Shown: piece after piece, positions 1 through 64,000 of the stretch | Layout of the letters: each line of letters starts with the position of its first letter | Position numbering within the stretch: the stretch's first letter is position 1 | Assembly: GCF_010093815.1 (NCBI RefSeq) | Contig: NW_022985553.1 | Location: 251,511 to 315,510 of the forward strand | From: Pseudovirgaria hyperparasitica | Lineage: Eukaryota > Ascomycota > Dothideomycetes > Acrospermales > Acrospermaceae | Direction: 5' to 3' | Length of the DNA stretch: 64,000 bases | Notes under the pieces: model-generated | Databases searched by the model: none | What the model was told of the DNA's origin: nothing | The model's input: the letters and a program-made list of their open reading frames with translations, nothing else | Position numbers and translations under genes: made by a program

Positions 1-2919
1 CACTTCTGTTTAGCACTTTGAATCGTTGAGGACTATGCCTCGCGCTTCGAACGAGTATGCTACCAAAGTATCATTCATTTCTTTGCTCGACTACTTTGGA
101 CGATTTTATCAGCCGAGTTTGGATAAATGTGTATTCGGGAGGCTGTGGCAGGGATAGAGATCATGAGGAGGAACTTGTGATGAGTCTCGGTGTGTGGTCC
201 ATGGAGGTCGGGCGTGGAGTCGCGCTACTGAAGTCGAAGTTCAGTGGCGTGGAAAGGAAAGACTGACCATTACTTGCCTGAATACCAGAAAGAGGAGACA
301 CCTGTAGCTCAACTCGTAAGATGGCACACATTGGCGCACTATAGGTGACCCGAAACACGAAAATGGTAAGGACCCGATTTTGCGTCCATTACATGGTCTG
401 TGAAGTATCTAACTTCTTAACAAAGAGTGATCCAACGTCCGGTCTCGTTGTTGAGATCTTCATTACAGAATATATCATGTTCACTCAACTAGTTGAGATA
501 AAACCACGTCACAACAGTAAACATAGCTGCGATGACATCCCCTCGCTCTACTTTGCAGAGAAATCTTGCTAGAACATAGACTATGTCCATAAAAATCTTT
601 CCGTGTCTTGCGATAGCTATTTGATCTCTTCCTAGAGGGTCTAAGTTGGTAGGATGTCATTCTATCTTCCATGATCTCCTTTGATTCATAACTACAAACT
701 TGTTCAGCACTATAAAACAGAATATACTGAGCACCTTCAAAGTCCTCACATACCCTTATCTGTAGTCACAATCTGCTGCGTATAATGCCAGAATGAGAGT
801 ATAAGCACGGAACTAGATATCATTGATTCAGATAAAGAGGGGTATGAAGCGATCGTGTTTTTCCCAAGGGGTTTTTTGCCTGCCTTTCATGCTATGCCAA
901 TTTTTTGATCCCATAGACGCCCGTTAGACCATAAGCTCATAAGCGCAGAATAACAATGTGAGATGGGTTTATCTTGTAAACTAGTCTTCTCTCTCTGTCT
1001 CTTTCTTTCATAGTAACACGCTACGACTACCTCTCCAGGTACTATTGAATGATATATCTGCCTTGAGTTTCTCCTGCTAATTACACAGACTCGTATTTAC
1101 TCGGAATTTCCTCTTCGCAGCCACATCTACATCCACCATAAGCCGCGTCTGCGCATCGAATCGTACAATGACGACCCGTTCCTCCAGTCCGTCCAGAGAA
1201 AAAGACACGCACTGCTTATCCAAGTGAGTATCTCAAGTTCATATGTACCGCAACAGAACCTGACATGTCGTTTTAGATCGATTGAAGCAGAGACAGTTCC
1301 TCCCATTAGCTACACATTCCAAATCAGATCGAGAAAGATCATATCGAGCCGACAAGTTCTTCCCCACGCAACGTATAAACTGTATTATGTCTATAAGAGT
1401 CTCAGTGATTTCTTCGAAAGGGCACCCTCTAAAGAGAGACAAATTGGACTATCCTGGCGATAGCGCTGCGATTTATCGACCATGAGAGGGATTTTCGGGG
1501 ATTTGGAATGAATTTCATATCTTAAGAGCGTGCAAATAGCCCTCTATAGAGCTCCTGCTTTATTGGTGGAATACGTATTTTAGGATGAACCCTATGTAGC
1601 GGGACAAGCCACATTATTGAAGGATTTTGAAGTCGAAGATCGCTCTCTGTTGCCCACAGAGTTTCAATTTGAGCCTAATGGCATGTATCTAGGTGGCTTA
1701 TACCCCACTCGTACATAGTCTTATTCGTACATAGTCTTATTCGTACATAGTCTTATTGAAAGTGAGCCAGGGATCGAAGTTGGATTTGCATATACATTGT
1801 GGATTGATTCAAGATTTCTTGACAGACAGAGAAAGAGGCAGTATGCGGAAATTCTTAGGGGTGCCCTGGATAGGCTATAAGAGGAGACTGCAGTCTTTAG
1901 ATTATGGATGTTGTACTCCTCTAGGATACCTCGAAGTCAGAATACATGTGTCCCCTCTAGGTAGGGATAGTGAACGGGCGTTAGGGCTTTACAATTCTCT
2001 CGTTCTTCTTCAACGCAACCTTTGTACTCTGTCTAGGGATACATTAGCCATCGGGGTATCTATGAGTTCGTGGAATCATGAATTAAATCACTGGCGAACT
2101 GTTCTAAGAGGCCGTGATAGATCGTGCGTGAGCTACAAAATGTTTAAATGCTCTCAAGCTGATCCAAGAGAGTCCTGTCAACTCATATCAACATTTTAAA
2201 AGTATCTTGATCCTCTATTGTCCGCCCATTCAGGTATAAAGATAGATTCTTCTACCCCTGAGTCTGAATTTCAACCATCCCTGTCTGTTAAAACGAACAA
2301 CAGTACTGATGACTGATGACTGTCCATGGGTCTACGGTTGGAGTTTACCACCTTAAATCTAGCTGAACAAAGTATCCCCAGTGCCGTCATAATAATGGAA
2401 AGCTTGGTTGATATATGTAGTGGATCTTTGCCAGTGTCTATCGCCCATTCCATCCGGGAAAATAGGGGTTGCCGGGACTGCCAATGCCACCTTAGCTCAA
2501 GGTATATTGTTATTTCTGACCTTAATGTAGTACAAGTTGTAGTAATATGTGCAAATGAATAAAGCTATGGCGCATAAGGTGTTGAGCGCTTGTAGAGAAA
2601 CCCTGCACATTTTATCAGGCACAGTGTTGTACCACGTTTTTCCTTGCCAAGCTAACAAGCAAATATTTCAATCTAATTCACTCCTTACTCCGCAAGTGAG
2701 CTTATAGTTTGTGAGCCTGACTGGCTTGCTTGTCATAAATACTGTCTTACCTGGACCAACCCTACGATCCTCTTCACCCTCCTCAAAAAACTCTTCCGAC
2801 TGCCAAGGTGAGCTTCAAGAACATAGTCTATTCACAGGCTGTGTGGTGTTCGAATGACACTCAGAGGTATCAAAACTGACATATGTCTTCCCAGTCTCCG
2901 AAACTTTCACTCTATCGGA
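1..2919. other. Gene-poor left end
   Basis: No convincing gene. Open frames are short, have no family features and overlap on both strands. The longest (1756-2199, plus) has no recognisable domain. The stretch holds a perfect 16-bp triplicate at 1709-1756, listed separately. It could be decayed sequence or a large intergenic region near a subtelomere; the sequence alone does not decide. Confidence 0.5.
1709..1756. repeat. 16-bp tandem repeat, 3 perfect copies
   Basis: The unit TCGTACATAGTCTTAT occurs three times without mismatch at 1709-1724, 1725-1740 and 1741-1756. It lies in non-coding sequence. Perfect copies suggest recent expansion. Confidence 0.9.
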
Positions 2920-3636
2920 ATGGCGCAGCCTACTGGGTACATGCAACCGGGCCGTAACATACGCAAGAGGAAGGCAGATGTACTCGACGAGGATGACAAA
3001 AACTTCTGCGAGTAAGCGTTACACTTCTAACCTCGATGATTTAGCTCATAATCTCTTAGTGCAATCGATGGAAGCATAGTTGTCCTGGAAATCTCCTACG
3101 AAGGCAGGAACAGTACCCTGAACGTCCATGAAGAGGTCCTACTCCAATCGTCCAACTATTTCGGAGCTGCTTTACGTGAAGCCAATCAAGAAAACACTAC
3201 ACTGAAGCTACAGGTGACCGAATTCGACCATGAGACTGTCAAGGCCTTTGTTGGATGGTTGTACTTCGCAAGCCTCCCAAATCAGGACGTGGGTCCCTGG
3301 AACCTGTATCTGCTGGCTGACAAGTATCGAGTCGGTCCCCTTTCTAAGGCGATTCTCGAATCAGTCCATGCAGACTTCTCACCAACTTCCCCAGCCCCAT
3401 TGCCATGCTATTCGGAGATCGCCACCATGTTCGAACGCCTACCAGCGCAGGACCCAATGCTGACCCTTCTTGTTGATGGACACGTTTGTGTGTTCGCAAG
3501 TCCGCTGGACTGTGATCCTGACGTAGAGAACGACCGTCGGATGGTCCCGGTGGACTTCTGGATCAGAATGGCGATCCAATTCGCTGACACCAGCTTAGGA
3601 ATGTTCCTGCCACCTCTGCAAAAGTATATCACCTAG
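2920..3636 (+). CDS. BTB/POZ-domain protein
   Basis: Two exons, 2920-3011 and 3060-3636, with a 48-nt GTAAGC..TTAG intron, give 222 residues. The first exon encodes a basic leader (RKRK near residue 15) followed by an acidic stretch. Residues about 31-115 fit a BTB fold as used by fungal BTB/POZ proteins: a strand pair with GSIVVLEISYEG, then LNVHEEVLLQSSNYFGAAL, which matches the usual 'hxxxLxxxSxyF' signature, then an FVGWLYF helix. The second half is unrecognised and carries no kelch, BACK or MATH signature that I can see. Such small fungal BTB proteins are usually of unknown function; some act as adaptors for Cul3 ligases. The start is the first ATG that keeps the frame through the intron. 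It is the only well-supported gene in the first 9.7 kb. Confidence 0.75.
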
Positions 3637-6600
3637 TACGACTAATTACATTATTCGACTTGGTACTTGCAACAACAAAGGCAAACTGAAGCTGACAGGA
3701 CTCAATCCTTGGAAGACTTGTCATTCATGTCGCTGTGGGGTTCATAACAGATACACGTGGTGTTAACTAGTCACTACGTTGCACACAGAAAAGATAATGC
3801 ATAAAATCTTGCATTGATATGATGGCCCTCTGGTGATTTCACGTTGTACCGGTGAAGTGTACTGAGTCGAAGTGATGCCTTGACATGTCCAAACAGGCCT
3901 CACATATTGATGAACTGAATCCAATCCCATGAGTCTTGACCTGCCAGATTGCTTGTACGCATATGGAAAGTCCTTGTATTCAATATCCACAATTACCAGT
4001 ATAATCGTCCGCTCGTAGAGATTGAGAACAACCAGCTTTCTAGTGGTATGACAGAAGCATTATAGACGGAAGTGACGATGACGCTGTCTTGCAAAAGACG
4101 GCACGTAAAACTATTTCGAGGGTGAGTGTCCATGGAGATACGGTACGGGAGAGGAAGTTTTATCGCTACACGGCAAGCAGTTTGTTTGCACCGTTTATGT
4201 GTCGAGAGAAGAAGATGCTCCCTACGGTTGATCTATGTACATAGGTATTAGTACATTCAGGATATATACCATCTATAGGGAAGGACGGTCTTACAGAAAT
4301 CTTTACACTCGTAGCAGAGTGGGTGTAATACTTGATTTATCGATAAAATAGGTGCTCAGAAGCAAAAGGCAGAACACAAGCACCTATTGAGCACTGTCCA
4401 CTTTGGTTTCTCAATTTGTTCATGGGCCCCAGGTTTTCATCACAGACTTGTACAACACTGCTATAGATGTCACCGATTCTAACCTCATAGTGCATCACGT
4501 TGTATGGGCATGTCTCTGCCACGAAGTACTCAATCACCCCTATTCTCAGTGAAACTCTGATCGTAACAGTCCAGACTATAACATAGTAGATGTACCAACA
4601 GCAGAAAGCCGTATGCAGTAGTATGAACCAAGAGTATCTTATTCTATCTGCCATGTGGAAAGCCGAAGAACAACTTGAGCTGACAAGATCCATGAGAACC
4701 GAGGGAGAGCCGATGATTCCTCGGGTAGTGTCTTGTTTGGTGCTTCGCATGTGTCTTCTTCCTTATTTTCGCCATGTAATGCCATTATCTTTCAGCTCAT
4801 TCAAGAGATTGTTATTGCCAATATAGGAGAGAGTGACTTCGGCTTAGCTGATGCTGGCTTGGCATCAGTGATGGCACACGGGGTGAGGACATCTTCACGA
4901 TCCTTGGGCACGACTAAGCAGGAGCCGTTGTCCGAGAATTGTAAGACTGTGAGTGTGAGACTGAGCGTGAAGGAGGAGGAGGAGGAGGAGGACGAGGACG
5001 AGGAGGCGCAGATCAGGCGAGCTCGTGAGGATGCGGAGATGCATCATGCAAGTTTATTCATCGGCGATAGCGGAGGCACTGTTTGCGGATAGAACAGCTT
5101 TGAAAGCGTAGAGTGTTACCATGAATGACGCAAGTTACTCCGTTGCATTAGCTTGTAACAATGACAGAGTAGAGTGAGAACACGTCCAAGGAGGAACCAT
5201 ATTCCCCCCCCAAATGCTTTAGATTGCATACCTCCTCGAAGCCATATAAAGGACTGAAGTGCTTCACAGTAAAGCATAATACCTGAGTTCCATGATGCTA
5301 TGCATGCATTGTAGTCAGTCTAGTATCGAGAGTGCACGTCGTGGAGTTCATTGTTGGGTGGGAACAAAGTTACGGTGACGACAATCCTGTCGTCATCAAA
5401 GCGCGGTAGTCTTATTTTATTCAGTCATTAGAGAAGCCCAGTGACTTTAGGGGCCACTCTTGAGCAAGGAGACGGTGAATTTGCAATATATAAATGATCT
5501 AAATTCAATAGACTTCGCCTTCGGGCAATTGGGAACTCAGAAACACTACAATATTTTTTTTGCGAAACTTATAACGGCATGAGTTCGACCCTTCCTGGTA
5601 GTCTTCTTTTGCTGAACGTGTGTGTGCTTGCATATCTTCTTATGCTTCCAACACAGTGTGATGTCTTCTTTTTAGTAATGTACTTCTATGTATGTGTTAC
5701 ACTTGGTATCATTCAGCTTCTATATATTATTCATCGGAATTTAGGAAAGTGTTGAAGGTTTAAGGGGGATGATGTCGCTGAAGGCCAACTGTACAGAGGC
5801 TCTCGCCCACCCGTCTTCCTCAGTAACAGCACCACATCGCCATCTTGACGCTCACAGACTTTTGATTCTTCGATCCAACCAACACAGTGATCCTCAAAGA
5901 CTCTTATACTCCGCCCCATTGTCTTCTCAGGGCCTAGCATTACTACTACAATCACAAACCCTCAAGGCGCGACAAGACTGAACACTCCACCATCAATCAA
6001 GCCACTATCTGCAAGACCGCAAGGTACAATCTCTTTTATACCCCGACTCTCACTGACTCAACACAAAAGCACACCAGCCATACATCCAAGTAAGCAGTCA
6101 TACATCCCAAATTCCCTACTTCTCACCATGCTTCCATTCTTTTAGAAGGCAGACCAATATCCATGATCTTAGCTTATGATCTGCAAATTCCACACATGTC
6201 CATGAAATCCGAGGAATGGCACTTCAATACCTAGCAGGAAGACTCACGGTGGCGTACGCTCTCCTCTCCAATCCCACATCATTCCCCACGAAAGAGAACT
6301 TCACAAGTCAAGACGATGGCTGTAGTATCACAGAGTAGTTGCTACGATACACCACATGGGATTATCCCCCAGAGGAAACACAAACAGAACCATTACTATT
6401 ACAACATAACATGTGGATAAGCACACCGCAACACCCTCAAGCCTCCAAATTATAAGTTTCAAGAAGAACTAAAACATAACATGGAGACATATACATCCGC
6501 CGTGAACCTGTCGCAAAAGTCATGAAAAAGATACAGACAATGCCTAACAAGACAAAAAGCAATAGCGTATCAGACTAAGAATGCATCTTGTACTCCTGGA

Positions 6601-9600
6601 GAAGATATGAATGGAAGTGCCGAACATAAGTAACGAGATTGATAATTGAGAGCTATGGAGTACAATTTGGTAGGATGATGAATAAGGCGTAAGGGGTAGA
6701 GGTAAGGAAGAGGACAAGAGACAGGACAAGAGACAGGACAAGAGACAGGACAAGAGACAGGACAAGAGACAGGACAAGAGACAGGACAAGAGACAGGACA
6801 AAAGACAGGACAAGAGACAATATAACAGACAAGAAATCAAATCACCAACACTCTCCATGCGAGTATCCATACCACTGCATACAAAGATCGATACAAGCAT
6901 ATGCATATAAACCAAACCATACCTGAACGCCAGACTGCCATGCTCAATTAGCTAAACCCAGCTCTTACCACAAGACAAAATGCACGTCTTGCATTTGTAC
7001 CTCGAGTGACCCGAGTATCCTGAATACACTGCACGATCTAACTTGCAATCGCCGTCTCTAGATAATCTCTTAAGTGTCTTTTATATATTCATTACTCTTT
7101 ACTTCACTTGATGGCATGGTAGTCCCGAAGTACATATGTACTGGCACATCATTATAACTGACGGACACAGACACCTTTCGTACAGACCTTCTGATACCTC
7201 TACACCTCTTCTACTCTCTACTCTCTACATAGCTACATAGCTACATATCTCTACAGCCATAGTGACTGAGACCGATCCCAAACCTACCACCTCGCAGCAC
7301 AGCTCCAAAACACAGTAAGAAGCATGCTACACCACACCACACTAAGCACATCCATAAGGCAAGAAAACTCAAACTGTGCCCCTAGGTAAACATGAATACA
7401 AATATGGCCATGCTTCAAAAAATGATAATATATGTATGCATGGTGGGTCGGTCGGTATGTTGTAAATCCGAATGTTACAGGGTATTTGTCGAGCTCTTAG
7501 GGCTGGAGGGGTGAATGGTGCCTGTTTACTGTGATATACTGCTTGGCAGACTCTGGGTCGTTATTGTATCTATTTAAGTGTATGCTGGTTCTTAGTCTGA
7601 TGGTCAAGCGATTGATGAACCGAGTGGAGTTATCCACACGAGATGTGAAAGCTGCAATGATGCGCTCATGGCGATACAAGAAAGACTTTCGCTATTCAAG
7701 AGCTGGAGAAAGGAAGAGCTCTTGATACTCGACGAAGTTTCCTGTTCCTGGCATGGATTCATCGTATAGACATGCAGATAGACTAGGAGCCTAGACTCAC
7801 CGACAGTAAGATTGCCCGCTAAGGCAAGAATCATGTCTACTATTTAAGTATGCAATTGTAGTATCCGAAATATATGCGATGGGCTACTGGACGTGTCTTG
7901 CATATGCGTATGCAGAATTTGGCATTTGGGACATGGTGTGCATACTACATTTTAAGTTGGCCTCGTGGGGCTGCATCTTAATAGTGGTAGCGGGTGGTGG
8001 GCGTTGGAGCGTTGGGGTGGTACTGCACGTCGCCATGATAACTACCTAAGCGATTGAGGAGGCGCGTTGTCTTCATCTGAAAGACGCAGCCAGTGTCAAT
8101 TTAATGCTTGTGTTTAATAACAGCAGGACGTGAATCTCCTCTGAAGCACTAAAGAACGAAATAAAGTCTGACCAGCAGCACAGCCCGGCTACGAAGGTTT
8201 AGTGCGATCGGTGTCTCGCAGCAGACCAAGACACAATTCTCTCGATCTCAGGAATTAGCGGCGATGCGAGCTCGCGTGTCGTTGGCATGATGGTAGATGA
8301 AGAATTTGAAGCGAATAGCTCTTTTTGGGATGCCATTTCGGAGGGTTTCGTGATGGTCACTGCGGTGTTGAAGCAAGCAGAATTAATTAGCTCGTGGGTC
8401 CGGCAAGCGAAACGAGAGCACCCGCAGCCTGCACACCTTGACAGCAACACTAATTATTCCATTACGAGGAATGGTGATGGGGATAGCCATGTACAATGTA
8501 TGTAGTGTAATGGAGCACATAGCAGGGAACAAGGTGTGTCGAATGAAGCGGGATGGGCTGTATGGCTCGCAGGTGTCAGCAAGACTCGGATTGCAGAGAT
8601 GAGTATGGCAGGGATGGATGTCTTTTCCGAACGACAATTGATTGCAGACAGGGAGGAGAGATTGCGGAGGGGCGTGCGCGGTGTTTTGGTAGCTGGGTAG
8701 GTCGTCAGCAAAGGTAATAAGCGGGTGAGAGTTGGATAGGGCCGAGGCCTTCCTAGTGGGTGATGGAGAATATAGTTTCCGGAGAGCACGAGAGACAGTT
8801 GAGGAGAAAGCAAGAAGAAGGTCATAAGATAGTGCTATGCTGTGTATAGCTGGTGGTGACAGTGACTGAGTGACATGTCTCCCAAGAATAGCATACAGTG
8901 GTATTACTAAGTATTGGGAACAGGCGGATCACAATCTGGCGTGCAGCGGTCCACGATAAGACCTGCTGTGGCGGCCATGCTGGTACAGGTCCCCTGATTG
9001 GCTGTAGTAGCTCATGGCGCAGTCTTGTTCCTGACGCTTGACCATAAAGGGACTAGTCAGGCACAACTCCCTCTCCCCAGAAGGAGAGCTGGAGAGACGC
9101 AGAGCCCTGACGGGACCCTTGGCCGGCAACGCTCTCCACGTGACTTGATGACTTGTGAAAACAACACACAAGTCTATAACTATGAGATATGCAGAAACCA
9201 AAACGAGATATACATGTCCAAGGACGCAAGACAGATAAGCTCATATTATTACATGTGTGCATCATGTCCGGGAGCGTGCCTAATGCAGCTGGACGCAGCA
9301 TGGACATACGCAGCCAAGGCCAAGGGGTTAATCTCGAAATGTGCGACAATGGATGCATGTCGGCCCTGTCCAGCCAGCCAATCATATCAAGTCCGAGCTT
9401 CTTCTCCCTGTCAGCCTACCATTCTGCTCTTCTGCCTTTTCCTCGCCCTGCTCGCCTCCGTCCTCTGGCTTCAACTATTCCCCTCTGCTGGACGAGACCT
9501 TGTCAACCCATCCTCTCCTCTCCACCCACCTCTTCGCTCCTTTGCTTCTACAATACTAACCACAGTCATTCATTTCCATCCTGTCACTCTTGCCAAACCC

Positions 9601-9776
9601 GCGTGTCGCCGTTGTCTTACGCCGCCAACCGGTCACACGCCTTTCATTCATTTGGTGCTCGCCCTGACGTATTCTTCACTTCACGACTTCATCTCGTTCG
9701 AATCATCGTTATAACACCGAAGCCTCATCAGCTATCCGCTCTGTGAGCGGGTCGGCACTCCCAATCTTGACGAGCG
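3637..9776. other. Long intergenic region
   Basis: About 6 kb without a convincing gene. An ORF at 4733-5092 encodes an acidic EEEEEEDEDEE run and lacks any domain. The 238-codon ORF at 8998-9714 overlaps equally long frames and a pyrimidine-rich leader. A 12-bp minisatellite lies at 6711-6818. The last 400 bases are C/T-rich and probably form the promoter and 5' leader of the membrane-protein gene starting at 9777. Confidence 0.5.
6711..6818. repeat. 12-bp minisatellite, 9 copies
   Basis: Nine head-to-tail copies of AGGACAAGAGAC. Eight are identical, and the eighth copy (6795-6806) differs at one base (AGGACAAAAGAC). Because the unit is a multiple of three, it keeps frames open (Ser-Cys-Leu-Leu repeats on the minus strand), but the enclosing frame looks non-genic. 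Confidence 0.95.
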
Positions 9777-11901
9777 ATGGATCACCTTCACCACAACCAT
9801 GCACACATCCATCTTCACCGACGACATGGCGCCGAAGAGATCGTCCCGTTCATACAACCCGTGGAAAGAGCAGAAGATCCGTCTCCCGTACAATTAGACC
9901 CTCAACTCAAGATTGTTGCCGGCAGAGCCATTTCGGAGCCATCATCAGCCTCAACAGCCAGCACATCATGTCTGCCAAACGATAGTCGTCCACAATGCGA
10001 AAAGCCTCAAGGCTCTAGGGCCTTGCCCATAGCTCTGGCCTCGACGTAAGCTTGACGTTTCCGCTACAATAGCACCATCACTGACTATACACAGCATTCC
10101 AATAATTGTCGCCATCATCGTATTCATCTTCCTCCACCGCCGGAACAAGAAGAAGGTTGCATTGGAAGACATGGACGCCAAGCACAAATCTCTCGACTTT
10201 GGTATCGATCCTGCTACCATGCCTGGAGGCAAGAAGAAGGGCAAGAAGGGTGCTCTTGCGGATCTCCAGCTGGACGAAAAGAAACAGCGTAATCACGGAA
10301 ATGCTTTGTCAATGGACATGGACATGTCTAGTCCCTACCTTTTGCCAGCCGGCATGAACGGCTCGCGCGAATCCTTCCACTCCCTGTCACGGTCAATGAA
10401 GGATACTCACGACCCGTATGGATCGGTGCACCAGATGTCCAACGACGGTCCGTACGCTCGTGGTCTCCGCGCTGACAACATGTCCGTCTTCACGGCCTCG
10501 AGCAAGAGCACCAATCCTTTGATTAGGGGGGCCTCACCCATGGGCAGATCAATTCCTCAGCGCGGCGACTCCATCCCAACTCCGACAGATCGCACACCTC
10601 CCGAGATCAAGTTTCCTGAGCCTTCGCACCAGCCGGATTCCGCCATCAGCGGCCTACCACCAATGATCGATGGCGCTGGTCCCTTGGTGGAGGAACCCGA
10701 GGGCAGACAGGACTACTTTAGTGCCAACCAGCAACAAGATCCAAGCCCCGCAGCGCGCGACAGTGTATCAACCAGAGGCTCCAGACCATCTCAGAGCGCG
10801 AACCGACCTCCGCGCCTTCAATCAATGGAAGCTGCAGTGCACAATACCAACACTCATAGCATCGCAAGCCTATCTAGCGACTATGGAGACAATTTCAAGG
10901 TGACGCCCCCATCGCCAATCGTTGAGACTACGTTGGAGCTTCCTGCACGGCACTCGATGGAAGCTATAACTCCACCTACCGAGATACAGCAACCCAAACC
11001 GACTGGTCTGGGCGTTGAGGGCTTCAACGGTGACGGGAACAAGAGATTTTCCATGAGCATACGTCCGTTGCCAATAGACGACCCTACGGAAAACCCCGAA
11101 GAGCGCGCAAACCGGATAAGATCCTTTTACCGTGAATACTTTGACGACTCGCGGCCCGATCCTGCAGGTCACTACGGCGATTATTACGAAGACTACGGTC
11201 AGGAGTATCTCGATGGTGCCATTTTCGATCCCGACTCGGGCCAATTTGTTATGGCGGGAGCTCCATACGCTGAGCCCATTACTCGTCGCGCAATGACTCC
11301 ACCGCCCCGTGCGCCTCCACGTATGGGACCCAAGGGTCATTACTCCAGCGGTTCCACTGCCCGATTCATGCCACCTCGTGGCCAGTCCTCAATGAGCGGC
11401 ATGAACAGTCCCAGGAAACCGCTTCCTCCTCCGGCTTCTCTCAAGTCGCTGCCGACGCCGCATCTGCTCAAGGATGATGCGAACCTGTTCACTGCCCTTG
11501 ACTTTGCACCGCCTGTCAGCTTCAGAGATCGACAGGCTGGTCGCCGCCCTGACAGTCCACTAGGCACTCCTAGACCGTACTCGCCTGCTGTTCAGCCTCA
11601 CGTTCCGCTGTCGTCTCCGTTCACAGAGCTAAAGGCGATGCCCAGCCCTCATTCTCTTCGCAAATCTGGAACGTTTACCGGTCTTGACTTTGCGCCAAAT
11701 GCACACCTTCTCAACAAACCTAGCAACGACAGTGACGCCCGTAGTGTCATGAGTAGTCGCTCTGGTATGTCGCGCATGCAGCTACACAATATCCGCGCGG
11801 GAGCCTACCGTGTGAGCCGCATACCCAAGGAGATGGTCGGTACCAGGGACGACATTGTTACAGCGTTGAAGCCTAAGTGGGACCTTACCGCTCCGGCATA
11901 A
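9777..11901 (+). CDS. Conserved single-pass membrane protein with long cytosolic tail
   Basis: Exons 9777-10045 and 10095-11901, with a 49-nt intron (CTGAC branch site, ACAG end), give 691 residues. The N-terminal 89 residues are polar and His-rich (HHNHAHIHLHRRH at about 5-17) and include a CLPNDSRPQCEKP segment. One hydrophobic helix, IPIIVAIIVFIFL at about 91-103, follows directly and is capped by HRRNKKK, so the tail should be cytosolic. The tail is disordered, Pro/Ser-rich, and carries a 'HKSLDFG' block just after the membrane and two copies of a [T/G]LDFAP-type motif at about 555-562 and 616-622. I recognise this layout (CxP-N-x-PQC, single TM, HKSLDFG) from ascomycete hypothetical proteins of unknown role. 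No enzyme motif is visible. A surface-sensor or adaptor role would be guesswork. Confidence 0.85.
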
Positions 11902-12879
11902 TGAAGGCATGACTTTGACACTCGCGAGCCATCTGTTCTTTCATTCTCGGCATTTCAAGCGTTTCGGCGTCGACACTTTGGTAGTGTTCTCTACGACCTT
12001 ATAGACGGACTACCCCACAAACGCAGCTGGCCGGTCCAGAGCCAACGATTTCGACTCGCTCTTTGTTGACTGCAGCTGACTCACCGCTATTCAGGGGCAG
12101 ACACTGCGCCTCTCCCCACATAATCGCACCCCCAATCCTTCCTTTCGACGGTTACATTTTTCCTCTTACATGGTCTGAACCGTGACTACTATTTACGGCG
12201 CAGATAATTGGGCTGGTAATGTGCAAGCTGGGAATAGGCGTTTACCTGTTGTTTCATTGTCCAGCTGAGATCAAGCTGATCTGCGGCAGTCGATAAAAAA
12301 ATCTTAAAGTTAGTATGTAGTCGTGGTGGAGAGCAGCCTGTAGATATGTAAATTCTGTGTATCTATAGGGAACAGAGGATGAAACATCTCGACACTATTT
12401 TTGGCTACTCTATCTTTTCAATCTCTCCAATATTGACACCGTTCTCTTGTGACGTACCCGGACACCGGCTTGACCAATGGCAAGGCGCCAGACTTGGTTC
12501 ATCTGTGATTGAAAGGAAGTAGTAAGGTCGAATCCAGGTATGTCTAGCATTTTCTGATTTGTCTAGTTCAACTTGTCTCGTCAACGATCAACATCTCGAA
12601 CATCTTCAAGCTCAAACAGGATAGCAACTCACACGCCTGTGATCGATTAGGGAGGAGATGAGTAAAGTGGCTATTGAAATCACCTGGACCTGCATATGAC
12701 AGCTGTGGCGCAGTATAAAATACGTTCTATCGACTCAAACTCCAAAACCGAAACACATGCCTCGAATACCTGCGCAAGCTCGAAATCTAACGTCACATCT
12801 ATCCTATGATCGGCGCTCTCCCTCTCCTCTCCCTCTCCTCTCCCTCTCCTCTCCCTCTCCTCTCCCTCCCTCTCCCCCT
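11902..12879. other. Intergenic region between convergent genes
   Basis: Roughly 1 kb between convergent stops. No gene seen. It holds the 3' region of the membrane-protein gene and, at 12815-12880, the pyrimidine-rich tandem tract that abuts the stop of the minus-strand secreted gene. Confidence 0.6.
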
Positions 12880-12880
12880 C
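12815..12880. repeat. 11-bp pyrimidine tandem repeat
   Basis: About five to six copies of a CTCTCCCTCTC-type unit form an uninterrupted pyrimidine strand immediately downstream of the minus-strand secreted-protein gene, so its transcript would carry a purine-rich 3' leader. Mirror-symmetric homopurine/homopyrimidine DNA of this kind can form triplex structures. Confidence 0.85.
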
Positions 12881-13662
12881 TACATTATGTAACTCAAATA
12901 AAACCCGGTCGCCGCATTATTACCAAGAACAAGGCTTCCCCACATATGTTGGGACTGCACTTCATTATTGATCATCAATCGCACCACCACCTCCTGCTTA
13001 CAATCCAGCGTGGGCCCAGTCTTACCATATACCGCTTCCATCTTGTCCCAGGTCGTAAAATCCAAACTAGGCTTCCACTTCCACTCCTCACGCTCATACT
13101 GCTTCAACGAGGCGGGGTTTATATCGATGTTGCCATCTGCGGATGGTACGCCAGCGAGCTGTTGTGTTGCGACGGGACAGCCTCCCGCGCCATCGCAGCT
13201 GAATTGTCGCCCGGTTGAAAGTGCTGCGGTGCGCCATTTTAGGATGCAATCCCGGGCACCTGCGGGGATCCCGCTGAAGACGACGAGGGCATCTGTGTCG
13301 TTTGTGACTAGTAAGATGTGATCTACGACCTGAGTGTCATGGTGTTCATTACGTGGGTTGAGAGCGTATATCTTTGGCGTGTTGATCTCGGTGGGTTCGG
13401 GGACAGGAGATGTGTATGCTTGGGCTGGAGCGGATGTCGGTGTCGGTGTCGGTGTCGGTGTTGGTGTTGATATAGTAGGCTCCGAGCACCGGTCTTCCTT
13501 GTGGCAGCCGTGCCAGCCGTTGCTGCAGTTGTAGTAGTTGTATCCTGCAGCGCAGGTTCCATTGTCTTCCAGTGTTGGGTTGTTGATGACGCCGAAGGGG
13601 ATCGCGATGCCGCGGCCGAGCACACTGGCGAGGGTAAGGATGAGAAGGCTTTTGGGAGACAT
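12880..13662 (-). CDS. Small secreted protein, possible But2-like domain
   Basis: An intronless 260-residue protein read from the ATG at 13662. That start gives a clean signal peptide (MSPKSLLILTLASVLG, cleavage near residue 20). A cysteine-rich segment, CAAGYNYYNCSNGWHGC at about 37-53, resembles N-terminal modules of other fungal secreted proteins. A PTPTPTPTPT linker follows at about 69-78. The C-terminal half includes FSGIPAGARDCILKW, which resembles the strand motif of But2-type C-terminal domains; this assignment is weak. The frame stays open upstream to 13857 through a tandem repeat, but that longer start would bury the signal peptide, so I prefer 13662. The likely destination is the wall or outside the cell. 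An effector role is possible but untested. Confidence 0.75.
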   Translation of the reverse strand: MSPKSLLILTLASVLGRGIAIPFGVINNPTLEDNGTCAAGYNYYNCSNGWHGCHKEDRCSEPTISTPTPTPTPTPTSAPAQAYTSPVPEPTEINTPKIYALNPRNEHHDTQVVDHILLVTNDTDALVVFSGIPAGARDCILKWRTAALSTGRQFSCDGAGGCPVATQQLAGVPSADGNIDINPASLKQYEREEWKWKPSLDFTTWDKMEAVYGKTGPTLDCKQEVVVRLMINNEVQSQHMWGSLVLGNNAATGFYLSYIM

Positions 13663-15494
13663 TTTGCGCGTTGTTGTGGATGCTGGATGCTGAAAGTTGG
13701 ATGCTTGAGATGCTTGAGATGCTTGAGATGCTTGAGATGCTTGAGATGCTTGAGATGCTTGAGATGCTTGAGATGCTTGAGATGCTTGAGATGCTTGAGA
13801 TGTGCGTGATGATAGACAAAACACTGCGCACCGGACGACACTTATATATCCCTCCATCCCTCGCTCTCTTCATACATCTATTCCCATCCTGAATCATCTA
13901 GTCCTGCCCTCTCCACGCATACCTCTGACACATATTCGTCGCTCAGCCTCCTTCAATACTACCAACACCAACACCATCTCATCCAACAGAGCAGCATGTC
14001 AATACCAGTATATTCCTTGAAAGCATAGTATGTATAGAAGTAAGGTTATGGCACGTGTAGTGAAGTGGAGTAGAAGGCTTTGCATGTAGGTTTGGACTTG
14101 GTGTGAGAAGCAAGGGTTGGGGCATAGCTGGCGTGTAGTGAGGCGGGCACGAGATTCTGGCTTGACTTGGTTTTCTATTGGCTGGTTGAGATGGCAGTCT
14201 TGAGCATATCTATTAATATTATCAAGGGGAGTAGTAGGACACTGGAGTATTTGGATATCGGGATACTGGAATGATGGAACACCCTCGAATGCAGACACCC
14301 GGTCTTGAGCAAATTCAAAGCAAAAGTAATAGAACTAAGTTCATACAACCTGACATAATCAACTCAATATAACCCACAAAACAGCAGCAACAACAATGAC
14401 CATGACCACCTGCAACAAGCCTCACGCGTTGAAGCCTGGCCTGGCCTAGTCTGGTCTAGATAGTTAGATCGCGGCCTAGTTCACGACGGTCGAGTTCACT
14501 GCGATCATCCTGTTCCCAGAGTGCATTCGTCGTTTCAGGACTGCGTATATCGTGAACAAACTGCGCCTAGAATGGCCTGGCATGGCATGGCATAGAGCAG
14601 CGTAGCATAGCATGGCATAGCCCATTCCATCTATACGGTGTAAATTCATCGTACATGTGACTACCGTGCCTCTTTCCCGCGCGGCTACACAACCACTATA
14701 CATATTCAGCATCACGTGTCGTTTGTATGGGCTGCTTAAGGCTGCCCGTCAGCGATGATGAGGCTGCTGTCATTGAGGCTGTGCGCACGAGGACGGATGG
14801 TCAGATCTCGAGATGGAGTAAGGGGTTAGTAAGGCTGTTTGAACGATTGAGGCTGGTGAGGCTGTGCTAGCTACGTGTTACCCTGTCGTCGCAATGCTTG
14901 TAATACATAACATCGTGGAATGGGTGGGATGGATGAGATGAATGAAGAGAGGGAGGGTGGATATGTTGGAGATCTTGTTAACGATAGCCGTACACGTGCT
15001 TGTGCATGTGCTGCTGGGGCGTGGATACGTGTTGGGAGATGTTGACGTGGGAAGTTGCTGTGGGATGTGTGGATCTCAGATATTGATGAAGAGGGCGTTT
15101 TGGGGTTTATGGCGCTTGAGGACATGATGAGGCCATCTCTAGGTGGTCGACTTACTATTGTATGTCTCAGGATTATTCGAAATTGCGTGATATGGAGTGC
15201 TTGTGATTATGGTAATAGCAGGAGGAGATGTGCAATGTATTGTGTTGTGTCGTGTTGTAGTAGATGAGCTATGGTCTATCTAGGACTATAAATAACTGCA
15301 GCTAAGACTGACTCGTACTAGAGAGCTGTACCTAGATGGGCATGGGTAGTGTGTTGGTGATTGACCCAATCACAGAACGGAGGCCCCAGCATGATTGATC
15401 GACGTCATGGAGAATACTGCCCTCACGCGTCTCGGACGCGCCCGATTGTATTCGCATAAACCGTCAAGAACAGGTCCTATACCACCCTCCTAGC
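13663..15494. other. Intergenic region with leader repeat
   Basis: Contains the upstream region of the secreted-protein gene, including the 9-bp repeat at 13701-13799, then about 1.5 kb without a convincing gene. Short degenerate CATGG/CATAG repeats sit near 14575-14625. The last 150 bases are the promoter of the gene at 15495. Confidence 0.5.
13701..13799. repeat. 9-bp tandem repeat, 11 copies, in 5' leader
   Basis: Eleven perfect copies of ATGCTTGAG lie 39 nt upstream of the start of the minus-strand secreted-protein gene. Read on that strand the unit is CTCAAGCAT. All frames stay open through it because the unit is a multiple of three and holds no stop, which explains the several long overlapping frames here. 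One minus-strand frame is continuous with the downstream gene (Ser-Gln-Ala repeats). Confidence 0.97.
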
Positions 15495-16481
15495 ATGAAC
15501 GTATACGAGACGAAGCGCGCCGAGAAGATTGCTCGCAATCAAGCTCTCCTGCGCGACCTCGGGCTCAACGAAAAAGCCCATAACAAGGCCGACAGAGGTA
15601 GCAGACCATCTGCAAAGAAGCGGAAGCTCGAGACTAAAGTTCAGGCAACCCCGTCACGCGTATCTGCTCGCATTGCTGCCACGCCGTCGCGTCCGGTCTA
15701 CAACGAGGATGAACATAAGAAAGTAGGTAGGGTAGCAGCGAAGAGTGTTGCACGAAGAGCTGCGCCAGTCAAGACGGAGACCGACACATCAGCACCCACG
15801 GGCAGCTCACGTTACTCCCCAGAGGCGATTGAGGAAATCAAAGCGCGATGGACGTCGTGGACGCCTAGCGCATCTGTGCCTACACGCTCACAAGACAGTC
15901 GGTTCCACTTCGACGACTTCGAGGACTTTACGCCAAACAAGTCGCCCGAAGAAATACTACGTGAGGGCGCTTTTGGAGGCACATTCTTCCGGCCCTTGTT
16001 CTCCCGCACACTGGGCATCACGGTGCAGGATGACTGGACTGACATACCCGCCGCCTGGATCTCAGGCCTCAATACAGAGAAATACCTCACGAGCACAGAA
16101 TACGATCCCGCGGTCAACAAATACGGCGTGTCTTGTGGACAGTCCATCGAAGAGTGGGAAGCTGCGGGCTGGATACGGCATGATTTTGATGCGCGGGGCT
16201 GGTTTCAGTGGTACTATCGCTTTTTCCTAGGGCGACGTTGCGATGACGACGAAAGACAGATCTCGCGGTGGAAGAAGTGTGTCGGACAGACTGGGCGGTG
16301 GAGGAGGATCTTGCTGAAGAAGTACGTGCAGATGGGCATCAGGACCGTCGCCGATGAGGGCGAAGAGGAGGGTGAAGAGGAAGCGAGAGAGGTCAGTCCT
16401 GTCGTTCATCAGACCTGCCTGCACTGGGCGTACGAAGTGCGGCAGGATGCTTTGGATGAGTTCTGGGCGAATGGGACATGA
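15495..16481 (+). CDS. Conserved fungal orphan protein, nuclear type
   Basis: An intronless 328-residue protein. The N-terminus, MNVYETKRAEKIARNQALL, followed by lysine-rich stretches (KKRKLETK at about 41-48) and repeated ATPSR blocks, looks like a disordered basic region with a nuclear signal. Residues about 155-285 form a dense aromatic domain: GAFGGTFFRP, DWTDIPAAWISGL, KYLTSTEYDPAVNKYGVSCG, GWIRHDFDARGWFQWYYRF, GRRCDDDERQI and GQTGRW. I recognise this domain from uncharacterised proteins across ascomycetes and basidiomycetes, but know no function. The N-terminal 'KRAEKIARNQALL' resembles that of Cmr1/WDR76-type proteins, but there are no WD repeats. An acidic patch (EEEGEEE) at about 290 precedes the C-terminus. 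Confidence 0.85.
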   Translation: MNVYETKRAEKIARNQALLRDLGLNEKAHNKADRGSRPSAKKRKLETKVQATPSRVSARIAATPSRPVYNEDEHKKVGRVAAKSVARRAAPVKTETDTSAPTGSSRYSPEAIEEIKARWTSWTPSASVPTRSQDSRFHFDDFEDFTPNKSPEEILREGAFGGTFFRPLFSRTLGITVQDDWTDIPAAWISGLNTEKYLTSTEYDPAVNKYGVSCGQSIEEWEAAGWIRHDFDARGWFQWYYRFFLGRRCDDDERQISRWKKCVGQTGRWRRILLKKYVQMGIRTVADEGEEEGEEEAREVSPVVHQTCLHWAYEVRQDALDEFWANGT

Positions 16482-17434
16482 CCGATGATATCCGGCGCCT
16501 TGTCGACTGCAAATATTATATGCTTCATATCTTATATCGCCGAACAATACGCTACTCTAGCAGTCATGATCAGAGATCAGGTCAGCGCATGTGTCTTATT
16601 ATACCCAAGCTTCTCGGTGTCTGCTAAGCTCCAGCCTCCCAGCAAGGTTGTTGAGGATATTGTACATAAATGGCGGCTCGTCCACTTGAACCACCAACCT
16701 CACGTCCAAGCATCCCCTAACAGATGCAGCACCCATGAAGAATGCATAGCCTTCACGGCCGCAAGGCTCGATCGTCGTGCTGGTGTATATACGGAGATAA
16801 AAATGTAATGAAATCAATGTTGTGGTGGGCATTCCGGCCCTATCAGAGACATGTCATGCGTAATTGTTTAGTGGGTGCTCCGTTGCCCGGGCAGCACGTA
16901 AACAAGCTCGCGCACCTCGACCCAATAAACACACGACCACCAGGCGATCGCAGCGTGCCAGTGCCAGAACTGTGGACTTGAATTCGAGTTACTGCATAAC
17001 TATTGGTTCAGACTTTCAACGCCACAGGTCGACCCCGGGAGTTCACAGTCAGCTGCTTCTAGTGGGGGAAATGGTGGTGGTGGTGTGCGCAATCTTCTAG
17101 CCACCTGTAAACATTCAACATTACGACCTCCAAGTAACCCAACCTCGTCGTCGTGTCGATCACCTCTCTCTCAATAGTTGTCTACCACCGCTCTGCAGCT
17201 TCGAACTCTACACTTCTCTACCCAACATCGAACTAACCTTGCGAAACACCTACGTCCGACGTTTGCCGTGCTCGAAGACTGCCCGTGAGGCCCGCGACAT
17301 CCATCTCCGCACTACAGGCTTTGGACAGAATCATGCATAGGCGGCTGTACACGCTGTCTACGCCCGTCTGATCCACCTTGCTGCATCATATATCTTTCAA
17401 CTCACTCTGCCGGTGCGCGCAGTGCGCTATCGAC
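16482..17434. other. Intergenic region and 5' leader
   Basis: No gene seen. The part from about 17100 is C/T-rich and is probably the leader of the kelch-type gene. An in-frame ATG at 17378 would place 19 extra residues before the signal peptide. Confidence 0.5.
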
Positions 17435-20400
17435 ATGAGGCTCGATGCCTTTTTCAACCTTCCAGCCGCTTTACTCGCTTTGATCGCAGCTCCGGTTCTT
17501 GCGCAGCTTCCTTACAACCCTACAACCCTCCTCAACTCACCTGCTGAAGACCGCCTCATCTATGCCTTCAAACCGCTCTCTGGCTCGACCGACACATTCG
17601 AGCTTGCATACCTAAACGCATCGTCCTTCTTGCAGGCTTCCACTCTGCAGTTCACAACACTCTCGGCGAGTCTACCGTTCCTCAAAAGCGCTACGCAGCC
17701 TTTCGTACCTACAATTGGAAGAGACGGGAATATCACAATATATACTGGTAACTGCTCGTTGGGGCCATCCGGGGCACAGGTATGGAGGTATGCTCCCAAT
17801 CCAGATCCCGCCAGGCTGGGGAGCTGGTCGCAACTTTCCATAGCACCTCCTGCCAATGTTACGTATGGTGCGCCGAACTTCCTGGTATCTGGCATATCCT
17901 TCGCAAGCCAAACTGAGGGAAACGACACCACATCCAGCATCTATATGCTTGGCGGCATGTGTCCGACAAACGATACCACCCCGGAGACATGGCAGTCTGT
18001 CGCGAGCTATTCGAACACAATGATATCCGTCGATCCGGAGAACGGGAGTGCCGAAACAGCTTACGGCTTGGATACGGTGTCCAGCCACGAGCCACTGATT
18101 GCTCAAGCCGGGTATGCTGTCGCACCCTTGCAAGCGACTTACTCGGACGTCGATAGCGGAGCTCCTATTGAGCAACAAGACTTTGTCATCATTGGTGGCC
18201 AGACCGATGTAGCATGGATCAACATGTCGAGAATTGCTTTGTTCTCGCTGCCACAGGAGAGTTTTGCGTACATAGACGTCGATGAACCAGACGGACAGCA
18301 CACCGATCTTGCCTTGCGGACCGACATTACCGAGATCCAACCCAGATCGGGACATACAGCAGTGTTGTCAGAAGACGGAAGATCAATAGTCGTGTATGGT
18401 GGTTGGGTCGGTGACGTTACGAACCCTGCAGAACCCCAGCTCGCTATATTAAAAGTTGGAAGAGGCTATGGGGGTGAAGGCCCATGGCAGTGGGTGGCAC
18501 CGTCTTCATCTGGGACCGGGCTAGCAGTCAACGCAGGCTTGTATGGCCATGGCGCTACGCTATTAGCAGGAAATGTCATGATGATATCCGGCGGGTTCGG
18601 CATATCCGCACCATCTAATACATATCGACGACAGTCCACGCAGATGCAGAACAGACAGACAATTTTTTACAATGTGACTTCGAACTCGTGGATAGACACG
18701 TATATTGCACCACCCTCGACTGCATCAGATAAAATCGGCGATGGAGATTCGGGTGGATCAAGCACGTCCAAGAAGGTTGGTATTGGCGCTGGAGTTGGCC
18801 TTGTAGCTCTGGCTGCTGTGGTCGTTGGCTTCAGCTATTGGTACATTCGTCGAAGAAAAGCCCTTGAAGAAGAGGCCAAGGAGAAAGATGGTTATCTCCC
18901 TGAAACGGCCCAGGACATCCAGCCATATGGAGATGGAGGTCTTGGGAATGAACCAACCTCTGCCTATTACTTCCCTGGACAGGATCCCCGGCACGGCTGG
19001 AAGAACAATCAGACGCAGGAAGCCCAGAGAACAGGCCTGTTGGTCGAAATACCAAGTCCCACTCGAGGACTACGGCGCAATCTCGCCAACAGGCCTGTTG
19101 CTTATGCAGATGGTCGACTCCCGACTTCTGCAAGTAATATCCACCCGATCGACGAGCTCGATGAGGAAGAAGATGATGGGGAAGCCATGGAAAGAAGGTC
19201 TGTGCCAGTACAACCTACTGATGAGGTAGAGAGACCTGAAACGTCCGATCGAATACCTTTCATGGCCGGCAGTCTAAACCCTTTGGGAAGTCACCCAATT
19301 CATGAACCGCCGCAGGCTCGACCACCACAACACCGACATACGAACTCGATCACCTCGAATTACACGTCAGCGACCGCGGATTGGTGTCAAGAGATGGACG
19401 AGAAAAATGCAGGTATCTGGGTCAGCAGCAAAGATACCAGCTCGTCAAGCAGTTCCGGCGGTCGCATATCGCCTGACAAATCGGAGCGAACAATATCTAA
19501 CCTCAGCGATAAGAGTTTGCGATCAGAAGTCTCGGCACGCTCAAGCAATGGGGCTTTCGCCATGGGTCGGAATCTCTCTCTTCGATCGTCCACACTTCTC
19601 AATTCAATGACAGATCCATTCATGACCCCCCAAACTAGTCCAGTTCATGAATATCCACCAACGCGGCATTCTGGCGTACCGCAGCCGTATATAATCGGTG
19701 GGAACGACAGCAAGGAGACTTTTATGACAGCCAAATCAAACTTTGCGGCTCTGCAAGCCGAAGGCCAAGCTCTTCTTGGTGGTCGTCCCGAGCACGATGC
19801 AGGTGCATTTCCACCGGACGTCCACGATTATGAAGACGAAGAGTTCGAGACTCGCCGTCGTGAACGCAGTCGTTCCTTTCTTGGCAATGTTCGACGTGCA
19901 CTCAACCGGACTATCACTCGCACATCGAGTACAGGCCAACGTCCTGCAAGCTGGGTGCATCGCAGCGCATCGGGGTCAAAACGACCTACGACAGCAGACT
20001 ATGGCGCTGTAGAAGATCGTTCTGACTCCGTATCGCCTGAGAGACGTATCTCTAGGGTTCCCGGCTCTCAACGTTCCGATGCACCTCGTCGCGCAGCCTC
20101 GGACGCATCCTTCTGGAAGTCCAAGCGCGGTGCGAAAGACTGGAACTACGATCCAAATACGTCACCAGTAGCCGAAACTATCTTCAAGTGGCGACGCAAT
20201 AGCGGCGACGACTGGGGTGCTCCTGAAGATGCCCGTGAGAAAGCACGACAAGAGGAGGAAGAATGGAACGTAGAGGATGCAGCTGAGACGCGCGATGTGC
20301 AGATGACTTTCACGGTACCCAAGCAGAGGCTCAGAGTTGTCAACAGAACCAGCAAGATGAGTTTGGCTACCACAAGCGATGGTGGTGGCAGCCGACTCGG

Positions 20401-20608
20401 CGATGGCGATGATCGGTACACTACCGCAGACGACCGGAGCACAATTGCCGACGATCGAAGCGAAGTTGCAGAGGCCATTCGACGGGAAGAGCTCGAAGAG
20501 GAGCGGCGCCTCCACCGTCTCGAGAGACAGAGGCTAGAAGAACGACTGCGAAGAGAACGGAGTCGCGTGGAGGAGCTGAGAGCCTTGTTCGAGCGAAAAG
20601 AGCTCTGA
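17435..20608 (+). CDS. Kelch-like ectodomain, single TM and long cytosolic tail
   Basis: One exon, 1057 residues from the ATG at 17435. I chose this start because it gives a good signal peptide (FNLPAALLALIAAPVLAQ). The ectodomain, about 25-440, has kelch/galactose-oxidase-like blades: repeated GG pairs flanked by aromatics such as SIYMLGGMCP, DFVIIGGQTD, SIVVYGGWVG and NVMMISGGFG, with many N-glycosylation sites. A Gly/Ala/Val-rich transmembrane helix lies at about 449-471, followed by YIRRRK. The roughly 585-residue cytosolic tail is Ser/Arg-rich and disordered, and ends in a charged coiled coil at about 1010-1055 (REELEEERRLHRLERQRLEE). This layout resembles ascomycete wall-sensor-like kelch proteins and is reminiscent of, but not the same as, Rax2. 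No enzymatic residues are evident. Confidence 0.88.
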   Translation: MRLDAFFNLPAALLALIAAPVLAQLPYNPTTLLNSPAEDRLIYAFKPLSGSTDTFELAYLNASSFLQASTLQFTTLSASLPFLKSATQPFVPTIGRDGNITIYTGNCSLGPSGAQVWRYAPNPDPARLGSWSQLSIAPPANVTYGAPNFLVSGISFASQTEGNDTTSSIYMLGGMCPTNDTTPETWQSVASYSNTMISVDPENGSAETAYGLDTVSSHEPLIAQAGYAVAPLQATYSDVDSGAPIEQQDFVIIGGQTDVAWINMSRIALFSLPQESFAYIDVDEPDGQHTDLALRTDITEIQPRSGHTAVLSEDGRSIVVYGGWVGDVTNPAEPQLAILKVGRGYGGEGPWQWVAPSSSGTGLAVNAGLYGHGATLLAGNVMMISGGFGISAPSNTYRRQSTQMQNRQTIFYNVTSNSWIDTYIAPPSTASDKIGDGDSGGSSTSKKVGIGAGVGLVALAAVVVGFSYWYIRRRKALEEEAKEKDGYLPETAQDIQPYGDGGLGNEPTSAYYFPGQDPRHGWKNNQTQEAQRTGLLVEIPSPTRGLRRNLANRPVAYADGRLPTSASNIHPIDELDEEEDDGEAMERRSVPVQPTDEVERPETSDRIPFMAGSLNPLGSHPIHEPPQARPPQHRHTNSITSNYTSATADWCQEMDEKNAGIWVSSKDTSSSSSSGGRISPDKSERTISNLSDKSLRSEVSARSSNGAFAMGRNLSLRSSTLLNSMTDPFMTPQTSPVHEYPPTRHSGVPQPYIIGGNDSKETFMTAKSNFAALQAEGQALLGGRPEHDAGAFPPDVHDYEDEEFETRRRERSRSFLGNVRRALNRTITRTSSTGQRPASWVHRSASGSKRPTTADYGAVEDRSDSVSPERRISRVPGSQRSDAPRRAASDASFWKSKRGAKDWNYDPNTSPVAETIFKWRRNSGDDWGAPEDAREKARQEEEEWNVEDAAETRDVQMTFTVPKQRLRVVNRTSKMSLATTSDGGGSRLGDGDDRYTTADDRSTIADDRSEVAEAIRREELEEERRLHRLERQRLEERLRRERSRVEELRALFERKEL

Positions 20609-21832
20609 TGTCTTTTGTTTTTGGAAATCTACGAGCTTGAGTCGGCACAGTGATTGATGTTTTATGACTGGTTGGAAACCTCTTTGAGAGTATGGATTTT
20701 TGCATGGAGTTTGGTGCATTTAGGCTCAATCTTTTGGGAGTACATACACACGACACGCTGTATGTACACAGGATCCTGGTTTATATAGACATCGATGGCG
20801 AGTGAGAGCGGATTTTTATATTTTTGTCGTATATACGTAGATGTAGGCGGTGTTATATCCAAACGTTGGAATATAATTGAGATCATACCCAATCATTGTT
20901 CTGTCTTGTCTTTGGAGTGACGTATTGGTGAAGTCTGTTCCTACTCTGCGCCCTTCGTGCCAGCGAGATGCACTTGAAGTGAAGTTTTCAATGCCTCGGC
21001 GGAGGACTCCGTCTCTGTCAGTCATGGACGGATTGATAGCTTGATACTCGCGAGCTACCTCCATCTAGGCCTCGGTGTGGATGGGCGGTTGTTGAGTGTG
21101 ATGTGTATATGTGTATGTATATGTATATAAAGATTGTAGTGGATAGTGGTGGGAGTGATGGTGATTGATTAGCTAACTAGACTTGGATACAGAAGGATGT
21201 GTCGTCTTGTGGTATTATTGGGTCCTTATAATGGTTTGATTTTGTGTGTTCTTTCTATGGCGTACATGCTGAGTTGTTGATCTTAGTCTTTTATTGTTAT
21301 GTTGAATGGCTACTTGATTGGTAGGCCCTAGGAGATTTGGGGTTTGTTTGGGGTAATTGGGATGGTGAATTGATTACTTTTTGGGGGGGTTTGCAGATGG
21401 TTGTGCTTTTCATTCTTACACCGGGAACTACATGTGATCTTATTCAGAAACAATGTCGTGGATCTGTTGTTACACCTATCAGCAAGTCTGTCCATTGATG
21501 AAAGTGAACAGCAAAACAATTGACATTCCTTGCATCACGTTCTTGAGATACTGTATCTGCCGCTCATGACCAAGCCGCAGACACGGGCTGACTCTGAACG
21601 ACTCGTGTCAGCCTCGTGGTACATATGTCCCTTGCCTCACACCCCTGCATCATCCTTATCACGTCCGGGAACATCTCCGTTCTCGGCCACTGCGTACAGG
21701 AAACAACCACTGTTGGCCCGACCAACCTGCCGCACCAACCCCTGGACATCACGCAGAACGGCCACAAAATCGCACCATACGCGCCGGACACACATACATA
21801 CACACATATACATATATACCGCTCCTCTCGCC
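20609..21832. other. Intergenic region
   Basis: No gene supported. It holds the 3' region of the kelch gene and AT-rich sequence with TATA-like runs (near 21110-21130 and 21800-21820) upstream of the MFS transporter gene. Confidence 0.5.
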
Positions 21833-23566
21833 ATGTCCTATCCCACAGGACCCAGCACCTGCGATTCCACCACTCCGCTACTCACCCATCGAGCCATGGA
21901 CGACAACGCCCCCGCTGCCATCGAAGCAGCGCCCACGCGCATCAGTCGCTCCGCAGAATCGCTCGACAAAGCACCACTCCGCGTCGGCCGCGAGGAACTC
22001 GCAGACAGCACGCCACCGCACGAGAGCTACGAAGGCAGACACCGCTTCGACGCCGACGCAACATGGACCGCAGCCGAGGAGGCGCGCGTAGTGTGGAAGA
22101 CGGACCTGCGGCTGCTGACCTGGCTGTGTGTGATGATGTTCGGACTGCAGCTCGATCGTGGCAACTTGTCGAATGCGGTGGCGGATAACCTGCTCGACGA
22201 CCTGGGCTTGACGACGGACGACTATAATAACGGCACTACTATCCAGCTGCTGTGCTTCCTGGCGGCTGAGTTCCCGGTGCAGTTTGCGACGAAGCGGTAT
22301 GGGTTTCGGCAGGTGCTGCCTGGGATGATGATGTTGTGGGGGACGGTGTCGTGGGCGCAGGCGTTTATGCATGATCGGACGTCGTTCTATCTTGGTCGTG
22401 CGTTCATCGGGTTGTGTGAGGGTGGCTTCATCCCGGGTGTGATTCTGTTCGCGAGCTATTTCTACACGTCCAAGGAGCTGTCGATTCGGCTGGCGGCGTT
22501 TTGGTCGTCGCTGAATGTCGCGCGGGTCATTTCGGCGTTGTTGGCGGCGGGCATTCTGCAGATGCGTGGTATCCAGGGGAAACCAGGGTGGTTTTGGCTG
22601 TTTCTGCTCGAGGGCCTTGTCACGGTCGTTATTGCGGGTGTGTCCTTTGTGTATTTGCCTGCTGCGCCTACTTCGACCAAGGGTATCATATGGCGTAAGG
22701 GGTGGTACACGGAGCGTGAAGAAGTGATTATGGTCAACGTATGTATTTACCCCCTATGACCCCAATATATGACCGTCTCCTGACTGACACGCCCTACCCA
22801 GCGCATCCTACGCGACGACAGTGCGAAAGGCCTGACAGCCCTGAAGGAACCTGCCACATTCAGAGACATCCGCGCAGCCTGGGCCGATCCGTCCATGTGG
22901 GGCCTCTACTTCATCGGCCTCGTCGCATATATCCCCGCCGGGCCCGTCCAAGGCTATCTTACACTGACGCTCAAACGACTCGGCTTCAGCACCTTCAACT
23001 CCAACATGCTCACCGTGCCCTCTGCCTTTCTGCAGATCGTCACCATGCTCGGCCTCGCGTACAGCTCCGAGTACTTCAATGAACGCACCCTGCACTGCGT
23101 CGTCGGCGAGTTCTGGATCATGCCGCTGCTCATCGCCCTGCTCCGCCTGCCCGATGGCGGTCATGAATGGGCGCGCTTCTCGCTCATCACCCTCGTATCC
23201 GGATATCCGTATTTTCACCCGATTGTGTCGTCGTGGATCTCCGCGAATACGTTCGACGTCAAGAAGCGCGCTATCACAGCTGCGACGTACAACGTGATTG
23301 TGCAAGTGGGCTCGCTGATCAGCTCGCAGATCTACCGCAAGTGGGATGCCCCGTACTACAAGACGGGCAACACGGTGCTGGTGTCCATTTGCGCTCTGTC
23401 GGTCGTCTCGTTTGTCGTGCAGCGCCAGGTCTTGGTCTATCTGAATGCGCGAAAGGAGAAGGCGTGGGCGGCGATGAGCGTCGAGGAACAGGTTGTGTAT
23501 CAATCGGATGTGTTGGCGCGTGAGAGGGATGGGAATAGGAGGTTGGACTTTCGGTTCGAGCTGTAG
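21833..23566 (+). CDS. MFS transporter, anion:cation symporter family
   Basis: Exons 21833-22738 and 22802-23566, with a 63-nt intron (CTGAC branch, CCCAG end), give 556 residues. About 95 hydrophilic residues precede the first membrane helix. The loop LDRGNLSNA at about 105-113 is the DRxNxxNA signature of the anion:cation symporter (Dal5/Tna1/Seo1-like) branch, and GRAFIGLCEGGFIPGVI matches the family's helix-4 region. Around twelve hydrophobic segments are visible. Family members import small carboxylates, vitamins or amides such as allantoate, nicotinate, pantothenate or biotin; the substrate cannot be read from the sequence. It is similar in type to Seo1/YIL166C-like permeases. The ATG at 21833 (GCCATGTCC) has better context than the earlier in-frame start at 21566, which would add a tail of no family character. 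Confidence 0.9.
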
Positions 23567-25301
23567 AGTCACGTGTCTCTTGTGCGTCTGGACCTGGTGT
23601 TTGCTAAATTCCCACCTTTTGTGTCTTGCTCGATTTCCATTGCCCTTGTGTTTGACGGAAGACGACAAAGCTCCGTATCATAGATGCCATCCTCACGCGC
23701 GATCGCGCAATCTTGGTAGTCTACATCTAGGGCACTCGGTCGAGATGCTCCGGATTTAGCTTGTCCTCCGAACAGATCCAGAGGTGGCAGAAGCGAGCAC
23801 GATAGCTGCATATAGATTGGCCCCATGATATGCTACCATCGTCCCAGCTGACAGGCAAAGGCAGAGACTCCGGCATAGTAACAAGTACAGATTAGAACGT
23901 GGCGTGTGCTGGGATTGGGGTAAAGTAAGGAAGACGGGCTATGGCGACGTGCAGAGACTGGCCTAGTCCACTGGGCGTTTAATCGTCAGCAGAACTATGT
24001 TAGTACAAAGTTGACGTACATATGCTATAGCACCGTCTTCGCCTGACCTGAGAAGAGCCAGACTTGAGGATCTGTGGTTGGGGACTGTCCGTGAGATATA
24101 TGTACGGTGGTAGTATCAGGACCACGATAGATTGGTGGGGATTGTTCGCTGCGCGACAGGACGATCGAGAGGAATTACGCGGTTGTGGTTTTGCGGTTTG
24201 TTGATGAGGAACGATACCATAGCGTCATGGTTGAGTGAGTTATTGTGAATGTATCCGTTTTTCGCGGGGGAGATTACATCCTATTCGCGATTCTAAGTGG
24301 TCTTCCGCGACCGGCGTCAAGGTAAGGGTTGAGGATGTCGAGTTTACATATATGTCTGTCTTGTTGTGACCATTTACCTGATACTGGGCTTGATGGCATG
24401 ATATACCTGGCTCGTGTACGCAGTTCTCTTTTCGAAAAGAAAAAAAAATCCGGATGAGATACCGTCTTGAGCTTCGTATTATTGGAGAACGCAATTGCTT
24501 GAGTACTAGGCACGTCTGTATACACGTTTGAGATCCTACTTAGCGTTGGAAGTACCTTTCGTGGATCAGTTAGCGCATCGTGGTGATTTACAGTTCAACT
24601 ATTTCCGGCGATGGTGATGATGAGGTTTCAGCGTTATCCTACGTTGAGTCTACGACGTGATATCAACTTAAAGCCATGATACTAAACCTGCATGCTATGG
24701 GAGATATACATGCGGGTATGTGAACTATATCGCGGTTCGTACCGGCAACGATAGACGCGTACAATCACTATGCGTCCGCTCAACTCTATTCTGGCTGGCA
24801 GCGCGAATAGGTAGTGCAAGTCGTGAGCGCGAGTTGCGTATCGTCATTTGCGTCCAGTTATATTGAAGGGAGGAGGCAGACGCGTATATATGCTTGCTAG
24901 ACGCGACAGCAGAATGTCTGCCCAAAGCGAACCTTGCAATCCCAGGCACGAAGCAGGTAGATTGAAAGGATTATAATGGGCTGAGTAGTTCGCTTTTGAT
25001 CTCGCGGGAATGTGGAAACTCAACGGATGTATCTGAGTACCCAAGGGTATATGGAGATCGTGGTATCATGGAGGAGAAAAGCTGTCGAGCGGGTGCAGAG
25101 ATTTTATACGACAGTGCGGATGCCGCTTGTCCGCATTTGCTTAGCGCCGGCGCATGCTGCATGGCCCGTCCCTGCACGTGGAAGGAGAGGACTCAGGCAT
25201 CTATTTATCCTTATTTTGAAGGTGTTGCAACATCTCACCACCTGCTTACGTGCCTCGCCGCTCGTTTGCATCTCTTACCACGGTGTCGCTCTGAAGATGC
25301 C
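23567..25301. other. Intergenic region
   Basis: About 1.7 kb with no supported gene; only short overlapping open frames. A long in-frame extension upstream of the amino-acid transporter start (from 24996) has no family character and is treated as leader. Confidence 0.5.
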
Positions 25302-27180
25302 ATGGCCAAAGAAAGTGCGCGTCAAGAGCAGCACGCTGCCTCTGATGAGACCCGCGACCTCCTCAATCTTATCGACCACGACAGCGACTCCGGCGAGAGT
25401 GACATTATAGCCCAGACGGCCCGAAAGCGGATAGGAGACAGCACGTCCAGCAGCCCGAATCTCACTCCCTCTTTGACTCCATCGCCCACTCCATCGCCTG
25501 CCAATGGGCATCCCGCCCCGCCTCGACGACAGTCTTCCTTCGCCCAGCCGCGCTCCCACGGTCCCAGGACCCCAAATAGAGTTCGATTCGACATATCAGA
25601 AGACGACGGCCACGCTGGCGACTGGTTGGAAGAGGAAGACTACATGAATAGGCACACTGGCAGAAGGGGCAGCGGTCGCGGCGAGCAGAGGCTACCCCTG
25701 CTAACGGGGATTGAAGCACCCAGCGTGACGCTTGCGGACGACATAGAATTCAATCCCGAAGACCTGCTGGAGAGCGCAAGACCAAAAAGCGGCATGAAGA
25801 GTGCATTCATGAACATGGCAAACAGTATCATGTAAGCTCGGCCCCTCGATGCTTCGTCCGTCTGCATACGGACAAGAGACATATCTGCGGCACGGCAAGC
25901 TAATTCTACTTCAGAGGCGCGGGAATTATAGGGCAGCCATATGCCTTTCGTCAGGCTGGTCTGGTAACGGGAGTGGTGCTCCTGATTGGACTCACCATCA
26001 TCGTAGACTGGACCATTCGCCTCATTGTCATCAATTCGAAGCTCAGTGGGTCGAACTCTTTCCAGGCGACTGTCCAACACTGCTTTGGAAAACCCGGACT
26101 CATTGCGATCTCAGTAGCACAATGGGCTTTGTATGTGAACAGAATAGTATGACATCAACGTTAGCTGACTGTATGACAGCGCTTTTGGCGGCATGATAGC
26201 CTTTTGCATCATCGTCGGAGACACGATCCCCCATGTGCTGATCGCACTATTTCCTGGCCTCGAAGACATGTCTTTCTTATGGCTCCTTACAGATAGAAGA
26301 GCCGTCATTGTATTATTCATCCTTGGAATCTCCTATCCCCTTTCCTTGTATAGAGATATTGCTAAGGTCGGTTTCTGTATTTTCCATTTTTCCACTAGCA
26401 AGACCAACTGACATGCAACAGTTAGCGAAAGCAAGCACATTTGCATTGATAAGCATGATCGTCATTATAATAACAGTCGTAACGCAGGGCTTCCGCGTCC
26501 CCTCGGAGTATCGAGGTCAGGTTCGCGGCAGCATTATCATGAACAACGGCGTTTTCCAGGCAATTGGCGTCATTTCCTTTGCATTCGTGTGCCATCACAA
26601 CTCACTGCTCATCTACGGCTCGCTCCGGAAACCCACGATCGATCGCTTCTCCCGCGTAACGCACTTTTCCACCACAGTCTCCATGCTCGCCTGCCTCACC
26701 CTGGCCCTATCGGGATACCTAACCTTTGGCGACGCGACACAGGGCAACGTGCTCAACAACTTTCCGCGCGACAACATCATGGTGAATGTGGCGCGCCTGT
26801 GCTTCGGACTCAACATGCTGACGACCCTCCCACTCGAGTGTTTTGTCTGCCGCGAAGTCATGGACAATTACTACTTTCCGGGCGAGAGCTGGCATCCGAA
26901 CCGCCATCTGATATTCACCACGAGCCTGGTGGTCAGCGCCATGGGGCTGAGCCTGCTGACGTGCGATTTGGGTAGTGTTTTTGAATTGATCGGGGCGACC
27001 AGCGCGTGTGCATTGGCATATATCCTGCCGCCGCTGTGTTATATGAAGCTCAGTACGCGGACTTGGAAGACATATGCAGCGGGCGCGTGCGTGGCGTTTG
27101 GGACGGCTGTGCTGGGCATCAGTCTGGTGCAAGCGGTCGTGAAAATCATGAGTGACACCGGGGGGCCGCAGACTTGCTAG
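25302..27180 (+). CDS. Vacuolar amino-acid transporter, Avt2/SLC38-like
   Basis: Four exons, 25302-25831, 25915-26130, 26180-26366 and 26422-27180, give 563 residues. The roughly 165-residue N-terminus is polar, with an LTPSLTPSPTPSP run and an acidic DEDD-like stretch typical of vacuolar Avt proteins. The transporter core opens with MKSAFMNMANSIIGAGIIG, the helix-1 signature of the amino acid/auxin permease family, where GAGIIG lines the substrate site, followed by QPYAFRQAGL. About eleven hydrophobic helices follow. Helix and loop motifs, including FVCHHNSLLIYGSL, fit SLC38/Avt-type sodium- or proton-coupled carriers. The closest yeast relative by eye is Avt2. Introns 1 and 2 fall inside or next to the first helices and keep the frame exactly. 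Substrate and direction of transport are inferred from the family only. Confidence 0.9.
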
Positions 27181-27898
27181 CGGTGGTGTAGGGTATGGTG
27201 GATGTATGTACAGATATGGTCAATTTATGTGACGCGAATGCGTGTTGACGAATGCGGGTCGGCGTTTGGTGAGCAGTAGATGAAGGTGGACAGGATGAAG
27301 CACTCTGCTCTCTTGCTCTCTTGCTCTCTTAGGAACATAGCATTTGCAGAGCTTTGCACACGTTCATGTAGACATTCATGTGAAACTTCACGTGCGGTAA
27401 GAAGTCGTGATTTTGTTGCTCTACTCTGCGGAGATGACGTCGAAGCATAGGGTTGAAGTACTCTTGATCGTATGACCGGTGTGATCTCCGGACAGACGCG
27501 TAACATGCTGGGACGGGACGGGAACTGAGTGAGTGAATGACGATGACGTAGCTGGTATTACGTGCCCCGCAAACCGGATAAAGTTGCAGGGAGTCAGGGT
27601 CTAAACAAAGCTAAGCCTAATATGGGAGAGCACGACGATAACGCAGGAGATAATGAAAGCAGCTGTTGATGCTCGCGCGGTGCACAAGTCAGAGAGGGAA
27701 GTCGCGCCTGGGGAGAGAGACGACTGACGTCATGTTGGCGCCTCAAGCCTCAGGCGGGGAATCCATAGCTGGCATCCCCGACTCGCGCAACAGGTTTCTG
27801 GCCCAATTCACTTGACGCTCTGACTCCTAATTCGCCTTTTTGTATTCTTGTCTTGTCACCCGATCCCCCGTTACACATAAATAGCGCCGTCTCCCCTC
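27181..27898. other. Intergenic region
   Basis: No gene seen. A short CTCTTGCT triplicate lies near 27303-27330. The last 100 bases are C-rich and likely the promoter of the gene at 27899. Confidence 0.5.
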
Positions 27899-29278
27899 AT
27901 GCGCCGTATAAAGCGGACTTCCAACGACCACTCCTCCACTTCCCACCACTCCTCCCTTACTCCTCCTGATTCTCGAGCTTCACTCCATACAAAAACACCA
28001 TCTGTTCCAGGCGCCCGCGCTGCCAGACGATACTCGGACCTCCAATCTATACCCCAAGCCGAGCCTGTGCTTGACTTCAGCGCCACGAACAGCACCAGTC
28101 ACAGCACTTGCCAGCTGACCCCCGAGCCCAACCTCGACGACCTCCCTCACCGCATCGGTCTCCACATCTTCAACCACTTTGGACGACACCACAGCTACGC
28201 CGTCCCCGTACGCGCAAAGAGCCTCTCACCACCTGCTATCCTAGGAGACTTTTCAGCAGCAGCCCAGCACTCCCTCTCAGCCCCTGTCAGCGCGCGCTCC
28301 ACCCCAAGCCCCCTCCTTTATCCGGATACCAACAGCAACACCTCCAAACCGAGTCTATTCAACCGCGTCGTCTCGAATACCTTTGCCCGCTCAAACACTG
28401 ACCCCCCGCTCGCCACACCCCGCGCCTTGGAATCCTGCAGATCGCGCTCGTTCGGCAGTAGTACGTCGGTCTGCTACAGCCCAATCACCTCCATCTCCCG
28501 CGCCTCCTCGTACGACCGTCCAGCCCTGATCCTCCGCCTCGGCCGGCCCTCAAATCCGACCCCGTCCTCCGGCTACTCGACCTGGAACACCTCGCTCTCG
28601 TCGCAATTCTTCGGGCCCGTACCGCAGGACGCACAGCTGCGCAAGGACCGCTTGAAACACTCGTCTGTCCGCAAGCTCGGGAGGTCGCAAAAGGCTATCC
28701 GCAGACAACTGCAGCGTCAGCGCCAGCCGAAGCCGCCACTACCGGAGCCGATCCCGCTGCTCGAGGAGAAGAAGAAGTCGACGAGGAACTTTGCGAGATT
28801 CAAGACTTGCAAGAAGGCTAGACTACCGACTCCGCACGCAGACCGCAAGACACCCACTTCCACACCGACTTCCACTTCCACACCGACTTCCACTTCCACA
28901 CCTCAAAGCCTAAGCAAAATGACAACAACAACAACAACAACCCACAAAAAACCCTCCCTCCTCTCCCGCCTCACCGCCTCCACCCCACGCCGCTCCCCGC
29001 GCAACACCGCAAAGCGCACTACACACCACAACCCATCCGGCACATCAACAACCACAACAACCACCACCACGACAAAAACAACAAAGAAGAAGACCCACGG
29101 CACGACTGGAACTGGAACGGCAGTCACACAACACCACCACAAGCGCAAGCCGAGTATGGGCGACAAGGTGTCTGGCGCGCTGACGAAGTTGAAGGGCAGT
29201 GTTACGGGGAAGCCGGGGGTTAAGGCGGCGGGGACGAGGCGGATGCGGGGGACGGATGGGCGGGGGGCGAGGGGGTGA
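27899..29278 (+). CDS. Basic Ser/Thr-rich protein, possibly two genes
   Basis: A single open frame of 459 codons. Residues 1-340 are Ser/Pro-rich, with a conserved-looking patch LPHRIGLHIFNHFGRHHSYA at about 82-101 and many 'ARSxTxP' motifs. A tandem PTSTST block at about 320-337 precedes an internal ATG at 28919 (residue 341). The last 119 residues are Thr/Lys-rich and end with GDKVSGALTKLKGSVTG, then KPGVKAAGTRRMRGTDGRG. I recognise this C-terminal signature from short stand-alone fungal proteins of unknown function that begin with a Thr-rich stretch and KPSLLSRL, just as this one does from residue 341. The frame could therefore be a fusion or two adjacent genes read as one. No stop or clear intron separates them. 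Confidence 0.65.
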   Translation: MRRIKRTSNDHSSTSHHSSLTPPDSRASLHTKTPSVPGARAARRYSDLQSIPQAEPVLDFSATNSTSHSTCQLTPEPNLDDLPHRIGLHIFNHFGRHHSYAVPVRAKSLSPPAILGDFSAAAQHSLSAPVSARSTPSPLLYPDTNSNTSKPSLFNRVVSNTFARSNTDPPLATPRALESCRSRSFGSSTSVCYSPITSISRASSYDRPALILRLGRPSNPTPSSGYSTWNTSLSSQFFGPVPQDAQLRKDRLKHSSVRKLGRSQKAIRRQLQRQRQPKPPLPEPIPLLEEKKKSTRNFARFKTCKKARLPTPHADRKTPTSTPTSTSTPTSTSTPQSLSKMTTTTTTTHKKPSLLSRLTASTPRRSPRNTAKRTTHHNPSGTSTTTTTTTTTKTTKKKTHGTTGTGTAVTQHHHKRKPSMGDKVSGALTKLKGSVTGKPGVKAAGTRRMRGTDGRGARG

Positions 29279-29282
29279 TGTT

Positions 29283-29337
29283 GGATGTCATGAGGTGATT
29301 GTGGATGTGGTGAGGTGATTGTGGATGTCATGAGGTG
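29283..29337. repeat. 20-bp imperfect tandem repeat
   Basis: About 2.7 copies of GGATGTCATGAGGTGATTGT. The middle copy reads GTGG in place of GTCA. It lies just after the stop of the preceding gene. Confidence 0.85.
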
Positions 29338-29605
29338 TGGATTTGGGGTGCGTAATTGTGCGGGTGGTTATTTGGGTGGTGGATGGGTGTGTTGAGGATG
29401 AATGGGTGGATGGGTGGATGGTTGATGTGTTTATGACTTGATGATACCACTATTATTCACTGTTTATTGGTTTCTTACACTCGTGTGCTTGTGTGCTCGT
29501 GTGATTGTGTGCGACAGTGCTTCCGTACAGCCATGAAGTGGAAAGGCGCATGGCGGAAAGGGGGATGTGATGTAGTAAGTTAGTAGGTAGGTAGTAAAAA
29601 AAACA

Positions 29606-29640
29606 TCCCATCCATCCCATCCATCCCATCCATCCCATCT
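29606..29640. repeat. 9-bp tandem repeat, about 4 copies
   Basis: An ATCCCATCC-type unit is repeated about four times in an intergenic region between convergent genes. Confidence 0.8.
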
Positions 29641-29971
29641 TATCCAGTTACATATATCCCAGACTCCAGACTAGATGTATCCATCCATTAGATATATATC
29701 CCAGCCCAGACCGTCTGCTATATCTCTTCTTCCTCATCGCCCTCGGCCTTGCACCGCACGCACGTGTGTACATGCATGAACGTGTGTATATGTGTGTACA
29801 TGTATACATGTATACATATCTATACATCTATACTACCACCACCACACCCACACCCACAACCACCACCACCCTCCCAACTCTCCCTCTCTCCCTCCCTCAT
29901 CCCCTCATCCCCACATCTACAACAACAACAACAACAACAACAACAACACCAACAAAAACACCATACAACCC

Positions 29972-32411
29972 TCATTTCCGCGTCCGCTTACTGGCCTTAC
30001 TACTCCTACTCGTCGCACTCAGGACGCTCGCGCTGCGCTTATGTCCTGCTTGTGCAGCCTGTCCTGCCTGTCCTGCCTGCCCTACGCCCTTATCTACTCC
30101 CTGCGCGTGCCCGTGCCCCTGTCCCTGCCGCGCGCTGCTTGAATTCGAGGTCATGTCGAGACCGCCACCACCGCCACCGCCACCATTGCCAACGACAGAA
30201 CTAGGCCGCGTGGTGCCCGCCATGTCCGTGTCGCCGTATGCGTCTTCGTCCTGGTCTTCTTCGTCGTCGTCGGAGTTATCGTTATCGTTGTCTGAATGAT
30301 TGTTTGGGTTGTGTGAGACGACGTCTGAAGTATCGTCGTCGTCGTCGTCGTCGTCGAGGTCGACGGTGTGATCGTTGTCGTTGTCAGGGTCGGGGTCAGG
30401 ATCATTGGACGCGTCAGAGCCCGCGGCGTCGTCCATGTCGGGGAGTTCGCTGTCTTCGGCGAGGGTGCGGTCTTGGTCTTGGTCTTGGGTGTCATCTTCG
30501 TCGTCGTTGTCGTCCTCATCGTCATCGTCATCGTCGTCGTCGCTGCGACTAGATGCGTTGGCGTCGTCTTTGTTCGCGTCTTCATCTTCATCGTCCTCGT
30601 CCTCCTCGTCATCTTCTTCTTCATCCCCTGCTCCGTCCTCGCCGCCCCTCAACCCTGCACCAGCACCAGCACCCGCACCAACACTAGCACCAGCACCAGC
30701 ACCCGCACTCGCACTACCACCACCATCCCGGATCTCGCTCTCGTCCGCACCCTCAGGCACCTCGCCCTTCTCCCCGGCAACCTCGCGCCGCCTGGCAGCA
30801 AGCATATGGGCGACCGTCTTCATCTCGGCATCCTCCTTCTCGCGGGCCTTGCGGGCCTCGAGCAAGCCGGCGACACGCTGCACCAGCCGCTCAAAGGCGG
30901 CGACGGTGGGGGCGCTGCACATGAGCGTGGTATCCGGGATGCCGAGCTCGGCGAGGGCGGCCAGGAGCTTGTTGGTCTGGGCCTGGGACTTGGCCTGGCG
31001 CAGCTTGGACAGCTTGTCGGAGCGAAAGACGACGCCTGATTGCAGGCGGTCGTGGGTGGAGACGCCGAAGCGGCGCTCTTGGGCGGGGGCGAGGTGGCGG
31101 ATTGGCTGGTGGTGTGCGGCGGCGGCGGCGGCGCTGCCTTTTTTGTTCGGGTGGGCGGTCGAGGTTGTTGTTGTTGTCGCTGCCGAGGCGAGGGAGTCGC
31201 GGTGGTTGTTGGGGGCGCCGTTGGGGTTTGTGAGGTCGGAAGTGTTGATGGAGAGGCGGCCGCCGGCAGAGGTGCCCTGGCGTTTCTTGTTCTTGTCTTG
31301 GGCAAAGAGATGCTGGAAGAGGGTGTTGAGGGAGGCAAAGGTCTGGTATTCGCCGGGGGATGCGGTGCTGCGGACGTAGTCGTGCGTGAGGCGGATGTCG
31401 TCGCGTTCGGCTTCGAGACGCTCCATGGATGCGCAGATGCGCTGCAGTTCGACGAGGAGGAACTCCTCTTCGACGACGTCTTCTTTGGTGCGGGTCAGGA
31501 GTGCGGTGGCCAGGGCTTTGCGGTCGGTTTCGGTCTTGATGTTGTAGTTTGAGAGGGTTTCGTGGAGGGAGAATTCAGCCGGGGTCATGGTGGGTATGGA
31601 CGTCTTGAGCTTCATGATGACGGCCTGGACGGAATAGAAGCGTGCCTTGAGCTCCTCCATGCTGCGCGTCTTTTTGGGGATTGCAGCGGTGCCAGAGTCA
31701 TCGGCAGGCTGCTCCGTCGTGGCGGCGGGCTCAAACTCATATCGATCCCAGATGGCCGGCCATCGATAGCTGTAGTCCTTGACCAGCTCAAACAGGTAGT
31801 CTGTCTCCTCCTTGCTCCAGTCCTCGCTCTGCAGGTGTGCCTCGTACTGCTCGTCCGTGTATTCGGGCACGTCGACCTGGACGTTGTACTTTGCAAACTC
31901 GTAGTCGCTCTGAATCTGGATGGGTCCGTGGATGTCGAGATCCTCCATCATGACGTCGGGTTCGTCCGGGCCAGTCCTGATGATGGGCTGTTTCCGTCTC
32001 CAATGCTGCAATATGAGGCCGTCACGACGGGCCGGGTTGTAGAAGGGAGTCTGCGCCCTACGCCGCCCTGTTAGTTGCTGGGAGAGGCTCGAGTGAACAG
32101 CTTTGCTCGTTACCACTTCTTTGCCGGGCCAGTGTGCCGGCGCGACTTGTACATGTTCTTCTCATCGTAAATCGCAACGGGGGGCGGGCGCTCGCCCATC
32201 AAGGCGACCACCTCACGACTGATTCCAGCTGTTTCGCGACATCCTGTCAGCGAGGTCTTGTCGTGGTCGCGTCTTTGGCAATGGACTTACTCATGCGCTT
32301 GCCCGTGAGGCCTGGGGCTTTTGGGCGCTTGGGAGCAGGAGGTTTGGGGGCGCCGGTGGTGGTGGTGGAGGGCAGGCCCATGATGTCCTGCATGTCGCGT
32401 CGCGACGCCAT
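29972..32411 (-). CDS. SWC4: SWR1/NuA4 complex subunit Swc4 (DMAP1 family)
   Basis: Three exons, 32411-32291, 32228-32114 and 32057-29972, give 773 residues. The short first exons supply MASRRDMQDIMGL and a basic Pro-rich block ending in KAPGLTGKRM, then REVVALMGERPPPVAIYDEK. The third joins to give KKWAQTPFYNPARRDGLILQHW, the conserved Swc4/DMAP1 signature. A SANT-type segment lies at about 156-190 (EDWSKEETDYLFELVKDY with the following RWPAIWDRY), followed by the DMAP1 homology region (about 210-330). Swc4 bridges the NuA4 acetyltransferase and the SWR1 H2A.Z remodeller, acting in the nucleus. Residues about 520-745 are an unusually long acidic Asp/Glu/Asn tail with a Gly-Ala run. The C-terminus is basic (SKASKRTRK). 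The GTG-initiated frame at 32116 is not a start; the ATG at 32411 with two introns restores the family N-terminus. Confidence 0.93.
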
Positions 32412-35303
32412 GGCTGGTGGGAGCGAAGGTGAGGTAAAGAGAGTGAGATTGGAGATGGAGAGGAAGAGGGGCGATGGGTGTGTTGCAGATTGAAGATTGA
32501 AGATTGAAGATTGCGGAGTTGCGGCGGAGGTGCCAGGGCTTGGCGTGGTTGGGTGTATGCGAATAAACAGTCACGGTGGGTATAGGTCATCACGATCATG
32601 GAGGAGCACGTGCTGGGACTGGGCATCTGAGGTTCTAGACAAGACGTACGAGCCTGTCCTCTGACAATACATGACCGAGCTCGTTCAGGCAAGTCGACAG
32701 CCAGCAGCCAGTTCGGGTGCTGCAAGAGTGCAAGAGTGCAAGAGTGCATACAGACAGGGGACAGGGATCGGCAAGGTGTCGAGTGTCGAGTGTCGAGTGC
32801 CGTCCAGACATCCATCACAGTATTCAGCAGCGCAGTATAAAAAGCAAGTCATAAAGAACAAAGAATGACATGTCGACGAGAAGATGACGAGTATTGAGCA
32901 GGGCTCAGTGTGGCACGAGTGAGTGCAGTCATCAGCCAGCAGCGATACGAGACTGGGATGCATCTCTCCATCCATCTACACTGATGTCAGGCCGTGTCAC
33001 GAATACGGTGCGGAGATGCAGATTTGGGTAATTAAATGAATAGGCAGGGTTGTGGGAACGGAGAATTGGGGGGCAGTCCCTCGGACAGCAAGTGTGCAAG
33101 TCAGGTCAAGTTGAGTTGTGGACGCCAGGTCAGTGACAGACAGGCTCAGGTTGTATGGAGGTTCCATGTTCAGTGTGTACAGCCATGTAATTAATTAGAT
33201 GTTTGGGAGAGGATCAAGCTGGAAGGAAGATGGCCAGGAACAGCTAGAGGCAGCTGCAGTCAGTCATCGTAGACGAGCAACTTAGGCCCGATCCGAGGCA
33301 GACTGCGTGTGTAGGTGATAGGATAAAGGTAAAAAGGTAAAAAAGGTGTATGAGGTGTCGCGTGCGAGATTGCTTGATGCGGCCGAGTCAACCACTACAA
33401 GGCCTCGGGCATGAATTATTGTTGAATGATGCAATAATTCCTTGTGAAAGTCTATCGGCGCTTGTTTTTTCTTCCTGTCTGCTCAACATCCACTTCTGGC
33501 CCAGAAACAAGTTTGTCGGAGCATGATAGTTTGCAGATCTTGGAGCGATAATAAGTGACGGCTGGATCCGTGTCAGACATGCTGATAATCAATTGCTTGC
33601 GGAAAGTCGGAGTGGTTATTCTTTTTTTGGGGGAGGAGATGCTTGCTCGGATTCGGTTAGGTGGTGGAGTGTGGTGGTGCTTCAACTTCTCTAGTGCGAC
33701 GCAGGACGCACGACGCACGACGCACAAGAGGACGACAAGGATGCAACAAGGTGCGTCTGCGTGTACGGGCATGTGCATGGGCTTGCCTTCTATCATCATG
33801 CTATTCCTATTCTTCGATAACGGAAGAGCAGCTCGATTCAGTGGTCGGTGCAAGTCCGCGCGCGCACGCAACGGAGGCCGGTCTGGCTATTAGTGGGTCA
33901 ATCAAATGTATCATGTCTAGAGAGTCCAGATGGACAGTATTTTAGTAGATAGCGTTGAGGGTAGCAGATGGTAGTTAAAAGTGCCGAACGAAGCGTTGAG
34001 GCAAGCGGTGTGCAAAAAGGCATGGATGGGGTAATCAAGCAGACGGCCTATCACGGCGGTCCCATTGTTTTGGAGGGTAGAGAGGGAACTGGAGTGTCAT
34101 AGTATCTATCATGGTAGCTGGTTGTAGTAGTAGTAGTAGTAGTAGTAGCAGTAGGAGATGGCCCTAGTGGGTTTCATTAGTCAAGCTCGGTCTCTCGTTT
34201 CGTGTGTTTCCGGCCAGATGCAAAAGACAGATGCAGACATGTGCGCGGCAGTTTCCAGCACGGAATGTAGAGATTAAGGACATTGGATGATGGATGAGAC
34301 AGCCGGAAAAGAAGCAATAGATGGCGCTGGCTGGAGAGAGTTCCGGTGGCTTGTGAGCTTTGTTAGCTTTGGGGGAGGGGGACAGCCAGCCAGCAGCAGG
34401 CCGAGACAGGAAAACACCCCCCACTTTCCAGCATTTTGGCTGGATGTCGTGCCCAACTTTAGCTGCCCTAGAGCTGCATTTGGCTGCATTTAGCTGCCCA
34501 TGAACTGCATTTAGCTGCCTCTTTAGCTGCCTCTTAGCTGCCATGGACGCCGCGTGGAAGCGTCAAGACACCGCCAGCCAAGCCGTCATGCCATCATTCT
34601 CTGCCATACACACATCCCACCCGCATACCTTAATACCCACTGCAGTTTGGTTAATTAGTTAGCATGTCCATGTAATACACTGCATGTCCCAGCAGTAGCA
34701 GTAGCAGCAGCAGCACCACCACTCACTCCCGCTACCAAAGAAAGTATACCCAGCAGACAATTCACACAATACATCCTGTACCGTTATTGCTATTACCTGC
34801 CACCACTACCACCACCTACTCTACTCTACGCCGCCTCGTTTACCCGCGGCCTTTTCCTTCCTTCCTACTTACTACCTACCTATCTATTATCTACATCCGC
34901 CCGTCATGCCACTCTACTCCTCCTCTTCACCACGAGTCCATTGCCTTCATCTCAACTCCACCACCACCACCACCACCACGATACTCAATTGCTCCCCCTA
35001 ATTAGCACTTCCTTCGTTTGCTGCTTGATCCACTCCGCCAATCCCCCCGCTAGCCTGTCCCACCCGTTCGCTCGCAATCACGTACATCCACCCATCCATA
35101 CTTGCATATATACCCACCCACCCATACCATCATCCACTCTCCTTTCTCCATACACTCGACTTTGCCTCCAACACCTTTGTGTGTGCCATCTATCCCATAC
35201 TTGGCGTCTGTGCTGCTAGTGGTGGTGGTGGGTGGTGGAAGGCTTTTTTTTTCTTTCTCTCGCATGCATTTGAGCTTGCTCTTGTTGCCTTCTTCACTCG
35301 ACC
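32412..35303. other. Intergenic region between divergent genes
   Basis: About 2.9 kb between Swc4 and the SPX gene. Open frames on both strands (for example 33452-33871, minus) lack family features. It holds small repeats: TGCAAGAG near 32720, GTCGAGT near 32777, (GTA)n at about 34122-34150, and an AGCTGC array at 34460-34543. From about 34750 it is C/T-rich and is probably the long leader of the SPX gene. Confidence 0.5.
34460..34543. repeat. Degenerate AGCTGC-type array
   Basis: About eight imperfect units of 9-12 bases, each centred on AGCTGC (AGCTGCCCT, AGCTGCATT, GGCTGCATT, AGCTGCCTCT and so on), in non-coding DNA. Confidence 0.75.
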
Positions 35304-38300
35304 ATGAAATACGGCGACACTCTCAGACAGCGCTCTCTCCCGGCCTGGGCACACTGTAAGCTTCTTCTCTTCCCCTTCCCTTCGTCCCTCCAATTGCCAT
35401 GTCTAATCTCTCTTTCCAATTGCCAGATAATGTCGACTATGACGAGATCAAGCGCGTAATCAAAGAGAATACCACTCCTGGCCACGGCAAGGCTGTCTCC
35501 ATTCCCGGCCACGGCGATCCCGTCGAGCGGCGCTTCGAGGACGAATTGATCGAGCTGTTTGAGCAGGAACAACGCCGTGTTGATTTGTTCGTGAGGACAA
35601 AGTCTGGCGAAATTGATCGGAGACTGGGTACGGCAGTCACTCGTTCATTCGTTCCTCGAGAACGCACTGACAAGAATGTAGTTCATCTGGGCCAGCAGAT
35701 CAGTCGCCTTGCTGGGCGCGAGAAGTCGCTCAGTCGCGCGAGAATCCCGGCCAGGCGCCTCGAGCGCTATGCCAAGTTGGAGGATGACGTACTCAAGTAG
35801 CCCACCACCTCCACCCCCAACAAATCCATCCTCAGCTAGCTGACATTGTGTTGCAGAGTCGGCCAAGAGCTAAACGGCCTGTCGAGATACCTCAATGCTC
35901 AGCGCACCGCTTTCCGGAAACTGCTAAAAAAATACAGAAAATGGACTGGCAACGACACCCTGCACACCACCGTCAAAGACCTCGTCATGGATCAGCCGGG
36001 GAGCTGTTGGAAACTGGATCTGTCGCCCATGTTTGATCGCTACACCGAGCTGCTTCAATTCATACGCAGCGCCTTTGAGCCCTCGGCTACCGCCTCCCTG
36101 GCTAGTCGATTCACAAGTGGGAGAGAGACTATTCCTGCGAACACGCTACAGGCCATCGCTTCCATCCAAAATGCTGTCGACGCACACTCGGAGCTGGACT
36201 TTGACCTGTCCTTGGCCACCACTCCGTTCGGCCACCGAGGGGGCAAGGCGATCTACTGGGTCAATCCAGAGTCGGCAATAGAGCTGCAGGTTCTGCTGTC
36301 GCGCCATATGCGCCTGCTGGTGCCCCAGGCGAAGCTGAGATCCTCGCCCTTTGCTTCAGAACTCTCCTCGCCCATTGACTCGCCCACACGCAGGCAGTCC
36401 ATCCCAGGTGCCGAAGGCGAGGACAAGGGAGACCATGTCGGCACACTGATTCTCGACAACGAGCGTCGCTATGCCGAGCAAGAGATTGGAAAGACAATCG
36501 AGGACAACGAAGGCGTGCCGGGCAGGACGCCAGCAAAAGCTCTGGGCCAAGTCTGTTGGTCCTCTGCCGGCGAGGCTGCCATGGCCGTTGGCCTTAATTC
36601 CGGCCATGAGACGGACGCCACTGTTACGATGCCCGCCAAGACCAAGCGCAAGCATCTGCATGACCTCTTGGACGTCTCGAGGCCGTTTAGCCGGCACGCC
36701 TCGTCGGCCATGCTGCGCGACTACTACCTTGACGACGACACCACAGACAATGACGCGGCGACCAGTGTCAGAGACTGGCTGTCCCACCACAGCGAAGTGA
36801 CTCCTATCGCTGCACATTGCGCAAAGAGAACTCGTTTCCTAGGCCTGACCAACAACTCTTCCCGTGCCGTCTGGGCTACCCTGGACCAGGATGTGCACTT
36901 TAAGCGGACAGAGATTGCGGATGTGTGTGAGGCGGAATGGTCCAGGAATATGCGGCAGAACAGCGCACGCTTCCCGCATTGTGTGCTGGAAGTGCGCCAC
37001 GAGGGCTTTGAATCGGCCGAGCTCGTGAACATCCTGGACAACAGCCACCTGGTATGTATGCTTGTGATTGAACGGCCAACAATCATTAACAGTATTTCAT
37101 AGACGGAGCGTGTTCGTGGCTTTTCGCTCGAGACCCACGCCGTTTGGGAGTGTTGCCAGCCCAAGTCGATGCCGCCTCCTTTCTGGGTGAGTCTCTCATC
37201 ATGCCCCCCCCCCCCCCCCTTCCTCGTTGCGCGCCCCAAGAATGGTGGCGGCTGACAGCATGCAGATGTCCATTGTCAACAACGCCATCAGCAATGTGCC
37301 GGAGGAGGAGCGGCAGCGGCGCCCACGACGACTGGCGAGCTTGACTACTGGCGGCGCCGCAGCAGCAGACATGGCTTCCATATCCGCATCCTCGACCACG
37401 GCCACGGACGGGGATCTGACCAACGTGAGCACTCCACGCACGAGCCGAGGCGGCAATACCTCTAACACGTCCGCTCCCGACCAGCTGGAGACGCCGACGC
37501 TGAGTGCGTTTAGGAAGAAACGTAGACGAAACCTGCCGCTGCGGAAAGACAGCTTTACCGAACAGTCTGAGATTGATGGTCTGGAGCGGCCGGGGGGGTA
37601 CTGGAACGAGTACGACCATCCCGAGGAGGGATCGGCCGACGACGACGCATATGTGATATACTTGGATCCCAACGCCTCGAATTTCCCGGGCGAAGAGTAC
37701 CTGCGAGCAGCGCTTGCGAGGGTCACGGCCTGGCTCGGCGGCGGCGTCGGCGGCAGCAGCAGCGCACAGGCTGGTGAAGATGTCGAGTCACAGCAGCGGC
37801 GCCTCCTCCTTTCCTCGCCGACGAGGAGTGACGACGTTGACGATTTCGAGTCGAGCGATGATGAGAGGCCGCTGATGGATGGTGAAGTTTCGTCTCGGAG
37901 GCGATCCAACGGCTATTACCACCACTATGGGACCTGGACCAGCAACGACGGTCATGCCGTAGCGACGACGACAGGAGGCCCAAAGAGCATCTATCAAGGC
38001 CTGTTCAAGGCATTTACGTCGTCGAATGATGCCGCCGCCACCACCGCCCCTCACAGCCGGCGTTTGGGTAATCATGCAGAACCGTTTATGAGCGTGGAAG
38101 CCCGGTACCGCGAACGAGAGCAGCACAAATATCGGCTCTATGTGACCAGTCTGGGCGCTGCAGCCACAATCGTTGCGATCCTCGTCTTCCTCGCCACCAC
38201 CAGCCGCCACAAGTACCGCGGCGAGGTCGACACGGTGCTCGTTGTCGGGATCCTTGCAAATCTGGCCTTTGCCTTTGGCGGCGTGGGCTACATGATGAGC

Positions 38301-38411
38301 CGGCAGGACGTGCTGCCCTGGTGGCATCGCGGGCTTGTGGCGGCCGTGTTTGTCGGCGTCTGCGTCGTGGACGGCATGCTGCTCATCTGGCCCTTTACCG
38401 CCGTCCCGTGA
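35304..38411 (+). CDS. SPX-domain membrane protein, Vtc5-like
   Basis: Five exons, 35304-35355, 35427-35796, 35857-37051, 37103-37186 and 37266-38411, give 948 residues. The N-terminal SPX domain starts MKYGDTLRQRSLPAWAHYNV, continues with YDEIKRVIK, and includes NGLSRYLNAQRTAFRKLLKKYRKW (about 150-175), whose lysines form the family's inositol-pyrophosphate-binding surface. A middle region, about 250-595, resembles the polyphosphate-polymerase-like part of VTC proteins but lacks obvious catalytic clusters. Long acidic and Ser-rich linkers follow. Three membrane helices lie at about 858-880, 889-910 and 923-945, like the DUF202-type anchor of VTC proteins. This matches yeast Vtc5 (YDR089W), a vacuolar regulator of polyphosphate synthesis. 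Intron 4 contains 16 consecutive cytosines (37204-37219). Confidence 0.85.
37204..37219. repeat. Poly-C tract inside intron 4 of the Vtc5-like gene
   Basis: Sixteen uninterrupted cytosines 18 bases after a GTGAGT donor. Such runs are prone to sequencing and replication slippage, but as it is intronic the frame is unaffected. Confidence 0.9.
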
Positions 38412-38844
38412 GGCAGGGGGGAGGCCGTGAGACGTGAGGGGATGCTGGGCGGCGGGAGGGGGATGCTGGGCGACGGGAGGGAGATGCATGACGGCGGGTT
38501 CCGTTCTTTGTACACAAGAGGCAGTCTGTCAGATTTGGCTGGGTGGTAATGTGGTTATTGGGGTGTTTTGGGGGGTCAGTGAATATTGGGGTGTTTTGGA
38601 TAGAGGCCACGTGCGAGCGATCGCTGGTGTAGTATTAGCCTGGAGAGGCAGGGTGGACGTGCTGACTGGATGATGACAGCTGTCAGTCATGACGACGACG
38701 CCGACGACCTGGATAGAAGATAACAAGCATGAGAGGCTCACGAGCGGCAGCATGTTGTAATAATAGTAATGATGATGATGGGAAAACACACGTATACGAA
38801 ACAACTGACTCCTCAACTTCCTACCCCTCTACTCACTCAGCTCA
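38412..38844. other. Intergenic region between convergent genes
   Basis: No gene seen. Short GGGATGCTGGGCG-type duplicates at about 38440-38475 and AT-rich sequence. Confidence 0.5.
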
Positions 38845-41040
38845 TCATCCATCCCTCACCACCTCACCAGCCCGCCGCACCTCCAAGCCCTCCAACGACC
38901 CCTCCGCCCTCCAGCCCTCGAGAAACTCGACAAAACTCATCAGCCCGCCCGCCCACATGCCGCCCTTGGCCCGCTCCGCCCGCTCCTCCGCACTCATCTC
39001 CTTGTCAAACGCCCCCTCCGAGTTCATATACCCGGGCGTACACCCAGCTATACACGCAAAATGCGCCGCGTCGCGCGCGATCCGGTCCGCCCATGCCGCC
39101 GTCGCTTCGGGCGTTGGTTCGATGGTCAGGCCGTCGATTTCGAGTTCCGGCTCCGGTTCCGGTTCCGGGCCCTTGGTCCCTTTCTCAGCCTCAGCCTCAC
39201 CCTCACCCTTCTCCCCAGCCGCCCTCTTCCCCTTCTTCTTCGCAGCCCCAACAGCCATGCCAACAGCATGCTCAACCAAACACTCAATCACAAACGTAAA
39301 GTTCGGGCCCGCGGCCGCTTGCAAGGGCCCCGGGAAGAAGAGGTTCGGAAAGCCGCCTGCCACGACGCCGTGGAGGGTATTTGGCGCGAGCTTCCATGCC
39401 TCGTCGAGCGAGATGCCGTGTCGGCCGATTATCGGTGCGCCGAGCCGGGTCGAGGGCGTGCCCATGCCTGTTGCGTTGAAGCCGGTGCTGTGGATTAGGA
39501 TGTCTGTTTTTATGCTCCTCTCGCCTTGCTGTGCGCCTTCTTCTGCGGGGCTAGACGGAGGAGCAGCAAGGACAAGCCCGTCCGCCTCTGCCCGCACTAT
39601 CGGCGTCCGCGTCACGTCTATGATCTCGACGTTATCCCGATTAAACACATCGAGGTACTCGTCGTGAAAACACGGCCGCTTGCACCACCCGGGATACCAC
39701 GCCTTGAGCACCTCCGCCGTGCCCGGATCCCGCACCACACTATCCACACGCGCGCGTATCCGCTCCGAACGCACAAAGTCGAGCTCGTGCATCTCCGCGA
39801 TATGCGCCTGCAGCGTCTCCATATTCACGCCGTCGAATTTCGAGCTCGGCGTGCCGAGCAGCGCCGCATAGGACGGGAAGCGCGTCCAGCCGTCGTTGAC
39901 GAGATTGACTTCCGGTGGGGGGTGGATTTTGTTCATGAACGCCGCGAAGTTGGCCTGTCGGGCGCGCTGCCAGCCTGGACTTGTCGCTACGTCGCGGGTG
40001 AATGTGGATGGGGAAAGGGCGTGGTTATCGCGGACGTCGATGGCAGAGGGCGTGCGCTGGAGGACGGTAAGCTGGGCGGCGTAGCGGGCGAGGAAGGGGA
40101 TGCATTGGATTGCCGTGGCGCCCGTGCCGATTATCGTTACGCGTTTGGATGCGAGGGAGGTGAGGCTTGGGTTGGTGGGTGAGCCGCCTGTGATGTCGTA
40201 GGCCCAGCGGGAGGTGTGGAAGGAGGGGTTTGTGAAGGATGAGAGGTTGGGTATAAGGGGCAGTTTGGGCGCGTGCAGGATCCCTGGCGCGACGAGGGCG
40301 ATGGTAGCAGTTATACTGAACTTCTTCGCGGAGCTACTCTCCTCATCCTCATCCCCGTCGCTCCGCACCCGCTCTACATCAACACCCCACACCCCCTCCT
40401 CCTCCCTCCACCTCATCCCCCGCACACACACCCCAAACACCGCCCTGCTCCGCAGCCCATACCGCGCCACAAGCAGCTCCACATACCCCCTCACCTCCTC
40501 CCCGCCCACGTACCGCTCGCGCGGCACATACCCCGTCTCCTCCAGCAGGGGGAGGTAGATGGACGCTTCGGTGTCGCAGCGGAGCCCCGGGTACCGGTTC
40601 CAGTACCAGGTTCCGCCGAAGCTGCCCGCGGCGTCGAGGATGAGGAAGGAGGTTGCGGGGAGGGCGGATTTGAGGAGGTGGATTGCGGTGAGGATGCCGG
40701 CGAGGCCGGCGCCGATTATGAGGATGGGTGTGTGGGTTTTGGGGGAGAGGGGGGGTGGTTGGGTGGTGGTTTGGGTGGGAGGTGGAGAGGGGGCCCAGGG
40801 GTCGGTGGTGTGGAGGGAGGGGATGTATTGGGAGAAGCCGGTGCGGGTGGTGCGTTTGTTGCGTTCTTGGGCGTAGCGGGCTTGGGTTGCTGTTAGGGGG
40901 TCGGTTTGGGGGGTGGTTGTGGTGGTGGTTGAGGGTGCTGTGGGTGTTTCGGCGGCGGTGGTCGTGGTGTTGGTCATGAGCGTCTCGGCGGCGGAGACGC
41001 TCGCGGCGGGAATGTCTGGGCCCGCGGGGTCTGCTGCCAT
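38845..41040 (-). CDS. Baeyer-Villiger-type flavin monooxygenase
   Basis: One exon, 731 residues from the ATG at 41040. The first FAD Rossmann motif GAGLAG is at 110-115. The Baeyer-Villiger signature [AG]GxWxxxx[FY]PGxxxD is complete (GGTWYWNRYPGLRCD, 142-156). A second nucleotide-binding GTGATA lies at 305-310. The family fingerprint FxGxxxHxxxW is present at 269-279 except that its glycine is Asn271. Family members insert oxygen into ketones using NADPH and O2, or oxidise heteroatoms. An insertion rich in Pro-Glu-Pro and Lys/Ala (about 610-645) interrupts the C-terminal domain. The N-terminal 95 residues are Thr/Pro-rich. The frame remains open upstream to 41334 and would add a run of valines encoded by a (GTC)n microsatellite. 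I consider this a chance extension, though a membrane anchor cannot be excluded. The substrate is unknown. Confidence 0.88.
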   Translation of the reverse strand: MAADPAGPDIPAASVSAAETLMTNTTTTAAETPTAPSTTTTTTPQTDPLTATQARYAQERNKRTTRTGFSQYIPSLHTTDPWAPSPPPTQTTTQPPPLSPKTHTPILIIGAGLAGILTAIHLLKSALPATSFLILDAAGSFGGTWYWNRYPGLRCDTEASIYLPLLEETGYVPRERYVGGEEVRGYVELLVARYGLRSRAVFGVCVRGMRWREEEGVWGVDVERVRSDGDEDEESSSAKKFSITATIALVAPGILHAPKLPLIPNLSSFTNPSFHTSRWAYDITGGSPTNPSLTSLASKRVTIIGTGATAIQCIPFLARYAAQLTVLQRTPSAIDVRDNHALSPSTFTRDVATSPGWQRARQANFAAFMNKIHPPPEVNLVNDGWTRFPSYAALLGTPSSKFDGVNMETLQAHIAEMHELDFVRSERIRARVDSVVRDPGTAEVLKAWYPGWCKRPCFHDEYLDVFNRDNVEIIDVTRTPIVRAEADGLVLAAPPSSPAEEGAQQGERSIKTDILIHSTGFNATGMGTPSTRLGAPIIGRHGISLDEAWKLAPNTLHGVVAGGFPNLFFPGPLQAAAGPNFTFVIECLVEHAVGMAVGAAKKKGKRAAGEKGEGEAEAEKGTKGPEPEPEPELEIDGLTIEPTPEATAAWADRIARDAAHFACIAGCTPGYMNSEGAFDKEMSAEERAERAKGGMWAGGLMSFVEFLEGWRAEGSLEGLEVRRAGEVVRDG

Positions 41041-41479
41041 GGTTTTCTCTACTTTCTTCAGGCGCGGCGGGGAGCGGGGAATGCTGCTGCGACAGACAAC
41101 GACGACGACGACGACGACAACAACGAGGAGGAGCAGAAGTGCAACAACGAGGCTCGGTACCGCCAGACCGCGCTGCAGCACATCTATATACATACATACA
41201 CACCCAAGCCCCACGTCCGTCCAGGGCATGCCTCGCTCGCAAAAGTCTAATTCCCCAAACGTCGACGACATGTCACCGGACATGGACCTCCGTGAGCACA
41301 GTGAGCACCCTCCCTCCCGCGCACCGCACACCATCCTCCGTACCCCACCCTCGCATTCGTACCAGCCCGAGGCCGCGTACTAGCACACCAGGCACGTGGA
41401 CGGGTGCGACTAAATAACCGACCGCCACCTCTGTATCTACCTACTCTACCGTAGTGCAACACCTCGTATAGCCAACAGG

Positions 41480-41545
41480 CACGAACGAACGAACGAACGA
41501 ATGTACAAACGAACAAACGAATGAACGAACGAACAAACGCATGAG
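41480..41545. repeat. (GAAC)n-type microsatellite
   Basis: Runs of GAAC interrupted by CAAAC and TGTAC units. Imperfect tetranucleotide repeat. Confidence 0.85.
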
Positions 41546-41607
41546 GCAAGTCCAAGAAACGCGGCTAATTGCGGTCTTGGCCGATCGACGACGAACGTAC
41601 GACCTCG

Positions 41608-41672
41608 AGGAGGAGGGAGGGAGGAGGGAGGAGGGAGGGAGGAGGGAGGAGGAGGAGGAGGAGGAGGAGGAG
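41608..41672. repeat. Purine-rich GGA/GGGA array
   Basis: An almost pure G/A strand made of GGAGGGA and GAGGAGGAG units. Confidence 0.85.
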
Positions 41673-42007
41673 ATAAGGAGGCCGGAGGAGGGCGGGGATT
41701 GGGCGGGATTGGCGCGCTTGGACCCCCGCGTGCGTTGGTTGCACAGCCTTACGGCCGGCGCCCGGGACGACTCCCGTTCCGAGCCGAAAAGCGCCTCGTT
41801 TACACGCTGTGGGGAGTTTCGTATCACTCACTACACGTACACGTACAGTGCTGTGTTACGCGATGCGAACTTTGCGAACATGCGAACCCGAGGGGTCGTG
41901 CCGTGCTGCTGATTAGACTTTGGGAATGCTATTACTAGATTCTTGGTAAAGTGCTAATGCGGGTGCTAAGTAATGCCCACTCACTCTCCCACGGATATGT
42001 GTACTTC

Positions 42008-42092
42008 CAGATCCGTCCATCCGTCCATCTGCTGGCTGTCCATCCATCCATCTGCTGGCTGTCCATCCGTCCATCCGTCCGTCTGTCCATCA
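42008..42092. repeat. CCATCCGT-type array
   Basis: Tandem CCATCCGT/CCATCCAT units interrupted by two copies of CTGCTGGCTGT, just beyond the stop of the carboxylesterase gene. Confidence 0.85.
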
Positions 42093-42114
42093 CGCCATCC
42101 ACACACATCCACGC

Positions 42115-43834
42115 CTACGCACACACACCATCCACATCGCCAACCCCAACTGCCTCCACCACGCGTCCGTCACGCCCATACCGCAGCAGCTGGTCCGCCC
42201 GCGCCGAGCCCCATCCCAGCCGCGCCGGCCCGTCCACGGGATCGCGCATAAACGCCAGCAAATGGTCCTGCATGCTCTCCGCCACCGCGCCCTCGTACTC
42301 CGTGCTCGCGCCCGGAAAATCAACATATGTGCCAAACAGCATTGCCAGGTCGGCGTCGTGGTATGCGCCGAGGTAGGGCTTCGGCGAGACGTCGGTGAAG
42401 TTGCCTGCGAACTCGACGCGGTATGTCAGGACGTCTGGGCCGGTGGTGGTGGTGGTGGTGCGCGCGACGGTGCTGAGCGCGGCTGGGCAGATGAAGAGGG
42501 CGCGGGTGATCTGCTCGTTGAGGGTCTGGTTTGTGGGCGGGAAGGGCCCGAAGATGCCGCCGGTGACGACGCCTTCGTTTGTGGTGGTGCTGTAGACGAG
42601 CGGGAGCTTCGAGAAGGCGGCGCGGGCGTAGCGGTCGGCGTAGTCTGCGAAGATGATCTTGTTGTCTTGGACGGGGTAGAAGTTGAGGGTGGGCTGGGTT
42701 GGGGCCACGAGGGTGCTGTTGTCCCGGTATGTGCCGATGAAGGCTTCGATGTCGGCGGAGGGGATCTTGCGGAGGCAGTCGAGCTCGGCGGCGGGAGGGC
42801 CGGCGCAGTTGAAGTGTGTGGCGACAAAGGTGAAGTTGGACGGCTCGATGGGCACGGTGAGGTTGAGGAATGCGCTGCCGGAGGAGGCGTAGTAGCCTTT
42901 GACGATGGGGTCGTCTGCGTAGGCGAAGTTGTGGTAGTCTGTTGCTGCGGCGCCGGCGGATTGGCCCTGCGATGAGTGTCAGTAATTACGTGTGTTACAC
43001 GGCAATCCATTCCGGGTATGCGCACCCAGAGTGTAATCTTGTCTGCGTCGCCGCCGAATGCTTCGATGTTGTCGCGAACCCACTCCAGTCTGCAGACATG
43101 TCAGCATGTGGTTCATGTCGAGCAGCAGTTGTCACTTACGCCATGCGCTGGTCGAGAATACCCAGGTTCTGGTCGTCCAGGCCTGCCGCATTGGGGAAGC
43201 CGAAAATGTTCAGTCGATAGCTACAGGCCGGCAGACAGGCAATCAGTTTATACTCCTCCTGCATGAAACCAGGCCGCACTCACTTGATCGTCACGACAAT
43301 ATGCGCGCCCGTCCGCTCGACCCAGTGGTGCGGCAGCTGGTACGGGATATTGACCCCTCCCGTCAGAAACGACCCCCCGGTCATGAACATCACAACCGGC
43401 AGCTTCTCCGGCCGTCCAGTCGGCGTCCACACAGCCAGATGCAGGCAGTCCTCCGACGTCTCCCCCGCAGACTCGCCCGCCGTGCTGTTCTGGCCGTCCG
43501 TGTAGATCAGCCAGCCCGGCACATCCTGGTTGAAGACGGACGGCGGCCTGCTCACGAACTGCGGACAGGACAGCGGGAACTGCGTCGCGTCATACGTGGT
43601 GCTACTGTTGGCTTCAGGTTTCGTCGGTGGCAGCCAGCGTCTCTCGCCCACCGGTGCGGCCGCGTATGGGATGCTTCTGAACTGCCGCACGTTCGGCGTC
43701 GTGCCGTTGATCAGCCCGATATACGTCCCCGACGGCGCCTGCACGACGAGCTCGTTGTCGGTGTGTTGCTTGTGGCCCAGCGCCGGGACGGCGAGGAGGA
43801 GAAGGGGGACGATGGCGCTCCAGGAGAGAATCAT
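42115..43834 (-). CDS. Secreted type-B carboxylesterase
   Basis: Four exons, 43834-43284, 43220-43140, 43089-43026 and 42966-42115, give 515 residues. A signal peptide (SAIVPLLLLAVPALG) opens the protein. EDCLHLAVWTP (about 131-141) is the type-B signature 2. Splicing yields NYRLNIFGFP and then GQSAG, with the nucleophile at Ser235. The triad is completed by Glu363 (TTNEG) and His435 (AYHDADLAMLFG). The oxyanion-hole segment reads MTGGSF where the family usually has HGGGF. Members hydrolyse carboxylic esters outside the cell. Several N-glycosylation sites (NGT, NST, NLT, NFT) fit secretion. It lies on the same strand as, and about 1.1 kb upstream of, the Baeyer-Villiger-type gene. At 515 residues it is close to normal family length. 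Confidence 0.9.
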
Positions 43835-44315
43835 GGCGAGTGGACGGCGAGGGGGGAAGCTGGTGAGTCCAGCACACGCTGGACGAGAGGCTGTGGCTAC
43901 ATATTAGAAGAACACAACAGAGGCAGAGCGGCACGGGTGTGTTCGTTTGGGTAATCGATTAGCCAGCAGCCTGCTACCGGATCGTATGATCGACAGTGTA
44001 TTAACTGTTTATTACGTCGACAAAGCCGTCCAGGGACTCGGGATCCGTCCGTCCCGCAAGCCATCGGGTGCTTCGGCGGGTTAGCGCACGTAGTTCTGGT
44101 ACCGTGTTGGTGCATGGCAGACTGGGCTTGACACGTGATGATGCTGATATCATGGCACATGATGGCGGGCAGGGCATCGACGTCTTCTTTTGTTTTGCAA
44201 GCTCATGGGGAGTGAATATAGGGCGAAGAGTCTTCGTTTGGGCTTGCATGCGTCCGTCGCGTCGAATGATCGGCTGCCAAGACGCATCATGGACGACAAT
44301 TGGCAGACATGAAGC
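43835..44315. other. Divergent promoter region
   Basis: About 480 bases between the minus-strand esterase and the plus-strand GH2 gene. No gene seen. It must hold both promoters; I see no distinctive motif. Confidence 0.5.
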
Positions 44316-46639
44316 ATGAAACAGCGGGGCTCCCTCGTCTTTGTCTCAACAACATCTACGACAACGACCACCTCACTCCGTTCATCATCACCACATCCAT
44401 CGTCAACCCGACCGCGACTCACCTTCCCCGATATGTATCCCCGTCCAGATTTTGAGCGAACGGGCCTGCGCTGGCAGTCCTTGAATGGAGACTGGGACTT
44501 TCTCTTCGACGACGAGGACGTCGGCCAGAAGGATCGCTGGTTCGATCTGGGTCTGCCCGCCTACGTTGACTTGACGGGCATTGGGGCCTCAAATGACAGT
44601 CAGTTCTCCGAAAGCGAGTCCATCACTCGCAAGATCACAGACGGCACGCAGAGCGCCATCGAAGGCAACTTCAAATCGCAAAAGTCCGCCGTCACCAGGA
44701 ACAGTCTGCAAACGATCAAAGTGCCGTTCGTCTTCCAGTCGCCTGCATCGGGCCTCAACGAGCGCGGCGTCCATGAAGTCATGTGGTATCAGCGCGAAAT
44801 CACCCCTCCGATCAGCGAGGACGAGATCAAGTCCGGCGACAGGCTCCTGTTGCGCTTCGGCGCCGTCGACTACGACGCCAAGGTCTGGGTAGCTGGCCAG
44901 TATGTCGGCGGTCATCGCGGCGGCCATGTCCCGTTCGACCTCGACATCACCGATGCAGTCGCCTCGTCCGACGCGAACGCGCCCGTCCCCATCATCGTGC
45001 GTGTCTACGACTCGGCGTACGATCTGACCCAGCCGCGTGGGAAGCAGTACTGGGGTGCCAAACCCGAGAGCATATTCTACACGCCCTCAGGGGGGATCTG
45101 GCAGAATGTATGGCTCGAGACCGTCACCTCGTCGAGAATTGCAGACAGCTCCAACGGCACCGTCATCCGCTCCAACGACATTGATAGTGGGAAGCTGCAC
45201 GCCTCGATCGCTGTCGCCGGTCGCAAGGCGGGGTTCCCCTACCATGTTGAGATTGAGGCATCTCTCGCAGGAGTCCCGGTGTCGAAATCTGAAGCGCTCA
45301 AATTGCCGCGTGAGAAGGACAATGTTGAGGGTACATTGAGCCTACGCCTGTCGGGAGAGCAGATCTCCAAGCTACCAGAGACCCTTACCAGCTCAGCCCC
45401 GCTTGACGATGCCCGGGCGTGGAAGGATGGCGTTGCTTTGTGGTCGCCAGAGTTTCCATCGCTCTACGACCTGACCATCCGGCTGTTCGATGACTCGGGG
45501 GAGACCAAGCTGATTGACGAAGTCAAGACTACCACAGGCATGCGGTCGCTCGACTGGACCAGCGGCAACGGCGCGCTAAACCTGAACGGCAGGCCGTACT
45601 TTCAAGCCCTCTGTCTCGACCAGGGATACTGGCCAGACACGTTCATGACACCGCCATCCCCGGAGAGCCTCAAGGCCGATATAGAGCTGGCCAAGGCCAT
45701 GGGCTTCAACGGCTGCCGCAAGCACCAGAAGGTCGAGGACCCCATCTTCATGTACTGGGCCGACCGTCTGGGCTACCTCGTCTGGGGCGAGATGGCCAAC
45801 GCATACCAGTTCAGCGCCCAGTACGTCGACCGCTTCAACCAGGAATGGCTCGAGTCGGTCAAGCGCGACATCAACCATCCCAGCATCGTGACCTGGACGC
45901 CCGTCAACGAGAGCTGGGGCTACACCGACCTGCAAGCCAACCTCGAGCAAAGAAACCACATCCGCTCCCTCTACTACCAGACAAAGTAAGCACACCCTCC
46001 CCTCAGCCCCCCTTATTCTTCTTAACACCCCTCCTCAACAGAACCCTCGACCCATCCCGTCCAATCAACGACAACTGCGGCTGGCAACACGTCCTCACCG
46101 ACCTCTCCACCTTCCACGACTACTCCGACTCGCCCGCCCTCGCAGAAACATGCTCCTCCCTCGCCGGCATCTTCAGCCCCAAAGCCAACCGCCCCGTCTG
46201 GCTCCCCGCCATCCCGCCCCACGACCCAGGCTCCGCCCACGTCCCCGGCGCCCCCATCATCTGCACCGAATTCGGCGGCGTCAACATCGCGCCCGCCAAG
46301 GGCGCAGAGGACAAGGAGTGGGGCTACACCACCGCCGCCGACCCCAGCGACCTGCTTGCGCGGATTGAGAAACTCGTCCTTGCTGTTGTCGAGGGCGGGC
46401 ATTGTTCTGGCTTTGTGTGGACGCAGCTGTGAGTAGGCTTCTGGTCTTGTGATGCGTGGACTGAACTGAACTGAACTGACATTCTTGTGTGTGTGTGTGT
46501 GTGCAGGTCGGATATCGAGCAGGAGACGAATGGGCTCTATGCGTTTGATCGGACGCCCAAGTTGCCGGCTGCGGAGGTGAGGGCTGTTATGGAGAGGGCG
46601 CTGGGGGTGTTTTATGGGAACTCCAAGGAGGTGGCGTAG
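44316..46639 (+). CDS. Glycoside hydrolase family 2, intracellular
   Basis: Exons 44316-45985, 46042-46428 and 46507-46639 give 729 residues. A second in-frame ATG at 44433 gives 690 residues and removes a Ser/Thr-rich leader, so the start is uncertain. The N-terminal sugar-binding and immunoglobulin-like domains contain RWQSLNGDWDF and NVWLETV. The (beta/alpha)8 barrel contains GMRSLDW, NGRPYFQ and GFNGCRKHQK. The catalytic acid/base is Glu532 in PVNESWG, and the nucleophile is Glu633 in CTEFGG, both as in GH2. There is no signal peptide, so it should act inside the cell, perhaps on imported or internal glycosides; beta-galactosidase, glucuronidase or mannosidase activity cannot be separated by eye. 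The third exon is reached through an intron ending in an 18-base TG tract. Confidence 0.9.
46486..46503. repeat. (TG)n tract adjoining a 3' splice site
   Basis: Nine TG units followed directly by CAG, the acceptor of the last GH2 intron. It serves in place of a pyrimidine tract. Confidence 0.9.
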
Positions 46640-48012
46640 GGGTCTCACCGTGGATGCTGTTGGACGGTGTATGAGCGTGCTGTACTGTGTATAGTCTATC
46701 AGAGACGCAGATATATAGACTCACCGAACGTTCATGACCACCCGACATAGCTCCTATGCCCATCTAAGTGCACTAGTTGTGGATAGCGTATACCTCTGAC
46801 AAAGAGAAATCCGGACCACCCGTACACGTGCTATGTCTAAGATATATGCCCGCATGGCACAGAATATCGAAACCCCAAATTCGACCCTCTTCCCTACCCA
46901 CACAGATATACATCGATATCCACCATCTTCGCCGCCAGAACTAAAGACACAGCAGCACCCAAAACAAACCACACATGATACACTCCTCAAGCCCTCTCAT
47001 CATCACACGTCTTCACAGTATTTCTATACACACACATATACATACATACACTGCAATCAGGAGCCATGTGGGAGATTCGTCCTCATACGTGCGTCTGGCG
47101 CGATGTATATAAGGTTTGTTTAGAAAATGGAGGTTGATGGGCTGAGTTAGGGGCTGGGTGTGGAGGTTTATGTTTGTATCGTCTCCGTCCCCGTGTGCTG
47201 TGTGTGGTGTGGTATGGTGCGCGAGGTGTGCGGTGTGGTATGGTGCGTGAGGTGTGGGTTCGAAGGAAGGGGGATATGTGTTGAGGACTGGTTAGGGATG
47301 GGGAGAGCGCGATCGAGAGCGAGGGTGGGGATGTGGTGTCTGAGTGGTTGCGTGCGAGGGTACTTAAAGACGCGAGGATTGATGGAGAGGAGTAGGAGGA
47401 GAGTGGAGAGCGGATTGGAGGAGTAGGGGGATGTATCCGTGTGTTGGGGATGGGTTAGGGATTGGGGCAAGGTGGTGATGCTGGCTGGTGCTTAGGTTAG
47501 GATTGCGAGGGAGGAGGTGCAGTCGATATAGCATCGTGAGCTAAGGGGAGGTTTAGTTTGTGAGGTCGACGCGGCGTGAATTTCATTGCTGCTTTACTTT
47601 AAGCAGATGGAGGGTGTGATGGGTTGGGATGCTTGGTCGTAGGTATGCGAGCATGCGTGAGCGTTTAGGAGGGGAGTGAGTTGTGGAATTCATGGTATTC
47701 ACGTGCGATCCGGCGAAAGGCCGACAAGGCGTTATGATGCTCAGGACTAAGCGAGGTACTGTTGGTCCTCGAGACGGTCATGGGTGGAGTTGAAGCATTG
47801 TGTCGGATGACTTCATCCACCTGGATCCGATTAGTGAATCACATGTACCTGACTAAGAAAGTAGGGACCTGGCAGTGTTGATTGGGAGAGTGTCGGGAGG
47901 CACACGATAGACACCCAGGGCAGCGACCGGACATAATAAGCGTAAACGAGAACGAAAAGAACAGGAAGCTGTATGATATGTACTCGCTTTGAAGTTGAAA
48001 TAAAAGACAAGC
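46640..48012. other. Intergenic region
   Basis: About 1.4 kb without a supported gene. G-rich, with GTGTGGTATGGTGCG direct repeats at about 47205-47250. Confidence 0.5.
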
Positions 48013-49486
48013 CTAATCCCTGAAAAGAAATGCTGCAGACAGGGTCCTGCTCTCCGACACCCAAGGGTCTATGATATCTTGCTCAAACCGCATGCATCCC
48101 TGGATGTAAGACGCCTTGCCCTGTCTGCTATATGAACTGTTGTTACCTGCGCAGACTCTGGTAAGCCAACGGACCACCGGGTCGATAGAAAACCGGAGCC
48201 TTACATCTATCCCATAGAGCAGTCCAGATCCCCTCACAATCCGGTGAGCCAGGGTCAAAGTCGCTGTTGTTCAAAGTACAGCCTGGTAGCCAGCTCGATT
48301 GTTGAGTGTAAGAGAGATCCGGATGGTTCACGTAATCCATCTGAAGTCTCCATGCTCTTGACTGCAAAACTTCATCGGCGCCACCTGGTCGTATCAACCG
48401 CTCTTCTTTCGGAACTTGGGCTCTCTGCTGACATGCAGACCTTGTTAAGTTTCTAGCGTCCTGTCGTGTCAGGGTGATGTTGTAAGTGCTTGGTCGGCAT
48501 GACCATCGGGGGTCCGGGTTTGTAGTACACTCGGGGTGGTAGGAGTATTCGATACATCCGCGTGACAGTGTGCCGCCTATCATCATGAGTTTGGTGGTAG
48601 GACGAGATAATCCGGGGTCTGGTAGTTACCGTGGCCACCATTCGTACTTGAATGCAGAATCTTGTAAGCCGCCACGCAGCTATCTCCGCCTATCTCAAAT
48701 CGAGTCCCGTATTTGGTACCGAAGCTGTCGCCTAGGTGCGGATTGCCGATTCCGCCACAGTCCTTTTTCCACGCCAGTTCAAGGACGTGCCGGAGCCCGT
48801 ATTCATGATCCAGAACCGTGGTGAATCGGGATTCAGGGATGAGGATTGGGAACGTCGTAGGGTCGGACCCGCAGGCGCTTTGGGTGAATAGTTGAAAACG
48901 AGGTGACGGGAGACCTGCATTGCAAGGCCCATCAGGGTTGAAGTGCTCCTGTAGACAGTCGGGGTGATAAGTGAAATTGAGTCCGCCTGTCGAGAGAAGA
49001 CCTCCTACGCCTTGGTAGCATATCCGTGCAAAGACAACAGCATGACCGTGGACGTACCCCTCCCACCGTTCGGACCTGTGAGACGTCAGCAAGCCGAGCC
49101 ACTGCCATTTCATCGTAAGACTTACATCCACTCATCAGCCTCCGAACACTACTCAGACAAGAATCTCGAGTTAGGAGCACAGGGGTCCCACAGTCCGACC
49201 CAGGAAGCACACGAAATGTATGAGCTATGCCCGCAGAGTCTTTCGTGAATTCATCATGGTACATGCGCGTTACGGGCTTGGTGATTTGGACTGCAACATC
49301 GGTACAGAATTGTTCTGCATAAGCGCCGAGGCCCTGGACGTCCGGAGATCCCTCGCAGCGTTGCGGAGCATCGCATTGCAGGATTTCAGTCATGTTCGGA
49401 TTACATCTGCGTTCCATCATGGAGTATGCTGTAGTGTAACAAAGCACACTCATATAAACCGTGAGCTTGAACATCAGGCACGCCAT
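48013..49486 (-). CDS. Secreted protein of three repeats, unknown function
   Basis: Five exons, 49486-49126, 49075-49058, 49004-48630, 48576-48205 and 48146-48013, give 419 residues. All introns are 50-58 nt and GT..AG. A signal peptide (MACLMFKLTVYMSVLCYTTA) is followed by three units spaced 125 and 129 residues apart. Each has a Cys (about 111, 236, 365) starting a helix-like stretch (DSCLSSVRRLMSG, DSCVAAYKILHSS, PDCEGIWTALWDR). Each then has a Gly-rich turn and a [G]GC/GG[IML]x[YF] strand: GGLNFTYHPDC, RGCIEYSYHPEC, QGCMRFEQDI. Units 1 and 2 share an NGGxGG turn and YHP(D/E)C. Phase-1 introns split the same Cys codon (T|GT) in units 1 and 3, and sit in the same Gly turn in units 1 and 2. 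The second exon is 18 nt. The Cys pattern resembles motifs in other fungal secreted proteins; I know no function. Confidence 0.7.
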
Positions 49487-51819
49487 CAGGAGGTTAGCAG
49501 TGCTGGTTGCGAAAACGTTGGAACAGTAGAGGGAAACTCCAAGATACTTGGGGTGAAACGAAGTGATATTCGAGGAATTGATCACATTGCATCAAGCTTG
49601 GTGCCACTAATTGACTTGGAATGTAGTTTGAGACGCATTTGAGTCTGATATCTGCCAGTTCCTTGACAGGACCGAGTACGGGTGGTTTTGAAACATCATA
49701 TAGTCCTCTGTTTGTAATGCAGCCGTTCAGCAGCCAGCGAGCACCGGGATTAGGATGACTGAACTCTAGCCAGGATGCTACAATGAGCGCCACTTGCGGT
49801 GCCATGAGATAGCAAGGCTGGGCAAAGATATAAGAAACTCCCCTTGCGTCGAGATGCCTCTTTCACTGTGCCACCGCCCAGGAATGCTAGCGTGTGAACG
49901 TAGTTGGCCGCTTGCACCTCCAAACTCGAATGGTAGCACAAGGACTTACAAAGTACGATCATATGGTGAGTATATACCGATTGTTATGTCTGTGCGAGTT
50001 GTCCTGTGTCGGTTCCTATCGCCTTGCTAGCATGTCCTGGAAATGGTTCAGTCAGCTTCTCCAGTATTGATACCGGCGGAAAAGAGAGGTCTAACTCCAA
50101 GTCCGGGTCGATTCAGGTAGTATTTGGCGAAATAGGAATATGAATAGTGTTGTCTTGGGAGTCATTGCCAGAGCGACGAGGTTCTCGAGGTAAATGCTAT
50201 CCCAAATGAAACGTGAGCCTAGCAATGTCGATGAAGTCAGCGCCATCATCAAAGATAACGATAAATATCACCACATCAGCCACCTTATTACAGCTGCAAT
50301 CAGTTCTTGGTCGTTGTGGTGTGACAAGTGCTTATAATACCGAAGCAGATATGTGTCAATGTGCGGTCCAAAGTAACCCCTGGTTATGCCTTGACTTACA
50401 CACTACTTGTTTCTTTAAAGGTAATAAAGATGTAGGTCTTGTCTACTTTTGCGACGCCTTCTGCCTTTCTTAGACTTGCAGCAGCTATTACCTCCTGAAA
50501 TTTGACTGCAAGAAGAGCAGATGATACTTACATGATGCTCTTCGGGATCGGCCAACAAGGCTCTCTGTCAGGAACATACGCCATGTTATGACTGGTCTTG
50601 GTCTTTTCCGCAGCTTCGACCAATCAAGTTGGGCATGGGCGAGAGTTTCAAAATGTGTGAGCGGAGAAAATGTGTGGCATGGCCGCAATTCCTAGTATTC
50701 TGGGATCATCCTGGGACATCGAATGCGTCCCTTAATCTTCGCTCATGACGCCGCACTAACGACGCCGCACTAACGATGCCACAATCTTCTATGCCATAAC
50801 ATGATAATGGATCGAGACTTTATTCGATAGTTGTAATCATTGTGATTTGTGGGTACGTCGCCATATAACGCTTCAACACCTAAGATTATAGCGAGCCTGT
50901 CCAATGTTAGTGACGCAAGTCAAGATAGTGCCACTTCAAACGAATGACCCAGGTAGTCGGTGCTTGTCAATTTCGAACAACTCATGCGAGGTCCCTCTAA
51001 CGCTGTCAACCGTAGTATTGGTAAAGTGGTGCAAAATGCCAGGCGATCACACTGACCTTCTGGTCCTGTTGTGATCATACAAGGTCTGTGTAAAGGGTTA
51101 GACTTCTCCCGGTACAGAACAAGTCTAAGATACAACACGTTCCTGGGCAGGACTCGTCACAATCGATGGACAGTCCAAGAGACTGGCAGTGTCGCACATA
51201 CAATTGATGAGCGAACGTTCCATAAAAGTCTGAGGTCGCGTTTTTCCATTTTGAAATAGTTGTGCATTTGGAGCTAAGTCTGTTTCGTGACTAGCGTAGG
51301 CAATCCTTGTGGGGCGGGGATGTCCGGTGGGAACACGATTAATTACTCATTACAACAGGCGTCTACCTACTAATTACTTGTCTGCAACGTATGGAATGAA
51401 AAATGCTGCTCGGCCACCATCAATCAAGATCTCACGATTCATAATATGAACCATGAGACCCTGCTCTCAAGGACATCTGATGTCCAGTTCTCGCGTTGCC
51501 TTGTGTATCGTCGCATATGGATATTCTCAGTCTGCGATTCGATGAATTATGTCTCAATTCCGTAGCGTCGATATCTGCTTACGTGTGCTTATGGAGAAGT
51601 CGATCTTCGCTGTCTATTATAACATGGCCCAGATCTATTGGCATACAGCCTTGGCGTGGAAAACTGCTGGCCTCGAAAGCATCAGCCGAGCAAGGAGAGG
51701 CTGATCATACGAGGGATTAAAATACCCCTCGTATTTAAGATGACGTGACAATCTATGGTACGCCAGATACTTCTATAACGTTCATCTTCCACAGCTCGAC
51801 GCGAGTATCACCACTGACA
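49487..51819. other. Unresolved region and left border of the cluster
   Basis: A minus-strand frame at 49494-49805 (ALIVASWLEFSHPNPGARW) and hydrophobic fragments near 50210-50290 on the same strand do not assemble into a gene that I recognise and may be remnants. The rest has only short frames. A direct GACGCCGCACTAAC duplicate lies at about 50749-50775. The promoter of the methyltransferase, with its inverted repeat, is at the right end. Confidence 0.4.
51707..51748. promoter_or_regulatory. Inverted repeat plus TGACGTGA upstream of methyltransferase
   Basis: ATACGAGGG (51707-51715) and its exact reverse complement CCCTCGTAT (51726-51734) are separated by ten A/T-rich bases. TGACGTGA, a CRE/bZIP-like element, starts at 51741, and the methyltransferase ATG is 72 bases further on. 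The arrangement looks like a dimeric operator next to an activator site. Which protein binds is unknown. Confidence 0.45.
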
Positions 51820-52650
51820 ATGGCGGTCACTGAAATTGTTGCTGATGCTTGGGGCAAGACTGGATCTGGTTATGCTAACGTCACGGAGAAAACCACTGCC
51901 AAGGCTGCACTGCGGCTCATACAAGAGCTCGAAACCCTCAAGCCTTTGTCCATTGCGAACGGCATTGTACTCGACAACGGATGTGGAACAGGAGCCACCG
52001 CCATGGCAGTCCGATATCAATCAGCAGATATCCCAATATTGGCCACCGATATCAGTCCTGGCATGCTCGACATCCTTGACAAGAGAGAAATTCCTGGAAT
52101 CCGTACCCGCGTCGCCGACGCGCTCGATCTCAGCGTTTTGGAAGAAGATGGTGTCGACAATCATTTCAGCCATGTGCTGAGTACATTCATGATCCAATTC
52201 ACACCGGATGCCACGAAGGCTGTAGCAGAGATGTATCGCGTCTTACAGCCTGGAGGAGCTTTTGGTCTTGCGACATGGATTGAGGTGGAAATCGTTACCA
52301 AAATCAATGAGGCAGGCAAAGCACTCGAGCCTCAGTGGAAAGCCCCTAACATGTTTGCTTCGAATTGGCCCACGACCGTTTCTGAGGTCCAAGTAAAAAT
52401 GGAAGAGCTTGGATTCGTCGACATCCATACGAACGTGACTCGCGCTGACCTGGACTCTCCGTTGGAACTCTTACTCGATTACACATATAACGGAAACCAC
52501 CCGAGTGCTGTTGAGCAGATCAGGTATTGGGAGGAGCAAGGCAGACTGAAGGATTTCAAGGCCGTGTATGAGAGAAGTTTAGGAAACCTGTACGCAAAGG
52601 GACACAGATTGTCACTTCGATATATGCTCACTACCGCACGAAAGCCCTAG
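51820..52650 (+). CDS. Class I SAM-dependent methyltransferase
   Basis: One exon, 276 residues from the ATG at 51820. An upstream in-frame extension lacks family character and would run through the promoter element. Motif I, LDNGCGTGA at 51-59, binds S-adenosylmethionine. ATDISPGMLDIL carries the acidic residue (Asp) that contacts the ribose. RVADALDL and YRVLQPGGAFGLATW are motifs II and III of small-molecule (UbiE/type 11-like) methyltransferases. The acceptor is not evident. It converges on the MDR reductase gene, with only 125 bases between the stops. Its position fits methylation of an oxygen or nitrogen on a pathway intermediate (inference). Confidence 0.9.
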   Translation: MAVTEIVADAWGKTGSGYANVTEKTTAKAALRLIQELETLKPLSIANGIVLDNGCGTGATAMAVRYQSADIPILATDISPGMLDILDKREIPGIRTRVADALDLSVLEEDGVDNHFSHVLSTFMIQFTPDATKAVAEMYRVLQPGGAFGLATWIEVEIVTKINEAGKALEPQWKAPNMFASNWPTTVSEVQVKMEELGFVDIHTNVTRADLDSPLELLLDYTYNGNHPSAVEQIRYWEEQGRLKDFKAVYERSLGNLYAKGHRLSLRYMLTTARKP

Positions 52651-52775
52651 TAAGCACTAAGATAGTCCAAGAATCTTCATACTGCTACTCTGACGACGAG
52701 ATCTACAATGACAGAGCGTGCTTACTACGAAGCCATAAGAGAGAACGACTTGCACTTCTTCTTTCTGGCCGGAGC

Positions 52776-53888
52776 TTAAAGTTCCACGACCAGCTTTGTT
52801 GCACTAACACCCGCTTTGCACTTCTGTAGTGCCTCATCAATAGACTCCAATCCCACACCGACGACACTCGGAGGAGGTAAGCATTGCAGCTTCCCAGATT
52901 CCAATGCCCCTGTAACATAATCCTGCCAAACAGGCGTTGCGATATCATTGACTGCAAAGATCATTCCAGCCTCCACGTCTTTCGGGATGTTCGGCGGCGG
53001 CGGATGAACACATGCCAAATGTCCTCCACCTAGTTTCTCCAGAATGACCAGGTCATCTTTGTACGTCTCGAATGTAGATACGGCGTCGAATATTCCAATA
53101 AAGGATTCGGGAGACCCCTTGACAGCTGCAACGACATCTTCTACGAATGACCCATCATGATAATCGAAGACGTCTTTAGCACCGCATGATCGGCATAATT
53201 CAAAGTTCTTCTTGCTAGCGATAGCTATGACTCGCACTCCTGCTGCATTGGCAAGCTGAGTTGTCATGCTCCCAACAGATGATGAGCCGCCGTAGACAAC
53301 AAGGGTTTTGGTCATAGGTTTCGCAGTCAACGATGGATACGGGAGTCGTAGCGCCGGTGTTTGTATACCTGGCATAGCAAATCCAGGCTTATCGAGCGAA
53401 AGGGCGCAGACCGCTGCTTCAAGGGCGAAAGGTACGACGACGCCAGATGTGAACGAGATTTGTGGCGGCAGAATGGCTGCTTTGGTGGCCAGGACGATAC
53501 AGTACTGGGCGTATGCTCCGTCTTGAGGACGACCGGTCACCAGGCTGACTGCATGGCTATGCGGAACTTGTCAGTCGTTGTGCTATCCGAAAGAGAAGTC
53601 CTTGTGGAAAGAGGAATGACTTTACCCAATGACACGATCTCCCCTCTTGAAGCGACCTTGAGCTTCGGAGCCGACTTGATGGACAACACCCGCCACATCG
53701 CATCCGAAAATTGTAGGCCACTGCTGGACAAAAACGCCAGAGTCTTGCATATGGCAGTCTAAGGGGTTGATAGCAACAGCGTGGTTATGAATCACAAGCT
53801 CGTTCGAGCCGGCAATAGGCATTGGCGCATCCGACACTGACAGAGGAGCTCCAGCTTTCTTGAGCCATGCAGCTTTGTTGGTTGTCAT
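52776..53888 (-). CDS. Zinc-free MDR reductase (enoyl/quinone-reductase-like)
   Basis: Exons 53888-53626 and 53556-52776 (69-nt intron) give 347 residues. The N-terminal GroES-like fold shows HAVAINPLDCHMQDSG and PTIFGCDVAGVV. The zinc-binding Cys/His-Glu residues of true alcohol dehydrogenases are absent. The NADPH-binding loop VVYGGSSSVGS at about 174-184 is typical of fungal trans-acting enoyl reductases and related oxidoreductases found in metabolite clusters. GAKDVFDYHD follows, as in the family. It would reduce an activated double bond or carbonyl in the cytosol. It is transcribed away from the OrsD-like gene from a shared roughly 350-base region. There is no PKS in the window for it to partner with, so a role on an isocyanide intermediate is possible but unproven. 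Confidence 0.88.
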
Positions 53889-54239
53889 CTTGAAAGGTAT
53901 TATGGAATATTGGACCGATTCGAGAGGTTTGGCGTAAGACTGAGTGGAGGACTATAACATTGTGCATTATGCATAGGATACAAGGCCATATATATGCCTC
54001 GATCTTCATTAGTGAGCTCCTAAGCTACAATCCCGGTATTTGGAAATCTGATATCGAAGTCTGTCTTGTTAGCTGCCTGTGTACGGAATTCAAGTATGGG
54101 AATCCAAAATCCTTGCTTACGTTCCCGCTACTGAACAATCAGCCGCGGTAGAACTAACCTTGAATAGGAAAGTAGTGCGACACCACGTAAAGTGGTCAGT
54201 CATCAAACTCAGTCGTCACTGACATCTTCCCACTCACCG
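53889..54239. promoter_or_regulatory. Shared promoter of the reductase and OrsD-like genes
   Basis: A 351-base divergent intergenic region. It contains a CCGCGG palindrome at 54143-54148, a TATATATG stretch near 53990 and a TGCATTATGCAT palindrome near 53963. I cannot assign binding proteins. Confidence 0.45.
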
Positions 54240-55748
54240 ATGCCTCCTTTATCCAAAACTGTCGATTATCTGCAATACGATGACCAGCATCGGGTGTTGA
54301 TCTGTACGAAATGTTCATATGCCATCCAGAAAAGCGCAATTGATAGCCATCTGCTTCGGCATAAGATCTATCGTGCTGCGAGGCACGAACTCGTCCGCGC
54401 TGCATCACAATTAGACATCTTAGAGCCGGAAGATGTTTCCCTGCCCACGCCTGGCAGTGGTCCCATTGTAGGCTTGTCAATCATCGATGGATACAAATGT
54501 GCATCGCCAAGATGTGGAAGCTTGTTCGCCAGCGTCAAACGTATGAGACGTCATTGGACTGAAGATCACAACAATGTACAGGTTCCACAAGAATTCGCCT
54601 TGTCCGTGCAGCTGCAGACATTCTTCCGTGGTACCAAGTTGAAGTACTTCCAGGTTGACTCCCTGTCCATGATGAATCCAAAGGAACAAGATTCACCCTC
54701 TGGAAGCGCTAGCCGCCCAAAGCTTCCAAACGATGTGAACCTAGATCATATCAATGATTTCCATCATTACAACATTCATACAAGTAACAGTATGCCCGCC
54801 GTTTCTTGGGTAAAGGATCTTCCTGCGCAAGCACTATATACACCAATACTGATGAATGGGATGCTTGCCATCGCAGTGGCCCATAAGATACTGATCGAGT
54901 CAGACCTGGGCCTCAACACGGAATTAGAGCTCTTTCGATACTACTCCTACTACGTTACCATACAGAACAGACAAGACGACGATACTGACGCAACAAGGAT
55001 GCAAACCATGAAGAAGCTCAGAGCACTTTGCATGCTTTGCTCCTGGTCCGTCGATACTATTACAGTTCCATCCACGAAACGCATGGTGATGCCGACTGTA
55101 GACGTCCTATCTATCATTACGTGTATGGAAGACATGATTGGAGAACCCACGATCTCGAATGCGAAGGCCGGGCACCTGTTTCCTCTCACCGCAATCCTCG
55201 AGACCGTGACTTCAATTGAAGATCCTGTATACGCGACTCTCAGCGTTCGAAATGTGGACTGCAATTTTGCAGACTCCCACCCCATCGGATTTTCTACATC
55301 AACTCTCAACAAGGTCTCTTCACGTGAAGATATACCTCCGGCCATAGCAAGATCCATTGGCAGTCTTCCAATGCGTATGCGAGAGGTTTTTGGGAAGCCG
55401 AGCGAGATCAAGGACGTCTTGGCTTCGCTGTCCGCCATAAATGCACTTGAGGAATGCATAGCCCTCTACTTCACTTGCCAAGGGGAAGATCATCATGTAG
55501 CATGGCAGGCTCTGTTATCGTGGATTGGCAGAATGTCTATGCACTTCCGAAACTTGCTCGCCAAAAACAACCCAGCCGCACTGGTTATATTCACGCATTG
55601 GTTATTGCTTGTCAGACTGGCAGAAAAACATTACTGGTTTCTCAAAGGGTTGGCTTCGTCATTGTTGGCCGCCGTTGAGGAGCACCTGGGGGCTCTGAGT
55701 CCGGCACATCAACTCATTGAGTCCGTGATCACCCTGATTATCACATGA
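54240..55748 (+). CDS. OrsD-like zinc-finger protein, candidate pathway regulator
   Basis: One exon, 502 residues from the ATG at 54240; an upstream GTG-initiated extension is not a valid start. Two zinc-finger-like modules lie at the N-terminus: C22-x2-C25-x10-H36-x3-H40 (ICTKCSYAIQ) and C86-x4-C91-x12-H104-x4-H109 (CASPRCGSLF, then RRHWTEDH). This pairing, with DYLQYDDQHRVLICTKC before it, is the hallmark of the OrsD family (PF12013), first named from the orsellinic-acid cluster of Aspergillus. The remaining 390 residues are helical and Leu-rich, like the middle region of fungal transcription factors. OrsD-type proteins recur in clusters, but their biochemical role is poorly defined. A DNA-binding regulator is the natural reading. 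Confidence 0.85.
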   Translation: MPPLSKTVDYLQYDDQHRVLICTKCSYAIQKSAIDSHLLRHKIYRAARHELVRAASQLDILEPEDVSLPTPGSGPIVGLSIIDGYKCASPRCGSLFASVKRMRRHWTEDHNNVQVPQEFALSVQLQTFFRGTKLKYFQVDSLSMMNPKEQDSPSGSASRPKLPNDVNLDHINDFHHYNIHTSNSMPAVSWVKDLPAQALYTPILMNGMLAIAVAHKILIESDLGLNTELELFRYYSYYVTIQNRQDDDTDATRMQTMKKLRALCMLCSWSVDTITVPSTKRMVMPTVDVLSIITCMEDMIGEPTISNAKAGHLFPLTAILETVTSIEDPVYATLSVRNVDCNFADSHPIGFSTSTLNKVSSREDIPPAIARSIGSLPMRMREVFGKPSEIKDVLASLSAINALEECIALYFTCQGEDHHVAWQALLSWIGRMSMHFRNLLAKNNPAALVIFTHWLLLVRLAEKHYWFLKGLASSLLAAVEEHLGALSPAHQLIESVITLIIT

Positions 55749-56229
55749 ATGGGTAATTGGACATGCACAAATGTCTACTGTGCGTCTGCATAGCATCCAT
55801 ATACAGACCGGGGACATAATACAAAGACTACTAGTAAGGTTCTGCTGAAGATGTCTCCAATGCCGAGGAGTCACTTGGGATGGGAGTCGAGGACAACGAA
55901 CGCAATACACAACTCATACTAGCCGCGAGGAACCAAGACAAGGATACAGACAAGAACTTGTCAGGCCTTGAAGTGGACACATCCAAGACGGATGATTGCG
56001 CCCAAGACTGTAAGTGATCTCATGAAGGACTCTAGGCTTGAATTGATTGTAAAGATACCGGAAAATTCTTGATACTCGAGTCAGAAAGATTTTACAACGC
56101 AATAAACACACTTTTCCAGTACAAGAAAAACCAACCCTATAAACACAACGAAACTGTGCAACTAAAATTAGAACCCATATTCTACATCCGTCATGATACG
56201 ATGCCACAGCTGTCAGCTCTGAGATTCCA
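55749..56229. other. Intergenic region between convergent genes
   Basis: About 480 bases between the stops of the OrsD-like and isocyanide synthase genes. No gene seen. Confidence 0.6.
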
Positions 56230-58238
56230 TTAATCGACATGAATCCTCCACAGCTCTCGATCCGCGCCCGACTTGAAGGAGCTTCTGGTATGCATCATTC
56301 CAACATTGTCACTAATCAGCAGATCGCCCTGTTGCCACGAGTGTCGATAGCATACTCTACGATCATGCAGTAGACTTTCCAGGATGTCGCAAGTAGATTG
56401 AGGTCCGTTGTCAATTGTGACGATGGTTGGATCGAACCGCGTCTTCTCTTGTGGCCACCGCTCATGGTATTGCAAGCATGGTAGTCCAGTCTCTGGGTGT
56501 CTAGTCACAAGCTTGAGTCCCTGCATGACAGTCTGATCGAATGACTTTGTTGACACCGACCACGTCAATCGCTCCAACTGCTCCAGTGAAATCTCAGCTG
56601 GGAGATTTTGGAACAGCAACCGCGATGCGGAAAAGAGAGTAAAGCCGGTGTTTTTTGGTGAGGGCGTGACAGCCGTGAAGAATTGAAACTTCGGCGGTTG
56701 TGGAACGACTCGCAGAGTTCCGTCAGGTTCTTCCACCTTTTCGGTCTTGAACAAGCCATCGAAGTGGAATGGCATCCATTCTTGCGATAAAACGTTGTTC
56801 AATCCTCCACTCTCCGATCCTTTGTCCTTGACCTCAAGCACCAGACCAAATTTCCACTTTTGTGGCTTGCCAATTTCGGACGCTTTATCAACAAAGAGAT
56901 CCCGGTTTCGTGTTCCATTGAAGCCTCGAACAATCACAGGAGAGTTCTGCTCAGCTAGCTTGCGCAACTTCAGCCCTGGGACATCTTGCATTGATAGCTT
57001 GGCACCTGTAGTAGGTCGGATGATGAGGCCACACGGATATTGATGTTCGAACACCACCTTGGCGGTCCCCCAATCGTACAATGGTGACTTTTGGCGGAAA
57101 TGTGACAGGTGTCCAGCTTCCTCAACCAATTCAAGATCTGGATCTTGCTCAAAGCTATGTCGAGGACCAGCCCGAATCGAGCCATCTACGTTTATAGCAA
57201 TGCAAGTGTGCCATGGTGTTACTGTAGTCGTCGTCAAGGGAAGTGTGTTGATCGAAATTTTGTCCTCTCCAGTCGACGGATGGATAGAAAGTCGAATGTG
57301 CTGGGGGAAGTTCTCTCGGACAGCTTTGGCAAAGGCCTCACCTCTCCTCAACATAGCCTTTGCGATCTTCTCGATTCCTTTCTTATATCTACTCTTGCTC
57401 AAGTTTTCGCCAACCACATGCTGCGTGGCCAGATCTGTCTGTAAGAATTTCAGATACCCGCAATATGTCAATAGCCTGTTCTCATCTTCTTTCAACGACT
57501 CCGGTTTCAAGTTCTCCCAGGCCGGACGGCCGAACTTGTTCATTAAAGCCAAGCGGACACTTGACGCTGTTGCTTGATATGACATCTCGTCCATGTCCTC
57601 TTCTAGTATGTCCATGCCCAAGAGATCCTTCAGTCGAGCAAATTCGATGTTGGTGTACCCGCGACTTGCAGCGATGGCTCTCAAGTGCTGCCCATATGAC
57701 CACACAGTCTTGTCTGGTACTCCCAACAGATCTATGGTCGATTAGCGATGGTATATTATGACAGTAGTATATCCTACTTACCATTGTAGACAAGACCATC
57801 AGACACTATGGAAAGCTTTGCGCCAGGCTCGTGGATATCGGCAATGGCATCACACATCCCATTGAGATGAGCCAGAGCAAGCTCCTCTCCTTTATCTGGA
57901 AGAACACCCAAAACTTTGCTCTCACTGTTGGGGGACTTGAATGGAAATGCCGGAAGTGCGAGAGCGATAGGTTTGTTGTGTTTGATGTATCGATATATGA
58001 TGGATAAGAATGTCAAAGCTCCTTCATCGCTCCTATCTTCCACGTTCGAAGAAAGCGGGCATCTATACCGATAGATGATATCGAGGATTGCTTTTGCTTT
58101 GGAGAAGAGGTCATCGGAAAAGGTACCTGTCTGCGGACTTGGCGAGTCCTGTACAGCTAATTCTGAACTGATGAGACCCGGCATGTTGATATTGTCGTTG
58201 TTGAGATAGGACGAGAGATTTGTTCGAAACATCGCCAT
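56230..58238 (-). CDS. Isocyanide synthase fused to Fe(II)/2-oxoglutarate dioxygenase
   Basis: Exons 58238-57782 and 57731-56230 (50-nt intron) give 652 residues. The N-terminal half is a DIT1/PvcA-type isocyanide synthase: LPAFPFKSPN (95-104), a VLPDKGEELALAHL block (112-125), PGAKLSIVSDGLVYND (138-153) and LLGVPDKTVWSYGQHLRAI after the splice. This domain converts an amino-acid amine to an isonitrile using ribulose-5-phosphate. The C-terminal half is TauD-like: the iron-binding H475-x-D477 lies in MPFHFDGLF, the distal His633 in MMHTRS, and Arg644 or Arg648 can bind 2-oxoglutarate. Bacteria use separate PvcA and PvcB proteins; fungal XanB-type enzymes fuse the two. Dityrosine-forming Dit1 is the yeast relative. 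The start is the first ATG after an in-frame GTG. This is the core enzyme of the proposed cluster. Confidence 0.92.
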
Positions 58239-60229
58239 CAATCTCTGATGCACTCTTAATATATGCCATCTTCATCGAAGCAGTCGCAACCTGCGGCCGT
58301 ATCCCATCTCTTGCAGACTTTTCGTGCCCCTCTGGCATGCCCCTCTCGCCGCGTCAAAGTTTCATCGCCCTGGTGGCCAAGGTGGGCTCCTTCAACCATG
58401 CCACCTTCTTTGTTCAGGCATTACGCCGACCATTGCGTGCCCCCATGAGATATCGGGACATCGGAATATCCAATCCGGAGACTTTCTGAAAGCGACTTTG
58501 AAGGCTTCGTCCTCTCACGACGCCATTAGAACGTCTACGAGTCCGGAAATAATTGGTCTACGATTCAGGCAGGATCCTTGACTCAGGCAGAAATCTTGAC
58601 TCAGCATTGCCGGTTTTGTCTGAGTCGTCGAATGTGGATAGGCTGGACGAAACGGGCCGTATATGGTCGCCCGGCACGGGACGTTCGCACGCCTTCATCC
58701 ATGGATCATATTCGTCTAGCGTCGCTCCTTCTGTCTGTCCCTGTCACGCCACACAGTAAAGGTGATATCATCATGAATTCAGGACTATTCTTGGAATGAA
58801 TCGATGTTCGAAAAAGTGGCTTGGTGTACACCAACTGAGCCACTTAAAATGAGCTCGATACTCGGTTTCGAACGCCACTGTTGACCTCCCGGGATCAGGG
58901 ATTTATCGCTGAAACGTTGTAGACACTATAATCTATCACTATTTGGCTCTTCTAGCAATTCTTCGTGCAATGAATTTGCTCAATACGAACAGTCTATGTG
59001 GGCATTCTTACCCCCACGAGATATAGGGGCATGATAGAATAACACCCACCTTCTCCAAGTGCGACCATCCAAGAAGGTCGACGAGCTTATCTGTACTACG
59101 AGTGTCATTAGAGCTTGAGAAGCCTCTACCCAGTGTGTCTGATGGTAGTTCAATCTATGATGCTTGGCGATCAGTGATTGCGCCGAACATACGAACTTCC
59201 TCTCGACCGAGATAAAATGAAATATTCAAAGCCACTCCACGCAATAATAACGGGTCCCAGAAGGTTGAAGGCTAAGCTAACCTTTGATTTTGTAGCAGTG
59301 CTCCAGCTCTCGGAAGTTACCGATGCACGACCAGACATGTTGAGCCGTGCGTCGGTACATTATTCAACCAGATGAACCTAGAAAACATGGAGGGGCGGTA
59401 GTGTCCGCAGCCTTCATCCCAGTACCGCCCATGATTCGATATCGTCATAATGTGCAAGCCTTGAGCGCCTGAAACTCGGTCCTTGGCGTCATGGCGTCTC
59501 CTCTCACGATTCGAGCCACAGAGCGAAGCTGTGGAGTGGCAACCTGCAGCCCTATCCCTCGGCAAGCATCTTGATAGCCGGAATTTGCATTGAGGGCCCA
59601 CCTGAAACGTGAACATTACGTGCATTAGCCTGTACTATTACCTGTATGAGGTGCGATCCGTCCCTCTTGGATGCCATAATGCCCCACACAAACGGCTAAC
59701 GGCCGACAGCCTTGATCAGGAAGCTGACGCTGACGTAGAGTGGATTTCGTCTGCTGTTGCGCTCATGTTCCTATTGGATCTCTCAGTCGCAAAAGCTATA
59801 TCAGGTATACCGAGCCCAATAGACTTTGCAAAGCTCCCTTGCTACTCCCCTCGGTCAGTCTGATCAGGGTCTTATCAGGGTCTGGACTTGACGCCCGGGG
59901 TGGATCTGGCTCGTGCATATAGGACATGAAGACGTATGAGTGAGACAGTATAGAACTCTCGACCAAATCTTCTTAGTTCTCCGGGTAGCGTGTCTTTAGA
60001 GTGGGCTCGTGGCTGTGTTGAAGCAGTACCATATTCGCCGTGTCCCGAGCCCGTGTAGTGTACAACATACCATCAGCAACCGGCAAAAAGTAGACGAGGA
60101 AGACTCAAACTGGAAAATTCTGATCCTCGTGTCGGTTCTTTCGTAGCAAAAAAATACTCATAAGTAGTAAGGTGCAGGATGTCGTGGCTCATCCAAAGCG
60201 CAAAGCACTTGCTCAGTCCCACACCTACA
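58239..60229. other. Intergenic region between divergent cluster genes
   Basis: About 2 kb between the isocyanide synthase and the flavin monooxygenase. Short frames only, none recognisable. It contains a strong hairpin at 58814-58845 (listed) and TGACTCAGGCAG-type duplicates near 58565-58610. An in-frame ATG at 60179 could add 17 residues to the monooxygenase. The spacing could hide a lost or very short gene. Confidence 0.5.
58814..58845. repeat. Hairpin with tRNA A-box-like sequence
   Basis: AAGTGGCT pairs with AGCCACTT across a TTGGTGTACACCAA palindrome. Read on the minus strand it contains TGGCTCAGTTGG, matching the tRNA A-box consensus, and a TTCGAA about 30 bases on. No complete cloverleaf forms. 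It may be a tRNA relic. Confidence 0.6.
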
Positions 60230-61989
60230 ATGACAAGAACAACAACCGAAACAGTCGATATCGTGATCGTAGGAGGTAAGAGAAGTAGCCTCCTACTTGT
60301 ATCCAGTATGTGCTAACACACGAAACAGGCGGCCCAACAGGTCTCCTCTCTGCCTTCCTCGCACGTCAGCTCGGTCTCAGCATCGCCGTCCTCGACTCTA
60401 AAGATAGCACACTCACAGTCGGACGCGCAGACGCCCTCAACGCACGCTCACAGCAATATCTCGAAGTCGCCGGTGTCTTAGAAGAGCTCCTGCCCAAAGG
60501 CATACGGTGCAACAGTATGTCGACACACCCCTGTCATGTCCCATAGCCAGACTCTAAATCCTCCTCGTAGCAAGCACAATATTTGCCGATGGCGAATTCA
60601 AGTCTCGCCAGAGTCACTGGTGGAACAGTCTCACGCATTGCTTCCATAACAACTTCCTCATGGTCGGCCAGCCGGTCGTGGAGGCCGTCCTTGCATCACA
60701 TCTCGACTTCCCCATCCACTTCTCCGAGCCCGCAGTATCTTTCTCCGAGTCTGACGAAGGTGTAACGGTGCGTACTGCGAAACGGACAGTACAGGCAAAG
60801 TACCTCATCGCATCAGACGGCGCGCGATCTGCAGTACGCACAGCGCTGGAAATTCCGTTCGAGGGGACAAAGCCGAATATGACGTGGGCCGTGCTGGACA
60901 CATTCATAGACACAGACTTCCCGGTCTGCAGTGAGATTATTACGTTCCAACTGGATGGGCAGAGCAGGATATCCTGGATTCCCAGGTATGTCAATGTCTG
61001 CACAGAGATGGGTGGGGAGTAGCTTACAAGAAATAGAGAGCGTGGTATGGCACGGTTCTATGTGCTTCACGACGATGAGATCACACAGGAGAAGACTGAA
61101 GCATCAATTCGCAAGCACATGGCGCCATATCGTATCGATTTCGTTGAGACGGAGTGGTTTAGCAAGTTCGAAAGTAAACACCCATTGCAGTCCACGCACC
61201 ACCATCTCTTGAGCATATGCGCTGATACACCGTAGTCAAGGAGCGAATCGCCGAAACATTCGTATCGAAATGCTCCACAGGTCGTATCATCCTCGCTGGT
61301 GACGCCGCCCACGTCCAGTAAGTCCCACCTCGATCTTGGACGTCCATTGCTAATGAGCTCTCTGTAGTTCCGTCAACGGTGGCCAAGGCCTGAACACAGG
61401 TATTGCTGACGCCTTTTCCCTGATATGGCGCCTCAAGATGTGCCTTTCCCCGAGTACTTCCCCTACAGCCAAAGCCAGGATCTTGCAGAGTTATAATACC
61501 GAGCGTCACAGTGTCGCCCAAGAAGTGATAGACATTGCGGCGAAGCTCGTTCGAAAGACGATTACGGAGGCGAAGGACTACGTGGCGGTCATTGAGAAGA
61601 ACGCTGGATATATAACAGGTATGGGCGTGAATTACGCCGGCATCGGGTCGGCGATGATTAAGGATTCGGAGACCGGGTTGTTTAAGGCTGGAAATCGTAT
61701 GCCAGACCTCTGGGTCAAGACGGCGGGTAAGGATCATGAGCGCCTGTACTCGAAGTTTTCATATGGGCATTTTGTGATGGTGAGGATAGGTGGAGGAAAG
61801 GGTGTGGAGGTGCCGAGTGAGGTAGAGGTTGTTACTGTCGGTCCGTCGAAAGAGCCAGGAGAGAGCGCGCTTTCGGCGTCCTGGGTACGTCAAGAGGATA
61901 GATATGTCGTCGTCGTAAGGCCGGACATGTACGTTGGATATGTTGGATCCGAGAGAGAGGGGTTGGAGTACCTGAGAGCATTGTATTAG
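60230..61989 (+). CDS. Class A flavin monooxygenase (aromatic hydroxylase type)
   Basis: Six exons, 60230-60275, 60329-60514, 60571-60985, 61037-61173, 61236-61317 and 61368-61989, give 495 residues, or 512 if the in-frame ATG at 60179 is used. Splicing assembles the FAD motif VGGGPTG (14-20), a DG motif ASDGARSAVR (Asp160), and the second FAD motif LAGDAAHVHSVNGGQGLNTG (GD at about 283-284). This is the FAD_binding_3/PheA-TfdB layout with a thioredoxin-like C-terminal domain, ending in VVVVRPDMYVGYV. Such enzymes hydroxylate phenols and other aromatic rings with NAD(P)H and O2. In the cluster it could hydroxylate a tyrosine-derived vinyl-phenol isocyanide (inference). Every intron is 50-62 nt and in frame, and the motifs join perfectly across junctions, so the model is well supported. 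Confidence 0.9.
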
Positions 61990-62611
61990 TACCATATATA
62001 GTCGTATATCAAAAAACATCATGATTGCCTCATGTTGGGTTATCTCACCAGTGTAAAAGGCTTCCAATCGTGTATAACTTTCAGAGTGAGCACACCTGCG
62101 GCCTGCCCTTCGATAGCTCTGCAACAAAACCCTAGTCACACTGTGTTGGGCAATGGAGATGTTCCATTACTGAGCACCAGTAACTTACTACTATCTTGTC
62201 GATCTTCGTGTGCCCTTCTCGGCCCATACAGCCTCCAGCACTGAACGATGAGAATAGCACTACTGGAAGGGATGGGAGGCGTGCGGTCGCGCGGGGTGAC
62301 GAGGCTGAAGATCCAAAGCATCATAAATCGCCAAGGACTTAGCAAGATGACTAGAAGACGTTGAAACATGTTGTTAGAGGATCGTAGAATTGCCAAAAGT
62401 GGATCAGGGACGAGAGGGAAGGCGATGAAGAGAGAGCCAAGCGAGGGTCAAAAATATCAGGAAACTTGTTATGACCCAAAAGTGAAATTCGGAACTAGCA
62501 GAAAATAGCTGTCTTAGAAATGTGCCTCACTATATATTTCCACCAACATACTCCTCTCCTCTTACAACCACCTTTCCGCAGCACAAAACTTTCCTCCAAC
62601 ACAACATCACA
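61990..62611. other. Intergenic region
   Basis: No gene seen. The last 80 bases (from about 62530) form a TATATATTT and C/T-rich leader typical of strongly transcribed fungal genes, in front of the small gene at 62612. Confidence 0.5.
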
Positions 62612-62975
62612 ATGACCTCCATCACACAGCACGAGCATGATGGCTCTCTCGTATGGACATCTTCCAGATATCTCGATAGGTGAAAGTTAAGCTAACGATA
62701 CACAACAGCCCATCAACACAATCTCTCCGGCGAAAGCCAAATCTTCTCCACCCCAGCATGGTGCCGAGGGCACATGCACCATAACGCAACAACGGCAAGA
62801 GGACAAGCCGGACAACCTCACAGGAGAACAAGTCAGTGGGCCCGAGGCCGGCAGTCCTGAGGAGCAGCAGATCGCGTCGCTGGCGATCGAGATGTGGTTG
62901 GCGGAGGCGCCGGAGGAGGAGCACTGGTGGGGATTGCAGGATCCCACCACATGGCCGAAAGGCTACAACTCCTGA
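62612..62975 (+). CDS. Small acidic protein, unrecognised
   Basis: Two exons, 62612-62650 and 62709-62975, give 101 residues. The intron runs GTATGG..ACAG, with CTAAC shortly before the acceptor. The first exon encodes MTSITQHEHDGSL. The second is Gln/Glu/Pro-rich and ends with a Trp-rich acidic helix (IASLAIEMWLAEAPEEEHWW, then GLQDPTTWPKGYNS). No family is known to me. The pyrimidine-rich leader and matched splice sites favour a real gene. It lies 622 bases after the flavin monooxygenase stop on the same strand. Whether it belongs to the cluster is unknown. Confidence 0.5.
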
Positions 62976-63896
62976 AGGAATGGAGCCTCGCGTCGTAGCA
63001 GGCCGTTGAAAGTTTTGGAGAGAGATTGAGAGGGAGCAATTCTGGCTCGTTTGGTTATGTTGGGATTGGGGAGAGGCTCGGGAATTACCAAGTGGCAATG
63101 TATTAGAGTGTAACATTATCACCATCAATGGCTTCATTTCTCTGTTTGCACAGACCTCTGAACTCACCGTGTAGATCTTCATTGTGATAAACTGCTGATA
63201 TTGACCTTCGTGACCACGCTTTTAATTGTAGCAATCGTAACAATCGAACAATTCCAAATGCTCAGGGGCTCCAAAATGCTCTGTCTTGCGATGTAAATGC
63301 CAGATCAGTGGTGGAAGCGACGTCATAGCCTCAAAATACAGCATGCAAATTGCGACAGTTCCATAAAGCCGAAGAATATTGATGCCTTACGAGCTGTGGC
63401 GGTGCAGCAACATGATGAAATGCAGGAGGGGAGCGGCCGAGAAGTCTTGGCAAAAGTGAAGGGCCAAAATGCAAAAAAATATGCCCGCCAATGCCTAACC
63501 GGTGCAACCACAACCCCCGGATTCAGCCCTAGATATCTGTTAGTTAGAGCCTCGAGGCTGGAAGGACACTCACATTAACCAACTGGACCACTAAACCCAG
63601 TTGGCCGATATTCGTTGCAAAAAGATAGGCTATATGTGACTCTTTTTTTAAAATGTGCGATATTCCCTACGTACCTCTCTGTAGTTCCAGGGTCTCCAAT
63701 GACCTGGCCAATATGGTGATGCTCCTCGCCAATGTACCTCGCCGTCGCCAACGCCAAGACCTGAGCTGGACCCTGATGTGAGCTCTCTTTGGTGTTTCTC
63801 TCCCACTGTTTGATCCCTCGCAAACACCGCCCATTATCCACATCTTCATACCTTACCCACTACCAGCATTCTCAACCATAGCCAACAGCAGCAACA
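62976..63896. other. Intergenic region
   Basis: No gene supported. A minus-strand stretch at about 63547-63596 (GTGGTCCAGTTGGTTAATG) resembles the 5' half of a tRNA but lacks a matching 3' half. The last 100 bases are likely the leader of the truncated gene. Confidence 0.45.
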
Positions 63897-64000
63897 ATGC
63901 TCCTTGTCCAGGCCGCACCAGTCGCCCGTCCTGATGTCCCTCTCCTTACGGTCATACTCCTCTACAGCACCTTCATCTCCCTACTCATGATGTACAGCCT
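63897..64000 (+). CDS. Start of a gene cut by the window edge
   Basis: An ATG at 63897 in good context (CAACAATGC) opens a frame that runs off the end. The 34 visible residues begin MLLVQAAPVARPDVPLLTVI and continue with a hydrophobic stretch (LLYSTFISLLMM), consistent with an N-terminal signal anchor or membrane helix. Nothing more can be said without downstream sequence. Confidence 0.5.
   Translation, partial: MLLVQAAPVARPDVPLLTVILLYSTFISLLMMYS

What the first reader, a model, noticed from the sequence alone, without database searches (positions are those of the whole stretch)
51820..61989. Compact isocyanide biosynthetic cluster without PKS/NRPS
Seen: five adjacent genes encode a methyltransferase, a zinc-free MDR reductase, an OrsD-like zinc-finger protein, a DIT1/PvcA isocyanide synthase fused to a TauD-like dioxygenase, and a class A flavin monooxygenase. 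Established: isocyanide synthases form the core of fungal clusters such as the xanthocillin (xan) cluster, and rule-based cluster finders built around PKS/NRPS cores have often missed them. Inferred: this gene set (OrsD-like regulator and flavin hydroxylase, no P450 in view) is a variant I do not recognise and may make an unknown, perhaps copper-binding, isocyanide. Five of the genes fall in about 10 kb with divergent and convergent pairs.
Basis: partly seen in the sequence, partly recalled or inferred. Interest (0 to 1): 0.85.

Follow-up and report, generated by a model that had tools for sequence, protein, structure and literature searches.

The report
Fungal isocyanide cluster with phenol hydroxylase
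A fungus carries five intact neighbouring genes that look set to turn an amino acid, probably tyrosine, into a reactive isocyanide and then hydroxylate its ring; the hydroxylase belongs to a rare enzyme branch that, in the bacteria searched here, was found only beside isocyanide-making genes.

Summary
Five intact genes fill 51820-61989: methyltransferase (MT), LovC-like MDR reductase, OrsD-domain protein, isocyanide synthase (ICS) fused to a TauD dioxygenase, and class A flavin monooxygenase (FMO). No Pfam domain was detected in the flanks scanned, and no P450 was found within 270 kb.

(1) The FMO belongs to a rare subfamily that travels with ICS. Eight of 80 bacterial ICS loci carry it directly behind ICS and TauD. 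FMO-only searches found it in 7 genomes, all with ICS and TauD upstream (4 of the 7 already known from the ICS scan). It forms one clade with the fungal FMO (support 100/100) and keeps the phenol-hydroxylase Asp/Arg/Tyr triad (9 of 9 linked, 0 of 20 unlinked FMOs).

(2) The OrsD protein is a chimera: OrsD fingers joined to an effector domain homologous to that of Zn2Cys6 regulators in the same genome, so probably the pathway regulator.

The TauD domain has vinyl-isonitrile-type marker residues. Best reading: tyrosine, isocyanovinylphenol, isocyanovinylcatechol, then methylation and reduction. Copper binding is unsupported, no shared promoter motif was found, and fungal relatives could not be searched. 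It is a new variant of a known kind.

The parts
51820..52650 (+). SAM-dependent methyltransferase, 276 aa, one exon; nearest solved relatives are UbiE/COQ5-type fungal small-molecule methyltransferases (5jgj) and RoqN
52776..53888 (-). MDR reductase, 347 aa, exons 53626-53888 and 52776-53556; nearest solved relative LovC, then quinone oxidoreductases
54240..55748 (+). Probable cluster regulator, 502 aa: N-terminal OrsD fingers (about residues 10-111) joined to a C-terminal effector domain homologous to that of Zn2Cys6 regulators in the same genome
56230..58238 (-). ICS-TauD fusion, 652 aa, exons 57782-58238 and 56230-57731; iron ligands H475, D477, H633; R648; selectivity markers K481 and H575
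60230..61989 (+). Class A flavin monooxygenase of the ICS-linked, phenol-hydroxylase-like subfamily, 495 aa, exons 60230-60275, 60329-60514, 60571-60985, 61037-61173, 61236-61317, 61368-61989; triad D50, R216, Y224
53889..54239 (.). Shared divergent promoter region of the MDR and regulator genes
   Evidence: gene models; no motif found in it that the other promoters share
58239..60229 (.). 2 kb region between the divergent ICS-TauD and FMO genes, no Pfam domain detected in six frames

Best explanation
This is a five-gene biosynthetic cluster whose core is an ICS, TauD and FMO module. The ICS domain joins the amine of an aromatic amino acid, most likely L-tyrosine, to a carbon of ribulose-5-phosphate to make the isonitrile acid. 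The fused Fe/2OG domain removes CO2 and desaturates, giving 4-(2-isocyanovinyl)phenol rather than the isocyanoacrylate. The FMO hydroxylates the phenol next to its OH, giving the catechol. The methyltransferase and the LovC-like reductase finish the molecule, probably by O-methylation and by reduction of an alkene or quinone. The OrsD chimera regulates the cluster. Shown by sequence: intact genes, families, catalytic residues, linkage of the FMO to ICS and TauD in bacteria, and the chimeric build of the regulator. Inferred: the substrate, the site of hydroxylation, the order of steps, the roles of MT and MDR and their place in the pathway, and the regulation.
For: ICS half aligns with isonitrile synthases 9dhm and PvcA, TauD half with PIsnB and PvcB; near-invariant residues mostly kept. 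K481 and H575 match the vinyl-isonitrile rule of PMC9467999 (residues). FMO: 8 of 80 bacterial ICS loci carry it directly behind TauD at 40-45% identity; linked FMOs score 315-374 bits, the best unlinked one in the same genomes 118; 7 of 7 genomes found by FMO-only search have TauD and ICS upstream, as has the one plasmid record found; clade 100/100 with the fungal FMO. Its closest solved relatives are VibO, phenol hydroxylase and 3-hydroxybenzoate hydroxylase, and it keeps D54, R281 and Y289 of phenol hydroxylase (9 of 9 linked, 0 of 20 unlinked). Regulator: C-terminus z 13.7 and 12.7 against two Zn2Cys6 proteins, OrsD part z 0.3 and 0.4.
Against: No promoter motif is shared by the four promoter regions. 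MT, MDR and OrsD have no counterpart in 80 bacterial ICS loci, so they belong by position only. The vinyl-type rule covers only part of the family: 42 of 76 TauD proteins fit neither type, and 1 of the 8 FMO-linked loci (L047) has the isocyanoacrylate pair LC; single mutants in the paper did not switch the product. In the TauD half 8 of 33 near-invariant residues differ. The fungal ICS does not group with the FMO-linked bacterial ICS. A Pfam scan of the regulator itself finds only OrsD, no fungal regulator domain. No hydratase or transporter domain was detected beside the cluster.
Confidence: 0.6

Rival explanations
1. The FMO does more than hydroxylate: it dearomatises the phenol and starts ring contraction or epoxidation, giving cyclopentenyl isocyanides like the Trichoderma isonitrins.
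For: Class A FMOs can dearomatise phenols (recalled). Isonitrin A and isonitrinic acid E are listed as fungal isocyanides (PMC5974471 figure legend); that they derive from tyrosine by ring contraction is recalled. The reductase would suit a non-aromatic intermediate (inference).
Against: Closest solved relatives include simple phenol ortho-hydroxylases with the same Asp/Arg/Tyr triad. No paper found links an FMO to such compounds (listings).
Confidence: 0.15
2. The ICS-like domain makes N-formyl-tyrosine, as argued for yeast Dit1, and the cluster makes formamides, not isocyanides.
For: Dit1, called similar to isocyanide synthases, is argued to make formyl tyrosine and not an isocyanide (PMC7345447 abstract). 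PIsnB and PvcB accept N-formyl-tyrosine in vitro (PMC9467999).
Against: A TauD domain is fused to it, as in XanB; 24 of 26 near-invariant bacterial ICS columns are kept; no Dit2-like P450 was found nearby.
Confidence: 0.1
3. Only ICS-TauD and FMO form the pathway; MT, MDR and the OrsD protein are chance neighbours.
For: The three have no counterpart in 80 bacterial ICS loci; no shared promoter motif.
Against: They lie between stretches without detected domains; an MT also occurs in xan (XanE); the OrsD protein is the only OrsD match without stop codons in the genome and looks like a regulator.
Confidence: 0.2
4. The OrsD protein is not a DNA-binding regulator but a co-factor, or a relict without function.
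For: Pfam finds no fungal regulator domain in it; a single-sequence structure model was useless.
Against: Open frame of 502 aa; C-terminal homology to two Zn2Cys6 proteins of the same genome, 0 of 500 shuffles as good.
Confidence: 0.2

Closest known systems
Aspergillus fumigatus xan (xanthocillin) cluster
   Same: ICS-TauD synthase (XanB), a methyltransferase (XanE), no PKS or NRPS core (PMC5974471)
   Different: No P450 like XanG, no hydratase like XanA and no XanC motif found here; instead an FMO, an MDR reductase and an OrsD chimera
Bacterial ICS-TauD-FMO operons (for example Allokutzneria L034, Burkholderia L065 and L077, Pseudomonas spelaei L047)
   Same: Same three activities; FMOs of one clade with the fungal one
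   Different: In these 8 loci ICS and TauD are separate genes (two of the operons were not resolved cleanly by the ORF listing); no MT, MDR or OrsD; ICS of other branches. I know of no product
Pseudomonas aeruginosa pvcABCD (paerucumarin)
   Same: ICS and TauD; PvcC is a flavin hydroxylase as I recall, so the chemistry would be alike; the passages seen describe the operon and product, not PvcC's class
   Different: The window FMO has no tblastn match in the PA7 pvc locus L069; TauD markers are LC, not KH
Fungal ICS gene cluster families of Nickles et al. 2023
   Same: ICS-TauD is one of three fungal architectures, 36.2% of ICS proteins; small clusters are usual (PMC10153163)
   Different: The words FAD, OrsD, methyltransferase and monooxygenase do not occur in its main text; supplement and website not seen, so this gene set may be listed there
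VibO and phenol hydroxylase (solved FMOs)
   Same: Best sequence matches; Asp/Arg/Tyr triad shared with phenol hydroxylase
   Different: Shorter (495 aa against about 650); no isocyanide context known to me

Membership tests
Fungal ICS-TauD biosynthetic cluster | ICS domain with conserved catalytic-type residues | tested here: met
   PF05141 well above cut-off; 24 of 26 near-invariant columns kept
Fungal ICS-TauD biosynthetic cluster | Fused TauD domain with the iron ligands | tested here: met
   H475, D477, H633, R648
Fungal ICS-TauD biosynthetic cluster | Neighbouring genes share a promoter motif | tested here: not met
   no shared 8-10-mer; near-matches at control level. Only four promoter regions, so a weak test
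Fungal ICS-TauD biosynthetic cluster | Neighbours conserved together in other fungi | not testable with these tools
   no fungal genome collection; only the window's own genome
xan cluster | Dit2/XanG-type P450 in the cluster | tested here: not met
   nearest P450 match 274 kb away
xan cluster | Isocyanide hydratase in the cluster | tested here: not met
   nearest DJ-1/PfpI match 127 kb away
xan cluster | XanC motif AGTCAGCA in promoters | tested here: not met
   absent from four promoter regions
PIsnB-type (vinyl isonitrile) desaturase | K or R at PIsnB K107 and N or H at N188 | tested here: met
   K481 and H575
PIsnB-type (vinyl isonitrile) desaturase | Makes vinyl isonitrile in vitro | not testable with these tools
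   needs an enzyme assay
ICS-linked FMO subfamily (defined here) | Clade with FMOs of bacterial ICS-TauD operons | tested here: met
   100/100 support
ICS-linked FMO subfamily (defined here) | Occurs only beside ICS | tested here: inconclusive
   7 of 7 genomes of FMO-only searches linked, but only 3 are new and all of one genus, and fungi were not searched
Phenol hydroxylase-type FMO | Active-site D54, R281, Y289 (roles recalled) | tested here: met
   D50, R216, Y224
Fungal transcription factor | Effector domain homologous to Zn2Cys6 regulators | tested here: met
   Pfam does not call it directly
Fungal transcription factor | OrsD region binds DNA of the cluster promoters | not testable with these tools
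   needs a binding assay

The most novel reading that the evidence does not exclude
ICS, TauD and FMO form a distinct isocyanide pathway shared by bacteria and fungi, in which a dedicated phenol-hydroxylase subfamily that lives only beside isocyanide synthases makes isocyanovinylcatechols. In this fungus it is run by a new kind of regulator in which OrsD fingers have replaced the Zn2Cys6 cluster.
Probability: 0.45. Interest if true: 0.7.

Novelty: new variant of a known kind. Interest (0 to 1): 0.58.

Why it matters
The FMO subfamily, with 131 positions invariant in nine members and 46 of them rare in unlinked FMOs, is a sequence handle for finding a group of isocyanide pathways in bacteria and fungi. 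A catechol and an isocyanide on one small molecule would give it two metal-binding groups. The chimeric regulator suggests what the OrsD domain may do: bind DNA in cluster control, which is directly testable.

Tried and rejected
Copper control: the XanC motif (published) and two copper motifs from memory are absent from the four promoter regions. A hidden gene in the ICS-FMO gap or the flanks: none detected. Structure of the OrsD protein: single-sequence model, pLDDT 35.5, not used. Structure of the FMO subfamily from 8 bacterial sequences: pLDDT 53.1, not used, no fold search run. OrsD C-terminus against solved structures: best E 0.43, nothing meaningful. A fourth core gene in the bacterial operons: 10 neighbours scanned, ATP-grasp in 2, the rest mixed or without a family. 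Naming the organism: the one 5.8S copy found looks C-to-T mutated compared with sequences I remember (RIP-like), so I did not name it. Print on an ICS-FMO module or on OrsD as a DNA-binding domain: listings showed none by title or abstract start; subscription papers are not held. I recall a 2007 study of isnA-containing bacterial clusters (Brady and colleagues) that I could not check and that may already describe such operons.

Limits of the FMO linkage: the 8 linked FMOs were first seen in loci picked for ICS, and only the best 80 of 148 ICS relatives were kept. The FMO-only searches are the fairer test: 1 of 369, 1 of 394, 1 of 398 and 5 of 65 genomes. The single hit of each large search is the genome it was centred on. 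Of the 7 distinct genomes, 3, all of one genus, were new. One search used a bacterial FMO as query, the others the window FMO; cut-offs were 1e-60 and 1e-50, and the rows shown had at most 3-4 candidates scored per genome. Two weak FMO matches in ICS loci (L039, 128 bits, and L021, 45 bits, both 24% identity) were not counted as linked. The FMO tree used 20 of the 22 unlinked loci held; L101 and L118 gave no usable FMO frame; other unlinked matches had no locus. One unlinked row, L111, is a very long branch and shows two of the three triad letters with a gap.
Full report
What is there. The five genes exist as described, are intact, and have ordinary short fungal introns. They occupy 51820-61989. 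Six-frame Pfam scans found no family at E 0.01 or better in 46.7-51.8 kb, between ICS and FMO, or from 62.0 kb to 10 kb past the window end. A glycoside hydrolase family 2 frame lies further left (44313-45986). The genome (35 Mb, 59 contigs) has one ICS gene. The nearest P450 match on the contig is 274 kb away (92 of 147 candidates scored) and the nearest DJ-1/PfpI domain 127 kb away (distances). So neither a Dit2/XanG-like enzyme nor an isocyanide hydratase was found in the cluster.

The ICS-TauD fusion. The ICS half aligns with isonitrile synthase 9dhm and with PvcA, and the TauD half with PIsnB (7tcl) and PvcB. Of the columns at least 95% conserved in bacterial relatives, 24 of 26 are kept in the ICS half and 25 of 33 in the TauD half, the kept ones including the three iron ligands and the carboxylate-binding arginine. 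Kim et al. 2022 (PMC9467999; parts 1-3 of 5 of the text read) report that vinyl-isonitrile-forming enzymes have K or R and N or H at two positions, and isocyanoacrylate-forming ones L and C. The window protein has K481 and H575, the vinyl type. In the bacterial loci the pair reads KN in 3 of 3 Photorhabdus and 8 of 8 Serratia and LC in P. aeruginosa, as the paper would lead one to expect for rhabduscin- and paerucumarin-type enzymes. But 42 of 76 TauD proteins fit neither type, the FMO-linked loci read RN in 6, MN in 1 and LC in 1 of 8, and the paper's single mutants did not switch products. The prediction is a good lead, not proof.

The FMO is the best-linked neighbour. A scan of bacterial and archaeal genomes with an ICS alignment gave 148 relatives, of which 80 were kept. 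tblastn with the window proteins found TauD in 76 of 80, MT, MDR and OrsD in 0 of 80, and the FMO in 10 of 80: 8 at 40-45% identity directly behind TauD, and 2 weak ones that I do not count. In the 8 genomes the linked FMO scores 315-374 bits and the best unlinked FMO 118; in three ICS-bearing genomes without a linked FMO the best scores are 29, 40 and 111. FMO-only searches found members in 1 of 369, 1 of 394, 1 of 398 and 5 of 65 genomes; the single hits are the genomes the searches were centred on. That makes 7 distinct genomes, and 7 of 7 have TauD and ICS upstream; 4 were already known from the ICS scan and the 3 new ones are of one genus. A plasmid search found one record, also linked.

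FMO family and reaction. The fungal FMO and the 8 linked ones form a clade with 100/100 support on a long stem; the 8 bacterial ones group together with 99/99. Nine sequences share 131 invariant positions, 46 of them present in at most 10% of 20 unlinked FMOs. The closest solved relatives are VibO, phenol hydroxylase and 3-hydroxybenzoate hydroxylase. Aligned to phenol hydroxylase 1foh, the subfamily keeps D54, R281 and Y289 (that these are the active-site residues is recalled): 9 of 9 linked and 0 of 20 unlinked FMOs have all three. Hydroxylation of a free phenol next to its OH is therefore the most likely reaction, which favours tyrosine over tryptophan as the starting amino acid.

History. 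In the ICS tree the FMO label needs three changes among the bacteria, forced by well-supported branches, so the FMO has moved between ICS lineages or been lost from some. The fungal ICS does not fall among the FMO-linked ones; it sits on a long branch with another long branch (L088), which may be an artefact. The fungal pairing could be old or a separate joining.

The regulator. The OrsD protein has an OrsD region at its N-terminus and no other Pfam family. A search of its own genome with the whole protein found two other proteins, both through its C-terminus only. Both carry a Zn2Cys6 cluster and one the Fungal_trans_2 domain. Shuffle tests give z 13.7 and 12.7 for the C-terminal part (0 of 500 shuffles as good) and z 0.3 and 0.4 for the OrsD part. 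So the protein looks like a fungal transcription factor whose usual DNA-binding domain has been replaced by OrsD fingers. The genome has two other OrsD matches, both with stop codons.

What does not fit or stays open. No word of 8-10 bases is shared by three or more of the four promoter regions, and near-matches are at control level. The LovC-like MDR and the methyltransferase are placed in the pathway by position only. Copper control is untested. No comparison with fungal genomes was possible, so conservation of the cluster among fungi is open, and it may already be listed in the resource of Nickles et al. (PMC10153163: two of four parts of the results, the figure legends and a word search seen; supplement and website not seen).

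Known context. Lim et al. 2018 (PMC5974471; two of three parts of the results and passages seen) describe fungal ICS-TauD proteins, xan and copper control, and say that two A. fumigatus ICS clusters were missed by prediction programs. PMC8406171 (passages) gives the XanC motif. PMC7345447 (abstract and section list) argues that Dit1 makes formyl tyrosine. PMC3639982 (passages) describes the pvc operon and paerucumarin.

Verdict. A real and intact ICS-TauD cluster, a new variant by its FMO, MDR and chimeric regulator. Its strongest point is an FMO subfamily tied to isocyanide synthase in bacteria and in this fungus.

Noticed in passing
G000:C40:7541-7694 (L006, L007): The only 5.8S rRNA match reported, with its ITS and LSU surroundings, looks heavily C-to-T mutated compared with sequences I remember, as if hit by repeat-induced point mutation.
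   Followed up: no
window 48143-49862, minus strand: Overlapping cysteine-rich open frames with similar stretches repeated, no Pfam family above cut-off (one sub-threshold lectin match in this flank, E 0.076); could be a multi-exon gene of unknown family.
   Followed up: partly
L088 and L081: Two of the 76 bacterial loci with a TauD match have ICS and TauD in one open frame, as in fungi; L088 pairs with the fungal ICS in the tree, on long branches.
   Followed up: partly
TauD proteins of 76 bacterial ICS loci: 42 of 76 fit neither published marker pair for vinyl isonitrile or isocyanoacrylate, mostly pairs such as AA, VA, IA and HA, so the family may hold further reaction types.
   Followed up: no
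L033:3415-4671 and L043:7243-8472: An ATP-grasp protein follows the FMO in two of the eight bacterial operons, a hint that the product may be joined to an amine there.
   Followed up: no
G000:C10:24286-24588 and G000:C3:2309046-2309342: Two further OrsD matches in the genome, each with two stop codons in the frame.
   Followed up: no
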